A stretch of 64,000 nucleotides of DNA, taken from the NCBI RefSeq assembly GCF_001440475.1, contig NZ_LLYB01000081.1, positions 220,193 through 284,192 of the forward strand. The letters are read 5' to 3'. Origin of the DNA: Bradyrhizobium lablabi. GTDB taxonomy: Bacteria; Pseudomonadota; Alphaproteobacteria; Rhizobiales; Xanthobacteraceae. The position numbers were made by a program, and so were the translations under genes. Under the pieces are notes generated by a model that had not been told where the DNA came from, made no database searches, and saw only the letters and a list, made by a program, of their open reading frames with translations. Positions within the stretch are counted from its first letter, which is position 1, and each line of letters opens with the position of its first letter. Of the stretch, positions 1-64,000 are shown piece after piece.

Positions 1-1720
1 CGGCACCACGAACGTGTCGATGAACTGCATCGACCGCCATCTAGCCAACCGTGCCGATCAGACCGCGATTATCTGGGAAGGGGACAACCCGGGTGACTCC
101 AAGCGCATCACCTACCGGGAGCTGCACGAGAACGTTTGCCGTCTCGCCAATGTGCTGAAGGGGCACGGCGTAACGAAGGGCGATACGGTCACGATCTATC
201 TGCCCATGATCCCGGAAGCTGCCTATGCCATGCTGGCCTGCGCCCGCATCGGAGCCGTCCATTCGATCGTGTTCGGAGGTTTTTCGCCGGACGCGCTCGC
301 CGGGCGGATCGAGGGATGTGGTTCGAAGGTCGTGATCACGGCGGACGAGGGGCTGCGCGGGGGGCGGAAGGTCCCATTGAAGGTCAATGCCGATGCGGCA
401 GTAAAGAAGGCACCGGGCATCGTGCAAACGATGATCGTCGTCAAGCGCACCGGTGGTGCGATCGATTGGGTCAATGGCCGCGACGTGTGGTACGAGGACG
501 AGGTGGCAAAGGCGTTAATTGAATGTACGCCGACCGAGATGAATGCAGAGGATCCGCTGTTCATCCTCTATACGTCGGGATCAACCGGAGCGCCGAAGGG
601 TGTCGTTCACACGACAGGCGGGTATCTCGTCTACGTTTCGATGACGCATCAATACGTGTTCGATTACCACGATGGCGACGTCTACTGGTGTACGGCCGAT
701 GTCGGCTGGGTCACTGGCCACAGCTACATCGTCTACGGGCCGCTGGCCAATGGCGCGACCACGCTGATGTTCGAGGGGATTCCAAATTACCCATCGATGT
801 CGCGGTTCTGGGAGGTGATCGACAAGTACAAGGTCAACATCTTTTATACTGCGCCAACCGCGATCCGTTCGCTGATGGCGGCGGGCGAGGAGCCGGTCAA
901 GCGGACCAGCCGCGCCTCGCTTCGCCTGCTCGGCTCCGTCGGCGAACCGATCAATCCGGAAGCGTGGGAGTGGTATCACCGCGTGGTCGGGGATCAGCGC
1001 TGCCCCATCGTCGACACCTGGTGGCAAACCGAAACCGGCGGCATCATGATTACGGCGCTTCCGGGCGCGACCGCGTTGAAGCCAGGTTCTGCCACGTTGC
1101 CGTTCTTCGGGGTCCGGCCGGAGGTCGTGGACGCCAGCGGCGCGGTGTTGGAAGGGGCCTGTGAAGGAAACCTCGTCATTGCCGATTCCTGGCCGGGCCA
1201 GATGCGAACCGTCTACGGCGATCATGAACGCTTCATGCAGACATATTTCTCGACCTTTCCGGGCAAGTATTTCACCGGAGATGGCTGCCGGCGCGACAGC
1301 GACGGGTATTACTGGATCACCGGCCGCGTCGATGATGTCATCAACGTCTCGGGCCACCGGATGGGAACAGCCGAGGTGGAGAGTGCGCTCGTAGCGCACA
1401 AGGATGTCTCCGAAGCCGCGGTCGTCGGCTTTCCACACGAGATCAAGGGACAGGGCATCTACGCCTACGTGACCCTGATGACGGGTAGGGAGCCTTCCGC
1501 GGAGTTGCGCAAAGAACTCGTCGCGTGGGTTCGCAAGGAAATCGGCCCGATCGCGGCTCCCGACGTCATCCAGTTCGCGCCGGGATTGCCCAAGACCCGC
1601 TCCGGAAAAATCATGCGTCGAATCCTGCGCAAGGTCGCGGAGAATGAATTTGGCGCGCTTGGCGACACGTCGACATTGGCCGATCCAGCGGTGGTGGATG
1701 ATTTGATCAAGAATCGGTAG
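1..1720 (+). CDS. acs: Acetyl-CoA synthetase (AMP-forming), 5' end cut off by window
   Basis: Converts acetate, ATP and CoA to acetyl-CoA, AMP and pyrophosphate in the cytoplasm. The reading frame is open from base 2 with no start codon needed, so the gene begins before the window; about 572 residues of a family usually near 650 are visible. Adenylate-forming signatures are present in order: the P-loop-like [11 protein letters not shown], the conserved WWQTETGG, the hinge region around [16 protein letters not shown], and the C-terminal [14 protein letters not shown], whose lysine before the IMRR is the catalytic, acetylation-controlled lysine of this family. It ends 26 nt before the adenylate kinase start, in the same direction, so the two are probably cotranscribed. 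Confidence 0.97.
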
Positions 1721-1746
1721 AGCAGGTTGTGAAGGGGAGCATGGTG

Positions 1747-2334
1747 ATGAGACTGGTTCTGTTGGGGCCGCCGGGCGCGGGAAAAGGCACGCAGGCGACG
1801 AGAATGGCCAAACGATTTAGCATTCCGCAACTCTCGACCGGCGACATGCTGCGCGAAGCGGTGGCCTCAGGCTCGGCCCTCGGGGTGCGTGTCAAGGATA
1901 TCATGGAGCGTGGGGATCTCGTGCCTGACGATGTCGTCATTGCGGTCGTTGCCGATCGAATGGACCATTCGGAAGCCGCCAGCGGCTTTATCCTCGATGG
2001 GTTTCCCCGGACCGTGGCGCAAGCCGAGGCCCTCGATCGAGAACTGGCAGTCAGGGGAATCGGACTCGATGCAGTCCTTGAGCTGGAGGTCGATGAAGAT
2101 GTGCTTCTGGTCCGCATCAGAGGCCGTGCCGAGGAAGCGGGAAACAAGGGTCAGCCCGTGCGCCGTGACGATAACCCCGAAGTCTTCAAGACCCGGCTGA
2201 AAGCCTACCGCGCACAAACCTCCCCCGTCGCCGCGTACTACCGGTCGCAAGGTCTGCTCCATGTCGTCGACGGGCTGCAGCCGATTGACACCGTGACCGA
2301 TGAAGTCGCGGCGGTACTGTCAGCGTTCGCCTGA
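1747..2334 (+). CDS. adk: Adenylate kinase, short form
   Basis: Interconverts 2 ADP with ATP and AMP. The N-terminal P-loop GPPGAGKGTQ, the AMP-binding STGDMLR and the DGFPRT motif are all present. The protein is about 195 residues, short for the family: the segment after RIRGR goes almost directly to DDNPEVFKTRL, so the long LID insertion with its possible zinc site is missing. The start at 1747 is chosen over upstream in-frame GTG and ATG codons because an AAGGGGAG element at 1732-1739 sits at the right distance and the protein then begins MRLVLLGPPG, as in homologues. Downstream of acs it would remove the AMP produced by the synthetase. Confidence 0.95.
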   Translation: MRLVLLGPPGAGKGTQATRMAKRFSIPQLSTGDMLREAVASGSALGVRVKDIMERGDLVPDDVVIAVVADRMDHSEAASGFILDGFPRTVAQAEALDRELAVRGIGLDAVLELEVDEDVLLVRIRGRAEEAGNKGQPVRRDDNPEVFKTRLKAYRAQTSPVAAYYRSQGLLHVVDGLQPIDTVTDEVAAVLSAFA

Positions 2335-2570
2335 CATTGAGTAGGAGTGAATCGACCGTCACAGTAAGAAAAATCAATAGCTTAGAAAATATGCATACGT
2401 TCGGGACGCGCAGGAGGCAAATCGTAACTTGAACTGAATCCCAGCGATCAATTGTAGGCGGACGGCAGGTCTGCAGACGGTTGGATTTTTCGCTGTAAGC
2501 CATTAATCCGTAATGATCGGATTTTGGCTTGGTTGGAAAAATTCTCTTGAGAAATCAACGCTAGCAGCGT

Positions 2571-2617
2571 GTCTCTTAATCAGCGGGTCCCAGGTTCGAG
2601 CCCTGGTGCGCCCACCA
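2571..2617 (+). repeat. 3' half of tRNA-Lys(CTT), probable attachment site
   Basis: The stretch reads as a tRNA from the anticodon loop to CCA: loop 2573-2579 with anticodon CTT at 2575-2577, T stem 2590-2594 paired with 2602-2606, T loop 2595-2601, acceptor 3' strand 2607-2613, discriminator A at 2614 and CCA at 2615-2617. The 5' half is absent: bases before 2571 do not pair to form the anticodon stem, and there is no D arm. A tRNA homology block that starts at the anticodon loop and ends at CCA is the usual footprint of a tyrosine-recombinase attachment site, so this is read as an att copy, not a working tRNA. Confidence 0.82.
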
Positions 2618-3278
2618 AGCCTTTCAATAGCCTAGGGACCACGCGCGATAGCCATTCCGACAAATGGCCAAGTCGCCACGGCGCTCTCGCTCGGGAGAAT
2701 GGGGGGCGTCCCTTTCCAAGCAATCGGGAATTGCTTCCTCGGCGAGAACCCAGGCTGAACGCCAGAGCTCAGAACCGATCCGCCATAGAAGCGCGCCGCG
2801 TCAGCTAGACAACGCATGCGTTGGCGTGGCGCGTCACGATCCCGCCGCGTCGTCATGAATGGGGCCGTGCCGCATTTCAGTTCGTAAGACGGACGATTGT
2901 AGATTTTTGCCGACCGTGACGCCTCGGTAACACCAGGCGAAGGATGCAATCACAGGGAGAAAGTATAAAGTTCAAATCCTGGTTGTATCGAATCCTGGAA
3001 GCCCGTTGCCGATCCTGCGCGCGCATCGCCGCTGATGCCGACCGTGATAACTCTGCAGTTTCAATGGGTAGGCGGACGCGGCGATCGCCGCAACGTGGCT
3101 TGTGGCATTTGGGGGCGCATCGTTGTGACAAATTTGGTCCGTGTCAGGGCAGCAAATGTCGCTTGCGCCGCAATTGAAGCCTTCACTCAGGACTCGCAAT
3201 GCATCATTCATTTGCAGTCTCCGCGCCTGCTGCATTGTTACAATTCATAATCTCGCCAGATTGGAAGACCACTTGTGC

Positions 3279-3310
3279 GGCGACAAAAACCGGTTGTTTG
3301 GCGACAAAAA
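3279..3310 (+). repeat. Two 11 nt direct repeats upstream of sigma gene
   Basis: GGCGACAAAAA occurs at 3279-3289 and again at 3300-3310, exactly 21 nt apart, which is two turns of the helix. The pair lies 80-110 nt before the sigma-factor start. A binding site for a regulator or a promoter element is possible, but no protein can be assigned. Confidence 0.45.
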
Positions 3311-3388
3311 AGGCCAACTTGGTGAGGCCGCAGTCTCTGGCTGTTCAACTGTCGTTCGGTGGCTCGACTGTTTGTCAGGAGAGAGCTC

Positions 3389-4606
3389 ATGTGGTCGCGC
3401 AGCCTGTTGGTCCAGAATCTGTTGGTCCCGAAGAAGGCCAAGCGACATGACGAGGATGCGGACCGTGCCAATGCGGTCGCCGAACGACCGGCCTCTTCCG
3501 AGATGCAGATTGTGCCGCCGCTGAGCGGCAACTTTGAGCACGCGCTCGTCAATGCCGTCCTGTCCGGTGAGGTCGGAGCGGCGAGCAGATTTCTCGAACA
3601 CGTCTCGACGACGCTGTGGTCGATCGTCGTGAAGCTGGTAGGCGATGGAGCCGAGGCGGAAGCTGCATTCCTTCACATCGTCGCATCATTGAAGGCCGAC
3701 GATTATGCGCGGCTGCGGGGGTTCGACGGGCGTTCACGGATCACGACTTATTTGTCGCTTGTCGCTCGCGATGTTCTCGCCGACGAGTTGGCCGGGCAAT
3801 TCAGCAAAACGCCGCGCGAGGCGTGGGAGAGATTCTCGCGCTACTTCGGGGCTGACCTTCGTAGCCGAATCGCCAAGCAACTGCCGAGCAAACTCGGTAG
3901 AGCCGGTCGCGAGGACGCGTATCAGGAAGTATGCCTCAAGCTGATCGAGAATGATTTCCGTCGCATCCGCTCTTACGGAGGCCGCGGCAGCTTCACCGGC
4001 TATATTCTGACAGTGGTCGATCGTATCCTGATCGATCTCGTGCGGCGTGAAACGCCTCGACGGCGTATGCCCGCGGCGATTTCCCGTTCACCGCCGCTCG
4101 ACCAGGCGATTTATACGGCCGTGGTGTGGGAGGGGTGTCCGCTGGATACCGATCGGCTTGCCGCCGCGCTGCGCGGCAGGCTGGCGCAAGATCCGACGGC
4201 TGTTGACATCGCCGAGTCGGTGGCGCGCCTTGGCGGTATCGTGAGGCTGGAGCGCGCGTCGCCCGCGACCGAGGCCGTCTCGCTTGACGCATTGCTTGGC
4301 GAGGGCGGAAGTATTTCGATCGCGGATTCATCGCCAACTCCCGAGGACCGGCTGCTGCTCTTTGAGGAGGAAGAGCGTCGCGCTGCCCTCGTCGCCGCCA
4401 TCAATGCGGCAGCGGAAAAGCTTCCTTCCGATGAACGATTGTACCTTCAGATTGTATTTTCGGCCAATGAGCCGTTGCCAGCACGTGGCATTGCGCGGCT
4501 GATGGGTTGTCCGGTCGAGGACGTCTATCGTTTGAAGCAGCGCAGCCAGAAATGGTTAAAAGAAATTACGGTGCAATTGGAAAAGAATTCCGATATGTCC
4601 GTCTAA
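3389..4606 (+). CDS. Divergent sigma-70 family (ECF-like) sigma factor with duplicated region 2
   Basis: About 405 residues, roughly twice the length of a normal ECF sigma factor. Two segments each look like sigma region 2: residues about 50-135 (ending GRSRITTYLSLVARDVLADEL) and about 148-222 (GGRGSFTGYILTVVDRILID followed by LVRRETPRRR). A helix-turn-helix like region 4 lies near residues 335-395 (LPSDERLYLQIVF to RLKQRSQKWLKEI). Start ATG 3389 is preferred over GTG 3359 because AGGAG at 3377-3381 is well spaced. The following gene encodes a membrane protein with an anti-sigma-like N terminus, which supports the call. Only the second repeat looks like a usual promoter-binding region; the first may be degenerate. 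Target promoters are unknown. Confidence 0.72.
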   Translation: MWSRSLLVQNLLVPKKAKRHDEDADRANAVAERPASSEMQIVPPLSGNFEHALVNAVLSGEVGAASRFLEHVSTTLWSIVVKLVGDGAEAEAAFLHIVASLKADDYARLRGFDGRSRITTYLSLVARDVLADELAGQFSKTPREAWERFSRYFGADLRSRIAKQLPSKLGRAGREDAYQEVCLKLIENDFRRIRSYGGRGSFTGYILTVVDRILIDLVRRETPRRRMPAAISRSPPLDQAIYTAVVWEGCPLDTDRLAAALRGRLAQDPTAVDIAESVARLGGIVRLERASPATEAVSLDALLGEGGSISIADSSPTPEDRLLLFEEEERRAALVAAINAAAEKLPSDERLYLQIVFSANEPLPARGIARLMGCPVEDVYRLKQRSQKWLKEITVQLEKNSDMSV

Positions 4607-4630
4607 ACATGGGTATTGGAATTTTACCCG

Positions 4631-5410
4631 ATGATCGAACGCCCCAGTCACGAACCGGCGTCAGCGCACGCCGAGGACGACGGCCGCTCCGACCGGCTAC
4701 AGACGCTTGAGCTGCTTCGCGCGAAACTGTCGCGGACCATTTCCGAGGGGGTGGGGCAAGGCTCCGTTGCAGCAGGTCAATGGGGGGAGATCGACAACGC
4801 AGAGATCGCCGCGTTTCTCGACGGTTCCCTGCCGCGGGCAGAGTGGGATGCTGTCGCCACGAGACTTGTCAACGACCCGGCGGCCCGCGCGGAGTTGGCC
4901 GCGGCGGCGGACCTGCTGGACGAAATCCAGGCGCGGCCTGCGACAGTTCCTGCGGGCTTGATGGTGCAGGCGGCCGATGTTCTTGCTGCGCCGGAACAGA
5001 ACCGGCCGCAGGTTTCGGCCGTGTCGGTCGCTCCGGTCGCTTGGTACCGACGTTCGGTTGCGTGGTCCGGCGTCGCTCTCGCCGCTCTGGCTGTGATCGC
5101 GATCCCGGCTGTCATGAAGATGGTTGGAGACGGCGCACCGATCGCGGTCAGGCCGGACGACGCCGGCGATGCGATGGGCCGCGGAATCGTGGCGACTCCG
5201 TCCAGTCCGGCCAAGAAGAAAGATGCTCAGTCGTGCGTTGACGCGAACGAACAGGCCAGGAAGTCGACACCCGATAACACGGGAAGCGACCGCGGTACTG
5301 TAACCGAGCATCCTCGAGGCGAGGCGCCCACCAAAGACAATGATCCATGCGGGCCAAAGCCGGTGGGCGCCGACAAGCAAGAGCGCCCCGCTTCCGCAAG
5401 ACCGAACTGA
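4631..5410 (+). CDS. Probable membrane anti-sigma factor
   Basis: About 259 residues. Residues 53-100 form an acidic helical segment (DNAEIAAFLDGSLPRAEWDA) of the type found at the N terminus of anti-sigma factors, but without the HxxxCxxC zinc motif. A single hydrophobic segment at about 142-162 (SGVALAALAVIAIPAVM) would place the rest outside the cytoplasm; that part is low in hydrophobics, rich in K, D, P and N, and has two cysteines. The gene starts 24 nt after the sigma-factor stop. ATG 4631 is used; a TTG at 4616 is in frame. The anti-sigma role is inferred from position and topology, not from a sequence signature. Confidence 0.6.
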   Translation: MIERPSHEPASAHAEDDGRSDRLQTLELLRAKLSRTISEGVGQGSVAAGQWGEIDNAEIAAFLDGSLPRAEWDAVATRLVNDPAARAELAAAADLLDEIQARPATVPAGLMVQAADVLAAPEQNRPQVSAVSVAPVAWYRRSVAWSGVALAALAVIAIPAVMKMVGDGAPIAVRPDDAGDAMGRGIVATPSSPAKKKDAQSCVDANEQARKSTPDNTGSDRGTVTEHPRGEAPTKDNDPCGPKPVGADKQERPASARPN

Positions 5411-5588
5411 CCTGAACTCGACGCTTCAAGTCGTCCGGACCGCATCTCGGTTATGGCCGGTAGGTTGTGATCCGATCACAAGGACGAGAGGGAGACGTCG
5501 CAATCGTTGGCGACGGACCAAAAGTGAAAGTCTGTCCGTCTGCTCCAGTGTTGCGTCCAAACTCACACCTTGCAAAGGAGAAAAATTA

Positions 5589-5945
5589 ATGCGCCACACA
5601 ACGACGAAAGGTGCGATCAGCTCACGCTTGAGTATGCGCGGAGCGCTGCCGATGTTGCATGCGGCAGGTGCTGTTCTGCTCGTCATTGCCGTCGCCGGGC
5701 CTGCACGTGCGCAGAGCACCGGTATCGCTGCCTGCGACGACTTCTTGACAAAATACGATACCTGCGTGACGTCGAAACTTCCGGAGGCGCAACGTGCGAC
5801 CTACAAGGCGCAACTCGACCAGACGCGCAAGACGTGGCTCGACATGGCCAAGAACCCGTCAACGAAGCCAGCCATGGAACAGAGCTGCAAGCAGACGATG
5901 GACGCGATGAAGGCATCGCTGCAAACCTTCGGCTGCACGTTCTGA
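5589..5945 (+). CDS. Small exported protein with four cysteines, function unknown
   Basis: 118 residues starting at ATG 5589 behind an AAAGGAG ribosome site. A signal peptide with a hydrophobic core (AVLLVIAVAGPARA) is followed by a likely cut after ARA. The mature part is about 75 residues with four spaced cysteines (ACDDF, DTCVT, SCKQT, FGCTF) and lysine-rich helices, which suggests two disulfides in the periplasm. I do not recognise the family. It lies 178 nt after the anti-sigma-like gene in the same direction; coregulation is possible. Confidence 0.7.
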   Translation: MRHTTTKGAISSRLSMRGALPMLHAAGAVLLVIAVAGPARAQSTGIAACDDFLTKYDTCVTSKLPEAQRATYKAQLDQTRKTWLDMAKNPSTKPAMEQSCKQTMDAMKASLQTFGCTF

Positions 5946-6261
5946 TGTAGCTGCACAAGAAGGCGTGGGGCATCCGTTCGTCCCATCCTTCGATGGCCTG
6001 GAGGTCATCCCACTAGAGCACGATCCGAAAACACCCGCCCCGCACTTTGTTGCGGGGTGGGATATTGGTTTTCCCTTGCGAGAATTGCGGTTGCGCGGAG
6101 ATCACGCTCAGGCAGCAAGCCAAAGCGTGATGACAATCCTGAATCCGCCGCGCTATTGGTGCAAGATGAGACGAGTGCTTCCGACGAACGGTCTCGAAAG
6201 CAGGGGCGTGCGCAGGGAAATGTTACGACCGTGATGGTCGCGACTGCAGCGACTATCTCGC
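5946..6261. other. Intergenic region between convergent genes
   Basis: About 316 nt separate the small exported protein (+) from the caspase gene (-). It holds the hairpin at 6034-6061 and a short stretch near 6015-6030 that resembles one arm of the repeat at 8201-8268. No supported gene was seen. Confidence 0.5.
6034..6061. terminator. Hairpin between convergent genes
   Basis: Bases 6034-6044 pair with 6051-6061 over 11 bp, with one G-T pair and a 6 nt loop. It lies between converging genes and has no clear T run, so it is a terminator-like or mRNA-end hairpin that could serve both strands. Confidence 0.5.
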
Positions 6262-7884
6262 TTATCGCGATTTGATTTCCCGGCAGCGGGCCGCGCGCAG
6301 TCCTGTCAAGGCGTCGCGCTGCAGCAGTATCGGACAAGCATTGCCAAGGTAATAGCTCTCGCCGGCCTCGCGCGCGACCTGCGCTACTACTGCGGTGCCG
6401 AGTGTGTTCCAGCAAGCTTCCGTGAGCGCTCCCGCTGCCTTGGCCTCATTCCAATCGGGGGGGCGGCCGAGCGCGGCAATGACGGCGTCCGTCAGGTCCG
6501 GATCCGCACAGACCGCCGCATTCGCTTCGGCCGGCGCCTCGATCGCGATGGCGAAAAATGGCGTGGCGGCGGAGCGGTTGAGCTTGCGTCCGACGAGACG
6601 GGCGGCGTCACGCGCGAGGTCGACGCGCACCATACCAACGTTCTTGGGCGTTGTGCGCACGAAGCTCTCCAGTTGCCGGCGGCAATCGGCGGCGTAGGCC
6701 TGCTCAAGGCAGTCGCCGAACGCGGACAGGCCGATCGACGTGCGCAGGGCCAGGAATTTCGGGTTGTCGTTCAGGATCGGAAAGGTCGTGGCATAGTGCT
6801 CGAGCGCCGCAAGCCGATCGTCAAATGGATGCGGCGACGTTGCAAGCGGAGTTAATTCGCCGATCGCGGCTTGCTCGGCCAACGAAGCCCAATGGGCGTC
6901 GCGCGCCGTCGGCCTCACCTTTGTCAGGTGGCCGCGGAGCTCGCTCCAGCTCTTCGCGGCCGCCAGCGCGTCAAGCTCGGCGGTCTCAGGATCGGCCGGG
7001 GAAGCCGGCACTGCCTCGGTGGCGCGCTTGTCGACGTCGGAGAGCAGAGCCGTGGTCTGTGGTGGCGGTGGGTCGGCAGGTGTGAGGCGTCCGCTTGCGT
7101 TGAGCACGATTTCGCCAACAACCTGATCGTAGTAGGCCGGCGTTTGGTCGCGACCAACGCTCGCCGCCAGCTGCCGGACCTCGAGTTGCAGGCGCTTGGC
7201 AATCTGCACCAGCGTCAGGTCCTTCTCCGCCAGCCGGAGTATCAGGTTGCGCGTGAACACGGAGTTTGAGGCGCGCTCGGTGCTGGATAGCCGGTCAAGC
7301 GCGGTCTGCTTGGCGCCGGCGGAGAACATGATGAACACGCCTTCGGCGGGCGTCATCGCGGCGAGGCCGCCGCTGCCCTTGAGCCCGCGTCCGCCCGGCC
7401 GCTCGAACGGATTGTTACGGCAAGCGTCGAGCACGAGCACCACGGTGCGGGCGCCGCGCCCCTGCAGCCGGTCGATGATCCGGCCGGCTGGAATTGCGGA
7501 ATCGCGGATCAGCTCTTCCTGTCCCTCGCGGACCTCCGGGATGTCCGTCGGCAGCAGGTAGTTCTGGCCCTGGATCTCGAAGCCGTGTCCAGCGAAGAAG
7601 AACAGCGCGGTGTCGCCAGGCTCGATCGCCTTGTCGAAGGCGAGCATGGCCTCGCTCATGGCACGGCGCGACTGGTTCTCTACGGAAATCACCGAGAAGC
7701 CGAGCTTGCGCAGTGCGGTGCCGACCGCGCGCGCGTCGTTGACGGCGGTCTGCAGCCTTGGAATGTTCTCATAGGCGTTATTGCCGACCAGCAGGGCAAC
7801 GCGTTTCTCCGCGCGCGCGGTTGTGGCGAAACCTATCGCGACGCTCAGCGCGAGGATCGCAAGGCACAGGTGTGTTCTTGGCAT
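6262..7884 (-). CDS. Exported caspase-family (C14) peptidase
   Basis: About 540 residues with start ATG at 7884, giving a clean signal peptide (CLAILALSVAIGFATTARA); a longer upstream in-frame extension lacks features and is rejected. The caspase fold follows at about 27-250: the strand KRVALLVGNNAY, the catalytic histidine His100 in FFFAGHG, and the catalytic cysteine Cys155 in VLVLDACRNNPF. The remaining 270 residues contain no domain I recognise, carry several cysteines and may bind partners or peptidoglycan. It is expected to act in the periplasm as a cysteine peptidase, probably with basic-residue preference as in bacterial metacaspases. Its neighbours are membrane and exported proteins of unknown role. 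Confidence 0.9.
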   Translation of the reverse strand: MPRTHLCLAILALSVAIGFATTARAEKRVALLVGNNAYENIPRLQTAVNDARAVGTALRKLGFSVISVENQSRRAMSEAMLAFDKAIEPGDTALFFFAGHGFEIQGQNYLLPTDIPEVREGQEELIRDSAIPAGRIIDRLQGRGARTVVLVLDACRNNPFERPGGRGLKGSGGLAAMTPAEGVFIMFSAGAKQTALDRLSSTERASNSVFTRNLILRLAEKDLTLVQIAKRLQLEVRQLAASVGRDQTPAYYDQVVGEIVLNASGRLTPADPPPPQTTALLSDVDKRATEAVPASPADPETAELDALAAAKSWSELRGHLTKVRPTARDAHWASLAEQAAIGELTPLATSPHPFDDRLAALEHYATTFPILNDNPKFLALRTSIGLSAFGDCLEQAYAADCRRQLESFVRTTPKNVGMVRVDLARDAARLVGRKLNRSAATPFFAIAIEAPAEANAAVCADPDLTDAVIAALGRPPDWNEAKAAGALTEACWNTLGTAVVAQVAREAGESYYLGNACPILLQRDALTGLRAARCREIKSR

Positions 7885-8267
7885 GAATGTTCTCGTCGAT
7901 GCTGTGGCGGGCTCATGGAGCGGCGGTCTGGTCCGGTTGGCTAAACTGTTTGGTGGTTGAGCGCCATCATCCGTCAACTCATTGTTGGTGAGCTCTGTGG
8001 CCGGATGATGTGCATGCTCCGGGTCGGCATGCTGGCCGCGAACTTCATCATGGGCCCGTAACGGACGTTGAGCACAGCAAGTAATGAAAATGGTCCAGAT
8101 TGCTGATGGTCACGCTGATGACGAGCCGAGACGCCCCCACCGGCAGGCAAGGGGCGCGATGCGTTCAAGATGAATCGTCATCGCGCCCTAGCTTATTGTT
8201 GAGCATGATCTTTTCGGAAAATCGGTACCAATCGGGGTCCGACGGGCGTGATTTTCCGGATCATGCT
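7885..8267. other. Intergenic region upstream of caspase gene
   Basis: About 380 nt upstream of the caspase gene on its strand. It probably holds the caspase promoter, though no clear -35/-10 pair could be picked out, and its right part is the long palindromic repeat at 8201-8268. No supported gene was seen. Confidence 0.5.
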
Positions 8268-8268
8268 C
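8201..8268. repeat. Dispersed-type palindromic repeat
   Basis: Arms 8201-8223 and 8250-8268 are reverse complements except for an extra TTTT in the left arm. Both ends read GAGCATGATC towards the centre, and CGGAAAATC follows. The pattern resembles a repeat I associate with Bradyrhizobium and relatives. Its right end overlaps the stop codon of the minus-strand gene at 8268, so as RNA it would form that gene's 3' hairpin. Confidence 0.75.
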
Positions 8269-8702
8269 TAGGCGATACGATAGAGAAACGTAGCGACGAT
8301 CGTCCATAGGCCGAGAACGATCGCGGCATAACCGAGCACGGTTTGATAGGGGACAATGGCAGCGCGAATCTGCTCGCCGCGCTGTGCCGCTTCAACGCTG
8401 CGGTTGAGAATGTACTTCGTCAGCAAGGCATAGCCGAGCAGCAGGCCGAGCGAGGCAATCAGCAGGCCGGTCGCGAGGTAGGTCAACCACCAGACAGGCA
8501 CATAGCTGAACCAGTTCAGGTTGATGATCGCGCTGATGATGATCCAGGCGCCCCAGAGGCAGGTTATGAATCCGAACCATCCCTGGTAAGGTACCATCAT
8601 TTCGATATAGGCCTTCGCGTCCGGACGCCTCGCGACGATGCTCGAAGCAGCCGCAAGGGCGCCGAGCGCAAGCAAAACCAGCCCAGTAATCAGACCCGAC
8701 AT
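8268..8702 (-). CDS. Small four-helix inner membrane protein, function unknown
   Basis: 144 residues with start at 8702 (MSGLITGLVLLALGALAA) behind an AGAGGA ribosome site; an upstream in-frame extension is not needed. Four hydrophobic segments are visible at about 1-20, 45-62, 70-95 and 120-140, with a basic and polar loop before the last. The stop codon is part of the palindromic repeat. It has no catalytic motif and I do not recognise the family. It is codirectional with the caspase gene and with the exported protein upstream, but the gaps on both sides are over 150 nt, so it may be its own unit. Confidence 0.7.
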   Translation of the reverse strand: MSGLITGLVLLALGALAAASSIVARRPDAKAYIEMMVPYQGWFGFITCLWGAWIIISAIINLNWFSYVPVWWLTYLATGLLIASLGLLLGYALLTKYILNRSVEAAQRGEQIRAAIVPYQTVLGYAAIVLGLWTIVATFLYRIA

Positions 8703-8861
8703 TGGATTCCTCTCTTTCTTGACAAGATAGCGCACCAAATTGCGGTGATATTTCAAGACAGCCTGCGGCCGTCGCCACCACATCACGATAGAGAGACGGA
8801 CCGGCGTAGATTTTTCTCCGCGTCGGCTGCTGTAAATTTGTGCCCCAGGTAAAAGATTCAG

Positions 8862-9587
8862 CTACAGGAGGTCACCGATCGCAGACTTGAGGCGCGCCGA
8901 GGATGGCCGCCCTGTAACCGCCTCCTTCGCCTTGACCTCCACGATCAGCGCGTCGTCCGCCAGCTTGACGTCAACCTGGTCGGCGTCGCGGATGACGACG
9001 CGCCGCAATTTCGCCGCGATGATCTCGCGTGCGATCGGTGAGGTGAGCATCTGCTCCAGCGTGCTTCCGGTGACCGCGATTGCGTCCGCCATGGCGGACC
9101 AAGCGGCGGAGTCATCGGACAGGCGCGGCGCGTCGAGCGAGATCGTGAGCGCCGGGGCGCCCGCGCCCCTGAGCTTGCGCCCGAGGGACTCGGCCTCGGT
9201 CTCGGCCTGCTCCTTCGTTGCCTTCTTGACGACGAGCGGCTCGGCTTCCTGGTCGCGATACGCGTCGGCCGAACCGCCCGACAATTTGTCGCTGAATACC
9301 AGGATGCGGCCCGTTTCGTAGATCCGAAGAACCGAGACGCCGTCATCGCGCTTGAGGGTGATCGAATTGTATGGAGCCGGCTCGGCGGTCACGGCCAGGA
9401 TTTCGTCGGAGCCGTCGAAGCGCAGCTTGATCGGCGTTCCCATGCGGTCGATCACAAAGCCCATCAATCCGGTGCCGGTGCTGTAATGGCCGATGCGAAG
9501 CTGTGGGCCGTTCTCTGCGGCGAGGTCGCCGTGGCTGATGATCAAGGTGAGGGCGGCGCCGACGATCATTCGGAAACGTCCGGACAT
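8862..9587 (-). CDS. Exported protein of unknown function
   Basis: 241 residues from ATG 9587; a longer upstream start is rejected because this one gives a signal peptide (MIVGAALTLIISHGDLAAE) and has GAGGT upstream. The mature protein begins with a beta-rich part (LRIGHYSTGTGLMGFVIDRM, then KLRFDGSDEILAV) that includes an SVLRIYETGRILVF stretch. A charged helical part follows (KKATKEQAETEAESLGRKL). There are no cysteines in the mature part and no catalytic motif I can name. The family is not recognised. Confidence 0.65.
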   Translation of the reverse strand: MSGRFRMIVGAALTLIISHGDLAAENGPQLRIGHYSTGTGLMGFVIDRMGTPIKLRFDGSDEILAVTAEPAPYNSITLKRDDGVSVLRIYETGRILVFSDKLSGGSADAYRDQEAEPLVVKKATKEQAETEAESLGRKLRGAGAPALTISLDAPRLSDDSAAWSAMADAIAVTGSTLEQMLTSPIAREIIAAKLRRVVIRDADQVDVKLADDALIVEVKAKEAVTGRPSSARLKSAIGDLL

Positions 9588-9866
9588 GGTGGACCTCACA
9601 GCATCACGACAATCCGCGGGATGCGGTATTGCTGATAAGCGCAGGGAGAAGTGAGAAATAAATGCGGAGTTTTTGCGGCCGACACTCACGTTGAGTAGGG
9701 CGCATTCATTGTTCAAAATGCTTCAATCAAGATGCATCACTCCAGGTGCTGCGATGACGCAGGAAAATCGCCGCCACTGTCCGTCTATCCCTAGGTCAGT
9801 CACAATGGCCGGACGCCGTGCTCGCACGGGATGCGCGCATGTACATCTAATTCGGAGTTGGCAGCT

Positions 9867-10298
9867 ATGAATATCCACGTCGGTCTCGCCCTCGTCGGGC
9901 TCACGATCCTCTCCTCGGTAGCGTTTGCGCAATCGCTCAAGGACAAGGAGTATTTCGCGGACCAGGAGAAGTATCTCACGGGAGAAGCCACCACCACCAA
10001 CGAGCGGTGCGGCAACAGTCTCACAGCGAAGTTCGATTGGTCGAAGCCGCCGACGCCGGAAGATCGGAAGACCTACAGCGCCTACGGTTACTGCGGCGTA
10101 GCTCTCGAAGCCGTGCGGCGCGTCTGTGACTCCCAGGCCGGCAAGGAAGCCGTCAAACAGAAGATCAAAAGCCTGACTTGCCGTTTTGGAACGCAGCGCA
10201 CGGTTGCGCTCAAGGATGGCACGATCGAGTACGAGGTCAATTTCAATTCGAGCAACGACGCCGACTACGTGTTCGAGTATCTACAAAACAATTTGTAA
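9867..10298 (+). CDS. Small exported cysteine-containing protein, function unknown
   Basis: 143 residues from ATG 9867 with GGAG at 9854-9857 upstream. A signal peptide (MNIHVGLALVGLTILSSVAF, cut near AFA-QS) precedes a mature domain of about 120 residues with four cysteines (ERCGN, YCGVA, VCDSQ, LTCRF). The spacing suggests two disulfides. The C terminus is beta-rich (TVALKDGTIEYEVNFN). I do not recognise the family. Only a few bases separate its stop from the second tRNA-like fragment, so it is the last gene inside the proposed island. Confidence 0.68.
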   Translation: MNIHVGLALVGLTILSSVAFAQSLKDKEYFADQEKYLTGEATTTNERCGNSLTAKFDWSKPPTPEDRKTYSAYGYCGVALEAVRRVCDSQAGKEAVKQKIKSLTCRFGTQRTVALKDGTIEYEVNFNSSNDADYVFEYLQNNL

Positions 10299-10303
10299 GC
10301 GCC

Positions 10304-10326
10304 TTCGAGTCCTGGTGCGCCCAACA
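10304..10326 (+). repeat. Second tRNA 3'-end fragment, possible att copy
   Basis: 23 nt match bases 2595-2617 with 21 identities: the T loop, the T-stem 3' strand and the acceptor 3' strand are kept, while the terminal CCA reads ACA. It is in the same orientation as the first copy, 7.7 kb away. Bases upstream of 10304 no longer match. It is interpreted as a decayed attachment-site copy closing an island; chance occurrence is unlikely but cannot be excluded by eye. Confidence 0.6.
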
Positions 10327-10337
10327 ACCATTGCTGG

Positions 10338-10360
10338 ATCGGGGGCGAGCCGCCCCCGAT
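10338..10360. terminator. Perfect hairpin between convergent genes
   Basis: A 10 bp perfect stem (10338-10347 with 10351-10360) and a 3 nt loop, very rich in G and C, between the exported protein gene (+) and the LysR gene (-). No T run follows on either strand, so it may work as a bidirectional transcript end. Confidence 0.6.
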
Positions 10361-10401
10361 GTTGCGCCGCCCCGATTTGAAGCCAGAGTTTGCCAAGACG
10401 A

Positions 10402-11325
10402 TCAGGCGTCGGTCGGACGATCAAGCAGCCCATCCAGTTCGCCGAGCGCCTGTCGCATTGTTTCCACCAGATCCAAAGCAACAGGCGAGGGGCTGCGTTG
10501 TGCAGGAAAAACGGCAGCAAATTCGAAATCGATGCGCGGCAGGAAGCGACGCACGACGACGCTGCGCGTTGCGAACTCTTGAGCGGTGAAGGGATCGCAG
10601 ATCGCAACCCCGAGCCCGGACGATACCAACCCGCACATGATCTCCGACAGCGCGGTCTCGACTCGCAGCACGCGGCGGACATCGTCGCGATTGAAGGCCT
10701 GGTCGATCAGGTGCCGGCCGGTTGAGCCAGCCGATAGCGAAATAAATGTTTCGCCCTCGAAATCGCGCGGCTGCAAAACCTCCTTTGCCGAGAGGCGATG
10801 TCCGGCGGGCAGAACCGCGACGCGTGCCGGCGCCGGCAGTCGCAGGCTGGACAGGCCGGAATGGGCGATCGGCACTTCGGCGAAGCCGACGTCGCACTGG
10901 TCGTTCAGCACCCAGTCGACGACAATCGGCGAGATCACGCCGAAGAAGGCGAGGTTGAGGTTGGGCCGTTCCTTGAGGAAGTGCCCGGCGAGGCGCGGCA
11001 GATAACCGTTTGCGAGCGCCGGCAATGCTGCGATCCGCAAGGTGCCGGTGCGGCGGCCACGGATCTCTTCGGCCGCCGCCGAAATGCGTTCGAGGCCCAC
11101 AAAGGAGCGCTCCACTTCCGTGTAGAGTGCGATGGCCGCGGCGGTCGGCACCAGTCCAGTGCCGCGCCGCTCGAACAATTCCATCTTCAACAGCGCCTGG
11201 AAGTCACGCAGCAACCGGCTCACCGCCGGCTGCGTCACTGCGATTAACTTCGCCGCCTCGGTCACGCTGCCGGTCAGCATCACCGCGCGAAAGGCTTCCA
11301 CCTGCCGCGAATTAATCCGCGCCAT
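10402..11325 (-). CDS. LysR-family regulator, OccR/NocR-like
   Basis: 307 residues from ATG 11325; a longer reading frame upstream is not needed, although a start at 11355 is possible. The N-terminal winged helix-turn-helix (RQVEAFRAVM, then GSVTEAAKLIAVTQPAVSRL) is followed by a type-2 periplasmic-binding-like effector domain from about residue 92. The wording of the N terminus is close to regulators of opine catabolism. It is divergent from the importer and oxidase operon starting at 11534, which it most likely controls in response to the imported compound. Confidence 0.88.
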   Translation of the reverse strand: MARINSRQVEAFRAVMLTGSVTEAAKLIAVTQPAVSRLLRDFQALLKMELFERRGTGLVPTAAAIALYTEVERSFVGLERISAAAEEIRGRRTGTLRIAALPALANGYLPRLAGHFLKERPNLNLAFFGVISPIVVDWVLNDQCDVGFAEVPIAHSGLSSLRLPAPARVAVLPAGHRLSAKEVLQPRDFEGETFISLSAGSTGRHLIDQAFNRDDVRRVLRVETALSEIMCGLVSSGLGVAICDPFTAQEFATRSVVVRRFLPRIDFEFAAVFPAQRSPSPVALDLVETMRQALGELDGLLDRPTDA

Positions 11326-11533
11326 TCCCCGACCCCGTTCATAACATTCAGGCATGTAGAACGTGCCATTATTCATTGGACGACGGAAGGGTTCGTTGCG
11401 ATCTTTTTCATCAACGCTGGAGACAGCCCGTTTTTTCGGCAGATTGGGATCAGAAGCCCCTTGGCCGCAAAGGCGGATGTGCTTCAGCGGCAAGATCGTC
11501 AGCCTTGCCCCGGTATTGGAGATCGGTCACCCC

Positions 11534-12571
11534 ATGAAATCTCTCAGCGTTCTGACAGCGGTCAGCATCGCGGCGCTCCTCGCGGTTCCGTCGGTCGTCT
11601 CGGCCCAGCAAAAGACCCTCTATGTCGCCGGTTATGGCGGTTCGTTCGAGAAGACGATCCGCGACGAGGTGATCCCGGCGTTCGAAAAGGCGAACGGCGG
11701 CGTCAAGGTTGAATATGTCGCCGGTAATTCGACCGACACGCTGGCCAAGCTGCAGGCGCAGAAGGGCAACCAGCAGATCGATGTCGCCATCGTCGACGAC
11801 GGTCCGATGTACCAGGCTATTCAGCTCGGCTTCTGCGGCAAGCTCGATGGCCTGTCCGCCGACCTCTACGATACGGCGCGTTACAAGGATGATCGCGCGG
11901 TCGCGATCGGCATCGTCGCCACCGGCTTGATGTACAACACCAAGGTGTTCGCCGAGAAAGGCTGGGCGCCGCCGACCTCCTGGAACGATCTCAAGGATCC
12001 GAAGTACCAGAAGCAGCTCGTCATACCGCCCATCAACAACACCTACGGCCTGGAAGCGCTGTTGATGCTTGCCCGGATGAACGGCGGCAGCGAGGCCAAT
12101 GTCGACGCCGGCTTCAAGATCTTCAAGAATGAGATCAATCCGAACGTGCTGGCCTATGAGCCGTCGCCGGGCAAGATGACCGAGTTGTTCCAGTCCGGCC
12201 AGGCGGTGCTGGCGGTCTGGGGCACGGGCCGCGTGCAGAGTTTTGCCAACACCGGCTTCCCCGTCGACTTCGTCTATCCGAAGGAAGGCGCGGCCACGCT
12301 GCTGGCCAGCGCATGCCCGGTCGCCAAGCCCAACGCCTCGCCGCTGGCATCGAGCTTCGTCAAGGCGCTGCTCGATCCGAAGATCCAGCTCGTGTTGCTG
12401 AAGGATTATGGCTACGGCCCGGTGCTGAAGTCCGTCGTGGTCCCGCCGGAGCTCGGCAAGATGGCGCCGATCGGCGAGCGCGCGGCGAAGCTCTATAATC
12501 CCGACTGGACGGTCATCAACGAGAAGCGCGAGGAATGGACCAAGCGCTGGAATCGCGAGGTCGAACGCTAG
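11534..12571 (+). CDS. ABC importer substrate-binding protein (PotD-like)
   Basis: 345 residues with a signal peptide (MKSLSVLTAVSIAALLAVPS, cut near VSA-QQ). The mature protein starts with KTLYVAGYGGSFEKT and has the GSFE and two-lobe pattern of the spermidine/putrescine-type binding-protein family. ATG 11534 is chosen over an upstream in-frame start because it opens the signal peptide. It is the first gene of a run with little or no spacing: binding protein, ATPase, two permeases, then oxidoreductases. It binds the compound in the periplasm; the downstream oxidase suggests an opine or an N-substituted amino acid, not a polyamine. Confidence 0.9.
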   Translation: MKSLSVLTAVSIAALLAVPSVVSAQQKTLYVAGYGGSFEKTIRDEVIPAFEKANGGVKVEYVAGNSTDTLAKLQAQKGNQQIDVAIVDDGPMYQAIQLGFCGKLDGLSADLYDTARYKDDRAVAIGIVATGLMYNTKVFAEKGWAPPTSWNDLKDPKYQKQLVIPPINNTYGLEALLMLARMNGGSEANVDAGFKIFKNEINPNVLAYEPSPGKMTELFQSGQAVLAVWGTGRVQSFANTGFPVDFVYPKEGAATLLASACPVAKPNASPLASSFVKALLDPKIQLVLLKDYGYGPVLKSVVVPPELGKMAPIGERAAKLYNPDWTVINEKREEWTKRWNREVER

Positions 12572-12596
12572 CTGATCGTAGCACCGGAACAGCACC

Positions 12597-13637
12597 ATGG
12601 CCTATCTCGAGCTCGATCGCGTCGCAAAACAGTTCGGGGCGCAGACTGTCGTCGACGACTTCAGCCTTGCGGTCGGCAAGGGCGAGTTCGTCTCCTTCCT
12701 CGGTCCATCCGGTTGCGGCAAGACCACGACGTTGCAGATGATCGCGGGTTTCCTCGATCCGTCGCGCGGTGCGATCCGCCTGGAGGGGAGGGACCTGACG
12801 GCGGTGCATCCGGCCAGGCGCGGGCTCGGTATTGTGTTCCAGAGCTACGCGCTGTTCCCGCACATGACGGCGGCGGAAAACGTCGCCTTCGGCCTCGAAA
12901 TGCGGCGGGTGCCGCGCGCCGAACGCGCCGAGCGCGTTCGGGCCGCGCTCGCGATGGTCGGTCTCGCCGGCTATGAGGAGCGTTATCCGCGCCGCATGTC
13001 CGGCGGCCAGCAGCAGCGCGTCGCGCTCGCCCGGGCACTCGTGATCCGGCCAAGCGTCCTGCTGCTCGACGAGCCGCTGTCGAACCTCGACGCCAAGCTG
13101 CGCGAGGGCATGCAGATCGAGTTGCGCCAGATCCAGCGTACGCTCGGGACCACCACGATCCTGGTCACGCACGACCAGAACGAGGCGATGTCGCTGTCCG
13201 ACCGGATCGTGGTGATGAGCCAGGGCCGCATCGAGCAGATCGGCACGCCGCAGGAAACATACGAACAACCCGCCTCGGCCTTCGTGTCGCAGTTCCTCGG
13301 CAAGACCAACGACTTTGCTGCGACCATCGATCGCACGAATGCGTCCGCGCGGCTGGTCGCAGGCTCCTGGAGCGCGCCGGCGCCGGCCGGATTTAGCGGG
13401 CCTGTGACGATCAGCATCCGCCCCGAGCGGATCGGCTTCGGCGATGCTGGTCTGGCCGCGAAGATCGTCACCCGCATCTTCCAGGGCAATCACTGGCTGT
13501 TCCAGTGCGAGAGCGAATGCGGTCCGGCAATCGTGATCCGCCAGAACGACGGTCAGACGCAGCCTGCCGAAGGTGACGCGGTTCGCCTTGCCTGGCGGGT
13601 GGACGATATGAGCCTGCGCGCCGGAGGCGCCGCATGA
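12597..13637 (+). CDS. ABC importer ATPase (PotA-like)
   Basis: 346 residues. Walker A is GPSGCGKTT at 37-45, the signature [15 protein letters not shown] lies near 138, Walker B is VLLLDEPLSNLD and the switch histidine is in LVTHDQNEA. A C-terminal part of about 100 residues is the regulatory TOBE-type domain of the polyamine/maltose class. The gene starts 26 nt after the binding protein and overlaps the first permease by 4 nt (ATGA). Confidence 0.95.
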   Translation: MAYLELDRVAKQFGAQTVVDDFSLAVGKGEFVSFLGPSGCGKTTTLQMIAGFLDPSRGAIRLEGRDLTAVHPARRGLGIVFQSYALFPHMTAAENVAFGLEMRRVPRAERAERVRAALAMVGLAGYEERYPRRMSGGQQQRVALARALVIRPSVLLLDEPLSNLDAKLREGMQIELRQIQRTLGTTTILVTHDQNEAMSLSDRIVVMSQGRIEQIGTPQETYEQPASAFVSQFLGKTNDFAATIDRTNASARLVAGSWSAPAPAGFSGPVTISIRPERIGFGDAGLAAKIVTRIFQGNHWLFQCESECGPAIVIRQNDGQTQPAEGDAVRLAWRVDDMSLRAGGAA

Positions 13638-14542
13638 GCGCGGCCGCCGACACGGCTGCGGCAAACGCCGCGGCGACGGCGGATGCGCCGACTGCGCGCG
13701 CGCCCTGGGCGCTCGCGGCGCCCGCGCTGATGCTGTTCATCGGTGTGCTGGTGATTCCGCTGGCGATGACCGTGATGCTGTCGTTCCACGACTGGGGCCA
13801 GTACAAGGGCATCGAGCCGGTCTTCATCCTGAAGAACTGGCACGAGATCGCGACCGATCCCTATTACGCCGAGATGTTTTGGCGGACGTTCCGCATCGCA
13901 GCTCTGACCACCCTGATCACCGCGGTGCTCGGCGCACCGGAAGCCTACATTCTCAACCGCATGAGCGGGCGCTGGAAGAGCTTCTTCCTGCTCGTGATCC
14001 TCGGGCCGCTCCTGATCTCGGTGGTGGCGCGCACGCTCGGTTGGGCGCTCCTGTTTGGCGGCAACAACGGGCTCGTCAACAAGCTGCTGATGTCGCTCGG
14101 GCTGATCGGTTCGCCGTTGCGCTTCATGTTCACCGAAACCGGCATGGTGGTCGCGCTGGCGCATGTGATGATGCCGTTCATGGTGCTGTCGGTGTGGGCC
14201 GCGCTGCAGCGGCTCGATCCGCAGATCGAGAATGCCGCGCTGTCGCTCGGCGCCAGCCCGCCGACCATCATCCGCCGCATTGTGATGCCGCAGATCATGC
14301 CGGGCGTGTTGTCGGGGGCGATCATCGTGTTCTCGCTCTCGGCCAGCGCGTTTGCCACGCCCGCGATCATCGGCGGCCGCCGGCTCAAGGTCGCGGCGAC
14401 GCTGGCCTATGACGAGTTCCTCAACACGTTGAACTGGCCGCTTGGCGCCGCGGTCGCGACCTTGTTGCTCGTCGCACTGGTGCTGATCGTCGTCGGCAGC
14501 AACGCGTTGATCGAGCGGCGCTATGCGGAGGTGTTCCGATGA
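13634..14542 (+). CDS. ABC importer permease (PotB-like)
   Basis: 302 residues with an alanine-rich cytoplasmic N terminus and about six membrane helices starting at residue 29. The EAA coupling loop appears as ENAALSLGASPPTIIRRIVM. It overlaps the ATPase before it and the second permease after it by 4 nt each, so the three are translated together. Confidence 0.93.
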   Translation: MSAAADTAAANAAATADAPTARAPWALAAPALMLFIGVLVIPLAMTVMLSFHDWGQYKGIEPVFILKNWHEIATDPYYAEMFWRTFRIAALTTLITAVLGAPEAYILNRMSGRWKSFFLLVILGPLLISVVARTLGWALLFGGNNGLVNKLLMSLGLIGSPLRFMFTETGMVVALAHVMMPFMVLSVWAALQRLDPQIENAALSLGASPPTIIRRIVMPQIMPGVLSGAIIVFSLSASAFATPAIIGGRRLKVAATLAYDEFLNTLNWPLGAAVATLLLVALVLIVVGSNALIERRYAEVFR

Positions 14543-15345
14543 GACGGAACGGCCCGCTCGCGCTGACCTTCCATGCGATCTTCGTCGTCATCATGGTGGC
14601 GCCGATCGCGGTGGTCTGCCTCGTCGCCTTCACGCCGGAAGGCTACCTGTCGCTGCCGACCAACGGCTTCTCGCTACGCTGGTTCAGGGCGATTGCGAGC
14701 TATCCCGAATTCGTCCACGCCTTCTGGGTCAGCCTTGGCCTGGGCGCGCTGTCTTCCTTCGTGGCGCTCTTGTTCGCGGTGCCGGCCGCGCTGGCGATCG
14801 CGCGATATAAATTCCGCGGTCGCGACGCGCTCGCGGCGCTGTTCCTGTCGCCTTTGATGATTCCGCATGTCGTGCTCGGCGTCGCCTTCCTCCGCTTCTT
14901 CACGTCGATCGGGATGGGCGGCAGCTTTGCGGCGCTGCTGGTTGCGCATGTGATCGTGGTGTTTCCGTTCGCGCTGCGGCTGACGCTCGCGGCGGCCACC
15001 GGCATGGACCGTTCGATCGAGATGGCGGCGATCTCGCTCGGCGCCGACGGCTGGACGTTGTTCCGCCGCGTGACATTGCCGTTGATTTTGCCGGGCGTCA
15101 TCAGCGGCTGGGCGCTCGCCTTCATCCAGTCCTTCGACGATCTGACCATGACCATCTTCCTGGCCGCACCCGGCACCGAAACGTTGCCGGTGCGCATGTT
15201 CCTCTACATTCAGGACAACATCGATCCGTTGGTGACGTCTATCTCGGCCACCGTCATCGCGATCACCATGACCGCGCTCATTCTGCTCGACCGCTTCTAT
15301 GGGCTCGACCGCGTGCTCGCCGGCAAGAGCGACACGGGACGATAG
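14539..15345 (+). CDS. ABC importer permease (PotC-like)
   Basis: 268 residues with six predicted membrane helices. The EAA loop is IEMAAISLGADGWTLFRRVT. It forms the second half of the membrane channel with the preceding permease. It is followed after 8 nt by the first flavin oxidoreductase, placing transport and oxidation in one transcript. Confidence 0.93.
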   Translation: MRRNGPLALTFHAIFVVIMVAPIAVVCLVAFTPEGYLSLPTNGFSLRWFRAIASYPEFVHAFWVSLGLGALSSFVALLFAVPAALAIARYKFRGRDALAALFLSPLMIPHVVLGVAFLRFFTSIGMGGSFAALLVAHVIVVFPFALRLTLAAATGMDRSIEMAAISLGADGWTLFRRVTLPLILPGVISGWALAFIQSFDDLTMTIFLAAPGTETLPVRMFLYIQDNIDPLVTSISATVIAITMTALILLDRFYGLDRVLAGKSDTGR

Positions 15346-15353
15346 GAGAACCC

Positions 15354-16490
15354 ATGCACAGGGATTATGACGTCGCCGTCGTCGGCGGCGGGCTGCTCGG
15401 CTCCGCCATCGCCTGGGGTCTTGGCCGGCTCGGCAAGACGGTTGTCGTCCTCGACGAAGGCGATATCACCAAGCGCGCCTCGCGCGCGAATTTTGCGCTG
15501 ATCTGGGTGCAGAGCAAGGGTCTCGGCATGCCTGCCTATACCGGCTGGACCGTGCGGGCGTCGGAGTCCTGGGGCAAGCTCGCCGCCGAGTTGCAGGCGC
15601 AAACCGGTCTCGACGTGTGCCTGCAGCAGAATGGCGGCTTCCATCTGACGCTCGGCGATGACGAGTTCGAGCAACGCGGCCAGCTCGTCACACGCATGCA
15701 CAACCAGGTGGGCGCGGCCGACTACAGGATGGAGATGATGTCGGCATCCGAGGTGAAGAAGAGGCTGCCACTGATCGGCCCCGAGGTTTCCGGCGGCAGC
15801 TTTTGTCCGCTCGACGGCCACGTGAATTCGCTGCGCACGTTCCGCGCCTTCCACACCGGCTTCAAGCAGTTCGGCATCGATTATTTCCCGGAGCGGGCGG
15901 TCTCGGCGATCGCCCTTGATGGTGGTGAATTCAGCCTGGCGACGCCGAAGGGCGAGATCCGCGCCGGCAAGGTCGTGCTCGCTGCCGGGAATGCCAACCA
16001 GACGCTGGCGCCGATGGTCGGACTGTCGGCGCCGATGGGCCCGACCCGCGGCCAGATCGTGGTGACCGAGCGCACCATGCCGTTCCTGCCGCATCCCTTG
16101 ACCACGATCCGCCAGACCGACGAGGGCACGGTGATGATCGGCGACAGCAAGGAAGACGAGCTCGACGATCGCGCGCTGAAGCATTCGATCAGCGCCGTGA
16201 TGGCGGATCGCGCCCAGCGGACGTTTCCGCATCTGGCGCGGCTCAACGTCGTCAGGAGCTGGGCCGGCATCCGCGTCATGCCGCAGGACGGTTTTCCCAT
16301 CTACGACCAGTCGGAAAGCCATCCCGGCGCATTCGTGGCCTGCTGCCATTCCGGCGTGACGCTCGCCTCCAACCACGCCTTCGAGATCGCGCGCATGGTT
16401 GCGGCGGGCGCACTTGAGTCGAAGCTGGTCGGCGCCTTCTCGGCGAGCCGTTTCGAAGGTCGCCGCGCCGCGAACAGCAGCGGGTATTGA
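15354..16490 (+). CDS. FAD-dependent oxidoreductase, opine-oxidase/HcnC beta-subunit-like
   Basis: 378 residues of the DadA/glycine-oxidase fold. The FAD-binding beta-alpha-beta motif is at the N terminus (DVAVVGGGLLGSAIAWGL), and the C-terminal GIRVMPQDGFPIYDQ with GVTLASNHAFEIAR closes the flavin site. Expected reaction: oxidation of the C-N bond of a secondary amine or amino acid, giving a keto or imino acid. With the next two genes it forms the three-part pattern (beta subunit, small 2Fe-2S protein, alpha subunit) known from opine oxidase and hydrogen cyanide synthase. The catabolic context argues against cyanide production. Confidence 0.88.
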   Translation: MHRDYDVAVVGGGLLGSAIAWGLGRLGKTVVVLDEGDITKRASRANFALIWVQSKGLGMPAYTGWTVRASESWGKLAAELQAQTGLDVCLQQNGGFHLTLGDDEFEQRGQLVTRMHNQVGAADYRMEMMSASEVKKRLPLIGPEVSGGSFCPLDGHVNSLRTFRAFHTGFKQFGIDYFPERAVSAIALDGGEFSLATPKGEIRAGKVVLAAGNANQTLAPMVGLSAPMGPTRGQIVVTERTMPFLPHPLTTIRQTDEGTVMIGDSKEDELDDRALKHSISAVMADRAQRTFPHLARLNVVRSWAGIRVMPQDGFPIYDQSESHPGAFVACCHSGVTLASNHAFEIARMVAAGALESKLVGAFSASRFEGRRAANSSGY

Positions 16491-16819
16491 TGACATCAGG
16501 CAACGAGCCAACAGGCATCCCAATGTTCAAACGATCCGATCAGGATAAACGCCCATCCGTGCAGATCTTCGTCGATGGCGCCGCCATCGCCGCGCGCGAG
16601 GGCGACACCGTCTCTGCCGCGCTGCTGGCATCCGGCCGTGACGTGCGCCGCGCGACCGCGGTGAGCGGCGCGCCGCGTCTGCCCTACTGCATGATGGGCG
16701 TGTGCTTCGACTGTCTCGTCACCATCGATGGCGTCGGCAACCGCCAGGGCTGCTTGGTGCCGGTCGCCGAGGGGATGCAGGTCGAGATCCAGAAGGGCAA
16801 GCGGGAGATCGGACGATGA
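16490..16819 (+). CDS. Small (2Fe-2S)-binding protein, oxidase gamma subunit (HcnA/OoxG-like)
   Basis: About 109 residues. A ferredoxin-like domain carries the cysteine pattern in LPYCMMGVCFDCLVTIDG followed by RQGC, which would hold a 2Fe-2S cluster for electron transfer between the flavoproteins. The start ATG overlaps the stop codon of the preceding gene by one base, and its own stop overlaps the alpha-subunit start, so translation is coupled on both sides. A later start at 16523 is also possible. Confidence 0.88.
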   Translation: MTSGNEPTGIPMFKRSDQDKRPSVQIFVDGAAIAAREGDTVSAALLASGRDVRRATAVSGAPRLPYCMMGVCFDCLVTIDGVGNRQGCLVPVAEGMQVEIQKGKREIGR

Positions 16820-18231
16820 GCACGCCCAAGCGCGAAGCTTACGATGTCGTGGTAATCGGGGCCGGGCCTGCCGGGCTCGCCGCCGCTGCGACCGCCGCCG
16901 AGGCCGGCCTGTCGACGCTGCTGCTCGATGAGAATGCAGGTCCCGGCGGCCAGGTGTTTCGCGCCATCGCATCGACACCGGTGACCGAGCGCGCTCAACT
17001 CGGTGCCGATTACTGGGTCGGCGCTGATCTCGTGAAGGCGGTGCGCGCAAGCGGCGCCGAGATCATCCAGCGTGCGACGGTCTGGAGCCTCGATCGTCAT
17101 ATCGAGATCGGCGTCTCCGTCGGCGGTGTCTCGGCCTTCGTCAAGGCGCGGCGCGTGATTCTTGCGACCGGCGCGCTGGAGCGGCCGTTTCCGATTCCCG
17201 GCTGGACGCTGCCCGGCGTGATGACCGCGGGTGCGGCGCAGACGATGCTGAAGTCGTCGGCGCTGGTGCCGGACGGCCGCACTGTGATCGCAGGGCAGGG
17301 GCCGCTGCTCTGGTTGCTCGCAGCGCAGATCCTGCGCCTCGGCGGCCGCATCGGTCGCATCCTCGACACCACCGAGCGCCGCAACTACCTCGCCGCTTTG
17401 CCGCATGCCTTCGCCTTTCTGACCTCGCCCTATTTCGCCAAGGGCCTTGCCCTGATGCGGGAGGTGCGGGCGAAAGTGCCGGTCGTATCCGGCGTCGGCG
17501 AACTCTCCGCCGCCGGCGACGGTCAGCTCGCAACGGTGACTTATCTGGCCGGTGGACGGCGCGAGACGATGCAAGCTGATTTGCTGCTGCTGCATCAGGG
17601 CGTCGTGCCCAACGTCAATCTCGCGATGGCGGCCGGTGTCGAGCATCGCTGGGACGAGTCGCAACTGTGCTGGTCGCCGGTGCTCGATCAGAACGGCAAT
17701 TCGTCGATCGACGGCATCGCGATCGCCGGCGATGGCGCTGGGATCGGTGGCGCCGGAGCTGCGGTGTTTCGCGGCTACATCGCGGCACGCGCCGCGGTCG
17801 AGGCGCTTGTGCCAGCATCGGCCGCCAAGCTGACGCCGATGGCGGAATTGCGGACGGGCCTGGTTCACGCCGAGCGTGGCCGCGCCTTTCTCGACACGCT
17901 GTTCCGCCCGGCGCCGCAGTTCCGCATTCCCTCGGGCGATACCGTCGTCTGCCGCTGTGAGGAGGTCACCGCGAAGGACATTCTCGAGGCGGTCGCGATC
18001 GGCGCGACCGGGCCGAACCAGCTCAAGGCCTATCGCCGCACCGGCATGGGTCCGTGTCAGGGCCGGCTGTGCGGTCTCACCGTCACCGAGTTGATGGCTG
18101 AGGCGCGCGGCAAGAGCCCGCAGGAGATCGGCTACTACCGGCTGCGCGCTCCGGTGAAACCGATCACGCTGGCCGAGCTTGCCGCCGTCGCCAAGACCGA
18201 GGATGACGTCAAGGCGGTGGTGAGGGGATGA
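16816..18231 (+). CDS. FAD/NAD(P)-binding oxidoreductase, opine-oxidase/HcnB alpha-subunit-like
   Basis: 471 residues starting MSTPKREAYDVVVIGAGPAG; this start overlaps the previous stop and removes an extension found upstream in the same frame. There is an N-terminal dinucleotide fold, then the second motif region around RTVIAGQGPLLWLLAAQIL. At the C terminus is a BFD-like 2Fe-2S segment with VVCRCEEV and TGMGPCQGRLCG. This four-cysteine tail is typical of the alpha subunit of opine oxidase, HcnB and related heterotrimers. It works with 15354 and 16490. Confidence 0.9.
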   Translation: MSTPKREAYDVVVIGAGPAGLAAAATAAEAGLSTLLLDENAGPGGQVFRAIASTPVTERAQLGADYWVGADLVKAVRASGAEIIQRATVWSLDRHIEIGVSVGGVSAFVKARRVILATGALERPFPIPGWTLPGVMTAGAAQTMLKSSALVPDGRTVIAGQGPLLWLLAAQILRLGGRIGRILDTTERRNYLAALPHAFAFLTSPYFAKGLALMREVRAKVPVVSGVGELSAAGDGQLATVTYLAGGRRETMQADLLLLHQGVVPNVNLAMAAGVEHRWDESQLCWSPVLDQNGNSSIDGIAIAGDGAGIGGAGAAVFRGYIAARAAVEALVPASAAKLTPMAELRTGLVHAERGRAFLDTLFRPAPQFRIPSGDTVVCRCEEVTAKDILEAVAIGATGPNQLKAYRRTGMGPCQGRLCGLTVTELMAEARGKSPQEIGYYRLRAPVKPITLAELAAVAKTEDDVKAVVRG

Positions 18232-19349
18232 CGAAACGCGTGGATGCGATCGTCGTCGGCGGCGGCATCCATGGATGCTCGACCGCGCTGCATCTCTGCC
18301 TCGCCGGCATGGAGCCGGTGCTGATCGAGAAGGACTATGCCGGCCGGCACGCCTCCGGCGTCAACGCCGGCGGTGTTCGTCAACTCGCGCGCCACATCCC
18401 CGAGATCCCGCTCTCGATCCGCTCGATGGGAATCTGGGAGCGGATCGAGGATCTCCTCGACGACGATTGCAGTTTCGAGAGCCACGGCCAGGTCCTGGTC
18501 GCCGAGAACCAGGCCGAGCTGGAGGTCTGCCGCTCTCGGGTTGCAGAGTTGAACGCGCTCGGCCTCACCCATGAAGAACTGATCGACGCCGCCGAGCTCA
18601 AGCGGCTTGTGCCTGCGGTGGCCGACACCTGTCCCGGTGGCGTAGTTTCGCGGCGCGATGGCGCAGCCAATCCCGCGCAGACCACGACGGCGTTTCGACG
18701 CAAGGCGGCCACGCTCGGCGCCACGGTCTGCGAAGGTGTGGCCGCAAGCAACATCCGGCAGCTTGACGGGTTCTGGCATGTCGACGTCGGCGCGGACAGT
18801 TTTGCCGCGCCAGTGCTCGTCAATGCCGCCGGCGCCTGGGCCGGACAAATCGCCGCTTCACTCGGTGAGCCGGTCCCGGTCGAGACCGTGGCACCCATGC
18901 TGATGATCACCTCGCGTGTGCCGCATTTCATCGATCCCGTCGTGATCCTGCGCGGCCGAAAACTGTCCTTCAAGCAATTCGCCAACGGCACTGTGCTGAT
19001 CGGCGGTGGCCATTTGGCGACGCCGTATCAGGATCGCAACGAGACCGTGCTGGATTGGCGCAGCCTCGCGGTGAGTGCGCGCACCGTGTTCGAGCTGTTT
19101 CCGGTCATGCGCGGGGCGACGATCGTCCGCGCCTGGGCCGGCATCGAGGCGCGGATGAAGGACGATCTGCCGGTCCTTGGGCCGAGCGCCCGTCACAAGG
19201 GCCTCTATCACCAGTTCGGCTTTTCGCTGCATGGCTTCCAGCTTGGCCCCGGCGCCGGCGCCGTGATGGCGGAGCTCATCGTCAATGGCGGCACCCAGAC
19301 CCGGATCGGCGATCTCGGTATCGACCGTTTCCATCCCTCCACGCTCTAG
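18228..19349 (+). CDS. Second FAD-dependent oxidoreductase (DadA-like)
   Basis: 373 residues, N-terminal FAD motif VDAIVVGGGIHGCSTALHL and C-terminal GIEARMKDDLPVLGPS with FGFSLHGFQLGPGAG. It belongs to the same superfamily as the gene at 15354 but the two are clearly diverged, so the operon holds two beta-type oxidases. It could be an alternative beta subunit for the same alpha/gamma pair or act on a later intermediate. It overlaps the alpha subunit by 4 nt and is followed 15 nt later by ridA. Confidence 0.88.
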   Translation: MTKRVDAIVVGGGIHGCSTALHLCLAGMEPVLIEKDYAGRHASGVNAGGVRQLARHIPEIPLSIRSMGIWERIEDLLDDDCSFESHGQVLVAENQAELEVCRSRVAELNALGLTHEELIDAAELKRLVPAVADTCPGGVVSRRDGAANPAQTTTAFRRKAATLGATVCEGVAASNIRQLDGFWHVDVGADSFAAPVLVNAAGAWAGQIAASLGEPVPVETVAPMLMITSRVPHFIDPVVILRGRKLSFKQFANGTVLIGGGHLATPYQDRNETVLDWRSLAVSARTVFELFPVMRGATIVRAWAGIEARMKDDLPVLGPSARHKGLYHQFGFSLHGFQLGPGAGAVMAELIVNGGTQTRIGDLGIDRFHPSTL

Positions 19350-19364
19350 GAACAAGAGGATATC

Positions 19365-19712
19365 ATGAGCATCATCCGCAACATCCGCACTCCGATCATG
19401 CACCGCGCCGTCGAAGCCAACGGCTTCGTCTTCATCGGCGGCACGATCGCCGACGACACCAGTGTCTCGATGGGTGAGCAGACCCGCAACATCCTCGGCA
19501 AGATCGCGGGCTATCTGAAGGAGGCGGGGACGGACACGTCACGCGTGGTCAGCGCATCGATATTCGTCACGGATCTCACGAAGAAGAAGGAAATGGACGC
19601 GGCCTGGGTTGAGTTCTTCGGCGACAATCTGCCGACACGTGCAACGGTCGGCGTAGCCGATCTCGGCGGCAATGCGCTTATCGAGGTCGTGGTTACCGCG
19701 CTCAAAGGCTGA
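19365..19712 (+). CDS. ridA: RidA-family imine/enamine deaminase
   Basis: 115 residues, typical length. The conserved arginine is in LPTRATVGVADL and the conserved glutamate in NALIEVVVTALK, both needed for hydrolysis of 2-imino acids. Placed at the end of an operon of amino-acid or opine oxidases, it would turn the reactive imine product into the keto acid and ammonia. The symbol reflects the family; the paralogue may have a narrower role. Confidence 0.9.
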   Translation: MSIIRNIRTPIMHRAVEANGFVFIGGTIADDTSVSMGEQTRNILGKIAGYLKEAGTDTSRVVSASIFVTDLTKKKEMDAAWVEFFGDNLPTRATVGVADLGGNALIEVVVTALKG

Positions 19713-19826
19713 AGCAACAGTGTCCCTCTGGGCTAGTTCTGTGGACTAGAAACTCAAGACCACAAGTTCCAACGCAAGCCGCAACGCAGCAATTGCAAGG
19801 GGTGGCTTGACGGCCTGTCTTGGTCA

Positions 19827-19860
19827 TCCTATTGGTCTTACCAAGGTAAGATCAATAGGA
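19827..19860. promoter_or_regulatory. GntR-type operator upstream of its own gene
   Basis: Inverted repeat with 16 nt arms, 19827-19842 and 19845-19860, differing at one position. Nested in it at 19832-19844 is TTGGTCTTACCAA, a perfect palindrome around a 3 nt centre of the form seen for FadR-subfamily regulators. The right arm contains the AGGA ribosome-site bases at 19857-19860, seven bases before the GntR start, so bound repressor would block both transcription and translation. Confidence 0.75.
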
Positions 19861-19866
19861 TAGGGG

Positions 19867-20607
19867 ATGGAGATCAAGCGAACAGCCGAGGGCGAAAAGG
19901 GCTTCGAGAAGGTTTTTGCCTTTCTGCGCAAGCGTCTGATCGCGGGTTCGCTCAAGCCTGGCGACCGCTTGATCGCCGAGCGCGAACTCGCGAGCCAACT
20001 TGGTGTCAGCCGACCCATCGTCCGCGAAGCCCTGCGGGCGCTCACCATGCTGGGCATTGTAGAAATCCGCGATCGCATCGGCACCGTGGTCACGCGCCCG
20101 GACATTTCCGTCCTCAACGACTTCTTCACTTTCGCGCTCGCCCAGCAGGCCGGCATGGTGGACGACGTGATGCAGGCCCGCATCGCGATCGAATGCCAGG
20201 CCATTCGACTTGCCTGCGAGCGCGCAAGCATTACGGATTTCGAGCGGCTGCAGCGCGAGCTGGCGCGCATTGCGGAAACGATCGATGAGGCGGATGCCGG
20301 AGGGATTGCGGACTTCGAATTCCATCGCGCGATCGTGCTGGCATCCCGATCTGAGACGTTAGTCGTGCTGCACAATTCGATGGCCGGCCTGCTTACACAG
20401 TTCCATCGCACACGCCGCGAACTGGTTCAGGCCTTCCCCTCGATGAAGACCTACTTGATCGACGATCACAGGCGCATCTTTGAAGCTGTGGTCGCGCGGG
20501 ATCCCGAGCGGGCGGACGCGACCCTGCGAAAGCATTTTGAGATCGGCGATGAATACAGAAGGCGCGCCGTCGTCGGCGAGAAAGAGAGCCGCAAAGTTTC
20601 GCGCTGA
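19867..20607 (+). CDS. GntR-family regulator, FadR subfamily
   Basis: 246 residues. The N-terminal winged helix contains ELASQLGVSRPIVREALRAL; the C-terminal all-helical FCD effector domain runs from about residue 95 and includes the DFEFHRAIV histidine of the metal/ligand site. The start ATG sits directly after the operator described at 19827-19860. It leads a codirectional group (dehydrogenase, importer, isomerase) and probably represses it until a sugar-acid-like ligand is present. Confidence 0.92.
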   Translation: MEIKRTAEGEKGFEKVFAFLRKRLIAGSLKPGDRLIAERELASQLGVSRPIVREALRALTMLGIVEIRDRIGTVVTRPDISVLNDFFTFALAQQAGMVDDVMQARIAIECQAIRLACERASITDFERLQRELARIAETIDEADAGGIADFEFHRAIVLASRSETLVVLHNSMAGLLTQFHRTRRELVQAFPSMKTYLIDDHRRIFEAVVARDPERADATLRKHFEIGDEYRRRAVVGEKESRKVSR

Positions 20608-20649
20608 ACGGAAATAGACCCAACTAACAACAATAAGACGAGCGGGAAA

Positions 20650-21549
20650 ATGGGACGGGATGGCAAGGGGAGCGTAGGCTTCATCGGCATTGGTGCGATG
20701 GGCCGGGAGATGGTGCGCAACCTGCTGAAAGCAGGGTATGCGGTCAGCGCCTTTGATATCAGTGAGGCCGCGGTCGCGGATGTCGTGAAAGCGGGCGCCA
20801 TTGGCGCGCAGAACCCGGCCGAGGCCGCACGAAACTCTGACATCGTCATCACCATGCTGCCCGACACGCCGCATGTCGAGGCAGTTATCTATGGCGAGCC
20901 CGGCCTCCTGAAGTCGCCGCCCGCCGGCAGGCTGATCGTGGACATGAGCACGATCTCGCCGGTCGCAGTCCGCAGCATCCACGCAGATTTACAGAAAATC
21001 GGCGTGAGCTTCATCGATGCGCCCGTTTCCGGCGGACCGCTCGGTGCGAAGAACGCAGCCCTCTCGATCATGGCCGGCGGCGAGCCCGAGGCATTCGCCA
21101 AGGCCGAACCATTCTTCCAGGCGATGGGAACCACGATCACGCATGTGGGGACCAGCGGTGCCGGGCAAACGGTCAAGCTCTGCAATCAGCTCATCTGCGG
21201 CATCAACATTCAGGCGATTTGCGAAGCGCTCGCTCTGGGGCGGGCTTCCGGCGTTGATCTCAACTTGCTCCGCCGCGTGCTGCTGGGTGGCTCGGCTGCA
21301 TCCTGGATGCTGGACAAGCTCGGCCCGGCCATGATCGAGGGCGATGTTGCCGCCGGCTTTCGCATCGACCTGATGCTCAAGGATCTGCGGCTGGTGCAGG
21401 AACACGCCCAAGCACTGAGTGTGCCGTTGCCGGGAACCGCGCTCGTCACCAGCCAATATATCGATGCGCGGGCACATGGCGAAGGCGCGAACGGCAATCA
21501 GGCGCTGTTCCGCGTCTACGATCGTATAACCAACCAGGTTACCGGCTGA
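20650..21549 (+). CDS. NAD(P)-dependent oxidoreductase, 3-hydroxyisobutyrate dehydrogenase family
   Basis: 299 residues. The Rossmann motif is GFIGIGAMGREM, the family substrate motif is DAPVSGGPLGAKNAAL and the catalytic lysine is in GQTVKLCNQL. Family members oxidise or reduce beta-hydroxyacids such as 3-hydroxyisobutyrate, tartronate semialdehyde, or C4 sugar acids such as threonate. With an importer and an RpiB isomerase next to it, a sugar-acid or polyol route is the best guess. Confidence 0.9.
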   Translation: MGRDGKGSVGFIGIGAMGREMVRNLLKAGYAVSAFDISEAAVADVVKAGAIGAQNPAEAARNSDIVITMLPDTPHVEAVIYGEPGLLKSPPAGRLIVDMSTISPVAVRSIHADLQKIGVSFIDAPVSGGPLGAKNAALSIMAGGEPEAFAKAEPFFQAMGTTITHVGTSGAGQTVKLCNQLICGINIQAICEALALGRASGVDLNLLRRVLLGGSAASWMLDKLGPAMIEGDVAAGFRIDLMLKDLRLVQEHAQALSVPLPGTALVTSQYIDARAHGEGANGNQALFRVYDRITNQVTG

Positions 21550-21559
21550 TCCTTTCGCG

Positions 21560-22243
21560 ATGGGCATCGAACTCGATTTTCCCGCAGTGCTGGAGCGATG
21601 GCCGAATTTTCTCGGCGGCGCCATCCTCACGCTCGAACTCGCGTTCTTCGCAACCGTGCTGGGTGCCTTTCTCGGCACGCTCGCAGCCGTGGGTCGCCGC
21701 TCACATAGCTTACTGATCGCGCGCACTTGTAAAGTCTATGTCGAAGCGATCCGCAACACGCCGTTGCTGGTCCAGATCTTCCTGGTCTATTTCGGCCTCG
21801 CCAGCATCGGTCTGAAGCTATCAGCCTTCACCGTCGCGGTGGCCGCGCTGACGATTAATGTCGGCGCTTACACCGCGGAGATCATGCGCGCAGGCTTCGA
21901 CGCCATTCCACGCGGGCAGCTCGAGGCGGCCGAGGGGCTCGCCCTCTCGCGCCTCCAGATCTACTGGCACATCATCCTGCTGCCGGCTGTCGAGAGGGTA
22001 TATCCGGCGCTCACCAGCCAGTTCGTGCTGCTGATGCTCGCATCCTCGGTCTGCTCGCAGATCTCCGCCGAGGAACTCACGGCCGTCGCCAACTACATTC
22101 AGTCGGACACCTATAGGGCGTTCGAAACCTACATCATCATCGCCGTCCTCTACATTTTTCTGTCGCTTGTCATGCGCGCCGGATTCTGGGGACTTGGCTT
22201 CGTCCTGTTTCCGCGCCGACGCCGGCTCGGCACGCCCTTGTGA
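21560..22243 (+). CDS. Polar amino-acid-type ABC permease
   Basis: 227 residues, five or six membrane helices, HisQM fold with coupling loop QLEAAEGLALSRLQIYWHI. It starts 10 nt after the dehydrogenase. It pairs with the next permease, with the ATPase at 22922 and the binding protein at 23699. Confidence 0.92.
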   Translation: MGIELDFPAVLERWPNFLGGAILTLELAFFATVLGAFLGTLAAVGRRSHSLLIARTCKVYVEAIRNTPLLVQIFLVYFGLASIGLKLSAFTVAVAALTINVGAYTAEIMRAGFDAIPRGQLEAAEGLALSRLQIYWHIILLPAVERVYPALTSQFVLLMLASSVCSQISAEELTAVANYIQSDTYRAFETYIIIAVLYIFLSLVMRAGFWGLGFVLFPRRRRLGTPL

Positions 22244-22251
22244 GGTGCGGA

Positions 22252-22920
22252 ATGGGCGGACATCTCAATTTCAATCATCTGCTCTTCCTCGGCCATGGTG
22301 CGCTGTGGACGATCGGGCTTTCGCTGATCGCACTCGGCGGCGGAGGCCTCGCCGGCTTCGTGATTGCGCTCGCACGCGTTTCTCCGCTCAAGTCCGTCCG
22401 CCTCCTCAGCGCCGTCTATGTGCAGCTCATTCAGGGGACGCCGCTGCTTGTCATCCTGTTCCTCGGCTATTTCGGGCTGGCCGCAGTGGGATTCCAGCTG
22501 TCACCGCTTGCCGCTGCTGGAGCTTCGCTCACCCTCTACGTCGCCGCCTATCTCGGCGAGATCTGGCGCGGCTGCATCGAATCCGTGCCGAAGCCGCAAT
22601 GGGAAGCGGCGGAGGGTCTTGCGCTGAGCCGGACCCAGCGGATGATGAAGGTGATCCTGCCACAGGCGATCCGCATCGCAACGCCGCCAACTGTCGGGTT
22701 CATGGTGCAGATCATCAAGAATACCTCGCTCGCCTCGGTTGTCGGCTTTGTCGAGCTGATGCGCTCGGGACAGATCGTCAACAACTCGCTGTTCGAGCCG
22801 TTCGCGATCTACGCGATCATCGCCGTCGTCTACTTCGCCATGTGTTATCCCATTTCGTTGTACAGCCAGCGGCTGGAACGACGCATGGGACGTGGCAAGT
22901 TCAACCTCGCTCCGGCCTGA
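22252..22920 (+). CDS. Polar amino-acid-type ABC permease
   Basis: 222 residues from ATG 22252, with GAGG at 22242-22245 upstream; a GTG at 22240 is in frame. Five membrane helices and coupling loop QWEAAEGLALSRTQRMMKVI. The two permeases are paralogues and should form a heterodimer. Confidence 0.92.
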   Translation: MGGHLNFNHLLFLGHGALWTIGLSLIALGGGGLAGFVIALARVSPLKSVRLLSAVYVQLIQGTPLLVILFLGYFGLAAVGFQLSPLAAAGASLTLYVAAYLGEIWRGCIESVPKPQWEAAEGLALSRTQRMMKVILPQAIRIATPPTVGFMVQIIKNTSLASVVGFVELMRSGQIVNNSLFEPFAIYAIIAVVYFAMCYPISLYSQRLERRMGRGKFNLAPA

Positions 22921-22921
22921 C

Positions 22922-23677
22922 ATGCAGCAAGACACTCCCGCCACATCGATCGTGTCGCTCCGCGACGTGCAGAAAAGTTTTGGCTCGCTCAAGGTGCTCG
23001 ACGGCGTCAGTTTCGCTGTCGAACGCGGCGAGGTCCTTGCGATCATCGGCAGGTCCGGTTCCGGAAAGAGCACGGCCTTGCGCTGCATCGATCGCTTCGA
23101 GAGGGTCGATCATGGTGAAATCGTCGTCTGCGGGCACAGGGTCGATTCTCCCGACGTCGATCTCCGGGCGTTACGCCAGGATGTTGGCATCGTCTTCCAG
23201 AGTTACAACCTGTTTCCGCATCTCACCATCGAGCAGAACATCACCCTCGCGCCTTGCTCCGTGAAGCGAATGGCCTTGTCGCAGGCGAAAGAGCTGGCGC
23301 GCAAGGTGCTGGCGCAGGTTGGGCTGGAAGAGAAACTTCACGCCTATCCCGAACAGCTTTCAGGCGGCCAGCAGCAGCGCGCCGCGATCGCCCGTTCGCT
23401 CGCCATGCAACCGAAGGTCATGCTCTTCGACGAGGTCACTTCCGCGCTCGATCCCGAGCTGACGGCCGAGGTGCAGAGGGTGATCGAGCGGCTGGCGGCC
23501 GAGGGCATGACGATGGTGATGGTGACCCATGAAATGGGCTTTGCGAAAAGCATCGCAGACCGGATCGTCTTCATGCACCGGGGCAAGGTTCACGAAACCG
23601 GGCCGGCCTCGATCCTGACTTCCCCGACGACGCCGGAGCTCGCTCAGTTCGTCGGAACCGGCGACCTGAAATCATAA
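22922..23677 (+). CDS. ABC importer ATPase (GlnQ/HisP type)
   Basis: 251 residues from ATG 22922. Walker A GRSGSGKST, signature [16 protein letters not shown], Walker B VMLFDEVTSALD and the switch VTHEMGF are in the polar amino-acid importer style. It starts one base after the stop of the permease gene. Confidence 0.94.
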   Translation: MQQDTPATSIVSLRDVQKSFGSLKVLDGVSFAVERGEVLAIIGRSGSGKSTALRCIDRFERVDHGEIVVCGHRVDSPDVDLRALRQDVGIVFQSYNLFPHLTIEQNITLAPCSVKRMALSQAKELARKVLAQVGLEEKLHAYPEQLSGGQQQRAAIARSLAMQPKVMLFDEVTSALDPELTAEVQRVIERLAAEGMTMVMVTHEMGFAKSIADRIVFMHRGKVHETGPASILTSPTTPELAQFVGTGDLKS

Positions 23678-23698
23678 AACAGGAGAGGAGAACCAAGG

Positions 23699-24493
23699 AT
23701 GAAGAACAGAAAATTCCTCGGCGCTGCCGTGTCGGCATGTTGCCTTTTCATGTTGACGGTACAGCCGGCGAGGGCCGACCTGCTCGACAGCATCATGCAA
23801 GCAAAGAAGATTCGCATCTCGACGGACCTCGCCATTCCGCCGTCCGGCATGATGGATGGCAGCATGAAGGCCACCGGCTCCGATGTCGAAGTGGCCCAGT
23901 TGCTCGCCAAGGATTGGGGCCTTGAACTCGAATTCATCCAGACGACCGGCGCGACGCGCATCCCCAACGTACTGACCGGCAAGGCTGACATCATCATCTC
24001 GACATTGTCGGTCACCGCCGAACGGGCCAAGGTGATCGATTTCTCCAATCGCTACGCGACACTGCAATCCGATATAGGTTGCCTGAAGTCGCTGAATGTG
24101 AAGGATTGGGCGGACCTCAAGGACAAGACGGTGGGCGTCGCGCGCGGCACAACGCAGGATACGACCTTGTCGAACATGAAGGACAAGGAGCTGAAGATCG
24201 CGCGCTATGATGACGACGCCACTGAGGTAACCGCTGCAGTTTCCGGGCAGGTCGATTGCGTCGGCACATCGGCCACGATTATCAATCAGATCGGGGTCAA
24301 GAATCCCGCCCGCATCTTCGAGTCGAAGATACCGCTCGCTACGTTCGACCTCGCCGTCGGTTTGAAGAAGGGCGAGCCGCGACTCATGGAAAAGCTCAAC
24401 GGCTGGATTGCCGAGAATATCAAGAACGGCAAGCTCAACGCCATCTACAAGAAATTCCACGGGGTCGAATTGCCGGCCGATATGCGTGGTTGA
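23699..24493 (+). CDS. ABC importer substrate-binding protein, family 3
   Basis: 264 residues with a signal peptide (AVSACCLFMLTVQPARA) and a strong ribosome site, AGGAGAGGAG, before the start. The mature protein is of the HisJ/GlnH fold (KKIRISTDLAIPPSGMMD; TVGVARGTTQD). The lysine/arginine-binding pattern is not clear, so the ligand may not be an amino acid. A hairpin follows the gene. Confidence 0.92.
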   Translation: MKNRKFLGAAVSACCLFMLTVQPARADLLDSIMQAKKIRISTDLAIPPSGMMDGSMKATGSDVEVAQLLAKDWGLELEFIQTTGATRIPNVLTGKADIIISTLSVTAERAKVIDFSNRYATLQSDIGCLKSLNVKDWADLKDKTVGVARGTTQDTTLSNMKDKELKIARYDDDATEVTAAVSGQVDCVGTSATIINQIGVKNPARIFESKIPLATFDLAVGLKKGEPRLMEKLNGWIAENIKNGKLNAIYKKFHGVELPADMRG

Positions 24494-24503
24494 ACGAAAC
24501 AGT

Positions 24504-24533
24504 GCCGTGACAGCCGGCAATGGCTGTCACGGC
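24504..24533 (+). terminator. Intercistronic hairpin after binding-protein gene
   Basis: A perfect 12 bp stem (24504-24515 with 24522-24533) with a 6 nt loop lies between the binding-protein stop and the RpiB start. No T run follows. Such hairpins often stabilise binding-protein mRNA or lower expression of what follows. Confidence 0.65.
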
Positions 24534-24559
24534 CCCAAGAAAATGGAAAAGGAAATCGT

Positions 24560-25006
24560 ATGCGCCTCGTCATAGGGTCGGACCACGCCGGCTGGCCGCT
24601 CAAGCAAACCGTTATCGACCATATCCGCGAGCTCGGTCACGAGGTCATCGACGTGGGGTCCTATGACGACAAGCCGGTCGATTTTCCGGACATTGCGCGC
24701 GCGGTGGCGAAGAAGGTGACGTCGGGCGAGGTCGCGCGTGGCATCATGGTGTGCGGCACCGGCGTCGGTGCTTCGATTGCCGCCAACAAGATGAAAGGCA
24801 TCCGCGCTGCGGTCTGCCACGACGTACACTCGGCGCATCAAAGCGTGGAGCACGACGACGTGAACGTCATGTGTATCGGTGCCCAGATCGTCGGTTCCTG
24901 GCTCGCCAAGGATCTGATCGCGGCATACCTCTCGGCCGAATTTTCGACCGACGAGGATTTTCGTCGCCGGGTCGAAAAGCTTCGCGTCATGGACGAGGGA
25001 GGTTAG
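24560..25006 (+). CDS. rpiB: RpiB/LacAB-type sugar-phosphate isomerase
   Basis: 148 residues, full length. N-terminal GSDHAGWPLK, catalytic cysteine Cys65 in MVCGTGVGAS, and the HDVHSA segment of the active site are all present. The family interconverts aldose and ketose phosphates (ribose 5-phosphate, or in catabolic clusters tetrose phosphates such as those from erythritol). Its place at the end of a sugar-acid or polyol-like importer operon suggests a dedicated catabolic isomerase and not the housekeeping one. Confidence 0.88.
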   Translation: MRLVIGSDHAGWPLKQTVIDHIRELGHEVIDVGSYDDKPVDFPDIARAVAKKVTSGEVARGIMVCGTGVGASIAANKMKGIRAAVCHDVHSAHQSVEHDDVNVMCIGAQIVGSWLAKDLIAAYLSAEFSTDEDFRRRVEKLRVMDEGG

Positions 25007-25108
25007 GTCAGGGATCCACCTTACGTGATTCTGGCCTTCTCGCTTAACATCGATCTGGTCGCCAGTTGACGTTCAACGTGAGGAGTCCCAAGCCAGGCGC
25101 ATCAACAC

Positions 25109-26008
25109 TCAGGAAGCATCTTGGTCCAGCGAGCGGCTCGCCTGCCGGATTTCATTCAGGAATGCCTTGGCCAGGCGCGACAGAGGCTCTGCCTCAGACC
25201 ACAGCATATAGGCCACGGCCGCGGTCTTGGGCGCAAAAGGCCGGACGATGAGATCGTGGCTGCCGCCTTGGCTTGGCGAAAACGGATCGACGACGGCAGC
25301 GCCCACCCCGGCGGCCGCGAGCACGCAGGCGGTGTTGCAGTATCGGACCTCGACGGTCGGCTGAAACGGCGCGCCGGCCAGCGCGAAAGTCTCCCGCACG
25401 GCTTCGCCCAATCGCGTTCCGCGCTCCAGCCCGATGAAAGGAAGGCCGACGAGGTCGGCGGCGGAAATGACGGGACGTTCGGCCAACGGATGTTTCGGCG
25501 GCAGCACACAGACCATTTCGCCGGAATGAACCACCTCATGCGCAATGCCCGGGTGGTGCGACAGACCAAGCGCGAAACCGAGTTCTGCAACCCTGCTCAG
25601 TACGCCTTCGATGATTCCCTCATAGCGCCGTACGTCGAAGAACATTCGTGTCTGCGGACGGCGGCGCAGGAAGCCTGACAGAGCGGGCGGAATGATGCTG
25701 TAGGCCAGCGGCGGGGTCGCGACGATCGACAGATGTCCCGAGCGGCATTCCCTCAAGTCACGCACGCGGTTCTCGAGTTTCGCGTGCAGTGCGAAGATCG
25801 CATCGCTTTCCTTGTACAGCGCCATCGCTTCGGTGGTCGGGAAAAGCCGGTTGTTGACGCGCTCGAACAGCGCGAAGCCAGCTTGCGCCTCCATCGCCTT
25901 CAGCGCGTTGCTGATCGCCGGCTGCGATAGCGCCAGCTCGTCCGCGGCCGCAACTGTCGTCCGGTGACGAATGACCGCACGCAGGATTTCAAGCTGGCGT
26001 AGGTTCAT
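25109..26008 (-). CDS. LysR-family regulator
   Basis: 299 residues from ATG 26008 (MNLRQLEILRAVIRHRTTVA); the N-terminal extension in the same frame is not needed. Helix-turn-helix ADELALSQPAISNALKAME, then a ligand-binding domain. It is divergent from the N-carbamoyl hydrolase and importer operon at 26159, with a 16 bp palindrome between them, so it probably controls that operon. Confidence 0.9.
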   Translation of the reverse strand: MNLRQLEILRAVIRHRTTVAAADELALSQPAISNALKAMEAQAGFALFERVNNRLFPTTEAMALYKESDAIFALHAKLENRVRDLRECRSGHLSIVATPPLAYSIIPPALSGFLRRRPQTRMFFDVRRYEGIIEGVLSRVAELGFALGLSHHPGIAHEVVHSGEMVCVLPPKHPLAERPVISAADLVGLPFIGLERGTRLGEAVRETFALAGAPFQPTVEVRYCNTACVLAAAGVGAAVVDPFSPSQGGSHDLIVRPFAPKTAAVAYMLWSEAEPLSRLAKAFLNEIRQASRSLDQDAS

Positions 26009-26086
26009 ATAAGCCCGAGTTATTTTCTTCCCGAAAATATCATAGCACGAATGATTGCATTTGGCGTCTCGCACTTGCGTAATGAC

Positions 26087-26102
26087 GCACGCAATTGCGT
26101 GC
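26087..26102. promoter_or_regulatory. 16 bp perfect palindrome between divergent genes
   Basis: The sequence GCACGCAATTGCGTGC is its own reverse complement, 57 nt before the hydrolase start and 79 nt before the LysR start. A partly matching GCACTTGCGT lies just to its left. It is a probable LysR binding site. Confidence 0.65.
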
Positions 26103-26158
26103 CGCTCTCGTCGGGGTCATCCGCCCAATGAGGCAGCAGTCCGCATAGATTGGAGGCA

Positions 26159-27127
26159 ATGTTGACCCGAGTCCTTCGTGCTGCGGCCGCTCAGATGGGG
26201 CCGACGCAAAAGGCGGATACGCGCGAGCACACGCTCGAGCGGATGCTGAACCTCCTGGAGCAGGCCGCCACGCGTGGCGCGAAACTGGTGGTATTCCCTG
26301 AATTGGCGTTCACCACGTTCTTCCCGCGCTGGCTCATCGAAGGCGAAGCGCTCGATCACTACTACGAACAGAGCATGCCGAACCCGGCGGTGCAGCCCTT
26401 GTTCGATCGCGCCAGGGTACTCGGCGTCGGCTTTTATGTCGGTTACGCCGAACTGACCTCGGACGGTCAGCGCTTCAACTGTTCGATCCTCGTTGATGGC
26501 GCCGGCACGGTTCTCGGGCGCTACCGCAAAGTGCATTTGCCCGGCTCGGTCGAGCCGCGGTCCGACGCGCGCTACCAGCAGCTCGAAAAGCGCTATTTCG
26601 AATATGGCAATCTGGGATTTCCGGCTTTCCGGGCGGGCCCGGACTGGCATCGCGCCATCATGGGCATGATGATCTGCAACGATCGCCGCTGGCCGGAAGC
26701 CTGGCGCGTTCTTGGCTTGCAGGGCACCGAGCTCGTCTGCATCGGCTACAATTCCGCGGCTTACGATCCAAACGGCGGCGTCACGGAAGATGCAGCGCTG
26801 CGCACTTTCCACTCGACGCTGGTCACTCAGGCCAATGCCTACATGAACGCCACCTGGGCGATCTCGGTGGCGAAGGCGGGTGAGGAGGACGGCTCCGGAT
26901 TGATCGGCGGCTCCTGCATCGTTGACCCGAATGGCCGGATTGTCGTGGAAGCAAAGACGCTCGCGGATGAAGTTCTCGTCGCCGATCTCGACCTCGATCT
27001 CTGCCGCCAGGGCAAGGACAAGATGTTCAATTTCGGCGCCCATCGACGGCCGGAGCAATACGCCTTGATCACCGAACGCGCGGGCGTCGTCGAGCCGGCC
27101 GCGGCGACGACGAGGGAGCTGATATGA
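26159..27127 (+). CDS. Carbon-nitrogen hydrolase, N-carbamoyl-D-amino-acid hydrolase-like
   Basis: About 322 residues of the nitrilase superfamily. The catalytic triad is visible as Glu48 (VFPELAFTTFFPRW), Lys124 (YRKVHLPG) and Cys173 (MICNDRRWPEAW). The TTFFPRW and CNDRRWPE wording is that of N-carbamoyl-D-amino-acid hydrolases, which release ammonia and CO2 from the carbamoyl group. A GGAGG element at 26152-26156 is close to ATG 26159; TTG 26162 may be the true start. A paralogue lies at 41356. It overlaps the following binding-protein gene by 4 nt. Confidence 0.9.
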   Translation: MLTRVLRAAAAQMGPTQKADTREHTLERMLNLLEQAATRGAKLVVFPELAFTTFFPRWLIEGEALDHYYEQSMPNPAVQPLFDRARVLGVGFYVGYAELTSDGQRFNCSILVDGAGTVLGRYRKVHLPGSVEPRSDARYQQLEKRYFEYGNLGFPAFRAGPDWHRAIMGMMICNDRRWPEAWRVLGLQGTELVCIGYNSAAYDPNGGVTEDAALRTFHSTLVTQANAYMNATWAISVAKAGEEDGSGLIGGSCIVDPNGRIVVEAKTLADEVLVADLDLDLCRQGKDKMFNFGAHRRPEQYALITERAGVVEPAAATTRELI

Positions 27128-27948
27128 GACGTATCTCGATTTCTGCCGGTCTTGCCGCACTTGCCGCCATTACAACGGCGCATGCCGCCGAACTGCCCGA
27201 TGCCATCAAGCAGGCGGGCGTATTGCGGCTCACGGTCAACTCGACCTACGCGCCGATGGAATATCGCGATCCCGCGACCAACCAGCTTGTCGGGCTCGAC
27301 ATCGATCTCGCCAACGAGCTTGCGAAGCGGCTGAATGTGAAGATCGTCTGGAGCGAAACACCGTTTGCCGAACTGATCCCGTCGTTGCAGACCAAGCGCG
27401 CGGATTTCATCATCAGCGGTATTTCCGATCGCAGCTCGCGGCGCGAGACCGCTGACTTCATCGACTATCTGACCACGGGTCCGCAGTTCTTCGTCCTGAC
27501 CGAGAATGCCGCAAAGGCCGCGATCGATCTCTGCGGCAAGAAGGTCGGAACGACGCGAAGCACCAGTTTCCCGGTCGAGATCGAGAAGTGGAGCAAGCAG
27601 AACTGTGAGGCGAGCGGAAAACCCGCCATACAATATGTCCCGGGCGAAAACAGCATCGATGTCCGCAACCAGCTCAAGCAGGGCCGCATCGATGCCGCGG
27701 TGCAGGGCAGCGAGACACTGCCATACGCCCAGCAACAGGAAGTCGGAAAATACCGCGTCGTAGGCGAGCCTTTCGCTGTCGGCTATCAGGGCATCATGTT
27801 CCGGAAGGACGATGCGGCGCTGCGCGAGGTGGTGACAGAACATCTTGCCGCGATGATCGCTGATGGCTCCTACAAGAGCATTCTCGACAAATACGGGCTC
27901 GGCACGCATGCGGTGGCCCAGCCCTTGATGAACGCGGCCACGCAATGA
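27124..27948 (+). CDS. ABC importer substrate-binding protein, family 3
   Basis: 274 residues with a signal peptide (AGLAALAAITTAHA). The mature protein is of the HisJ/GlnH fold (VLRLTVNSTYAPMEYRDPAT), with two cysteines (DLCGKKVG, KQNCEAS) likely paired. It is a paralogue of the second binding protein at 29581. It overlaps the hydrolase gene before it and the permease gene after it. Confidence 0.93.
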   Translation: MRRISISAGLAALAAITTAHAAELPDAIKQAGVLRLTVNSTYAPMEYRDPATNQLVGLDIDLANELAKRLNVKIVWSETPFAELIPSLQTKRADFIISGISDRSSRRETADFIDYLTTGPQFFVLTENAAKAAIDLCGKKVGTTRSTSFPVEIEKWSKQNCEASGKPAIQYVPGENSIDVRNQLKQGRIDAAVQGSETLPYAQQQEVGKYRVVGEPFAVGYQGIMFRKDDAALREVVTEHLAAMIADGSYKSILDKYGLGTHAVAQPLMNAATQ

Positions 27949-28802
27949 GCAACGCAGCCACGCTTGCTGGAGGCTTCCCCGATCTTTCGAAGCTGCCCGT
28001 CGCGCGCCAGGCGCACTGGATGCGCTGGTTCACCGCGGCTGCCATTGTCGCGGTGCTTCTGGCGATCGGCCGAGCGTTCGCCAACGGCCAGATCGAATGG
28101 TCCTATGTCAGCCGCTTCCTGACGGCGCCGGTGATCCTGCAGGGAATCGTCAACACGATGGTGATGGCGGTGCTCGCGATGGCGCTCGGCATCTTTCTCG
28201 GTATCGTCGTCGCGATCATGAGGCTCTCGCCCAATCCGGTGCTGAAGTCGGTCGCTCTCGGCTATACCTGGTTGTTCCGGGGCACGCCGCTGATCCTGCA
28301 ACTGCTCCTGTGGTTCAACATCGCTCTGGTGTTTCCGACCATCGGCATTCCGGGCCTGTGGTCGGCGCGGGCGGTCGATATCATGACGCCGTTTCTCTCC
28401 GCGTTGCTCGGCCTCGGCATCAATCAGGGCGCCTACACATCCGAAGTGATGCGGGCGGGCATGCTGTCGGTCGACGCCGGACAATATGAGGCCGCGAAGG
28501 CGATCGGCATGGGGCGGCTGCGCGCGCTGCGCCGGATCATCCTGCCGCAGGCGATGCGGGTGGTGATCCCTCCGCTCGGCAACGAGTTCATCGGCATGGT
28601 GAAAGCCACCTCGCTCGCCAGCGTCATCCAGTATCCGGAGCTGCTGCACAGTGCCGAGAACATCTACTACGCCAATTCGCGCGTGATCGAGCTCCTGATC
28701 GTCGCCGGCCTCTGGTATCTGCTCGTCGTATCGATCCTGACGCCCTTGCAGATGCTGCTCGAACGGCGCTTCGCGCGCGGCTTTTCGCAGACGGCACGAT
28801 GA
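27945..28802 (+). CDS. Polar amino-acid-type ABC permease
   Basis: 285 residues with an N-terminal helix (residues about 30-46) before the five-helix HisM-type core and coupling loop [20 protein letters not shown]. It is the only permease of this operon, so the channel is probably a homodimer. Confidence 0.93.
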
Positions 28803-29563
28803 CCCAGCCCCTCGTCGCAATTCGTTCCGTCAGCAAGACGTTCGGAGAGTTCGAAGCTCTCAAGCAGGTCTCGCTGGATGTATCGGCGGGGGAGGTGCTG
28901 TGCCTGATCGGCGCGTCGGGATCGGGCAAGACGACGCTGCTGCGTTGCATCAATCAGCTCACGCCGGTCGATAGCGGCGGCATCTGGCTGGATGGCGAAC
29001 TGCTGGGCCTGCGCGAAGAGGGCGGACGGTTGCACCGGCTGACGGAACGCCAGATCGCGCGGCAACGGTTGAAGACCGGCATGGTGTTTCAGCGCTTCAA
29101 CCTGTTTCCGCACAAGACGGCGCTCGAAAACATCACCGAAGGCCCGGTGCAGGTGCAAGGCCGCGACCGGCAGGAAGCGCGAAGCGAGGCCATGGAGCTG
29201 CTCGCGCGCGTCGGGCTGACGGCGAAAGCCGATGCCTATCCCTCGCAGCTCTCGGGCGGGCAGCAGCAGCGGGTGGCGATCGCCCGCGCGCTGGCCATGA
29301 AGCCGATGCTGATGCTGTTCGACGAACCGACGAGCGCGCTCGATCCCGAGCTGGTTGGCGAGGTGCTCTCGGTCATGAAGGAGCTGGCCCGGAGCGGAAT
29401 GACGATGTTGGTGGTGACGCATGAACTCGGCTTCGCGCGCGAGGTCGCGGACAGGGTCGTCTACATGGACCACGGCGCCATCGTGGAGTCTGGATCTTCG
29501 AGGGACGTCCTCGGCGCGCCCCGCGAGGCGCGCACGCAGGCTTTTCTCTCCGCAGTGATTTGA
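28799..29563 (+). CDS. ABC importer ATPase (GlnQ type)
   Basis: 254 residues. Walker [10 protein letters not shown], signature [16 protein letters not shown], Walker [13 protein letters not shown] and VTHELGF. It overlaps the permease by 4 nt. Confidence 0.95.
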
Positions 29564-29580
29564 ATGAGGACGCTTCGATC

Positions 29581-30390
29581 ATGAAACGGCTCTTTGCCAT
29601 CGCGTTGATTTGCACCGCCACGTCGGCCATGGCGGTCGAACTGCCTCCGGAGATAGCGAAACAAGGCAGCCTCCGGGTCGCTATCGTGCCAAACTATCCA
29701 CCGTTGGAATTCAAGGATCCGGCCACCAACACCCTGACCGGCTTCGACGTCGAGCTCGGAGAGGTGCTTGGGCGAAAGCTCGGCATCAAGATCGCCTGGC
29801 AGGAAACCAGTTTCGACCAGATGATGCCCGCCATCACCAGCGGGCGAGTGGACGCAATCCTGTCCGGTATGACGGACCTTGCAAGCCGGCAGGACAGCGC
29901 GACTTTCGTCGACTACCTTCGCAACGGGCCGCGCTTCTTCGTCCAGCAATCGCGCGCTTCGGAGTTCAAGGACACGACAGCGTTTTGCGGGAAAAGGGTC
30001 GGCGCCAGCCGCCGCACGTCCTTCCCGAAGCTGATCGCCGCCTGGAGCGACACGCATTGCGGCGGCAACCCGGTTAACTTCGTCGGCACCGAAGGTTCGG
30101 CCGATGCTCGCACTCAACTCAAGCAGGGACGGATCGATGCTGCCGTCCAGGGCGGCGAGACGCTTCCCTACATGATGGACCTCGAGCCGGGCGCCTATGT
30201 TCCGATCGGCGATGTTTTCGCCGTCCAGTTCACCGGGCTTGCCCTGGGCGTCAAGGAGAAGGTGCTTCAGCAAGCGGTCGTGGAAGCCCTCGATGCCCTG
30301 ATTGCGGACGGCTCTTACCGTGCCCTGCTGACGAAATGGAAATTGACCGACTACGGCGTGGAGAAGGCAACGATCAATGCTGGACAGTAA
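29581..30390 (+). CDS. Second substrate-binding protein of the same importer
   Basis: 269 residues from ATG 29581, with GAGGA upstream. A signal peptide (MKRLFAIALICTATSAMA) is followed by a family 3 binding fold (LRVAIVPNYPPLEFKDPATN) clearly related to the protein at 27124, including the two cysteines (FCGKRVG, DTHCGG). One permease-ATPase set with two binding proteins suggests two related ligands or a duplicated step in specificity. The stop overlaps the next gene by 14 nt. Confidence 0.92.
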   Translation: MKRLFAIALICTATSAMAVELPPEIAKQGSLRVAIVPNYPPLEFKDPATNTLTGFDVELGEVLGRKLGIKIAWQETSFDQMMPAITSGRVDAILSGMTDLASRQDSATFVDYLRNGPRFFVQQSRASEFKDTTAFCGKRVGASRRTSFPKLIAAWSDTHCGGNPVNFVGTEGSADARTQLKQGRIDAAVQGGETLPYMMDLEPGAYVPIGDVFAVQFTGLALGVKEKVLQQAVVEALDALIADGSYRALLTKWKLTDYGVEKATINAGQ

Positions 30391-31285
30391 AGCACTCGCG
30401 AGCATTCCGCTCATCCCCGCGAATACGGCTCCGCCGGCTCCGGACTATCCGTGGCCCAAGCCTTATACTTCCGCAATGTTTCTCTCGTTTGACGTCGACG
30501 CGGAGAGTGCCTGGACCAGCAAGGACGCGCTGCATTCCCAGCGCCTCATCACGATGAGTTATGGCGGCTACGAGGCGCGCGTCGGTACACCAAAACTTCT
30601 GGAGCTGCTCGATCAGCTGGACCTGAAGGCAACGTTCTTCGTCACCGGCTGGTCGGTGGACGCGCATCCGTCGATGGCCGAGGCGATCCTCAAGGCAGGC
30701 CATGAAATCGGCCATCACGGCTATCACCATCTGCTGCCGGATCCCGGCGATCCCTGGATCGAGGAGGAGCTGGAGCGGGGTTTCGAGGCGCTGAAGCGCC
30801 GGCTCGGCGTCAAGCCGATCGGCTATCGGGCGCCTTACGGCGAGTTTACCGAAGAGTTGCGCGCGGCGCTGGTGCGCCACGGCATCGTCTACACCTCGTC
30901 ATTCCGGGACGACGTGCGGCCTTATCGCCATCTCCTTGCCGACGGCAGGCCTGGCACGATCGAGCTTCCGGTGACGGCAAGTTACGACGACTGGATGCAT
31001 GGATTGTCGGCCCGCTTCAGCCCGCGGTCGATCTTTCCGAAGGAGCATGTGCTCTCGATCTGGAAGGACGAGCTCGACGAGGTCAGGGATTGGGGTGCGA
31101 TGGTGACGACGGTGCTGCATCCGCAGTGCAGCGGCCGTCCCATGCGGCTTCGCCTGCTGCGGGAGTTTCTTACCTATGCCAAGTCCTGCTCCGATTTGTG
31201 GATCACGACGGGAGAGGCGATCGCGGCGAATTTCCAGTCTCACGAGACGGCCGCCGCGAGCCGCGCCGATCAGGCGTCACGATAA
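30377..31285 (+). CDS. Polysaccharide-deacetylase-fold hydrolase, imidase/PuuE-like
   Basis: 302 residues, no signal peptide, so it acts in the cytoplasm. The metal site is as in the family: FDVD (Asp39, Asp41), the EIGHHGYHH histidines (113-118) and YRAPYGE. Cytoplasmic members of this fold include cyclic imidases and uric-acid-pathway allantoinase PuuE. Together with the N-carbamoyl hydrolase and importer of this operon, opening of a cyclic imide or ureide ring is more likely than deacetylation of a polymer. Substrate not shown by sequence. Confidence 0.8.
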   Translation: MLDSKALASIPLIPANTAPPAPDYPWPKPYTSAMFLSFDVDAESAWTSKDALHSQRLITMSYGGYEARVGTPKLLELLDQLDLKATFFVTGWSVDAHPSMAEAILKAGHEIGHHGYHHLLPDPGDPWIEEELERGFEALKRRLGVKPIGYRAPYGEFTEELRAALVRHGIVYTSSFRDDVRPYRHLLADGRPGTIELPVTASYDDWMHGLSARFSPRSIFPKEHVLSIWKDELDEVRDWGAMVTTVLHPQCSGRPMRLRLLREFLTYAKSCSDLWITTGEAIAANFQSHETAAASRADQASR

Positions 31286-31296
31286 GGAAACGTTTC

Positions 31297-32880
31297 ATGC
31301 CGATTTCCCGCCGATCATTGTTGCGTGCCGCAGCGGTCGCGCCCGTATTGGCATTGCCGGCAGCCCTGCGCGCCCAATCGCAGACGACGCTGCGTTTCGT
31401 TCCCGTGATCGACCTGGCCTTCGTGGATCCGATCTATGCCACCGCACAAGTCACGCGAAACCACGGCTTCATGGTCTACGATACGCTCTACGGCATGAAT
31501 TCGGCGCTCGAGGTCTCGCCTCAGATGCTGTCCGGTCATGTCATTTCCCAGGATCAGCGGCAGTGGGATCTCACACTCCGCGATGGCCTGTTCTGGCATG
31601 ATGGCGAACGCGTGCTGGCGCGCGATTGCGTCGCCAGCATCCGCCGCTGGGCGGTTCGCGACGGGTTTGGGGCCGAGCTGATCGCTGCCACCGACGAGTT
31701 GTCGGCGCCCGATGATCGGACCATCCGGTTTCGGCTGAAGCGTCCGTTCCCGTTGCTGCCCCAGGCCCTTGGCAAGGCTGCCGTCCATGCGCCGTTCATG
31801 ATGCCCGAGCGACTGGCGAGCCAGGATGCTTTCAAGCCGATCACCGAAGTTATCGGCAGCGGTCCCTTCCGCTTTGTCGCAAACGAACGTACGCAGGGCG
31901 TGCAAAACGTCTATGCACGATTTGAACGCTATCAGCCCCGTCAGGACGGCAAGCCGGACTGGACCGCCGGCCCGAAGATCGTACACTATGACCGCGTGAT
32001 CTGGACCACGATGCTAGACGCCGGGACGGCCGCCGCCGCGCTGCAGACCGGTGAGCAGGATTGGCAGGAGACGACGCCGCATGATCTGCTGCCGGTGCTC
32101 AAAGCCACAGGCGACATCACGACCCGGGTTCTCGATCCGCGCGGCTACACCTGCATGCTTCGCGTCAACCATCTGCAGCCGCCGTTTGACAATCCCGCCA
32201 TTCGCCGGGCGCTGCTCGGGGCGATCAACCAGGCCGACTTCATGACGGCGGTCGCGGGCAATGATCCGGCCTATCAGTTCTCGCCGATCGGCTTTTTCGC
32301 GCCTGATACGCCGATGGCGAGCGATGTCGGCCTCGATGTCTTTCGCGGGCCGCGCGACACCGCGAAAGTCAAGGCCGAGTTGAAAGCTGCGGGCTATAAT
32401 GGCGAGAAGGTCGTTCTGCTCGTTCCTACCAACTCCGCCGCCCAAAAGCCGCTCGGCAACGTGGCTGCCGACATGCTGCGGAAAGTCGGCATGAACGTCG
32501 AATTCACGGCATTGGACTTCGCAGTCGTGCTGCAACGGCAGCAGAAGAAGGATCCGATCGGCCAGGGCGGCTGGAATGCCGCGGTCGGCAACTGGCAGGG
32601 GATCGATTGGCTCAATCCGGCCGCCAACACCAATTTGCGCGGCGAGGGCAACGCGGCGGGCTGGTACACGAGCGAGAAAATGGGGGCGCTGCGAAGCCAG
32701 TGGCTGGCAGCTACCACGCTCGCGGAGCAGCAGCGGATCTGTCGCGACGTCCAGGCGCTGGCATTCGAGGAAATTCCGTACTTTCCGATCGGCCAATACA
32801 AGCAGCCGACCGCCTATCGCAAGAGTATCACCGGTATCCTCGACGGCACGGCCATCTTCTGGAATGTGCGGCCCGCATGA
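31297..32880 (+). CDS. Orphan peptide/opine-type (DppA-like) substrate-binding protein
   Basis: 527 residues, family 5 binding protein. A twin-arginine-like signal peptide (SRRSLLRAAAVAPVLALPA) is followed by LRFVPVIDLAFVDPIYATAQ and the WDLTLRDGLFWHDGE motif of the family. There are no permease or ATPase genes directly beside it; the nearest are the Dpp-type set at 37288-41173, which has its own binding protein at 35666. It may share that channel. It overlaps the following amidohydrolase by 4 nt. Confidence 0.9.
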   Translation: MPISRRSLLRAAAVAPVLALPAALRAQSQTTLRFVPVIDLAFVDPIYATAQVTRNHGFMVYDTLYGMNSALEVSPQMLSGHVISQDQRQWDLTLRDGLFWHDGERVLARDCVASIRRWAVRDGFGAELIAATDELSAPDDRTIRFRLKRPFPLLPQALGKAAVHAPFMMPERLASQDAFKPITEVIGSGPFRFVANERTQGVQNVYARFERYQPRQDGKPDWTAGPKIVHYDRVIWTTMLDAGTAAAALQTGEQDWQETTPHDLLPVLKATGDITTRVLDPRGYTCMLRVNHLQPPFDNPAIRRALLGAINQADFMTAVAGNDPAYQFSPIGFFAPDTPMASDVGLDVFRGPRDTAKVKAELKAAGYNGEKVVLLVPTNSAAQKPLGNVAADMLRKVGMNVEFTALDFAVVLQRQQKKDPIGQGGWNAAVGNWQGIDWLNPAANTNLRGEGNAAGWYTSEKMGALRSQWLAATTLAEQQRICRDVQALAFEEIPYFPIGQYKQPTAYRKSITGILDGTAIFWNVRPA

Positions 32881-34250
32881 GTACAACAGCGATTTTCGGC
32901 AGCTATGTGTTGTCACGGCGCGATGGCGCGCAGGAGGTGCTACGCGATCATTGGGTGGTGCTTGAGGGCAAGAAAATAGCCGCGGTCACGCGTGACAGGC
33001 CTGCCGCCAGCGAGGTGTTCGACAGGCCGGGCCGCTTTGTGCTGCCCGGCCTGATCAACATGCACAACCACTGCTTCAGCGAAGCCGTCGCCCGGACCCA
33101 TACGGAAGACGGTAACGGCCGCCGGAACAACCAGAGCATCGTCTATACGGTGCTGCTGCCTTTGACCAAGCGCGGCGCCGACATGCTGTCACCGGCGGAA
33201 CGGCTTGCGATCGCTCGGCTCGGCATACTTCAGTTGCTGAAGGGCGGCGCCACCACGGTGATGGAGCCGTTTCGCAACACCATCCCGGAGATGTTCGACG
33301 CTGCGGAGGAGATGGGCATCCGCTTCTATGGCGCTCCTTATCTGTTCTCCACCTCGGATGCCAAGGCCGGCCCGGACGGCGTGGTGCGCTATGCCGGCGA
33401 CGACGGCCAGGCCGACATGAACACCTGGAATGCACTGTATCAACGTTGGAGCGGACGCGGCGATGGGCGGATCGGCCTTGCGATGAGCCCGCACGCGACC
33501 GACACCTGTGGCCCGGATCTCTTGAAGGCGTGTGCGGCCCGCGCGCGCGAACTCGATGTTCCCATCACGACCCATGTCGCCCAGAGCGCGGCCGAGGTGG
33601 CAACGATCGGCAGCCGCTATGGTGGCCGCACGCCGGCCGAATATCTCGACTGGCTGGGCCTGCTCGCACCGGACCTTCTGGCCGCGCACTGTATTGCAAG
33701 CTCCGACAGCGATTTGAAGCTGATGGCGGCGCGAGGTGCGACGGTGCTGAACTGTCCGCGCGTATTTGCGCGCTCGGGTGTCACAGCCGCCTTCAGCCGG
33801 TTTGCGGCGCACGGCGTCAGGACCGTGGTCGCAACCGACGGCTACAACATGGATCTGCTCGGCGAACTGAATGCTGCGTCGATGATCTCGAAGATCGCAT
33901 CCGCCCGGGCGGAAGTTGCAAGCGCGCCGGAACTGATCGAGTCGGTCACCGCCACCACGGCTTCATTACTCAAGCGGCCGGACCTCGGGGTGATTGTCCC
34001 GGGGGCAACCGCCGACCTTACCGTCGTCGACCTGACCCATCCGCACCTGCAACCGTTGTTCGATCCGAGGCGCGGCCTGGTCGCGCTCGCGAACCGCGCC
34101 AATGTCGATCAGGTCGTCGTCGATGGACGCGTGCTGATCGATGCCGGCCAGTATGTCCATCGCGATGAGACCGCCATCACTTCAGCAGCAACAGCGGCAA
34201 TCGGCAAGATCTGGGATTTGCCGGAAGCCCAGGCAGCCTTCAATGGCTGA
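32877..34250 (+). CDS. Metal-dependent amidohydrolase, TRZ/ATZ (deaminase-like) type
   Basis: 457 residues, start ATG 32877 overlapping the previous stop. Metal ligands: His63 and His65 in INMHNHCFSEA, His in ITTHVAQSA, His in LAAHCIAS and Asp in VATDGYNMD. The pattern is that of chlorohydrolases, cytosine/guanine deaminase-like and methylthioadenosine deaminase-like enzymes. In this cluster a hydrolytic deamination or dechlorination-type step on an N-heterocycle is plausible. The substrate is not known. Confidence 0.87.
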   Translation: MSTTAIFGSYVLSRRDGAQEVLRDHWVVLEGKKIAAVTRDRPAASEVFDRPGRFVLPGLINMHNHCFSEAVARTHTEDGNGRRNNQSIVYTVLLPLTKRGADMLSPAERLAIARLGILQLLKGGATTVMEPFRNTIPEMFDAAEEMGIRFYGAPYLFSTSDAKAGPDGVVRYAGDDGQADMNTWNALYQRWSGRGDGRIGLAMSPHATDTCGPDLLKACAARARELDVPITTHVAQSAAEVATIGSRYGGRTPAEYLDWLGLLAPDLLAAHCIASSDSDLKLMAARGATVLNCPRVFARSGVTAAFSRFAAHGVRTVVATDGYNMDLLGELNAASMISKIASARAEVASAPELIESVTATTASLLKRPDLGVIVPGATADLTVVDLTHPHLQPLFDPRRGLVALANRANVDQVVVDGRVLIDAGQYVHRDETAITSAATAAIGKIWDLPEAQAAFNG

Positions 34251-34286
34251 AGACTCGCTCGTGTGCCCGTATCTGTACGCTAGGAG

Positions 34287-35462
34287 ATGACATTGCCGTT
34301 CGATCTGGTTCTCCGAGGCGGACGGGTGATCGACCCTTCGCAGAAGCTCGACGCCGTGACGGATGTCGCCTTCGCCGGCGGCAAGGTAGCCATGATCGGG
34401 AAGGAGCTGAAGGTCGATGCCGGAACCGACGTGCGGGACGTGTCGGGCTACATCGTCACGCCGGGTCTTATCGATTTGCACACCCACGTCTATTGGGGCG
34501 GCACCTCGCTCGGCATCGATGCCGAAGAATTCTGCCGCACCTCCGGCGTCACCACGGCGGTCGACACCGGCAGCGCCGGCCCCGGTAACTTCGTCGGCTT
34601 CCGCAAGCATGTGATCGAGCCGAGCCAGGTCCGCATTCTCGCCTATCTGCATGTCTCGCATGCCGGCATCTACGGCTTCTCGCACCGCGTCATGGTCGGC
34701 GAGAGCGAGGAGATGCGGCTGATGAACCCGATCGATGCCGTCGCGGTGGCTGAGGCCAACCGCGACCTCATCGTCGGCATCAAGGTGCGGGTGGGGCTCC
34801 ACGCCTCGGGCACCTCGGGGATCGCGCCGCTTGATATCGCGCTCGAGGTCGCCGGGCAGGTCGGCATGCCGCTGATGGCGCATATCGATCACCCGCCGCC
34901 GAGCTACGAGGAGGTGGTCGCGCGGCTGCGCCCCGGCGACGTTCTCACCCATGCGTTCCGGCCGTTTCCCAACACGGCGACGACCGCCCAGGGCACGGTG
35001 AAAAAGGTGGTGCTGGACGCGCGCGAACGCGGCGTGCTGTTCGATATCGGCCACGGCAAGGGCTCGTTTGCTTTCAGGACCGCGCGGGCGATGCTCGCCA
35101 ATGGATTCTATCCGGACACCATCTCCTCCGACGTCCATGCCCTCTGCATCGACGGCCCGGCCTTCGATCAGGTGACGACCATGTCCAAGTTCCTGTGTAT
35201 GGGCATGCCGCTGCCCGACGTGATCGCGGCTTCGACGGTCAACGCGGCGATGGCGCTGCGGCGTCCCGAACTCGGCAGTCTCAAGCCGGGCAGCGTTGGC
35301 GACGCCAGCCTGATCTCGATCGCGCAAGGCCAGCACGACTACGTCGATGCCGTCGGCGAGCACCTGATCGGCGACCGCAAGATTGTGTCCGAAGGCGTCG
35401 TGATTGGCGGCCGTTGGTGGCACCCGAAACCATCGTCGAAATTCAAGCAGATCGTGGGCTAA
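34287..35462 (+). CDS. Amidohydrolase/deacetylase-family metallohydrolase (dihydroorotase-like)
   Basis: 391 residues behind an AGGAG site. His65 and His67 in IDLHTHVYW, the probable carboxylated lysine Lys166 in VGIKVRVGLH, His in LMAHIDHPP, His in VLTHAFR and Asp in ISSDVHAL complete a two-metal site. A family of this layout hydrolyses cyclic amides or N-acyl amino acids. A second member is at 54553. Confidence 0.85.
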   Translation: MTLPFDLVLRGGRVIDPSQKLDAVTDVAFAGGKVAMIGKELKVDAGTDVRDVSGYIVTPGLIDLHTHVYWGGTSLGIDAEEFCRTSGVTTAVDTGSAGPGNFVGFRKHVIEPSQVRILAYLHVSHAGIYGFSHRVMVGESEEMRLMNPIDAVAVAEANRDLIVGIKVRVGLHASGTSGIAPLDIALEVAGQVGMPLMAHIDHPPPSYEEVVARLRPGDVLTHAFRPFPNTATTAQGTVKKVVLDARERGVLFDIGHGKGSFAFRTARAMLANGFYPDTISSDVHALCIDGPAFDQVTTMSKFLCMGMPLPDVIAASTVNAAMALRRPELGSLKPGSVGDASLISIAQGQHDYVDAVGEHLIGDRKIVSEGVVIGGRWWHPKPSSKFKQIVG

Positions 35463-35665
35463 CCCGATGTCATTGCTCAACAATGTTCCCTCGTTCGTAG
35501 CCGACGATCTCGGCGCAGCGAGCAGGGCGCTGGCATACCGCTTGCAAGCACAAGGAGGCTGATCGCTATCGGTTTGACTGCTCCCTTTCGCCTCAATCGG
35601 GGTTGAAGCTTCGGCGGAAGAACTGAGCGTAACCGCCTTAACAAGTTCGAGACTGGGAGAGCTCT

Positions 35666-37270
35666 ATGGATCGCAGGACTCTTTTGAAAGCCATCGCCGG
35701 TGCAGGGAGCCTGGCGGCGACGGGCGGCCTTTCGATGCCGGCCCTTTCGCAAGGCGCCGCGGCGCGTACCCTGCGCTTCGTGCCGCAGGCCAACCTCGCG
35801 AATTTCGATCCGGTGTGGGGTACCCAGTATGTCGTGCGCAACGCGGCGGCGATGGTGTGGGATACCCTCTACGGCCTCGACGCCACGCTGCAGCCGCAGC
35901 GCCAGATGGTCGAGTCCGAGGAAGTGACCGACGACGGTCTGACCTGGACCTTCCGCCTGCGGCCGGGACTGAAATTCCATGACGGCGAGCCGGTATTAGC
36001 CAAGGACGTGGTGGCGAGCCTGGCGCGCTGGTCGGTTCGCGATCCCATGGGTCAGATGATCAAGGCGATCCAGAACGAGCTGACCGCCGTCGACGACAAG
36101 ACCTTCAAATGGGTGCTGAAGCAGCCTTATCCGAAGATGATGCTGGCATTGGGCAAGAACAGCACGCCCTGCGCCTTCATCATGCCGGAGCGCATGGCGC
36201 AGACCGATCCGTTCAAGCAGATCACCGAATATGTCGGCTCGGGCCCGATGAAGTTCGCGAAGGGCGAGTGGGTGCCCGGCGCCAAGGCGGTGTTCGAGAA
36301 ATTTTCCGATTACGTGCCGCGACGGGAGAAGGCGTCCTGGCTCGCCGGCGGCAAGCAGATGCTGATCGACCGGGTAGAGTGGGTGGTGATCCCCGATCCT
36401 GCCACGGCGGCCGCTGCACTGCAGAACGGCGAGATCGATTGGTGGGAAAATCCGATTCCCGATCTCGTGCCGGTGCTCAGGAAGAACCGCAACATCAGCG
36501 TCGATATCGCCGATCCGCTCGGCAATATCGGTGCCTTCAGGATGAACCACCTCCATCCGCCCTTCAACGACGTGAAGGCGCGACGTGCAGTGCTCACGGC
36601 GCTGAGTCAGGAAGACTATATGCGGGCGCTGGTCGGAGACGATAACGCGCTCTGGAAGCCGCTGCCCGGCTTCTTCACGCCCGATACGCCGCTCTACACG
36701 GAAGAGGGCGGCGAGATCCTGAAGGGCAAGCGCGATGTTGCAGCCGCCAAGAAGCTGTTGGCCGAGAGCGGCTATACGAACCAGCCGGTTACCTGCGTCG
36801 TGGCACAGGATCAGCCTATCACCAAGGCGCAGGGCGATGTCACGGCCGATCTGCTGAAGAAGATCGGCATGAATGTCGATTTCGTCGCGACCGATTGGGG
36901 CACGGTCGGTTCGCGCCGCGCCCAGAAGACGCCGCCGGGGCAGGGAGGTTGGCAGATGTTCCACACCTGGCACGCCGGCGCGGACTGCATCAGTCCTGCC
37001 GCCTACAACGCCATCCGCGGCAACGGCGACAAGGCGTGGTTCGGCTGGCCGACCAGCGAGACCGTGGAGAAGGAAGTTACGGCATGGTTCGACGCCAAAA
37101 ATATCGATGAGGAGAAGGCGGCGGTCAAACGCCTCAACAAGGCCGCGCTCGAAGACGTCATCTATGCACCGACTGGCTTCTTCCTAAGCTACACCGCGTG
37201 GCGCAAGAACATCTCCGGTGTGACGAAGGGGCCGCTGCCCTTCTTCTGGGGCGTGTCGAAGACGGCGTGA
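35666..37270 (+). CDS. Dpp-type ABC substrate-binding protein
   Basis: 534 residues with a twin-arginine-like leader (MDRRTLLKAIAGAGSLAATG) and GGGAGAG-like ribosome bases upstream. Family 5 fold (LRFVPQANLANFDPVWGTQY). It is related to the orphan binding protein at 31297. It is the first gene of a complete Dpp-type importer. Confidence 0.93.
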   Translation: MDRRTLLKAIAGAGSLAATGGLSMPALSQGAAARTLRFVPQANLANFDPVWGTQYVVRNAAAMVWDTLYGLDATLQPQRQMVESEEVTDDGLTWTFRLRPGLKFHDGEPVLAKDVVASLARWSVRDPMGQMIKAIQNELTAVDDKTFKWVLKQPYPKMMLALGKNSTPCAFIMPERMAQTDPFKQITEYVGSGPMKFAKGEWVPGAKAVFEKFSDYVPRREKASWLAGGKQMLIDRVEWVVIPDPATAAAALQNGEIDWWENPIPDLVPVLRKNRNISVDIADPLGNIGAFRMNHLHPPFNDVKARRAVLTALSQEDYMRALVGDDNALWKPLPGFFTPDTPLYTEEGGEILKGKRDVAAAKKLLAESGYTNQPVTCVVAQDQPITKAQGDVTADLLKKIGMNVDFVATDWGTVGSRRAQKTPPGQGGWQMFHTWHAGADCISPAAYNAIRGNGDKAWFGWPTSETVEKEVTAWFDAKNIDEEKAAVKRLNKAALEDVIYAPTGFFLSYTAWRKNISGVTKGPLPFFWGVSKTA

Positions 37271-37287
37271 CGATGCGGTGAACCATC

Positions 37288-38229
37288 ATGGTCTCGTATA
37301 TCTTCCGGCGCATTCTCTCGACCATGCCCGTAATGGCGATCGTCGCGCTGTTCGTCTTCAGCCTGCTCTATATCGCGCCGGGCGATCCGGCGGCGGTGAT
37401 CGCGGGCGACCAGGCGAGCCCCGCCGACGTGGAGCGCATTCGCCAGGCCCTCGGTCTCGACCGGCCGTTTCTGGTCCAGTTCGGGGATTGGGTCTGGCGT
37501 ATTCTGCACGGCGATCTCGGCACCTCGATTTTCACCAACCTGCCGGTCAGTTCGCTGATCGCGCAGCGCTTGGAACCGACGCTCTCGCTGATGGCGATTA
37601 CCCTCGTCCTCACGATTCTGGTCGCAGTGCCGCTCGGCGTGGTGGCGGCGTGGAAGGCGGGAAGTCTGGTGGATCGCACCATCATGGCGTTCGCCGTGTT
37701 CGGCTTCTCGCTTCCCGTCTTCGTGGTCGGATACGTCCTCGCCTATCTGTTCGCGCTGCAGTTCGATTGGCTTCCCGTGCAGGGCTACACGCCGCTGGTC
37801 GAAGGCCTCTGGCCATGGCTGGAGCACCTGATCCTGCCGGCGTTGGCGCTCGGCTGCGTCTACATCGCGCTGATTGCTCGGATTACCCGGGCCGCGATGC
37901 TGGAGGTGCTGCAGCAGGATTATGTCCGCACCGCCCGCGCCAAGGGCCTGGGGCAGGGCAGCATCCTGTTCGTCCATGCGCTGAAGAACGCCGCCGTTCC
38001 GATCGTCACGGTGATCGGCATCGGCATCGCGCTGCTGATTGGCGGCGCGGTGGTGACCGAAAGCGTGTTCGCCATCCCGGGTCTTGGCCGGCTGACGATC
38101 GATGCGATCCTGCGGCGCGATTATCCGGTCATCCAGGGCATCGTCCTGTTGTTCAGCTTTCTCTATGTGCTGGTCAATCTGATGGTTGACGTCACCTACA
38201 CCCTGGTTGACCCGAGGATCCGCTATTGA
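37288..38229 (+). CDS. Dpp-type ABC permease (DppB-like)
   Basis: 313 residues, six membrane helices, starting MVSYIFRRILSTMPVMAIVA as usual for this subunit, with the coupling loop around DYVRTARAKGLGQGSILFVH. It overlaps the next permease gene. Confidence 0.95.
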   Translation: MVSYIFRRILSTMPVMAIVALFVFSLLYIAPGDPAAVIAGDQASPADVERIRQALGLDRPFLVQFGDWVWRILHGDLGTSIFTNLPVSSLIAQRLEPTLSLMAITLVLTILVAVPLGVVAAWKAGSLVDRTIMAFAVFGFSLPVFVVGYVLAYLFALQFDWLPVQGYTPLVEGLWPWLEHLILPALALGCVYIALIARITRAAMLEVLQQDYVRTARAKGLGQGSILFVHALKNAAVPIVTVIGIGIALLIGGAVVTESVFAIPGLGRLTIDAILRRDYPVIQGIVLLFSFLYVLVNLMVDVTYTLVDPRIRY

Positions 38230-39149
38230 CCGTTTCGACCACCAATACTGTGCCGGTGCCGCCGGGCCTCGTCATCGCGCCGCAACTGCCGGATCTGCTG
38301 GCCACCGTGGAGATCCGGCGTGGCGTCCTCGGCTTTCTGCGGAATCATCCGGTCGTCGCGATCGGCGGCGCCTTGCTGCTTTGCCTCGTGTTGATCGGCA
38401 TCTTCGCGCCCTATCTCGGGACGGTCGACCCGACCGCGCTCGCACCCGCCAAGCGAACGCGCGCACCTTCGGCGGACTTCTGGTTCGGCACCGATGCGCT
38501 CGGCCGCGACATCTATTCACGCGTGCTCTACGGGGCGCGGGTCTCGCTCACCGTGGGCCTGTCGGTGGCGTTGCTCGCCTCACTCGCGGGTCTTGCCATC
38601 GGCTTGGTGGCCGGTTTCGTGCGATGGGCGGACGGCATCCTGATGCGGTTCATGGACGGGTTGATGTCGATCCCGCCGATCCTGCTTGCGGTCGCACTGA
38701 TGGCGCTGACACGCGGCAGCGTCGGAAACGTCATCCTGGCCATCACTGTCGCCGAAGTCCCGCGCGTGACGCGCCTAGTGCGCGGCGTCGTGCTGTCGCT
38801 GCGCGAGCAGCCCTATGTGGACGCGGCCATCGCCTCCGGCACGCGAACGCCGATGATCATCCTGCGCCACATCCTGCCCAACACGCTGGCGCCGATGCTG
38901 GTTCAGGCAACCTATATCTGCGCCAGCGCCATGATCGTGGAGTCCATCCTCTCTTTCATCGGCGCCGGCACGCCGCCCACCATTCCCTCCTGGGGCAACA
39001 TCATGGCCGAGGGCAGGGCGCTGTGGCAGGTAAAGCCCTTCATCGTGTTCTTTCCCGCCGCCTTCCTTTCCGTGACCGTGCTGGCCGTCAACCTGGTTGG
39101 TGACGGTCTGCGCGACGCGCTCGATCCACGAATGGCCAAGGGCCTGTAG
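38226..39149 (+). CDS. Dpp-type ABC permease (DppC-like)
   Basis: 307 residues starting at TTG 38226, overlapping the DppB-like stop. Six helices, and the GTDALGRDIYSRVLYGARVS signature of the C subunit. The coupling loop is QPYVDAAIASGTRTPMIILR. Confidence 0.94.
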   Translation: MTVSTTNTVPVPPGLVIAPQLPDLLATVEIRRGVLGFLRNHPVVAIGGALLLCLVLIGIFAPYLGTVDPTALAPAKRTRAPSADFWFGTDALGRDIYSRVLYGARVSLTVGLSVALLASLAGLAIGLVAGFVRWADGILMRFMDGLMSIPPILLAVALMALTRGSVGNVILAITVAEVPRVTRLVRGVVLSLREQPYVDAAIASGTRTPMIILRHILPNTLAPMLVQATYICASAMIVESILSFIGAGTPPTIPSWGNIMAEGRALWQVKPFIVFFPAAFLSVTVLAVNLVGDGLRDALDPRMAKGL

Positions 39150-40135
<986 letters not shown>

Positions 40136-40139
<4 letters not shown>

Positions 40140-41173
40140 GCGCCCCGCTGCTGCAGGTCAACGACCTCAAGAAGCATTTTCCGGTTCGTGGCGGCCTGTT
40201 CAGCCGCAAGTCGAACTGGGTTTACGCCGTGGACGGTGTATCCTTCGAAGTCGAACGCGGCGAGACCCTGTCGCTGGTCGGCGAGTCCGGCTGCGGCAAG
40301 TCGACGGTGGGGCGCGCTATCCTGCGCCTGTTCGATATCACCGCCGGCCAGGTGGTGCTGGATGGCCAGCGTATCGACGGTCTTTCACCACGCAATCTGC
40401 TTGGCATGCGCCGCCGCGTGCAGGTCGTGTTCCAGGATCCGTTCTCCAGCCTCAATCCGCGCATGCGGGTGCGCGATATCCTGGCCGAGCCGATCCGGAA
40501 TTTTGGTCTCGCCAAATCGTCCGCCGAGCTCGAGGCGCGTGTGTTGGCGTTGATGGACACCGTGCGCCTGCCGCGCGATGTGCTGGATCGCCGGCCTCAC
40601 GAATTCTCCGGCGGTCAGCGCCAGCGCATCGGCATCGCCCGCGCACTGGCCGCGGAACCCGAACTGATCGTCTGCGACGAGGCGGTCTCCGCGCTCGACG
40701 TTTCGGTCAAGGCGCAGATCGTCAACCTGCTGCAGGATCTGCAGCGCGAGTTCGGCCTCGCGCTGCTGTTCATCAGCCACGACCTGGCGATCGTCGAGCA
40801 CATGACGCACCGCGTCGCCGTCATGTATCTCGGCAAGATCGTCGAGATGGCGCCGAAGCAGACAATCTTCAGCGCACCGAAGCATCCCTATACCAGAGCC
40901 CTGCTGTCGGCCGTACCGGTGCCGGAGCCTGGCGCTACACGCAGCCCGACAGTTCTGAAGGGCGACGTGCCGAGCCCGATCAATCCACCCAGCGGATGCC
41001 GCTTCCACACCAGGTGCCCGTTCGTGTTCGATCGCTGCCGGACGGAAGAACCGGAATTTCGGTTGGCCGGAGATGGAGAGTGGGTGGCGTGTCATCTCGA
41101 CGCGCTGCCGGAACTGCCGGGTCCACCTGGTGATCCGCGGCCGGTGCCGCCGAATTCGACACCGGTCGAATGA
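40136..41173 (+). CDS. Dpp-type ABC ATPase (DppF-like)
   Basis: 345 residues. Walker [10 protein letters not shown], signature [16 protein letters not shown], Walker [13 protein letters not shown]. The tail [16 protein letters not shown] repeats the cysteine pattern of the partner. ATGA overlap with the DppD-like gene. Confidence 0.95.
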
Positions 41174-41355
41174 GGACTGCATGCAGAGCAGACATGCATC
41201 ATGCTCCGGATCATCTCCGGAATTGACTCCGGTGAAGCGGAAATTCCTAATGATCAATCCCGAGTAAGACCAGAACTGAGAAAGTCGCCAAATCCCAGGT
41301 TGTATCGTTCGCGTGCGGCGCAGCCTTCACTCAAGAGCCTTCGGGGAATTATTTC

Positions 41356-42288
41356 ATGCGCGTCGTCAATGTTGCCGCGGCCCAGTTGGGTCCAATCCAG
41401 AAAGCCGAGAGCCGACAGGCGGTCGTCAAGCGGATGATCGACCTGATGGACGAGGCCAAGGCCAAGGGAGCCGACCTGATCGTCTATCCGGAGCTGGCGC
41501 TTACGACATTCTTTCCGCGCTGGTACATGGAGGATCAGGCCGAGGTCGATGCCTGGTTCGAGCGCGAGATGCCGAATGCAGCGACGATGCCGCTGTTCGA
41601 ACGCGCCGCGCGGCATCAGATGGCGATGAATTTCGGCTATGCGGAGATGACGCCCGACGGGCATCATTTCAACACCTGCATCCTCACCGACAAATCAGGC
41701 AAGATCGTTGGCAAATACCGCAAGGTTCACCTGCCGGGCCATGCGGAGTTCGACACCAAGCGCGCCTTTCAGCATCTGGAGAAGCGCTACTTCGAGCCCG
41801 GCGACCTCGGCTTCAACGTGTGGCGGGCGCTGGGCGGCATCTTTGGCATGGCGATCTGCAATGACCGGCGCTGGCCGGAGACCTATCGCGTCATGGGCCT
41901 GCAGGGCGTCGAGATGGTGCTGATCGGCTACAACACGCCCTCCGTCAATGCGGAGAAGAGCGAGGAGGGGCCCGAGAAGCGGCTGTTCCATAATCGTCTC
42001 TCGGTGCAGGCCGGCGCGTATCAGAATTCGACATGGGTCGTGTGCGTTGCCAAGGCCGGCGTCGAGGACGGTCATCCATTGATTGGCGGCAGCCTCATCG
42101 TCAATCCCGATGGCGAGATCGTCGCCGAGGCCAAAACCGAAGGGGACGAACTGCTGGTGCATCCTTGCGATCTCGATGCGACCACCTTCGGCAAGGAAAC
42201 CATCTTCAACTTTGCGCAGCATCGCCGCATCGAGCACTATGGCCTGATCTCTAGCCGCACCGGTGCGGTGCCGCCGCCGGAAACGTGA
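41356..42288 (+). CDS. N-carbamoyl-D-amino-acid hydrolase-like (DCase)
   Basis: 310 residues, length and wording of typical DCase. Catalytic Glu46 (IVYPELALTTFFPRW), Lys123 (YRKVHLPGH) and Cys168 (AICNDRRWPE). It hydrolyses N-carbamoyl-D-amino acids to D-amino acid, ammonia and CO2. A hydantoinase (43779) and a hydantoin-racemase-family gene (42968) follow within 2 kb, which completes the classic set for stereospecific hydantoin degradation. Paralogue of 26159. Confidence 0.93.
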   Translation: MRVVNVAAAQLGPIQKAESRQAVVKRMIDLMDEAKAKGADLIVYPELALTTFFPRWYMEDQAEVDAWFEREMPNAATMPLFERAARHQMAMNFGYAEMTPDGHHFNTCILTDKSGKIVGKYRKVHLPGHAEFDTKRAFQHLEKRYFEPGDLGFNVWRALGGIFGMAICNDRRWPETYRVMGLQGVEMVLIGYNTPSVNAEKSEEGPEKRLFHNRLSVQAGAYQNSTWVVCVAKAGVEDGHPLIGGSLIVNPDGEIVAEAKTEGDELLVHPCDLDATTFGKETIFNFAQHRRIEHYGLISSRTGAVPPPET

Positions 42289-42308
42289 GAAGCGTGGCAG
42301 GCACAGAT

Positions 42309-42971
42309 ATGTCCGGCATCTCCTTCCGCGACCTCGCCCCGCACGATCGCTACAAGCTGCTCTGCGGCGTGGTCGTGCCGCGGCCGATTGCGCTGGTCAC
42401 GACGCTGGACGAGAATGGCACGGTCAACGCCGCGCCTTTCAGCTTCTTCAACGTCTTCTCCGAAGATCCGCCGCTGGTCGTGCTCGGATTGCAGCACAAG
42501 CCGGATCACAGTCCCAAGGACACCACGCGCAACATCCGTCGCAACGGCGAATTTGTCGTTCACATGGTGGATGAGGCGCTGTCGAGCGCGATGAATGCCT
42601 GTGCCGTCGACTTCCCGTCCGGCGACAGCGAGGTGGCGGCGACCGGGCTGGCTACGCTAGCTTCGGTCGATGTCAGGGTGCCGCGGCTGGCTGCGGCACC
42701 CTTTGCGCTCGAATGCCGGCGCGAGGTCGTGCTCACCTTTTCGCCCGACCGCGAGCTTCTGGTCGGCGAAGTGCTGCGGCTTCACGCCCGCGACGGATTG
42801 GTCGACGAGGCCAACATGTATATCGATCTCGAGACCTACCGGCCGATCGGCCGCCTGTTCGGCAATCTCTACGCCACCCAGCGCGATACGTTCGCGATGG
42901 CGCGCGAGAGCCATGCGCAATGGCTGGCGCGAAACGATGTGGCAATGGAAGACCGGATGAGGGAAGCCTAG
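42309..42971 (+). CDS. Flavin reductase-family (FMN split-barrel) protein
   Basis: About 220 residues. The FMN-binding split barrel is recognised by PRPIALVTTLDENGTVNAAP, FFNVFSEDPP and the DTTRNIRRNGEFVVH stretch. Members reduce flavins for partner monooxygenases or act as flavoproteins of unknown substrate. A monooxygenase-like gene lies 4 kb downstream at 46999. Start codon choice is uncertain: GTG at 42285 and 42294 are in frame. Its 3' end overlaps the converging racemase by 4 nt. Confidence 0.85.
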   Translation: MSGISFRDLAPHDRYKLLCGVVVPRPIALVTTLDENGTVNAAPFSFFNVFSEDPPLVVLGLQHKPDHSPKDTTRNIRRNGEFVVHMVDEALSSAMNACAVDFPSGDSEVAATGLATLASVDVRVPRLAAAPFALECRREVVLTFSPDRELLVGEVLRLHARDGLVDEANMYIDLETYRPIGRLFGNLYATQRDTFAMARESHAQWLARNDVAMEDRMREA

Positions 42972-43630
42972 TGACGCGAGAACTGTACCACACCCAGGGC
43001 CATCGCCACCGCGGCCTGCGTCGGGTCGATCACGGGAATGCCGAGCGCATCTTCCAGCGGTTTGCGATGACGCGCCATGCCGGCACAGCCCATCACGATG
43101 GCGCCGGCGCCATCCTCGTCCTTCAGCGCGCGCCCCACCTCGATCATCCTGACCAGCGTGCCTTCGCCGGACGCCGTTTCCGCCACGCTCATGTTGAGCG
43201 GTCGTTCGGCGGTCAGCCGGTCCATCAATCCCATCTGCCTGAGATAGCGCAGGTGCCGCCGGATCGAACGCTGGGCGATGGCAATGACGCCAAAATTGTC
43301 CGCCCGCGCCAGCGCCGTGAGCACGCCGCATTCGGCGATGCCGAACACCGGCCGGTCGGTGCCTTCACGGCAAACATGCAGGCCCGGATCGCTATAGCAG
43401 GCAATCACGAAGGCGGCCGAGCTATTGTCGCTCTCGATGAGCCGGCGCAGCGGCATTGTCACGCCATCGACATCGGCCTGACTCTCGATTCCGTAAGGAC
43501 CCTCGGCCAGCGTCTCGCAAACCAGTTCCGGACCGCTCGCGAAATCGAGCGGCTTCAATGCCTCCTCCAGCCCTTGCGTAACCAGGCGGTTGGAGTTGGG
43601 ATTGATGACGAGGATGCGCGGCCGGGACAT
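42968..43630 (-). CDS. Hydantoin/Asp-Glu racemase-family protein
   Basis: 220 residues. Catalytic cysteines Cys78 (FVIACYSDPG) and Cys182 (VMGCAGM) frame the substrate as in hydantoin racemase; the N terminus (RILVINPNSN) is typical. It would interconvert D and L 5-substituted hydantoins so the D-specific pathway can use both. It is on the opposite strand to its neighbours and divergent from the hydantoinase, so it has its own promoter in the 148 nt gap at 43631-43778. Confidence 0.9.
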   Translation of the reverse strand: MSRPRILVINPNSNRLVTQGLEEALKPLDFASGPELVCETLAEGPYGIESQADVDGVTMPLRRLIESDNSSAAFVIACYSDPGLHVCREGTDRPVFGIAECGVLTALARADNFGVIAIAQRSIRRHLRYLRQMGLMDRLTAERPLNMSVAETASGEGTLVRMIEVGRALKDEDGAGAIVMGCAGMARHRKPLEDALGIPVIDPTQAAVAMALGVVQFSRH

Positions 43631-43778
43631 GATGGTTTTCCTGCGAGATCAGACATTGTCGCGAGCTGGAAAGAAGCAACGATCGTGCCGCCAGCGCAAG
43701 ATCAATTGTTGGACAGCACGGGGAGCGTGGCGCACAGGCTGAACTTCCTTACGGTGCAGACATATCACGGAGTGTTCC

Positions 43779-45248
43779 ATGACTGAACCCGCCTACGACC
43801 TCATCATCCGCGGCGGACGCGTCGCGACCGCAACCGACGTCTTCGAGGCTGACGTTGCCATTTCAGGCGAGGCCATCGCCGCGATCGGCCGCGGACTTGG
43901 CTCGGCCAAGCGCGAAATCGACGCGCGCGGCAAATTGGTTCTGCCCGGCGGCGTCGATAGCCACGCCCACATCGAGCAATTGTCGGCTGCGGGCATCATG
44001 AACGCCGACACGTTCGAAAGCGCCACGGTTTCGGCGGCGTTCGGCGGCACCACCACGGTGATCCCGTTTGCCGCACAGCATGTCGGCATGAAACTGCCGC
44101 AGGTGGTGGAGGATTATCATGCGCTCGCCAAAAAGGGCGCGGTGATCGACTACGCCTTTCACATGATCATCGCCGATCCGACCAGGGAAACGCTGGAGGA
44201 GCATGTTCCGGCGCTGATCCGGCAGGGGCACGCGTCGATCAAGATCTTCATGACCTACGACCGCCTGAAGGTCGACGACGAGCCGCTGCTCGACATCCTG
44301 CTCGCGGCGCGTGAATCCGGGGCTATGTTGTGTGCCCACGCCGAGAACCACGGCATCATCGCCTGGATGGTGAAGCGGCTGCTCGCCCGCGGCTACACCC
44401 AGCCGAAGTACCATGCCATCAGCCATGCCCGGATATCGGAAGCGGAGGCTTTCACCCGGCTGATCGGCATGGCGGCCCTGATCGATCAGCCGATCATGAT
44501 CTTCCATGTCTCGACGGCCGAAGGCGCAAAAGTCATCCGCGACGCCCGGGGGCAGGGCCTGAAGGTTTTTGCGGAAACCTGCCCGCAATATCTGTTTCTC
44601 ACCGCCGACGATCTCGACAAGCCGGGCGCGGATGGAGCCAAGTGGATGTGCAGTCCGCCGCCGCGTCGCGTTTCCGATCAGGAAGCGCTGTGGCAGGCGC
44701 TTGCGCTCGGCGACCTGCAGACGGTTTCGTCCGACCATGCCCCTTATCGCTTCGACGAAACCGGCAAACTGCGCGCCGGCCCCAACCCCAATTTCAAGCA
44801 GGTTGCGAACGGGCTTCCGGGACTGCAGGTGCGCCTGCCGCTGCTGTTCGACGCGATGGTGTCGAAGGGGCGTCTGGGACTGGAAAAATTCGTGGAGTTG
44901 ACCGCAACGGCGCCGGCCAAGATCTACAATCTGCATCCACGCAAGGGCTCGATTGCCGTCGGCGCCGATGCCGACATCGCGATCTGGGATCCGCAACGCG
45001 AAGTGACGCTGCAGGACGAGATGATGCAGGATCTGACCGGCTATACGCCTTTCGCCGGCCGCAAGCTGCGCGGCTGGCCGGTCACCGTGCTCTCGCGCGG
45101 ACGCGTTATTGTCGCTGACGGCAAGCGTTCGGTGGAAGCCGGCTCCGGCCGCTTCCTTGCACGCAGCGGCGGCGAGGCGGCGAAGCCGACCGGCCGGCTC
45201 GTGGCCGACATGGACCCGTCGCAGAATTTCGGTGCGAAACTGCTGTGA
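43779..45248 (+). CDS. hydA: Dihydropyrimidinase / D-hydantoinase
   Basis: 489 residues, full length. Metal ligands His62 and His64 in GVDSHAHIEQL, the carboxylated Lys155 in HASIKIFMTYD, then histidines in FHVSTAEG and CAHAENH and Asp in VSSDHAPYRF. It opens dihydropyrimidines or 5-substituted hydantoins to N-carbamoyl amino acids, which the DCase at 41356 could finish. GGAG before the start. A closely packed NAD-epimerase gene follows. Confidence 0.94.
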   Translation: MTEPAYDLIIRGGRVATATDVFEADVAISGEAIAAIGRGLGSAKREIDARGKLVLPGGVDSHAHIEQLSAAGIMNADTFESATVSAAFGGTTTVIPFAAQHVGMKLPQVVEDYHALAKKGAVIDYAFHMIIADPTRETLEEHVPALIRQGHASIKIFMTYDRLKVDDEPLLDILLAARESGAMLCAHAENHGIIAWMVKRLLARGYTQPKYHAISHARISEAEAFTRLIGMAALIDQPIMIFHVSTAEGAKVIRDARGQGLKVFAETCPQYLFLTADDLDKPGADGAKWMCSPPPRRVSDQEALWQALALGDLQTVSSDHAPYRFDETGKLRAGPNPNFKQVANGLPGLQVRLPLLFDAMVSKGRLGLEKFVELTATAPAKIYNLHPRKGSIAVGADADIAIWDPQREVTLQDEMMQDLTGYTPFAGRKLRGWPVTVLSRGRVIVADGKRSVEAGSGRFLARSGGEAAKPTGRLVADMDPSQNFGAKLL

Positions 45249-45264
45249 GCGCGGACCCAAACCG

Positions 45265-46239
45265 ATGAAGGTCGTCATCTTCGGCGGTACCGGTTTTATC
45301 GGCCTGAATCTGGCGGCGACGCTGCTCGCGCGTGGCCATCACGTGACGCTGTACGACCGCAAGCAACTGCCGTCGGGCGCGCTGCGATCCTTGGCTGATT
45401 ATGGGGAACGGCTCAAGGTTGTTCAGGGCGAGATCACGGATGAGGACAGGATCGAGGCCCTCATCGCCGAAGGCTGCGATGCGATCGTACTTGGGGCCGC
45501 GATAACGGCCGGTGAGCACCTTGAAATGACGGCAACGGAGAGCATCCTCCAGATCAACGTGCTGGCACAAATCCCGATCCTGAAGGCGGCGATCCGCTAT
45601 CGCGTTCGTCGGGTTGTCAATCTTTCTTCGGCGGCCGCCTATGGCAATGCGGGTCAGCGCCATCTTCTGTTGGATGAAGAGACGCCCTGCGAACCGGTTT
45701 CGTTTTATGCCCTCAGCAAATTCATCTCAGAGCGTTCGGTAGCACGACACGCCGAACTCTGGGACGGTGATTTCCTCAGCGTGCGGCTGAGCGCCGTGTT
45801 TGGTCCCTGGGAGCGGATCGGCAAGGTGCGCGATACGCCGAGCCTGCAATTCCAGATTCTCGCGGAGTTCAGTCGCGGGATGCCGGCGATCCTGCCGGGG
45901 CCAGGGGTCAAGGACTGGCTCTATGCTCCCGACGCGGCTGAAGCCGTGGCGCTGCTGCTCGAGGCAGAGCGACCACGACATCGGCTCTACAATATCTCAA
46001 GCGGTGCCGCATGGTCGGCACTGCAATGGGGCGAGGCGTTCGCGGCCTTGCATCCCGGCTTGCAGTGCCGGCTGGCGGCACCTGGAGAGAAAACCCTGAT
46101 CAAGCTGCACGGGTCCGATCGTGCGCCGCTTTCGGTCGAGCGCATGGCGCAGGAGTTCGGCTGGCGCGCGCGGTTTGGCTGTGCCGAGTCCGCTGCCGAT
46201 TTGAGCGCCTGGTGGACGCAGCATCGGGAAGGGATGTGA
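45265..46239 (+). CDS. NAD-dependent epimerase/dehydratase-family protein
   Basis: 324 residues starting MKVVIFGGTGFIGLNLA; upstream in-frame codons belong to the hydantoinase region. Rossmann GGTGFIG at 7-13 and a YALSKF catalytic pair (YxxxK) with upstream serines (VVNLSSAAAYG). Extended SDR fold. The substrate is unknown; in this cluster a dehydrogenase or lyase-like step on the hydrolysis products is possible. It starts 16 nt after hydA. Confidence 0.87.
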   Translation: MKVVIFGGTGFIGLNLAATLLARGHHVTLYDRKQLPSGALRSLADYGERLKVVQGEITDEDRIEALIAEGCDAIVLGAAITAGEHLEMTATESILQINVLAQIPILKAAIRYRVRRVVNLSSAAAYGNAGQRHLLLDEETPCEPVSFYALSKFISERSVARHAELWDGDFLSVRLSAVFGPWERIGKVRDTPSLQFQILAEFSRGMPAILPGPGVKDWLYAPDAAEAVALLLEAERPRHRLYNISSGAAWSALQWGEAFAALHPGLQCRLAAPGEKTLIKLHGSDRAPLSVERMAQEFGWRARFGCAESAADLSAWWTQHREGM

Positions 46240-46240
46240 C

Positions 46241-47002
46241 ATGCGACTGGAAGGGCGGACCGCGGTCATTACAGGAGCAGGTTCCGGCATCGGCCGCGCC
46301 AGCGCGCTGTTGTTTGCGACAAACGGCGCCCATGTCGTTCTGGCCGATCGCGATGCCGCCGGCCTGCGGGAGACGATGGCGGGTATTCGCGAGGTGAGCG
46401 GTGGGGGGTCGACGCATGTCGGCGATGTCGGCGACGCCGACTTCGCGAATGCGGTGGTTGCCGGCATCGTGGCGCAGCACGGCAGGCTCGATGTGTTGAT
46501 GACCGCCGCCGGCTTTTCCTGCGGCGGTACGGTGCTGACGACCGATCCTGCCGACTGGGATGCGGTGTTCCGCACTAATGTCGGCGGCACATGGCTGTGG
46601 TCGCGCGCCGCCGTGCCGCAGATGCAGCGGCAGGGCAGGGGTTCGATTATCACGCTGGCGTCGCAACTCGCCATTGCCGGCGGCAGGGGCAACAGCGCCT
46701 ATATCGCCGCCAAGGGTGCGATCATCAGCCTGACGCGAACGATGGCGCTGGACTTCGCGGATGATGGCATTCGCGTCAACGCCATTGCGCCCGGCGCCAT
46801 CGACACGCCGATGCTCCGCCGCAGCTTCGCCCGTCATGCGGATCCGGAGCCTGTGCGTGAAGCGTCCCGAAACCGCCACGCCATGAAACGGTTTGGCAGA
46901 GCGGAGGAGGTTGCTGAAACGGCCTTGCATCTTGCCAGCGACGCGTCCTCGTTCACAACCGGCACCGTGATGGTGGTCGATGGCGGATGGCTGGCAGCAT
47001 GA
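46241..47002 (+). CDS. Short-chain dehydrogenase/reductase
   Basis: 253 residues. Cofactor motif TGAGSGIG, catalytic serine in LASQLAIAG region and the YIAAKGA pair (YxxxK). It begins one base after the epimerase stop and ends by overlapping the flavoprotein start (ATGA). Confidence 0.92.
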   Translation: MRLEGRTAVITGAGSGIGRASALLFATNGAHVVLADRDAAGLRETMAGIREVSGGGSTHVGDVGDADFANAVVAGIVAQHGRLDVLMTAAGFSCGGTVLTTDPADWDAVFRTNVGGTWLWSRAAVPQMQRQGRGSIITLASQLAIAGGRGNSAYIAAKGAIISLTRTMALDFADDGIRVNAIAPGAIDTPMLRRSFARHADPEPVREASRNRHAMKRFGRAEEVAETALHLASDASSFTTGTVMVVDGGWLAA

Positions 47003-48435
47003 GCGGCGCGCTTACAGCATTGGAAGCACAAGTTCGTGCCGATCTTGCCAGGACCGCACATCCAAAATCGGCGTGGCTCCGCGCGAGGTCCGGGCCGGGC
47101 GGCAAGCCGGCGCTGGACGTTCTCATCGTCGGCGCCGGCCAGTCCGGCATCGCGACCGGCTTCGGATTGATGCGGTCGCAGGTCACCAACATCCTGGTGT
47201 TGGACAAGGCGGAAGAGGGACGGGAAGGCCCGTGGCTCACCTATGCCCGCATGCCGACGCTGCGCAGCCCGAAGGATTACACCGGCCCCGATCTCGATGT
47301 GCCGAGCCTGACCTACCAGTCCTGGCACGAGGCCCGCTTTGGCAGCGAAGACTGGCAAGATCTTGATCTGATCCCGCGTGGCCTCTGGGCCGAGTATCTG
47401 CTCTGGCTCCGACGCGTGGTGGAAGTGCCGGTGCGCAATGGCTGCGAGCTGTTGGAAATTGCGCCGGCCGCCGGCGGGCTGCTTGCTGCCATGGTGAAGA
47501 GCGCGGGCGGTGTTGAAACGCTTTATGCGCGCAAGATCGTTCTGGCGACCGGCCAGGAAGGCATGGGCAACTGGATGGTGCCAGAGCCGCTGCGCCGTCT
47601 GCCGTCCACCTTTGTCGCGAATACGGCCGACGACATCGATTTCGCGGCGTTGCGTGGCAAGCAGGTTGTGGTGATCGGCGCCGGTGCATCCGCGTTCGAC
47701 AATGCGGCGACGGCGCTCGAAGCAGGTGCGAGTGAGGTGCGTTTGCTGTGCCGCCGCGCGGAAATTCAGTTGATCCAGCCCTACCGCTGGCTCACCTTTC
47801 GCGGCTTCCTGCGCCATCTCTGCGACCTCGATGACGCCTGGCGATGGCGCTTCATGCGCGCCATTCTGGAAATGCGCGAGGGATTTCCGCAGGCGACCTA
47901 TGACCGCTGCGCGCGCCACGCCAATTTCTCGCTGCATGAAGGTGCCCCGGTCGAGGCTGCGCGTGAGGTCGGCAGCAGGGTTGAACTGCGCACACCGCGC
48001 GGCAACTTCACCGCGGATTTCATCATCTGCGCCACCGGCATCGACATGAATTTTGCCGGCCGGCCGGAGTTGAACAAGTTTGCCGGCAACATCGCGACCT
48101 GGGCCGATCGCTACCAGCCACCGCCGGAGGAGCGCAGCGCCAGTCTCGGCCGCTTTCCCTACCTCGCCGATGACTATGCATTTGCAGAGCGTGTTCCGGG
48201 CGAGACGCCCTGGATCTCCGACATCCATTTGTTCGCCATCGCTTCCACGATGAGCTTTGGTCCCTCGGGATCGTCGATCAACGCGATGACCACGGCGGTA
48301 CCCAAGCTGGTGCACGGCCTGACGCGCGGACTGTTTCGCGCTGATATCGAGCAGTACTGGGCTGCGTTCAACGCATATGATGTGCCGCAGGCGGTTGTCG
48401 CCCGGCAGACGGAAATTGCAGGAAAAGCGGGATGA
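46999..48435 (+). CDS. FAD/NAD(P)-binding protein, flavin-monooxygenase-like
   Basis: About 478 residues, ATG 46999 in ATGA overlap; an ATG at 46987 is also in frame. FAD motif LDVLIVGAGQSGIATGFGL and a second NADPH motif VVVIGAGASAFDNAATAL are in the order of class B flavin monooxygenases. The full FxGxxxHxxxY/F fingerprint is not seen, so the oxygenase role is tentative. It may act with the flavin reductase-like protein at 42309. Confidence 0.78.
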   Translation: MSGALTALEAQVRADLARTAHPKSAWLRARSGPGGKPALDVLIVGAGQSGIATGFGLMRSQVTNILVLDKAEEGREGPWLTYARMPTLRSPKDYTGPDLDVPSLTYQSWHEARFGSEDWQDLDLIPRGLWAEYLLWLRRVVEVPVRNGCELLEIAPAAGGLLAAMVKSAGGVETLYARKIVLATGQEGMGNWMVPEPLRRLPSTFVANTADDIDFAALRGKQVVVIGAGASAFDNAATALEAGASEVRLLCRRAEIQLIQPYRWLTFRGFLRHLCDLDDAWRWRFMRAILEMREGFPQATYDRCARHANFSLHEGAPVEAAREVGSRVELRTPRGNFTADFIICATGIDMNFAGRPELNKFAGNIATWADRYQPPPEERSASLGRFPYLADDYAFAERVPGETPWISDIHLFAIASTMSFGPSGSSINAMTTAVPKLVHGLTRGLFRADIEQYWAAFNAYDVPQAVVARQTEIAGKAG

Positions 48436-48563
48436 TCGCGAATATGATGGAGCCGATTTGCCGCGCTGGTTTAGGCCGTTATTCGGCGACATTGGCGCAT
48501 TACTTGCTTGGATTTTAGCGGCTTCTCTCAGGTGTTCTGGTTGAAATTCAAGGGAAAAAAAGC

Positions 48564-50183
48564 ATGCAACCCACCTCCTTCAAAACGATGTTTCGCGCAA
48601 CCGCTGTCCTGGCGCTGTTGCTCGCCGCCACCGGGCCCTTGCAGGCGCAAACCCGGGCCGAGACGCTGCGCTACGTGACGGGGGCGTCGGTCAATACGCT
48701 CGATCCCAACATTCCCGGGGCCACCCGCGAGTCTTTTGCGCTCAGTCTCAGCACCTACGACCGGCTGGTCTCCTTCGGCCGCAAACAGCTCAACGGCAAA
48801 TGGGTGTTTGATCTCGACAAGATCACGGGGGAATTGGCGGAATCCTTCGACGTCAGTCCGGACGGGCTGAAGATTACCTTCCGCCTGCGCAAGGACGCCA
48901 AGTTTCAGGACGGCTCGCCGGTGACCGCCGAGGATGTCAAATGGTCGCTAGATCGCGCCGTTACCGCACCGGTCCTTGGCAAGAACCAGTTGCTCACAGG
49001 CTCCTTGACGTCAGCCGACCAGTTCAAGGTGATCGATCCGCACACCTTCGAGGTGACACTGCCAAAGCCCGACAAGCTCGCGTTGCCAAATCTCGCCGTC
49101 GTCTATCCGATCATCATCAATTCAAAACTCGCGAAGGCGCATGCGACGGCAGAAGATCCATGGGCGCTGGCCTGGTTGAAGGAGAATACGGCCGGCAGCG
49201 GCGCCTATGTGATCGAGAGCTTCAAGCCGGGCGAGCAGGTGATCGTCAAGCGCAACGAGGCCTGGAACCGTGGCACGACCGACAAGGCGGCGTTCTTCAA
49301 ACGGATCATCATACAGTCGGTGCCGGAGCCGGCAACGCGCGCCAATCTGGTCGAGCGTGGCGATGCCGATCTCGTCATCGATCTGCAGGCCAGCGACGTG
49401 CAATCGCTCGAGGCCAAGGCCAAGCTCAAGGTGATCTCGACCCCGCAATACAATGCCGTCACCTTTGTTTCGATGAACAACCAGATCCCGCCGTTCGACA
49501 ACGTCAACGTACGCCGCGCCGTTGCCTTTGCGCTGCCGTATGACGACATGTTCAAGGCCGCGTTGTTTGGCCGCGGTGCGCCATTGTTCGGCGCAACCTG
49601 GGAGGCCGGCAAACCGCCCAATGGCGGCTATCCGATCCCGCAGCCGGTCAAGGTCGACCTCGACAAGGCCAGGGAATATCTGAAAGCCGCAGGCCTTCCG
49701 GAGGGATTTGCGACGACGTTCAGTTTCAATGTCGGTCAGGCTTCGACCGCCGAACCGATGGCGGCGCTGGTGAAGGAATCGCTCGCCAAGATCGGTATCA
49801 AGGTCGATATCCAGAAGCTGCCGGATGCGCAGATGTCGACGCAGATCAACGAGAAGAAGCTTCCCTTCTTCACCGAGGGCATCGTAGCCTGGCTGCCCTC
49901 GACCGATTATTTCTACCGCAACTTCTACATTGGCAACCAGCGCTGGAACTACAGTTCGATCAACAATCCCGAACTGACGGCAATTGCGCAGGAAGCCCGT
50001 TTCGAGCCCGACAAGGCCAAGTATGAGGAAGCCGGCCTGAAGCTCAATGCGATCCATTTCAGCGAGATGCCGCAGATCCCGCTGTGGCAGCCTAACCAGG
50101 ACGCGGTCATGGCGCCATCGCTGGAAGGCTACACCTACCAGTTCCACCGTCAGGTCGATTATCGCGACCTCAGCCGCAAATGA
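48564..50183 (+). CDS. Dpp-type ABC substrate-binding protein
   Basis: 539 residues with a signal peptide (TAVLALLLAATGPLQAQ). Family 5 fold (LRYVTGASVNTLDPNIPGAT; FRLRKDAKFQDGSPVTAEDV). First gene of the second Dpp-type importer. It is preceded by about 130 nt without a gene, probably containing the promoter. Confidence 0.93.
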   Translation: MQPTSFKTMFRATAVLALLLAATGPLQAQTRAETLRYVTGASVNTLDPNIPGATRESFALSLSTYDRLVSFGRKQLNGKWVFDLDKITGELAESFDVSPDGLKITFRLRKDAKFQDGSPVTAEDVKWSLDRAVTAPVLGKNQLLTGSLTSADQFKVIDPHTFEVTLPKPDKLALPNLAVVYPIIINSKLAKAHATAEDPWALAWLKENTAGSGAYVIESFKPGEQVIVKRNEAWNRGTTDKAAFFKRIIIQSVPEPATRANLVERGDADLVIDLQASDVQSLEAKAKLKVISTPQYNAVTFVSMNNQIPPFDNVNVRRAVAFALPYDDMFKAALFGRGAPLFGATWEAGKPPNGGYPIPQPVKVDLDKAREYLKAAGLPEGFATTFSFNVGQASTAEPMAALVKESLAKIGIKVDIQKLPDAQMSTQINEKKLPFFTEGIVAWLPSTDYFYRNFYIGNQRWNYSSINNPELTAIAQEARFEPDKAKYEEAGLKLNAIHFSEMPQIPLWQPNQDAVMAPSLEGYTYQFHRQVDYRDLSRK

Positions 50184-50207
50184 ACTAACAAAGTGAAATA
50201 GCAGCAC

Positions 50208-51272
50208 GTGAATCAGCAGCAGGTGATCGGCCGGACCGTCAGGGGCACCTTGGGCGCGACGATGGCGCGGGCAGGGAGGCGCTTCCTGTCCTCGCTGCCG
50301 GCGCTCTTCGGCGTGCTGGTCTTCACCTTCCTGCTGATGCGGGTGCTGCCTGGCGATCCCGCGGTTTTCTTCGCCTCCGGCCCGAACGCCAGCAAGGAGG
50401 ACGTCGAGCTCATCCGCAAGCAGATGGGTCTCGACAAATCCATGCCGGAGCAACTGGCGCTTTATCTCTACGACGTCGGTCGCGGCAATCTCGGCCGCTC
50501 GATGATGACCGGCCAATCGGTGACAAAGGATTTGCGCGAGCGCTTGCCGGCATCGCTGGAGCTCACCTTCACCGCGCTCCTGATCGCGCTGGTGTCGGCG
50601 ATACCGCTTGGCGTGCTGGCGGCGCTGAAACCGGGCTCCATCATCGACCATGGCGTGCGATTGTTTTGCGCACTCGGCGTTTGCGTGCCGACCTTCGTGT
50701 CGGGGCTGCTATTGATCTACGTGTTCTATTACCTGCTCGGCCTTGCGCCCGATCCAACCGGCCGGGTCGACGTCTTTACGTCATTGCCGCCGTCGCGAAC
50801 CGGCTTCCTGATGATCGACTTCCTGCTCGCTGGCGATATCGAAGGTTGGTGGGCGGCGCTGAAGCAGTTGATCTTGCCGGCGATGAGCATGGCGTTGTTC
50901 GTGATCGCGCCGCTCGCGCGAATTACTCGTGCGTCGATGCTGGTCTCGCTCGGCAGCGATTTCGTGCGCACGGCGCGTTCGGTCGGGCTTTCCAGGCGGC
51001 ATGTCGTCGTCACCTATGCGCTGCGCAACGCCATCCTGCCGGTGATCACCATCGCGGGCATCGTGTTCTCGACCATGCTCGGCGCCAATGTGCTGGTGGA
51101 GAAGGTCTTCTCCTGGCCCGGGGTGGCATCCTATGCGCTCGATGCGTTGCTCTCGTCCGACTACGCACCCGTGCAGGGGTTTGTGTTGCTGATGGCGAGC
51201 CTGTTTGTCCTTGTCAATCTGACCGTCGATGTCTGCTACGGCATCGCCGATCCCAGGGTTTCGATCGAATGA
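50208..51272 (+). CDS. Dpp-type ABC permease (DppB-like)
   Basis: 354 residues from GTG 50208, with an N-terminal extension before the first membrane helix (FLSSLPALFGVLVFTFLLMR). The coupling loop is near GSDFVRTARSVGLSRRHVVV. A later start within the extension is possible. Overlaps the next permease. Confidence 0.92.
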   Translation: MNQQQVIGRTVRGTLGATMARAGRRFLSSLPALFGVLVFTFLLMRVLPGDPAVFFASGPNASKEDVELIRKQMGLDKSMPEQLALYLYDVGRGNLGRSMMTGQSVTKDLRERLPASLELTFTALLIALVSAIPLGVLAALKPGSIIDHGVRLFCALGVCVPTFVSGLLLIYVFYYLLGLAPDPTGRVDVFTSLPPSRTGFLMIDFLLAGDIEGWWAALKQLILPAMSMALFVIAPLARITRASMLVSLGSDFVRTARSVGLSRRHVVVTYALRNAILPVITIAGIVFSTMLGANVLVEKVFSWPGVASYALDALLSSDYAPVQGFVLLMASLFVLVNLTVDVCYGIADPRVSIE

Positions 51273-52117
51273 CCAGCACCGCACTTCGTCATTCGATCTG
51301 GATCCTGCGCGGAAACCCGCTGACCGGCGTCGCCGCAGCCGGCGTCCTGTCGTTGATCTTCATCGCGATCTTTGGGCCGTGGATCGTGCCCTACGATCCG
51401 ATCGCATCGAACGTATCGCAGGCGCTGTTGCCGCCCAGTGCCGAGCATCTCGCCGGCACCGATCAACTCGGCCGCGACGTCTTCAGCCGCCTGATCGTTG
51501 CGGCACGGCTCGATCTCGCCATCGCCGTCTCGGCGGTCAGTCTGTCCTTTGTGCTTGGCGCCGTCGTCGGTTCGTTCTGTGGCTATGCCGCCGGCCGGCT
51601 GGACCGCACGGTGGGCCGGTTTGTCGACGTCATGATGGCCTTTCCGCTGTTCGTGCTGGCGATGGCGATGGTCGCAGCCCTCGGCAACCGGGTCGAGAAC
51701 ATCATCATCGCAACCGCCGTCATCAATCTTCCCTTCTACATCCGCTTCGCGCGCGCGGAAGTGAATGTCCGCCGCAATCTCGGTTGGGTGGAAGCGGCGC
51801 GTTCCTCCGGTGAAAGCCACATCTCGGTGGTGCTGCGCTTCCTGCTGCCGAACATTCTGCCGGCGATGGCGGTGCAGATGTCGCTCAACCTCGGCTGGGC
51901 CATTCTCAACGCCGCCGGACTTTCCTTCATCGGCCTCGGCGTCAAGCCGCCGACACCGGAATGGGGCATCATGGTCGCCGAAGGCGCGCGCTTCATCTCT
52001 ACCGGCCGATGGTGGCTGGTCGCGTTTCCGGGGCTGGCGCTGATGCTGGCCGTGTTGTGCTTCAACCTGCTTGGCGACGGGATGCGGGATATTCTCGACC
52101 CCCGGATGCGGACATGA
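51269..52117 (+). CDS. Dpp-type ABC permease (DppC-like)
   Basis: 282 residues from ATG 51269 (MTSTALRHSIWILRGNPLTG), ATGA overlap with the preceding gene. The signature LAGTDQLGRDVFSRL and coupling loop NLGWVEAARSSGESHISVV are present. Confidence 0.93.
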   Translation: MTSTALRHSIWILRGNPLTGVAAAGVLSLIFIAIFGPWIVPYDPIASNVSQALLPPSAEHLAGTDQLGRDVFSRLIVAARLDLAIAVSAVSLSFVLGAVVGSFCGYAAGRLDRTVGRFVDVMMAFPLFVLAMAMVAALGNRVENIIIATAVINLPFYIRFARAEVNVRRNLGWVEAARSSGESHISVVLRFLLPNILPAMAVQMSLNLGWAILNAAGLSFIGLGVKPPTPEWGIMVAEGARFISTGRWWLVAFPGLALMLAVLCFNLLGDGMRDILDPRMRT

Positions 52118-53787
52118 CCCAGCCGCTGCTGAAAATCGACAACCTTCACGTCACGTTCTCGACACGGCGTGGACTTGTCGAGGCGGTCCGTGGGGTGACG
52201 CTCGCGGTCGAGCCGGGCGAGATGCTCGGTCTCGTCGGGGAGAGCGGTTCGGGCAAATCCGTGACCGGCTTTGCGACGACACGGTTGCTGGACGCCGCCG
52301 GCCGGGTCACCGCGGGCGAGATCCTGTTTCGCGGCCAGGACGTCACGAAACTATCCGGCGACGACCTCCGGCATCTGCACGGCGCCGCCATGTCGATGAT
52401 CTTCCAGAACCCACGGTCGGCGCTCAATCCGATCCGCGCGGTCGGCCAGCAGATTGCAGACGCGATACTGACCCATAAGCGGATATCGAAGCAGGCAGCC
52501 CATGCCGAGGCGCTGGAGCTCTTGCGCGCGGTTCAGATCCGCGATCCCGAACGGCGAATGGCCGCCTATCCGCACGAACTCTCTGGCGGCATGTGTCAGC
52601 GCGTGATGATCGCGATTGCGATTTCCTGCAATCCCGCTTTGCTGATCGCCGACGAGCCGACGACCGGCCTCGACGTCACCACGCAGAAGGTAGTGATGGA
52701 CCTGCTGGCCGATATCGCGGCGGCGCGCGGCATGGCAACGATCCTGATCACGCATGACCTTGGCCTCGCAGCCCGCTATTGCCGCCGCATCGTGGTGATG
52801 GAGCGGGGCCGCCTGGTCGAGGAAGCCGCGCCCACCACGCTCTTCAACCATCCGCGGCATCCCTACACCAAGCGTCTGGTCGCCGCATCGCCCACCGCGC
52901 ATTCACGGATCGAGGATCTGGTGACGGAGGAGGAGCGGGGACCGTACGCCGAAATCGTCAGGAAACCGAAGCTGCCTCAGGCGCCGGGCACGCCGCCGCT
53001 CCTCGTCGTGCAAAAGCTTGCCAAGCGTTTTGACCAGGGCGCTGCAGCGGTCGCCGATTTTTCGATGACGATAGCTGCCGGCGAGAGCGTCGGGCTGGTC
53101 GGCGAATCCGGATCCGGCAAGAGCACGACGTCGCGCATGATTTGCCGGCTGATCGATCCGAGCGAGGGCGACATCGTGTTCGATGGCCAATCGATCGGCC
53201 ATGTCCCGTCGCGGGATTTTCACCGCTCGCCGTTCCGCAAAGACATCCAGATGGTCTTTCAGGACCCGAACGAGAGCCTCAACCCGCGCTTTACGGCCCA
53301 TGACTGTATCGCCCATCCGCTGAAGCGGCTGGTTGGTTTGCGGGAAGGCGACGCCTTGCGGCAGCGCGTGGAAGAATGCGCGCAGCGGGTGGGATTGCCG
53401 CTGGATCTGTTGCCGCGTTTCCCGCACCAGCTTTCCGGCGGCCAGAAGGCCCGCGTCGGCATCGCCCGCGCCATCGCCTGCCGGCCGCGTCTGCTGGTGC
53501 TGGACGAGCCGACGGCTGCGCTCGACGTCTCCGTGCAGGCGGTGGTGCTGCAACTCCTCGACCGGTTGCGGCGCGAGGACAATCTCGCCTTGCTCTTTGT
53601 CAGCCACGACCTGAACGTCGTTCGCATGCTCTGCGAGCGAACGATCGTGCTGCGCAACGGCGTTATCGTTGAGGAGGGAGACAGCCGGGCGCTGTTCGAC
53701 AATCCGAAGACCGACTACACACGCGAGCTGGTCGAGGCGATCCCCCATATCGAGATCGAAACGAAGCTTGCCGCCGCAGCGCTTTGA
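52114..53787 (+). CDS. Fused Dpp-type ABC ATPase with two nucleotide-binding domains
   Basis: 557 residues holding two complete ATPase domains, a DppD-like one at about 5-260 and a DppF-like one at about 290-545. Each has its own Walker A (GESGSGKS), signature (LSGGMCQRVMIAIAI in the first, LSGGQKARVGIARAIA in the second) and Walker B ([12 protein letters not shown] and LLVLDEPTAALD). The usual two-gene ATPase pair of such importers is thus a single polypeptide here. Start ATG 52114 overlaps the permease. Confidence 0.94.
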   Translation: MTQPLLKIDNLHVTFSTRRGLVEAVRGVTLAVEPGEMLGLVGESGSGKSVTGFATTRLLDAAGRVTAGEILFRGQDVTKLSGDDLRHLHGAAMSMIFQNPRSALNPIRAVGQQIADAILTHKRISKQAAHAEALELLRAVQIRDPERRMAAYPHELSGGMCQRVMIAIAISCNPALLIADEPTTGLDVTTQKVVMDLLADIAAARGMATILITHDLGLAARYCRRIVVMERGRLVEEAAPTTLFNHPRHPYTKRLVAASPTAHSRIEDLVTEEERGPYAEIVRKPKLPQAPGTPPLLVVQKLAKRFDQGAAAVADFSMTIAAGESVGLVGESGSGKSTTSRMICRLIDPSEGDIVFDGQSIGHVPSRDFHRSPFRKDIQMVFQDPNESLNPRFTAHDCIAHPLKRLVGLREGDALRQRVEECAQRVGLPLDLLPRFPHQLSGGQKARVGIARAIACRPRLLVLDEPTAALDVSVQAVVLQLLDRLRREDNLALLFVSHDLNVVRMLCERTIVLRNGVIVEEGDSRALFDNPKTDYTRELVEAIPHIEIETKLAAAAL

Positions 53788-53888
53788 GATGGCTTCCGCG
53801 TCCAGCCACCTGCGCATCGATCGTCGTACCAGCGACTACAAATTGTGCAGACCCAGCTAAAAAGTGCAGCAGTTGGCGCAGGCTGCTC

Positions 53889-54374
53889 CTAGTCAAAAAG
53901 GGCAGCAGCGCTGTCGCGGTTGGCGTTACCTGCGACAATGCGCTGCATCATGTCGATGAACAGCGCCTGTTCCCGCGCCGATAAGTCACCCAGCGTGGCG
54001 CGATGTGCGGCCCGTGCCGAGGTTTCGATTTTGGCGAGAAGCGCCGCGCCGGCCGCCGTCAATTTGCACAGCCGGGCACGGCGGTCTTCATGATCGATGG
54101 CTCGTTCGACAAGGTTGCGGGCTGCCAGTCGCTTCAGCGCGCCGGTTGTCGTGGTCCTGTCCAGCGCAATATCGGCCGCCAATGTGGTCTGATCGGCGGC
54201 TTTCCGCACTGCGAGCGCGGAAAGCAGGCTGTACTGCAGCGGCGTCATCTCGAATTCGCTGCATGCCTCATGGAACAGCGCGACGTGAATCTGGTGCAGC
54301 CGGCGGATCAAAAATCCCGGCCGTTGTGACAGCGGCCACGGGCGGTGTTTGATTTCGCCGCGACGCTTTTTCAC
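53889..54374 (-). CDS. MarR-family regulator
   Basis: About 161 residues. Winged helix with TTLAADIALDRTTTTGALKRL and the wing VERAIDHEDRRARLCKLT, followed by the dimer helices. GTG 54374 is chosen (GGGG upstream); a TTG at 54419 would add 15 residues. It is divergent from the amidohydrolase at 54553, with a perfect inverted repeat between them that fits a MarR operator. Confidence 0.85.
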   Translation of the reverse strand: MKKRRGEIKHRPWPLSQRPGFLIRRLHQIHVALFHEACSEFEMTPLQYSLLSALAVRKAADQTTLAADIALDRTTTTGALKRLAARNLVERAIDHEDRRARLCKLTAAGAALLAKIETSARAAHRATLGDLSAREQALFIDMMQRIVAGNANRDSAAALFD

Positions 54375-54477
54375 TTTCCCCAATGCATTCTCCCAGCTCC
54401 CGGAATATCGGCGCGACAATCGCAGATTCGGTCGGCGCCGCCACCGTCAGATCATGGCATGAAGTTTGCTCTTGTAA

Positions 54478-54499
54478 AATACGAAGTATGCTTCGTATT
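54478..54499. promoter_or_regulatory. Perfect inverted repeat, probable MarR operator
   Basis: Arms 54478-54486 and 54491-54499 (AATACGAAG and its complement) are separated by TATG. It lies between the divergent MarR and amidohydrolase genes. The AT-rich surroundings resemble a promoter, so repression of both genes is likely. Confidence 0.7.
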
Positions 54500-54552
54500 C
54501 TGACGACGGGCGAAACAAGCCCCGCCAAGGCGAAAGCAGAGGGAGATCGTTC

Positions 54553-55830
54553 ATGTCAGTCAGCGCCACCTTCGACCAGCTTCTGCGCGGCGGCCGCGTG
54601 ATCTGTCCGGCCTCAGGCATCGACGGGATCAGGGACGTCGCCATTCGCAACGGCAAGATCGCGGCCGTGCAGCCGGACATTCTGCCGACGAGTGCCAGGG
54701 AGGTGATCGATGTGACCGGCAAGCTGGTGTTGCCGGGTCTGATCGATACGCACGCGCACGTCTATCAATATGTCACCGGGCGCTTTGGAATGAATGCCGA
54801 CATGGTGGGCGTCCAGTCCGGCGTGACGACGCTGGTCGATCAGGGCGGTCCGTCATGCATGACGTTGCCGGGTTTCCGGCATTTTGTCGCCGAGCCGGCG
54901 AAGTCGCGCGTCTATGCCTTCCTGTCGGCGTATCTGGTGGGTGGGCTCGAGGGTCATTACTACCCCAATCTCTACAGCCCGGATGGTGTCGATATCGACG
55001 CCACGGTGAAATCCGCGACGGCCAATCTCGATCTCGTTCGCGGCATCAAGGCCCATGCGGAGATTGGTGGCTTCGCGCGCTGGGGCATTCGCGTCATCGA
55101 AATGGCGGCCGAGATCGGTCGCCGCGCCGACCTGCCGGTTTACGTGCATTTCGGTCAGCTCTGGGGCCTGCCGGAGAGCGGCACCAACGGCGAGGACGTG
55201 GATACGATCCTTGCGCGCGTCATCCCGCTGCTGCGGGAAGGCGATGTGCTGGCGCATCCGTTCACGCGCCATCCCGGCGGCTTCGTCAACCGCGAGGGCG
55301 AAGTGCATCCGGTGATTCAGGCGGCGCTCGATCGCGGATTGAAGGTCGACGTCGGTCACGGCAGCCATTTCTCGTACCGTCTCGCCAGGAAGGCCATTGC
55401 CGCCGGCATTATTCCCACCACGCTCGGCGCCGATATCCACGGTTACAACACCCACGTGCCGGCGCCTGCCGGCACGCCCGAGCAGCATGAGGATGACGAG
55501 AACCATCCCTTCGCCGGCCAGGCCAAGTTCAGCCTTGTGCAGGCGATGAGTTCGATGATGGCGCTCGGCCTCACGCTCGAACAGGTGGTGCCGATGGTCA
55601 CGTCGAATCCCGCCAAAATGCTCGGCCGGGCTGACGAAATCGGTGCGCTCAAGGTGGGCCGAGACGCCGACGTCTCGGTGATCTCGGAAAAAGCCGGCAG
55701 GTTTGTCCTCGCTGATAACGAGAAGAACGAAGTCATTGCAGAGCGTCTGCTGCAGCCCGCGTTCTGTCTCCGCGCCGGTACCAGATACGAAGCCGTAGCG
55801 TCGATTTTGCCGCAGGCGGTTGCGGCGTAG
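54553..55830 (+). CDS. Amidohydrolase/deacetylase-family metallohydrolase
   Basis: 425 residues. His67 and His69 in IDTHAHVYQ, the probable carboxylated Lys166 in VRGIKAHAEIG, then VYVHFGQLWG, VLAHPFTRHPG and TLGADIHGY carry the metal ligands. A paralogue of 34287 with the same residue numbers for several ligands. It leads the operon with the molybdenum hydroxylase, suggesting it hydrolyses a ring or amide formed by hydroxylation or supplied by the importer. Confidence 0.86.
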   Translation: MSVSATFDQLLRGGRVICPASGIDGIRDVAIRNGKIAAVQPDILPTSAREVIDVTGKLVLPGLIDTHAHVYQYVTGRFGMNADMVGVQSGVTTLVDQGGPSCMTLPGFRHFVAEPAKSRVYAFLSAYLVGGLEGHYYPNLYSPDGVDIDATVKSATANLDLVRGIKAHAEIGGFARWGIRVIEMAAEIGRRADLPVYVHFGQLWGLPESGTNGEDVDTILARVIPLLREGDVLAHPFTRHPGGFVNREGEVHPVIQAALDRGLKVDVGHGSHFSYRLARKAIAAGIIPTTLGADIHGYNTHVPAPAGTPEQHEDDENHPFAGQAKFSLVQAMSSMMALGLTLEQVVPMVTSNPAKMLGRADEIGALKVGRDADVSVISEKAGRFVLADNEKNEVIAERLLQPAFCLRAGTRYEAVASILPQAVAA

Positions 55831-55866
55831 GAGGTCAGCGTCAGCGCGATTGGGGAGAGCGGCAAG

Positions 55867-58251
55867 GTGCGCAACGAGCGCGATTTTTCCTCCGCAGATG
55901 GAGCAGGCGCCGGACAGGGCGTCGGCGCCCGGCTGCCGCGCAAGGAAGACGATCGCTTGATGCGCGGCCGCGGCCAATTCGTGGCGGACATCCGCCTGGC
56001 CGGACTGCAGGACGTTGCCTTCGTGCGCAGCCCGCTGGCGCATGCGCGAATACGCGCAATAGATGTGCCTGAGCGCTATCGCGCCAACGTCTTCACGGCC
56101 GCGGATCTGACCGGCGTCAATCCGATCCGCGCCGTATCCGGTCTGCCCGGCTTCAAGATTTCCGAACAGCCGGTGCTGGCAGTCGGAAAGGTGCGCCAGG
56201 TCGGTGAACTCGTCGCCATGTGCGTCGCGCCGACGCGTGCGGAAGCGGAGGACATCGCAGCGGCCGTCACGCTCGATCTCGAGGAACTTCCCGCCGTCCA
56301 TGACATGCGGAAAGCGCGCGAGGCCGGCTCGGCGCTGGTGCACGAAGAATGGGTCGACAACGTCTTCCTCGAAACCAATTTCGAGGTCGACATCTCATCC
56401 GCGCTCGATGCGCCGATCAAGGTGACTCGCGAGATCTCGACCGCGCGGCAGTGCATGTCGCCGCTTGAAGGGCGCGGCGTGGTCGCGACCTTCGATCAGC
56501 GCCTCGATCAGCTCACGCTCTATTCCGCGGCGCAGATGCCCCACATTACGCGGAGCGGTCTGGCCGAGTGCCTCGGTATGGAGCAGGGCCGCATTCGCGT
56601 TGTTTCGCCCGACGTCGGCGGCGGCTTCGGTCACAAGGGAATTTTGCTTCCCGAGGAAGTCTGTCTGTCCTGGCTGACGATGCACCGCGGCCATCCGGTG
56701 CGGTGGACGGAGGATCGCCGCGAACATCTCACCGCGAGCTCAAACTGCCGCGAGCATCACTACAGGATCACCGTCTATGCTGACCGGGACGGCCGGTTGC
56801 GCGGCATCGATTGCGAGGCAACCGTCGATTCCGGCGCCTATTCCTCCTATCCGTTCTCGGCTTGCCTTGAGGCCGCGCAGGTCGCCAGTATCCTGCCCGG
56901 GCCCTATTTGATGCCAGCCTATCGCTGCCGGACTTTCTCGGTTGCCACCAACAAATGTCCGATCCTGCCGTATCGCGGCGTGGCCCGCTCCGGCGTTTGT
57001 TTCGCGCTGGAACTGATGCTTGACCTCGTTGCCGTGGAGGCGGGCCTCGAACCCGGCGAAGTGCGCCTGCGCAACCTCGTGCGCCCGGAGCAGATGCCGT
57101 TCGACAACATCACCAAAAAGCATTTCGACAGCGGCGACTATCCCGAAGCGATGCGTCGCGCGCTGGCGTCCATCGACGTCGAGGGGGTACGTGCGCGTCA
57201 GCGCAACGGCGAGATGGACGGCCGGCGGATCGGCGTCGGCGTTTCGATCTATTGCGAGCAGGCGGCGCACGGGACGTCGGTCTATTCCGGCTGGGGCATC
57301 CCGATGGTGCCGGGCCATGAACAGGCATCCGCACGATTGACACCGGACGGCGGCCTTGAACTCCGCGTCGGCGTGCATTCCCACGGGCAGAGCATGGAGA
57401 CGACCCTCGCCCAGGTCGCCCATGAGATGCTGGGCGTCGACACCGCCAAGGTGCGCCTGATACTTGGCGACACCGCGATGACGCCGTATTCCACCGGCAC
57501 CTGGGGCTCGCGTTCGATGGTGATGGCGGGCGGCGCGGTCGCAGCCGCCTGCCGTGAACTGGGCGAGCGCGCCAGGCGCATTGGCGCGAAGTTGTTGCAG
57601 CATGATCCGGATGCGGTGGTGCTGCAGAACGGCGAGGTTCGCGGCGTCAACGGCAGCGTTACCTTGCGGGAAATCGCGCACACCTGGTATCGGCGGCCGC
57701 AGGATTTGCCTGTTGACGTCGACCCCGGCGGGCTGGAGGTAACGTCCGGCTACAAGCCGCAGCGCGATTCCGGGACCTTCAGCTATGCCGCGCATGCCGC
57801 GCTCGTCGCGGTCGATTGCCAGTTGGGAGAGATCGAAATCCTCGACTACGTCATCGTCGAGGACGGCGGCACGCTCGTCAATCCGATGGTCGTGGACGGC
57901 CAGATCTATGGCGGTCTGGCCCAGGGCATCGGCACCGCGCTGTACGAGGAGATGCCGTTTGACGCGGCAGGACAGCCGCTTGCGACCACGCTGGCGGATT
58001 ACCTGCTGCCGGGTCCTACCGAGGTGCCAGCGCCGCGTCTCGATCACATGGAGACACCATCGCCCTATACGCAATTCGGCATGAAGGGCATCGGCGAGGG
58101 CGGCGCCATCGCGCCACCGGCCGCGATCGCCAATGCCGTCAACGACGCCTTGCGTCCGCTTGGCGTCGAACTGATGCAGTCGCCGATTACGCCCTACCGT
58201 GTCGTCGAGGCGATCCTCGCCAGGCGCGACGCAGAAAGGCCGGCGGCATGA
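55867..58251 (+). CDS. Molybdenum hydroxylase large subunit (xanthine-dehydrogenase/CoxL superfamily)
   Basis: 794 residues from GTG 55867, with GGGGAGAG seven bases upstream. Aldehyde-oxidase/xanthine-dehydrogenase a/b-hammerhead domain at about 20-150, then the molybdopterin-binding part with GGGFGHKG, the YRGVARSG loop and the C-terminal GIGEGGAIAPPAAIANAVND, whose glutamate is the catalytic base position. It hydroxylates C-H bonds next to ring nitrogens or oxidises aldehydes. The CO-dehydrogenase AYRCSFR loop is not present, so CO oxidation is unlikely. Substrate unknown. Confidence 0.92.
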   Translation: MRNERDFSSADGAGAGQGVGARLPRKEDDRLMRGRGQFVADIRLAGLQDVAFVRSPLAHARIRAIDVPERYRANVFTAADLTGVNPIRAVSGLPGFKISEQPVLAVGKVRQVGELVAMCVAPTRAEAEDIAAAVTLDLEELPAVHDMRKAREAGSALVHEEWVDNVFLETNFEVDISSALDAPIKVTREISTARQCMSPLEGRGVVATFDQRLDQLTLYSAAQMPHITRSGLAECLGMEQGRIRVVSPDVGGGFGHKGILLPEEVCLSWLTMHRGHPVRWTEDRREHLTASSNCREHHYRITVYADRDGRLRGIDCEATVDSGAYSSYPFSACLEAAQVASILPGPYLMPAYRCRTFSVATNKCPILPYRGVARSGVCFALELMLDLVAVEAGLEPGEVRLRNLVRPEQMPFDNITKKHFDSGDYPEAMRRALASIDVEGVRARQRNGEMDGRRIGVGVSIYCEQAAHGTSVYSGWGIPMVPGHEQASARLTPDGGLELRVGVHSHGQSMETTLAQVAHEMLGVDTAKVRLILGDTAMTPYSTGTWGSRSMVMAGGAVAAACRELGERARRIGAKLLQHDPDAVVLQNGEVRGVNGSVTLREIAHTWYRRPQDLPVDVDPGGLEVTSGYKPQRDSGTFSYAAHAALVAVDCQLGEIEILDYVIVEDGGTLVNPMVVDGQIYGGLAQGIGTALYEEMPFDAAGQPLATTLADYLLPGPTEVPAPRLDHMETPSPYTQFGMKGIGEGGAIAPPAAIANAVNDALRPLGVELMQSPITPYRVVEAILARRDAERPAA

Positions 58252-59084
58252 AACCGGCGCCGTTCGGATATGTACGTCCGCGCGATCTGCCTGCCGCGCT
58301 TGCCGCGCTGGGCGAGCCCGAAGTTTCGGCCAGGATCATCGCCGGCGGCCAATCGCTGGGTCCGATGCTCAACCTGCGGCTCGTCGAGCCGCAATTGATC
58401 GTCGACATCACGGGCCTTGCCGAACTCAAGCAGGCCGAGCGCTGTGGCGATGAGCTCGTGCTTGGCGCATGTGTCACCCATGCCGACATCGAGGACGGAC
58501 GCGTCCCTGACGTCACGGGCGGCGCCATGCAGCGCGTCGCCGGCAGCATTGCTTATCGCGCTGTCCGTAACCGCGGCACGGTCGGCGGATCCCTCAGCCA
58601 TGCCGATCCGGCGGCAGACTGGGTATCCGCGCTCGCGGCCTTTGGCGCAAAATTGACGCTGCGAAGCCTTGCAGGCAGCCGCACGCTCGCAATGGAGGCG
58701 TTCGTCGTGGGCGCGCTCGAATCTGCGTTGCGTGCAGGTGAGATCGTGGAAACGATCCACATTCCGGTGATGCCGGCTTCGGCACACTGGGGCTACTTCA
58801 AGGCCTGTCGCAAGCCGGGCGAGTTCGCACATGCGATCGGCGCGGTCATGATCGATCCGAGTGCCGGAACGGCCCGTGTCGTGATCGGCGCGATCGATTC
58901 AGCGCCGATCCTCATTGCCAATCCGGCCGAGTTGTTCGGTGGACGGATCGGTGGCGACTACAAGGAACGGTTCGACGCGCGTGTGGCGGACGCCATTCTG
59001 GCAAAGGCCGGCGTCGCCAGCCCGGCTCATCGGCATATTCATGTCGGCGTGCTGCAGCGCGCGGTGCGAGAGGCGGCGGCATGA
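58248..59084 (+). CDS. Molybdenum hydroxylase FAD-binding subunit
   Basis: 278 residues. FAD-binding motifs IIAGGQSLGPMLNLRL and GTVGGSLSHADPAADW are standard for the medium subunit. It passes electrons from the Fe-S subunit to an acceptor. It overlaps both neighbouring subunit genes by 4 nt. Confidence 0.94.
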   Translation: MKPAPFGYVRPRDLPAALAALGEPEVSARIIAGGQSLGPMLNLRLVEPQLIVDITGLAELKQAERCGDELVLGACVTHADIEDGRVPDVTGGAMQRVAGSIAYRAVRNRGTVGGSLSHADPAADWVSALAAFGAKLTLRSLAGSRTLAMEAFVVGALESALRAGEIVETIHIPVMPASAHWGYFKACRKPGEFAHAIGAVMIDPSAGTARVVIGAIDSAPILIANPAELFGGRIGGDYKERFDARVADAILAKAGVASPAHRHIHVGVLQRAVREAAA

Positions 59085-60280
59085 GCATGGTCGCGCTCAC
59101 CGTGAATCAGCGCGCGGTACGGACTCCCGCGGAACCGCGCACCAGCCTCGCCGATTTCGTTCGAGACAAGCTCGACCTGACCGGGACGCATCTCGGTTGC
59201 GAGCATGGCGTCTGCGGGGCCTGCACGGTGTTGGTTGACGGCGTGCCGGCGCGTTCGTGCATCACTTATGCGGTCGCTTGCGAAGGCGCCGACATCACCA
59301 CCATCGAAGGCCTCGACAAGGATGCGGTTACATCGGAGCTCCGCGCGGCCTTCACCCGCGAGCATGCGCTGCAATGCGGCTACTGCACGCCAGGAATGCT
59401 GGTCTCGGCGCGTGACCTGGTGCTTCGCCTGCCGCAGGCGGATGAGCGCGCGATCCGGATCGGTCTGAGCGGCAATCTGTGCCGATGCACCGGTTATGTC
59501 GGCATCGTGCGGGCGGTTCAGTCCGTGATCGAAGCGCGGCGCGCGCGCGGCGTGGCAGCCGAGCCGGACGGAGGGCGGAAGATCCTGGGCCCCGCCGGTT
59601 CAGGCCGAAGCGAGCATGATGGCCCGGGCAGGGCCGAACGCGTGCGGCCGGCAGAGCCAGCACCGCCGGCCACGCCGGTTGCTTCGATCCCGGACTTCAC
59701 GCCGACCGCCGTTTTTACCCAGCAGTTCAGCGTCGCTCACCCGCCTGCGCAGGTCTTTGCGATGTTCGACGACATCGCGGCAGTGGCGGCCTGCCTTCCC
59801 GGTGCGTCGCTGACGGCGCCGCCTGATCCGGCGCGCGTCGAGGGTGCTATCCGCGTCAAGCTTGGCCCGATTGCCGCGACATTCTCCGGCTTTGCCCGGG
59901 TCGAACGGAATCCCGCCGACATGTGCGGCCGCATCGTCGGCATCGGCAACGACCGGCGCAGCCGGTCGACGACCCAGGGTGAAATTCAATACCGGCTGGT
60001 GCCGACGGGTGAGGGCGCGGCAACGCGTGTCGAACTTTCCATCGGATATACGCTGACGGGAATGCTGGCCCAGGTCGGAAGACCGGGACTGGTGCGCGAT
60101 CTCGCCGAGCGGTTGATCGCCGAATTCGCCGGCAATCTCGACCGCCGCTTGTCGGGTGCAGCGCCGGCCGGCGCAGATCCGGTCGAGCTGGACGGTGTGT
60201 CGCTGGCTTCAGGTCTTTTGCGTGCGCGGGTCGCGCGTTGGCTTGGTCGTTTCTTTTCCAACAAGGACGGAGCGGCGTGA
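59081..60280 (+). CDS. Molybdenum hydroxylase Fe-S subunit fused to CoxG/SRPBCC domain
   Basis: 399 residues, over twice a normal Fe-S subunit. Residues 1-165 are the small subunit: plant-type 2Fe-2S cysteines at 40, 45, 48 and 60, and the second cluster at 99, 102, 134 and 136. After a proline- and alanine-rich linker, residues about 205-355 are an SRPBCC domain of the CoxG type (AHPPAQVFAMFDDIAAVAAC; CLPGASL). A C-terminal amphipathic helix follows (LRARVARWLGRFFSN). Separate CoxG proteins recruit CO dehydrogenase to the membrane, so the fusion probably tethers this hydroxylase to the membrane respiratory chain. Confidence 0.9.
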   Translation: MSMVALTVNQRAVRTPAEPRTSLADFVRDKLDLTGTHLGCEHGVCGACTVLVDGVPARSCITYAVACEGADITTIEGLDKDAVTSELRAAFTREHALQCGYCTPGMLVSARDLVLRLPQADERAIRIGLSGNLCRCTGYVGIVRAVQSVIEARRARGVAAEPDGGRKILGPAGSGRSEHDGPGRAERVRPAEPAPPATPVASIPDFTPTAVFTQQFSVAHPPAQVFAMFDDIAAVAACLPGASLTAPPDPARVEGAIRVKLGPIAATFSGFARVERNPADMCGRIVGIGNDRRSRSTTQGEIQYRLVPTGEGAATRVELSIGYTLTGMLAQVGRPGLVRDLAERLIAEFAGNLDRRLSGAAPAGADPVELDGVSLASGLLRARVARWLGRFFSNKDGAA

Positions 60281-60333
60281 TGGAGCGGTGTTCTGACTGC
60301 AAGTTGATCAACAGCGTGAGATTGGAGAACCAT

Positions 60334-61488
60334 ATGAAACGGGCTTTCAGAAGTATTTCAGCGATTGCGCTGGCAGCTGCCGTCTTTGGCGGCGCGGCCG
60401 AGGCTCAGACCATCAAGATCGGCGTCAACGAGCCGCTCACCGGCGCGTTCGCCGCCTCCGGGACCTACGTCGTGAACGGCGCCAAGATCGCCGCTGATGA
60501 GATCAATGCAAAGGGCGGAATCCTCGGCAAGAAGCTCGAGCTTGTCATCGAAGACAACAAGAGTAATCCGACCGAGGCCGCCGCCGTTGCCGAGAAGCTG
60601 ATCACCAGCGACAAGGTGCCGGTGCTAATGGGCGCATGGGGCTCGAGCCTGACGCTGGCCGTGATGCCCAAACTGATGGAATATGAGACCCCGATGGTGG
60701 TCGAGACCTCCTCGTCGGGCAAGATCACCACGACGGGCAATCCCTACATCTTCCGGATTTCGCCGCCTTCGGCAATCGAAGCCGCTGCGTTCAAGGGAAT
60801 TGTCGACAAGCTTGAATTGAAGAAGGTCGATTTCCTCGTGATCAACAACGACTGGGGCCGCGGTACCGCGGAAGACTTCAGCAAGATGATGAAGGAGAAG
60901 GGGATCACGGTCGGGTCCGTCGAGACGATGGACCAGGGCGCGCAGGACATGAGCGCGCAATTGTCCAAGCTCAAGGGCACCGACTCCGAAACCATCATCG
61001 TGACCACGGCGGTGGACCAGCTTACGCTTATCTTCAAGCAGGCTGCGGCGCTGGGCTTGAAGAAGCGCATCATCACCACCGGCGGCTCGCAGAATCCGGA
61101 TCAGATCATCGCGCAGGCGGGGGCCGCCGCCAACGGCACCATGCATCTGACGACCTTCCTGCCCTGGTTCCCCGACAAGACGCCGAACCCGGAAGCGACC
61201 AACTACTTCATCGCCGAATGGAAGAAGCGCGGATTCGACTTCGCCGGCTGCACCGAGAGTTTTCGCGGCTATGACGGTATCCGCACGGCCGCAGCGGCCA
61301 TCGAGAAGGCCGGCAAGGCGGAGCCTGCGGCGATCAAGGCCGCGCTGTGGGATATCAATATCAAGGGCTTGAACGGCGACATCGTCTTCCGAAAGGCCGG
61401 CCCCGAAGGCAAGGAGAGCGGCCAGAGCCAGCCCAACGTCTATCTGATCGAGATCACCGACGGCAAGATCGGCATGAAGACGCTCTGA
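60334..61488 (+). CDS. Liv-type ABC substrate-binding protein
   Basis: 384 residues from ATG 60334; a signal peptide (AIALAAAVFGGAAEA) fits this start and not an upstream one. Branched-chain amino-acid binding-protein fold (IKIGVNEPLTGAFAASG; NAKGGILGKKLELVIEDNKS). In operons such as this with an oxidative pathway the ligand is often an aromatic or amide compound and not leucine. Confidence 0.92.
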   Translation: MKRAFRSISAIALAAAVFGGAAEAQTIKIGVNEPLTGAFAASGTYVVNGAKIAADEINAKGGILGKKLELVIEDNKSNPTEAAAVAEKLITSDKVPVLMGAWGSSLTLAVMPKLMEYETPMVVETSSSGKITTTGNPYIFRISPPSAIEAAAFKGIVDKLELKKVDFLVINNDWGRGTAEDFSKMMKEKGITVGSVETMDQGAQDMSAQLSKLKGTDSETIIVTTAVDQLTLIFKQAAALGLKKRIITTGGSQNPDQIIAQAGAAANGTMHLTTFLPWFPDKTPNPEATNYFIAEWKKRGFDFAGCTESFRGYDGIRTAAAAIEKAGKAEPAAIKAALWDINIKGLNGDIVFRKAGPEGKESGQSQPNVYLIEITDGKIGMKTL

Positions 61489-61562
61489 CGTCAGGTTGCT
61501 GACCGGCGAGGTCCGCGGGCTAAACCGCGACCTCGCCTGGACAGGGGGCATTCGGAGTTACC

Positions 61563-62435
61563 TTGAGCGAGTTTCTGCAACATCTGATCAATATGCTGGT
61601 GCTCGGCGGCACGTATGCGCTGCTGGGAATCGGGCTCACCTTGATCTTCGGCATCATGAACGTCGTGAACTTCACGCATGGCGTGCTCTATACGTTCGGT
61701 GCTTACGTCATGTTCATCGTGGTGCATCAGCTCGGCGTCAATTTCTTTGTCGCGCTGCCGCTTGCGGTCGTGGCCGGATGGCTGCTCGGCGCGGCGATCG
61801 AACTGACGTTGCTGCGGCCGTTGCGTGGCTCCGACATCGACACCACCATGCTGGTGATGATCGGCGCCTGGATCGCGATGCAGTCAGGCACGCTATGGAT
61901 TTGGGGCGGTGTCGCGAAGTCGGTATCGACCCCGTTCCCCGAGGCGCCGCTGGTGCTCGGACCGGTCTCGGTGTCCTGGCTGCGGCTGTTCGTGCTCGCC
62001 GCGGCGGCGCTGCTGATCGTGGTCACCTATTTCCTGATCAACAGATCAAAACTTGGCTGCGCGATGCGGGCGACGTTCCAGGATCAGGACACCGCCTCGC
62101 TGATGGGCGTCAACGTCGACCTGATCTACACCTCAACCTTCGCGATCGGTTCGAGTCTGGCTGCGGCGGCGGGCGCGCTGCTCGGCCCGGTCTATGTGAT
62201 CTTCCCGCAAATGGGCGACCTCGCCGCCGTCAAGGCATTCGCGATCGTGATCCTCGGCGGGCTCGGCAACATCACCGGCGCGGTCATCGGCGGTTTCATT
62301 CTGGCGCTGGCTGAGGAACTGGGCGCCGGTTACGTTTCGTCGGGTTACCGCGATGCCATGGGTTTCCTGATCATCATCGCGGTTCTGATCTTCAAGCCGA
62401 CCGGGCTTTTCGCGCGCTCGGAGCGAGTCGGATGA
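61563..62435 (+). CDS. Liv-type ABC permease (LivH-like)
   Basis: 290 residues from TTG 61563, eight or so membrane helices, with the N-terminal HLINMLVLGGTYALLGIGLT of the H subunit and the ILGGLGNITGAVIGGF coupling motif. Overlaps the next gene. Confidence 0.93.
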   Translation: MSEFLQHLINMLVLGGTYALLGIGLTLIFGIMNVVNFTHGVLYTFGAYVMFIVVHQLGVNFFVALPLAVVAGWLLGAAIELTLLRPLRGSDIDTTMLVMIGAWIAMQSGTLWIWGGVAKSVSTPFPEAPLVLGPVSVSWLRLFVLAAAALLIVVTYFLINRSKLGCAMRATFQDQDTASLMGVNVDLIYTSTFAIGSSLAAAAGALLGPVYVIFPQMGDLAAVKAFAIVILGGLGNITGAVIGGFILALAEELGAGYVSSGYRDAMGFLIIIAVLIFKPTGLFARSERVG

Positions 62436-63478
62436 AGCTCGCCGTCACCATTCTGACGATCGCAGCATTGGCATCGTTCCCGTTGTGGCTGCGCGATCCG
62501 TATCTCATGAATGCCCTGATCACGACAGGCATTTTCATCATCGGGGCGATGAGCCTCAATCTGCTCCTCGGGTTCACCGGCCAGCTCAGCCTCGGCCATA
62601 TCGCGTTCTTCGGCATCGGCGCCTATGTCAGCGCCTTGACCTCCCTGGGGTTCGACGTCGGTCTGCCCGGAGGCTTCCGCATTGTGCACGAACCCTGGCC
62701 GCCGGCTGTCGGCTTCGTGCTGGCAATCATAGTCGCGGGATTGTGCGGATATCTGGTGGGACTGCTGTCGTTCCGGGTGCGTGGTGCCTATTTCGTGATC
62801 GTGACGATCTCGTTTGCCGAGGTCGTTCGACTGGTTGCTCTGAACTGGGTCGAGTTGACTCAAGGCCCGCTAGCGCTGACCAACATCCCGTCGATCACGA
62901 TCGGATTGCCGGCGCTCGGTAGCCTGACCCTTCGTACCAAGTTGCAGAATTACTATCTCGTGCTCGCGGTCGCCGTCGCAACCTATGTGCTGATCTCGCG
63001 TCTTGTTCATTCGCATTTCGGCCGCGCCATGCGCGGGCTGATGGAAAACGAAACGCTGGCGGTGTCGGTCGGCATCGACGTGACCAAGACGCTCACCCTG
63101 GCCGCGGTGATTTCGGCCGGGATCGCCGGAGCAGCCGGCAGTCTGTATGCGCACTACATTCGCATCATCGATCCCGAAGTGTTTGCCTTTATCAATACGG
63201 TGACCATGGTGATCATGGTCATCACCGGCGGCAAGGGGTCTCTGGCCGGCCCTGTCGTCGGCGGCCTGATCTTCGGGTTGTTGCCCGTGTTCCTGCGTCC
63301 GATCATGGCGCCGGAGGCGCAGTGGATCGCTTATGGCGGGGTCCTGATCGTCATTCTGTTCGTGCTGCCGCGCGGCATCGTGCCGTCGCTCGCGCAGCGA
63401 TGGGCGAAATGGCGGAGCCGGCCACGTGCGGCTGGCGCGGTGAGCTTTTCCGAGCGTGACGTCAAGGAGAATGCGTGA
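62432..63478 (+). CDS. Liv-type ABC permease (LivM-like)
   Basis: 348 residues, about ten helices, with LLLGFTGQLSLGHIAFFGIG and ITGGKGSLAGPVVGG motifs of the M subunit. ATGA overlap with LivH-like; its stop overlaps the next ATG. Confidence 0.93.
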   Translation: MKLAVTILTIAALASFPLWLRDPYLMNALITTGIFIIGAMSLNLLLGFTGQLSLGHIAFFGIGAYVSALTSLGFDVGLPGGFRIVHEPWPPAVGFVLAIIVAGLCGYLVGLLSFRVRGAYFVIVTISFAEVVRLVALNWVELTQGPLALTNIPSITIGLPALGSLTLRTKLQNYYLVLAVAVATYVLISRLVHSHFGRAMRGLMENETLAVSVGIDVTKTLTLAAVISAGIAGAAGSLYAHYIRIIDPEVFAFINTVTMVIMVITGGKGSLAGPVVGGLIFGLLPVFLRPIMAPEAQWIAYGGVLIVILFVLPRGIVPSLAQRWAKWRSRPRAAGAVSFSERDVKENA

Positions 63479-64000
63479 TGGGGTTTGCCGCGACGGCGCT
63501 GAAGGTCGAGCAGGTTGCCGTACGTTTCGGCGGGCTCGTGGCGCTGTCGGACATGAACTTTACCGTCGGTGAGGGCGAGATTGTCAGCCTGATCGGCCCC
63601 AATGGCGCGGGCAAGACGACGGCTTTCAATGTCATGACGGGCTTTCTGGATCCCACCCACGGCTGCGTGAGCTATCGCGGTACAGCGCTCAATGGCTTGA
63701 AGCCGCACCAGATCGCCGACCTCGGGTTGATCCGCACCTTCCAGCGCACCAGTGTTTTCCCGAACGACACCGTCTACGACAATCTGCTGGTCGGGCTGCA
63801 CCGCCGGGGCAGGGTCGGTCTGTTCGAAGCCATTCTGGGCCTGCCGCGCGCGCGGTCTTCCGAGCGCAGGCTGCGCGAACGCGCCAGCGAGCTTGTCGAG
63901 TGGGTCGGCCTCGGGCGCCGTGCGCACGATCTTGCGGGCTCGCTGTCATATGGCGAGCAGCGGCTCGTCGGCGTCGCGCTGGCGCTGGCGGCGGAGCCTT
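63478..64000 (+). CDS. Liv-type ABC ATPase (LivG-like), cut off by window end
   Basis: The frame is open to the last base; 174 residues are visible of about 250. Walker A GPNGAGKTT, Q-loop near IRTFQRTSVFPNDTVYDNLL and the start of the signature LSYGEQRLVGVALAL. ATG 63478 overlaps the LivM-like stop by one base. The second ATPase of the set should lie beyond the window. Confidence 0.94.
   Translation, partial: MGFAATALKVEQVAVRFGGLVALSDMNFTVGEGEIVSLIGPNGAGKTTAFNVMTGFLDPTHGCVSYRGTALNGLKPHQIADLGLIRTFQRTSVFPNDTVYDNLLVGLHRRGRVGLFEAILGLPRARSSERRLRERASELVEWVGLGRRAHDLAGSLSYGEQRLVGVALALAAEP

Follow-up and report, generated by a model that had tools for sequence, protein, structure and literature searches.

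In the RseA/DegS/RseP pathway the periplasmic tail of a single-pass anti-sigma factor is the target of proteolysis, and the site-1 protease is a PDZ-serine protease. The cassette described here, which lies in a 64,000-nucleotide stretch of Bradyrhizobium lablabi DNA (the window), differs in that its candidate site-1 protease is a caspase. Proteases encoded beside sigma factors have been described before. In group ECF54, subtilase and caspase-like (CHAT) genes are conserved beside an ECF sigma gene and proteolytic control has been proposed; that description has ECF54 without an anti-sigma factor, whereas all 13 copies of the cassette have an anti-sigma-like gene, and the predicted export of the protease and the duplicated sigma-2 domain are further differences (PMC8999054). 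Operons combining metacaspase and sigma-70 genes occur in Myxococcus, Anaeromyxobacter, Haliangium, Sorangium, Ralstonia and Fibrobacter, and share with the cassette the association of a caspase homologue with a sigma factor; unlike the cassette, they are presented in a passage that names no anti-sigma factor, signal peptide or shared promoter, and in which Bradyrhizobium appears only as metacaspase-rich; rhizobia in general are rich in caspase homologues (PMC3501461).

The EACC2/caspase systems, as described, include an ECF sigma factor with proposed proteolytic activation, but their caspases are fused to EACC2 and to variable C-terminal domains, none of which was found in the cassette caspase (PMC8195603). 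Such EACC1/EACC2 systems are defined by an EACC domain and a variable effector domain; the Pfam scan of the cassette caspase found Peptidase_C14 and no other domain, and its score against the NCBIfam EACC1-associated caspase model is below cut-off (64.1 of 140 bits). That a protease can free a sigma factor by cutting its inhibitor is well established, as with the CRISPR proteases of Csx29-Csx30-RpoE (PMC10028731) and CalpL-T-S (PMC11417357). None of the seven cassette genes encodes a CRISPR protein according to Pfam, NCBIfam or PADLOC. Both protease systems are reportedly cytosolic and triggered by RNA or cOA. Finally, EcfF-OsrA of B. japonicum is described as an ECF sigma factor and a membrane anti-sigma factor with two critical cysteines and a small regulon; OsrA has six predicted transmembrane segments against one in the cassette protein, and the EcfF motif is of the GTAAC-N14-15-CGT type, unlike the cassette motif (PMC3420878).

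We regard the cassette as a variant of these published kinds, i.e., of ECF groups with protease neighbours and of caspase/ECF systems; a literature search of limited scope returned no description of the cassette itself. It would link one rhizobial caspase with a specific regulator, inhibitor and promoter and so open the role of that caspase to direct testing. The duplicated sigma-2 domain, and the presence of either a caspase or a subtilase next to the same sigma/anti-sigma pair, would inform the evolution of protease-coupled signalling modules.

Extent and distribution of the cassette

The cassette consists of seven genes and is bounded, from 3389 to 10298 (Table 1). All are open reading frames at the positions assigned to them by an earlier, sequence-only reading, which had proposed that they form an envelope stress or cell-fate module; the neighbourhood proved to be conserved and a promoter motif to be shared. 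Of the 265 Bradyrhizobium genomes searched, 13 carry the complete cassette, always with the genes in one order. The order is the same in every genome with a sigma factor at least 79% identical (13/13), sp2 is at least 81% identical in the same 13, and the DUF4908 gene occurs in exactly these genomes and no others. Because the wider searches scored only 4, 5 or 7 candidates per genome, absences outside the 13 genomes are soft. The cassette is patchily distributed and mobile-looking, and its flanking DNA is mostly different from genome to genome; a plasmid home was rejected, the sigma factor having no match in plasmid records. Here it adjoins a tRNA-Lys island array. The genome contains 15 caspase-domain places and 26 sigma region-2 places, and only the cassette caspase lies within 10 kb of a sigma region-2 place on the same contig. 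Inter-gene distances within the cassette correlate at 0.46 to 0.93 (raw correlation, kinship ignored), and no known RNA element was found at gathering score.

Table 1. Positions in the window of the cassette genes and of associated sequence features
Feature	Position	Strand	Remarks
Fifth motif copy	2887..2908	-	left cassette border, outward-facing
24-nt block	3241..3264	+	~130 nt 5' of sigma start; near-identical in 13/13 cassettes
Sigma factor, 405 aa	3389..4606	+	degenerate sigma-2 ~66-135, sigma-2 ~147-232, sigma-4 ~318-403
Motif before anti-sigma gene	4579..4604	+	GGAAA, 16 bp, CGTCT; spacing by eye
Membrane anti-sigma-like protein, 259 aa	4631..5410	+	one TM ~143-166; tail with Cys202, Cys240
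Motif before sp1	5515..5541	+	GGACC, 17 bp, CGTCT; spacing by eye
sp1, predicted exported small protein, 118 aa	5589..5945	+	Cys49, Cys59, Cys100, Cys116
Two-way terminator-like hairpin	6034..6061	.	convergent sp1/caspase gap; whole scan at chance level
Caspase (Peptidase_C14), predicted exported, 540 aa	6262..7884	-	His100, Cys155
Four-TM membrane protein, 144 aa	8268..8702	-	four hydrophobic segments
Motif before 8702	8794..8819	-	GGAGA, 16 bp, CGTCT; spacing by eye
DUF4908 protein, 241 aa	8862..9587	-	Pfam DUF4908
Motif before sp2	9762..9786	+	GGAAA, 15 bp, CGTCT; spacing by eye
sp2, predicted exported small protein, 143 aa	9867..10298	+	Cys48, Cys76, Cys87, Cys105

The sigma factor, its partner and the predicted exported proteins

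The sigma factor matches Pfam Sigma70_r2 (E 9.1e-9, 35.4 bits, cut-off 24) and, over residues 156-402, the NCBIfam sigma70-ECF model above its cut-off (E 5.9e-20); Pfam region 4 is below cut-off in the full protein (E 0.077) and in its C-terminal part (E 0.0092). By profile alignment the sigma-2 domain is duplicated, the additional copy being degenerate (hhalign 93.6%, E 2.1e-7; controls 0.1%). ECF (group 4) factors have one sigma-2 and one sigma-4 domain, and because of the second sigma-2 we name the protein ECF-type rather than a standard member of group 4. A fold search with the sigma model returned sigma factors at TM-scores of ~0.2 and rmsd above 20, and so adds little. The 24-nt block ahead of the gene is a possible promoter or operator.

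The claim of a sigma factor with a membrane anti-sigma-like partner held for the sigma factor, by both profile libraries, and for the single hydrophobic segment of the partner, which starts at residue 143 by hydropathy; the anti-sigma assignment itself fell short of the profile cut-off (NCBIfam 'antisigma', a weak match with E 6.3e-4 and 19.8 of 100 bits). Pfam gave no match to this protein, its own profile detected no relative among solved structures (best E 0.64) and its predicted model is poor (mean pLDDT 42.8). Its gene begins 24-25 nt behind the sigma gene in 13/13 cassettes. Position, topology and the sub-threshold match suggest that it is the anti-sigma factor. Arg184 and Lys196 of its tail are invariant in the 12 caspase-type proteins aligned (12/12) and missing from both subtilase-type proteins.

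The caspase belongs by domain score to Peptidase_C14 (Pfam E 5.7e-28, 98.6 bits, cut-off 21.4) and is a predicted protease; its His/Cys dyad, previously read as intact, is exact and invariant in all 13 orthologues. A hydrophobic N-terminal segment (hydropathy) points to export. Among solved structures it is nearest MALT1, and its Asp50 and Asp153 align with two aspartates of MALT1 that we take to bind the P1 arginine; the acids of the S1 pocket are thus presumably retained. The protease theme extends beyond the cassettes: in two genomes with a 57%-identical sigma/anti pair an exported subtilase (E 2.3e-45 and 1.5e-45) occupies the corresponding convergent position, and one of two loci at 38% encodes a Kazal inhibitor-like protein. 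In open reading frame lists of which a part was scanned with profiles, no protease stood out at either 38% locus or next to the sigma genes of G311 and G714.

Three exported proteins had been proposed, two of them small and of the disulfide type. This stands for sp1 and sp2, each with a hydrophobic N-terminal segment (hydropathy) that suggests export and with four cysteines, invariant among the orthologues aligned (8 of the 13 for each protein). In the DUF4908 protein no segment exceeds the hydropathy cut-off; it is probably exported on the strength of an N-terminus that looks signal-like by eye. The 8702 protein, with its hydrophobic segments, is a membrane protein as claimed.

The promoter motif

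A search for a shared promoter motif upstream of 5589, 7884, 8702, 9587 and 9867 had been suggested as a check. GTCCGTC is indeed present 5' of 5589, 8702 and 9867 in 13/13 cassettes, and in addition 5' of the anti-sigma gene, but no motif was found before the caspase gene (7884) or the DUF4908 gene (9587). It is the only 7-mer kept in 13/13 in four of the seven upstream regions, while 60 control draws of coding windows never gave more than two regions with a conserved 7-mer. The count of GTCCGTCT in the window, one copy of which (4597-4604) lies within the 3' end of the sigma gene, is 5 against 2.07 and is not significant alone, 6 of 100 shuffles reaching 5; whole-genome, genus and conservation tests were run for this reason. 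The extended pattern occurs at 8 places in the 8.8-Mb genome, five of them inside the cassette, and at least four matches were found in 13/13 cassette genomes against 1 of 252 others.

Of 19 sigma-family loci examined, 18 have the motif at their sigma/anti junction, down to ~30% sigma identity; these include five divergent relatives, another gene order and two other gene contexts, and the junction motif falls in different reading frames or outside coding sequence (frames by eye). Conservation of the motif solely as coding sequence for the end of the sigma factor, which reads Ser-Val-stop in the cassettes and in L049/L050, was rejected, since it lies outside the sigma open reading frame in L046/L047 and is read in another frame in L068. 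The sigma factor's own locus has a predicted bipartite promoter of GGA/CGT type, whose GGA element is not invariant, e.g., missing before the L045 anti-sigma gene. The copy at 8794..8819 may also serve the caspase, which is probably co-transcribed with the 8702 gene; with no motif before its own start, which is 173-462 nt from that gene, such regulation of the caspase is tentative.

Proposed release of the sigma factor

As the genes travel together and four share the motif, the cassette resembles a real envelope-signalling switch. Starting from the observed linkage, gene order, motif, fold families and catalytic residues, we consider the best explanation overall to be an ECF-type envelope switch within one cassette, with an exported regulon and a caspase trigger, and give it a probability of about one half. 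A sigma/anti-sigma module with an exported regulon is very likely, and it is likely that the cassette sigma reads the cassette motif. The single-pass anti-sigma protein would hold the sigma factor, with its tandem sigma-2 and its sigma-4, and the sigma factor when free would read GGA(n)(n)-N15-17-CGTCT promoters before the anti-sigma gene, sp1, the 8702 gene and sp2, the 8702 transcript probably running on into the caspase. Given these targets, sigma output would be almost wholly exported or membrane proteins, and the anti-sigma gene under a sigma promoter would provide negative feedback. The likeliest trigger would be the exported caspase, which resembles paracaspases and should cleave behind Arg or Lys. 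It would attack the periplasmic tail of the anti-sigma protein, looped by a disulfide, and intramembrane proteolysis would next set the sigma factor free. This trigger is indirectly backed by the subtilase in the caspase's place and by the retained S1-pocket acids. Action of the caspase, or of the protease that replaces it, on the tail is nevertheless speculative, and we propose such cleavage tentatively; more tentative still is the full proposal that an extracytoplasmic caspase is the dedicated first-step protease on a disulfide-closed loop, freeing a tandem-sigma-2 sigma, with an interchangeable caspase/subtilase slot beside constant sigma, anti-sigma and promoter.

The main rival, which fits nearly as well as proteolytic release, is a redox switch in which the Cys202/Cys240 disulfide is formed or lost under periplasmic oxidative or thiol stress and frees the sigma factor, the caspase and the Cys-rich small proteins being outputs. 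Both cysteines are common to the 16 anti-sigma proteins aligned, down to 18% identity, and are two of only 12 invariant columns, and the conserved cysteines of sp1 and sp2 accord with it; yet a structural disulfide would likewise keep Cys202 and Cys240, OsrA with its six segments is not a relative of the cassette protein, and the linked exported protease in both family branches is left unexplained. On balance we think the redox switch less likely than not. Conservation of the anti-sigma cysteines needs no protease.

Rather less credible is a cell-fate module in which the sigma regulon, on an unrelated trigger, releases the caspase into the envelope as a killing or defence effector. The patchy, mobile-looking cassette beside the island array would suit such a role, as would a match of the caspase to the generic PADLOC caspase model (2.3e-15), but the remaining cassette proteins have no PADLOC match at 0.01, the caspase start carries no motif, and a role in defence inside the cell is unlikely for a protein predicted to be exported. 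A known anti-phage system was rejected, that generic match being the only one.

It is also quite improbable that another ECF sigma factor is the main reader of the cassette promoters while the cassette sigma serves elsewhere. A very similar site does lie ~108 nt 5' of a resident ECF sigma gene on contig 134, which is followed by a transmembrane protein gene, and a like site occurs in the cassette-free genome G023; against this, the motif is enriched in cassette genomes and accompanies the cassette's own sigma family at the junction across contexts and gene orders. That the genes simply sit side by side on one islet and are functionally unconnected, as four transcription units on both strands might suggest, is highly improbable: in 13 genomes whose flanks mostly differ they are strictly linked, all or none, and they share the conserved motif; a chance neighbourhood was rejected on gene order, DUF4908 linkage and motif conservation relative to coding windows. 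The sp2-like proteins of G223, G177, G017 and G046 have different surroundings.

Composition, distribution and surroundings of the cassette

All genes named in the sequence-only reading were found where it had placed them within the 8.8 Mb genome (135 contigs) that includes the window. Profile searches of the cassette proteins firmly identified the sigma factor, the caspase and the DUF4908 protein, matched the anti-sigma protein weakly, and gave no identification for the membrane protein or for either of the small cysteine proteins. The helical-looking sequence of sp1, a small exported-looking protein, contains a Cys-x9-Cys and a Cys-x15-Cys pair, and its profile match to UPF0203 is sub-threshold (E 0.14).

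Among 265 same-genus genomes, the sigma factor occurs at 79-100% identity in 13 (its own genome counted), at 57-60% in three others, where one locus ends at a contig end, and at 38% in two; seven more matches are weak (25-33%), and the 40 genomes searched outside the genus gave none. Conservation of the neighbourhood, which the earlier reading had offered as a check, was borne out: the seven genes stand together in all 13 genomes that have the sigma at 79-100% identity, the six others adjoining the sigma gene in the same order and orientation. DUF4908 is present in precisely these 13 of the 265 genomes, while sp2, another small exported-looking protein, is at least 81% identical in them and has four distant relatives elsewhere. 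One DUF4908 copy (locus L037, genome G220) has an internal TAG, and because of this the gene may be dispensable there.

Similarity between cassettes stops on either side (see table), and the flanks are common to few genomes only, on both sides in loci L040/L041 and partly in L034/L035, L036/L043, L035/L036 and L043/L045; this is therefore a discrete cassette, occupying about ten surroundings. No mobility gene was found among its seven genes. The gap between the membrane-protein and caspase genes ranges from 173 to 462 nt across cassettes, and in the window it holds an insertion resembling a palindromic repeat, as judged by eye.

Contig 81 carries an intact tRNA-Lys(CTT) and, further on, exact repeats of its 3' end at five places (about 109, 133, 143, 184 and 222.8 kb); from its sequence the stretch resembles a stack of tRNA-Lys islands of about 190 kb in all, and the cassette lies directly right of the last copy. 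In this genome the tRNA-Lys 3' end recurs on both sides of the cassette as a direct repeat of 29 nt (86%). In genomes G103 and G104 the sigma gene is preceded, at a distance of about 3.5 kb, by an intact tRNA-Lys and by a tRNA-Lys 3' end, respectively.

Positions of features in and around the cassette
Feature	Position	Remark
tRNA-Lys(CTT)	contig 81, 34367-34442	intact
Last tRNA-Lys 3'-end copy	window 2571-2617	series spans contig 81 34367-222809
29-nt direct repeat	window 2595-2623, 10304-10332	
Left limit of similarity	about 2850-3232	
Right limit of similarity	10299-10310	
Fifth motif copy	window 2887-2908	minus strand
sp1	window 5589-5945	
Palindrome-like insertion	window 8196-8270	
GTCCGTC before anti-sigma gene	34-35 nt upstream	13/13 cassettes
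GTCCGTC before sp1	45-57 nt upstream	13/13 cassettes
GTCCGTC before membrane-protein gene	97-99 nt upstream	13/13 cassettes
GTCCGTC before sp2	86-93 nt upstream	13/13 cassettes
Similar site, locus L064	L064 1501-1524 (contig 134:100250-100273)	
Locus L067 (genome G714)	5289-9702	

A shared upstream motif

When the upstream regions of the cassette genes were aligned (the caspase region being seen in part), every cassette had a GTCCGTC block upstream of four genes. A shared promoter-like motif, for which the earlier reading had suggested a search, was recovered for the anti-sigma, sp1, membrane-protein and sp2 genes, and for just these four of the seven upstream regions. In an unguided test GTCCGTC alone among 7-mers was kept in four of the seven regions in all 13 genomes; 60 control draws of coding windows from the same genes reached a maximum of two regions. 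The four sites in the window can be written GGA(n)(n)-N15-17-CGTCT, an A-run following the GGA, and their sequence is laid out like an ECF promoter; certain other cassettes have lost the GGA and kept the A-run. A fifth copy at the left border points outward from the cassette, and is an exact GTCCGTC in 3 of the 13. The sigma gene has no motif upstream in its own direction, and a 24-nt block 130 nt upstream of it, nearly invariant among cassettes, may be its promoter or operator.

The pattern AAAAN{10,12}GTCCGTCT, built from the cassette sites, matches eight places genome-wide, five of them inside the cassette (reversed-pattern control, two). With overlapping A-runs counted repeatedly, each of the 13 cassette genomes has four to nine matches, and 1 of the 252 genomes without the cassette has at least four. 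Two observations count against the motif: its plain count within the window is not significant, and a similar site lies about 108 nt before the gene for a 189-aa ECF sigma factor, itself followed by a TM protein, so that cross-talk with that operon is possible.

The motif and the architecture of the sigma family

The motif goes along with the sigma family. Of the 19 loci with a readable sigma 3' end, 18 carry GTCCGTC in front of the anti-sigma gene, at distances that range from 10 nt before the sigma end point to 66 nt after it (this point being approximate for L049 and L068); two relatives at 57%, two at 38% and one of another order (G311) are among them. The one locus that lacks it, in G714, belongs to a distant tandem-sigma-2 relative from another family: the motif is absent from the sigma end, and a 152-aa protein together with an nSTAND1 NTPase (8.5e-71) takes the place of a TM anti-sigma protein. 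It reads Ser-Val-stop in the cassettes and 38% loci, falls in another frame in G311 and lies outside the sigma ORF in the 57% loci, which argues that conservation acts on DNA and not on protein.

The stretch 66-135 of the sigma factor can be aligned to residues 147-219 (hhalign 93.6%, E 2.1e-7; control, each half against the rest, 0.1%), the first sigma-2 copy scoring only 0.026 in Pfam. In a structural model (mean pLDDT 71.5, pTM 0.42) the helices are consistent with two sigma-2-like bundles followed by sigma-4, and by fold the model matches sigma factors at low TM-scores. The distant relatives G311 and G714 match the sigma profile from positions 24 and 53 onward, which makes the N-terminal copy a trait of the family. 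No description of a tandem sigma-2 ECF was found in the literature searched, partly by narrow phrase and mostly outside subscription journals.

Proposed anti-sigma control and candidate proteases

ECF/anti-sigma signalling, the kind of system to which the cassette would belong, is already known. Protease genes beside ECF sigmas, for example ECF54 (PMC8999054), caspase/sigma operons (PMC3501461) and caspase/ECF systems (PMC8195603) have been published, the likeness lying in protease or caspase genes accompanying a sigma factor; the literature searched, mostly outside subscription journals, gave no account of an exported caspase paired with a membrane anti-sigma protein.

We propose that the sigma factor would be kept at the membrane by the anti-sigma protein, the gene of which it would itself control in a homeostatic loop, and that freed sigma would yield more inhibitor along with a group of exported and membrane proteins. 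For cleavage of the looped anti-sigma tail the neighbouring exported protease is the leading candidate, a reading to which we assign a probability of roughly 0.4. The main rival, a disulfide switch in the same tail loop, we consider only somewhat less probable. An alignment of 16 anti-sigma proteins (12 of the 13 from cassettes and four relatives, down to 18% identity) has 12 invariant columns, two of which, Cys202 and Cys240, lie in the tail past the TM segment.

The His100/Cys155 dyad of the caspase had been read correctly and is invariant in 13 of 13 orthologues. The closest solved structure is human MALT1 (3.4e-13), and Asp50 and Asp153 align with Asp residues that we take to be Asp365 and Asp462 of its P1-Arg pocket; from this likeness, cleavage after basic residues is predicted. 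The 57% sigma/anti-sigma pairs of G143 and G285 are followed by a convergent, exported-looking subtilase (2.3e-45 and 1.5e-45), with an exported-looking protein of 234-271 aa and more motif copies nearby. Behind the 38% pair of G196 lies a protein resembling Kazal-type inhibitors (23.8 bits against a cut-off of 21). Among the part of the ORFs profiled in G212, G311 and the truncated G230 locus, no protease was noticed. All 12 aligned cassette anti-sigma proteins have Arg184, Lys196 and Arg252, and the positions of Arg184 and Lys196 are non-basic in the subtilase-type ones.
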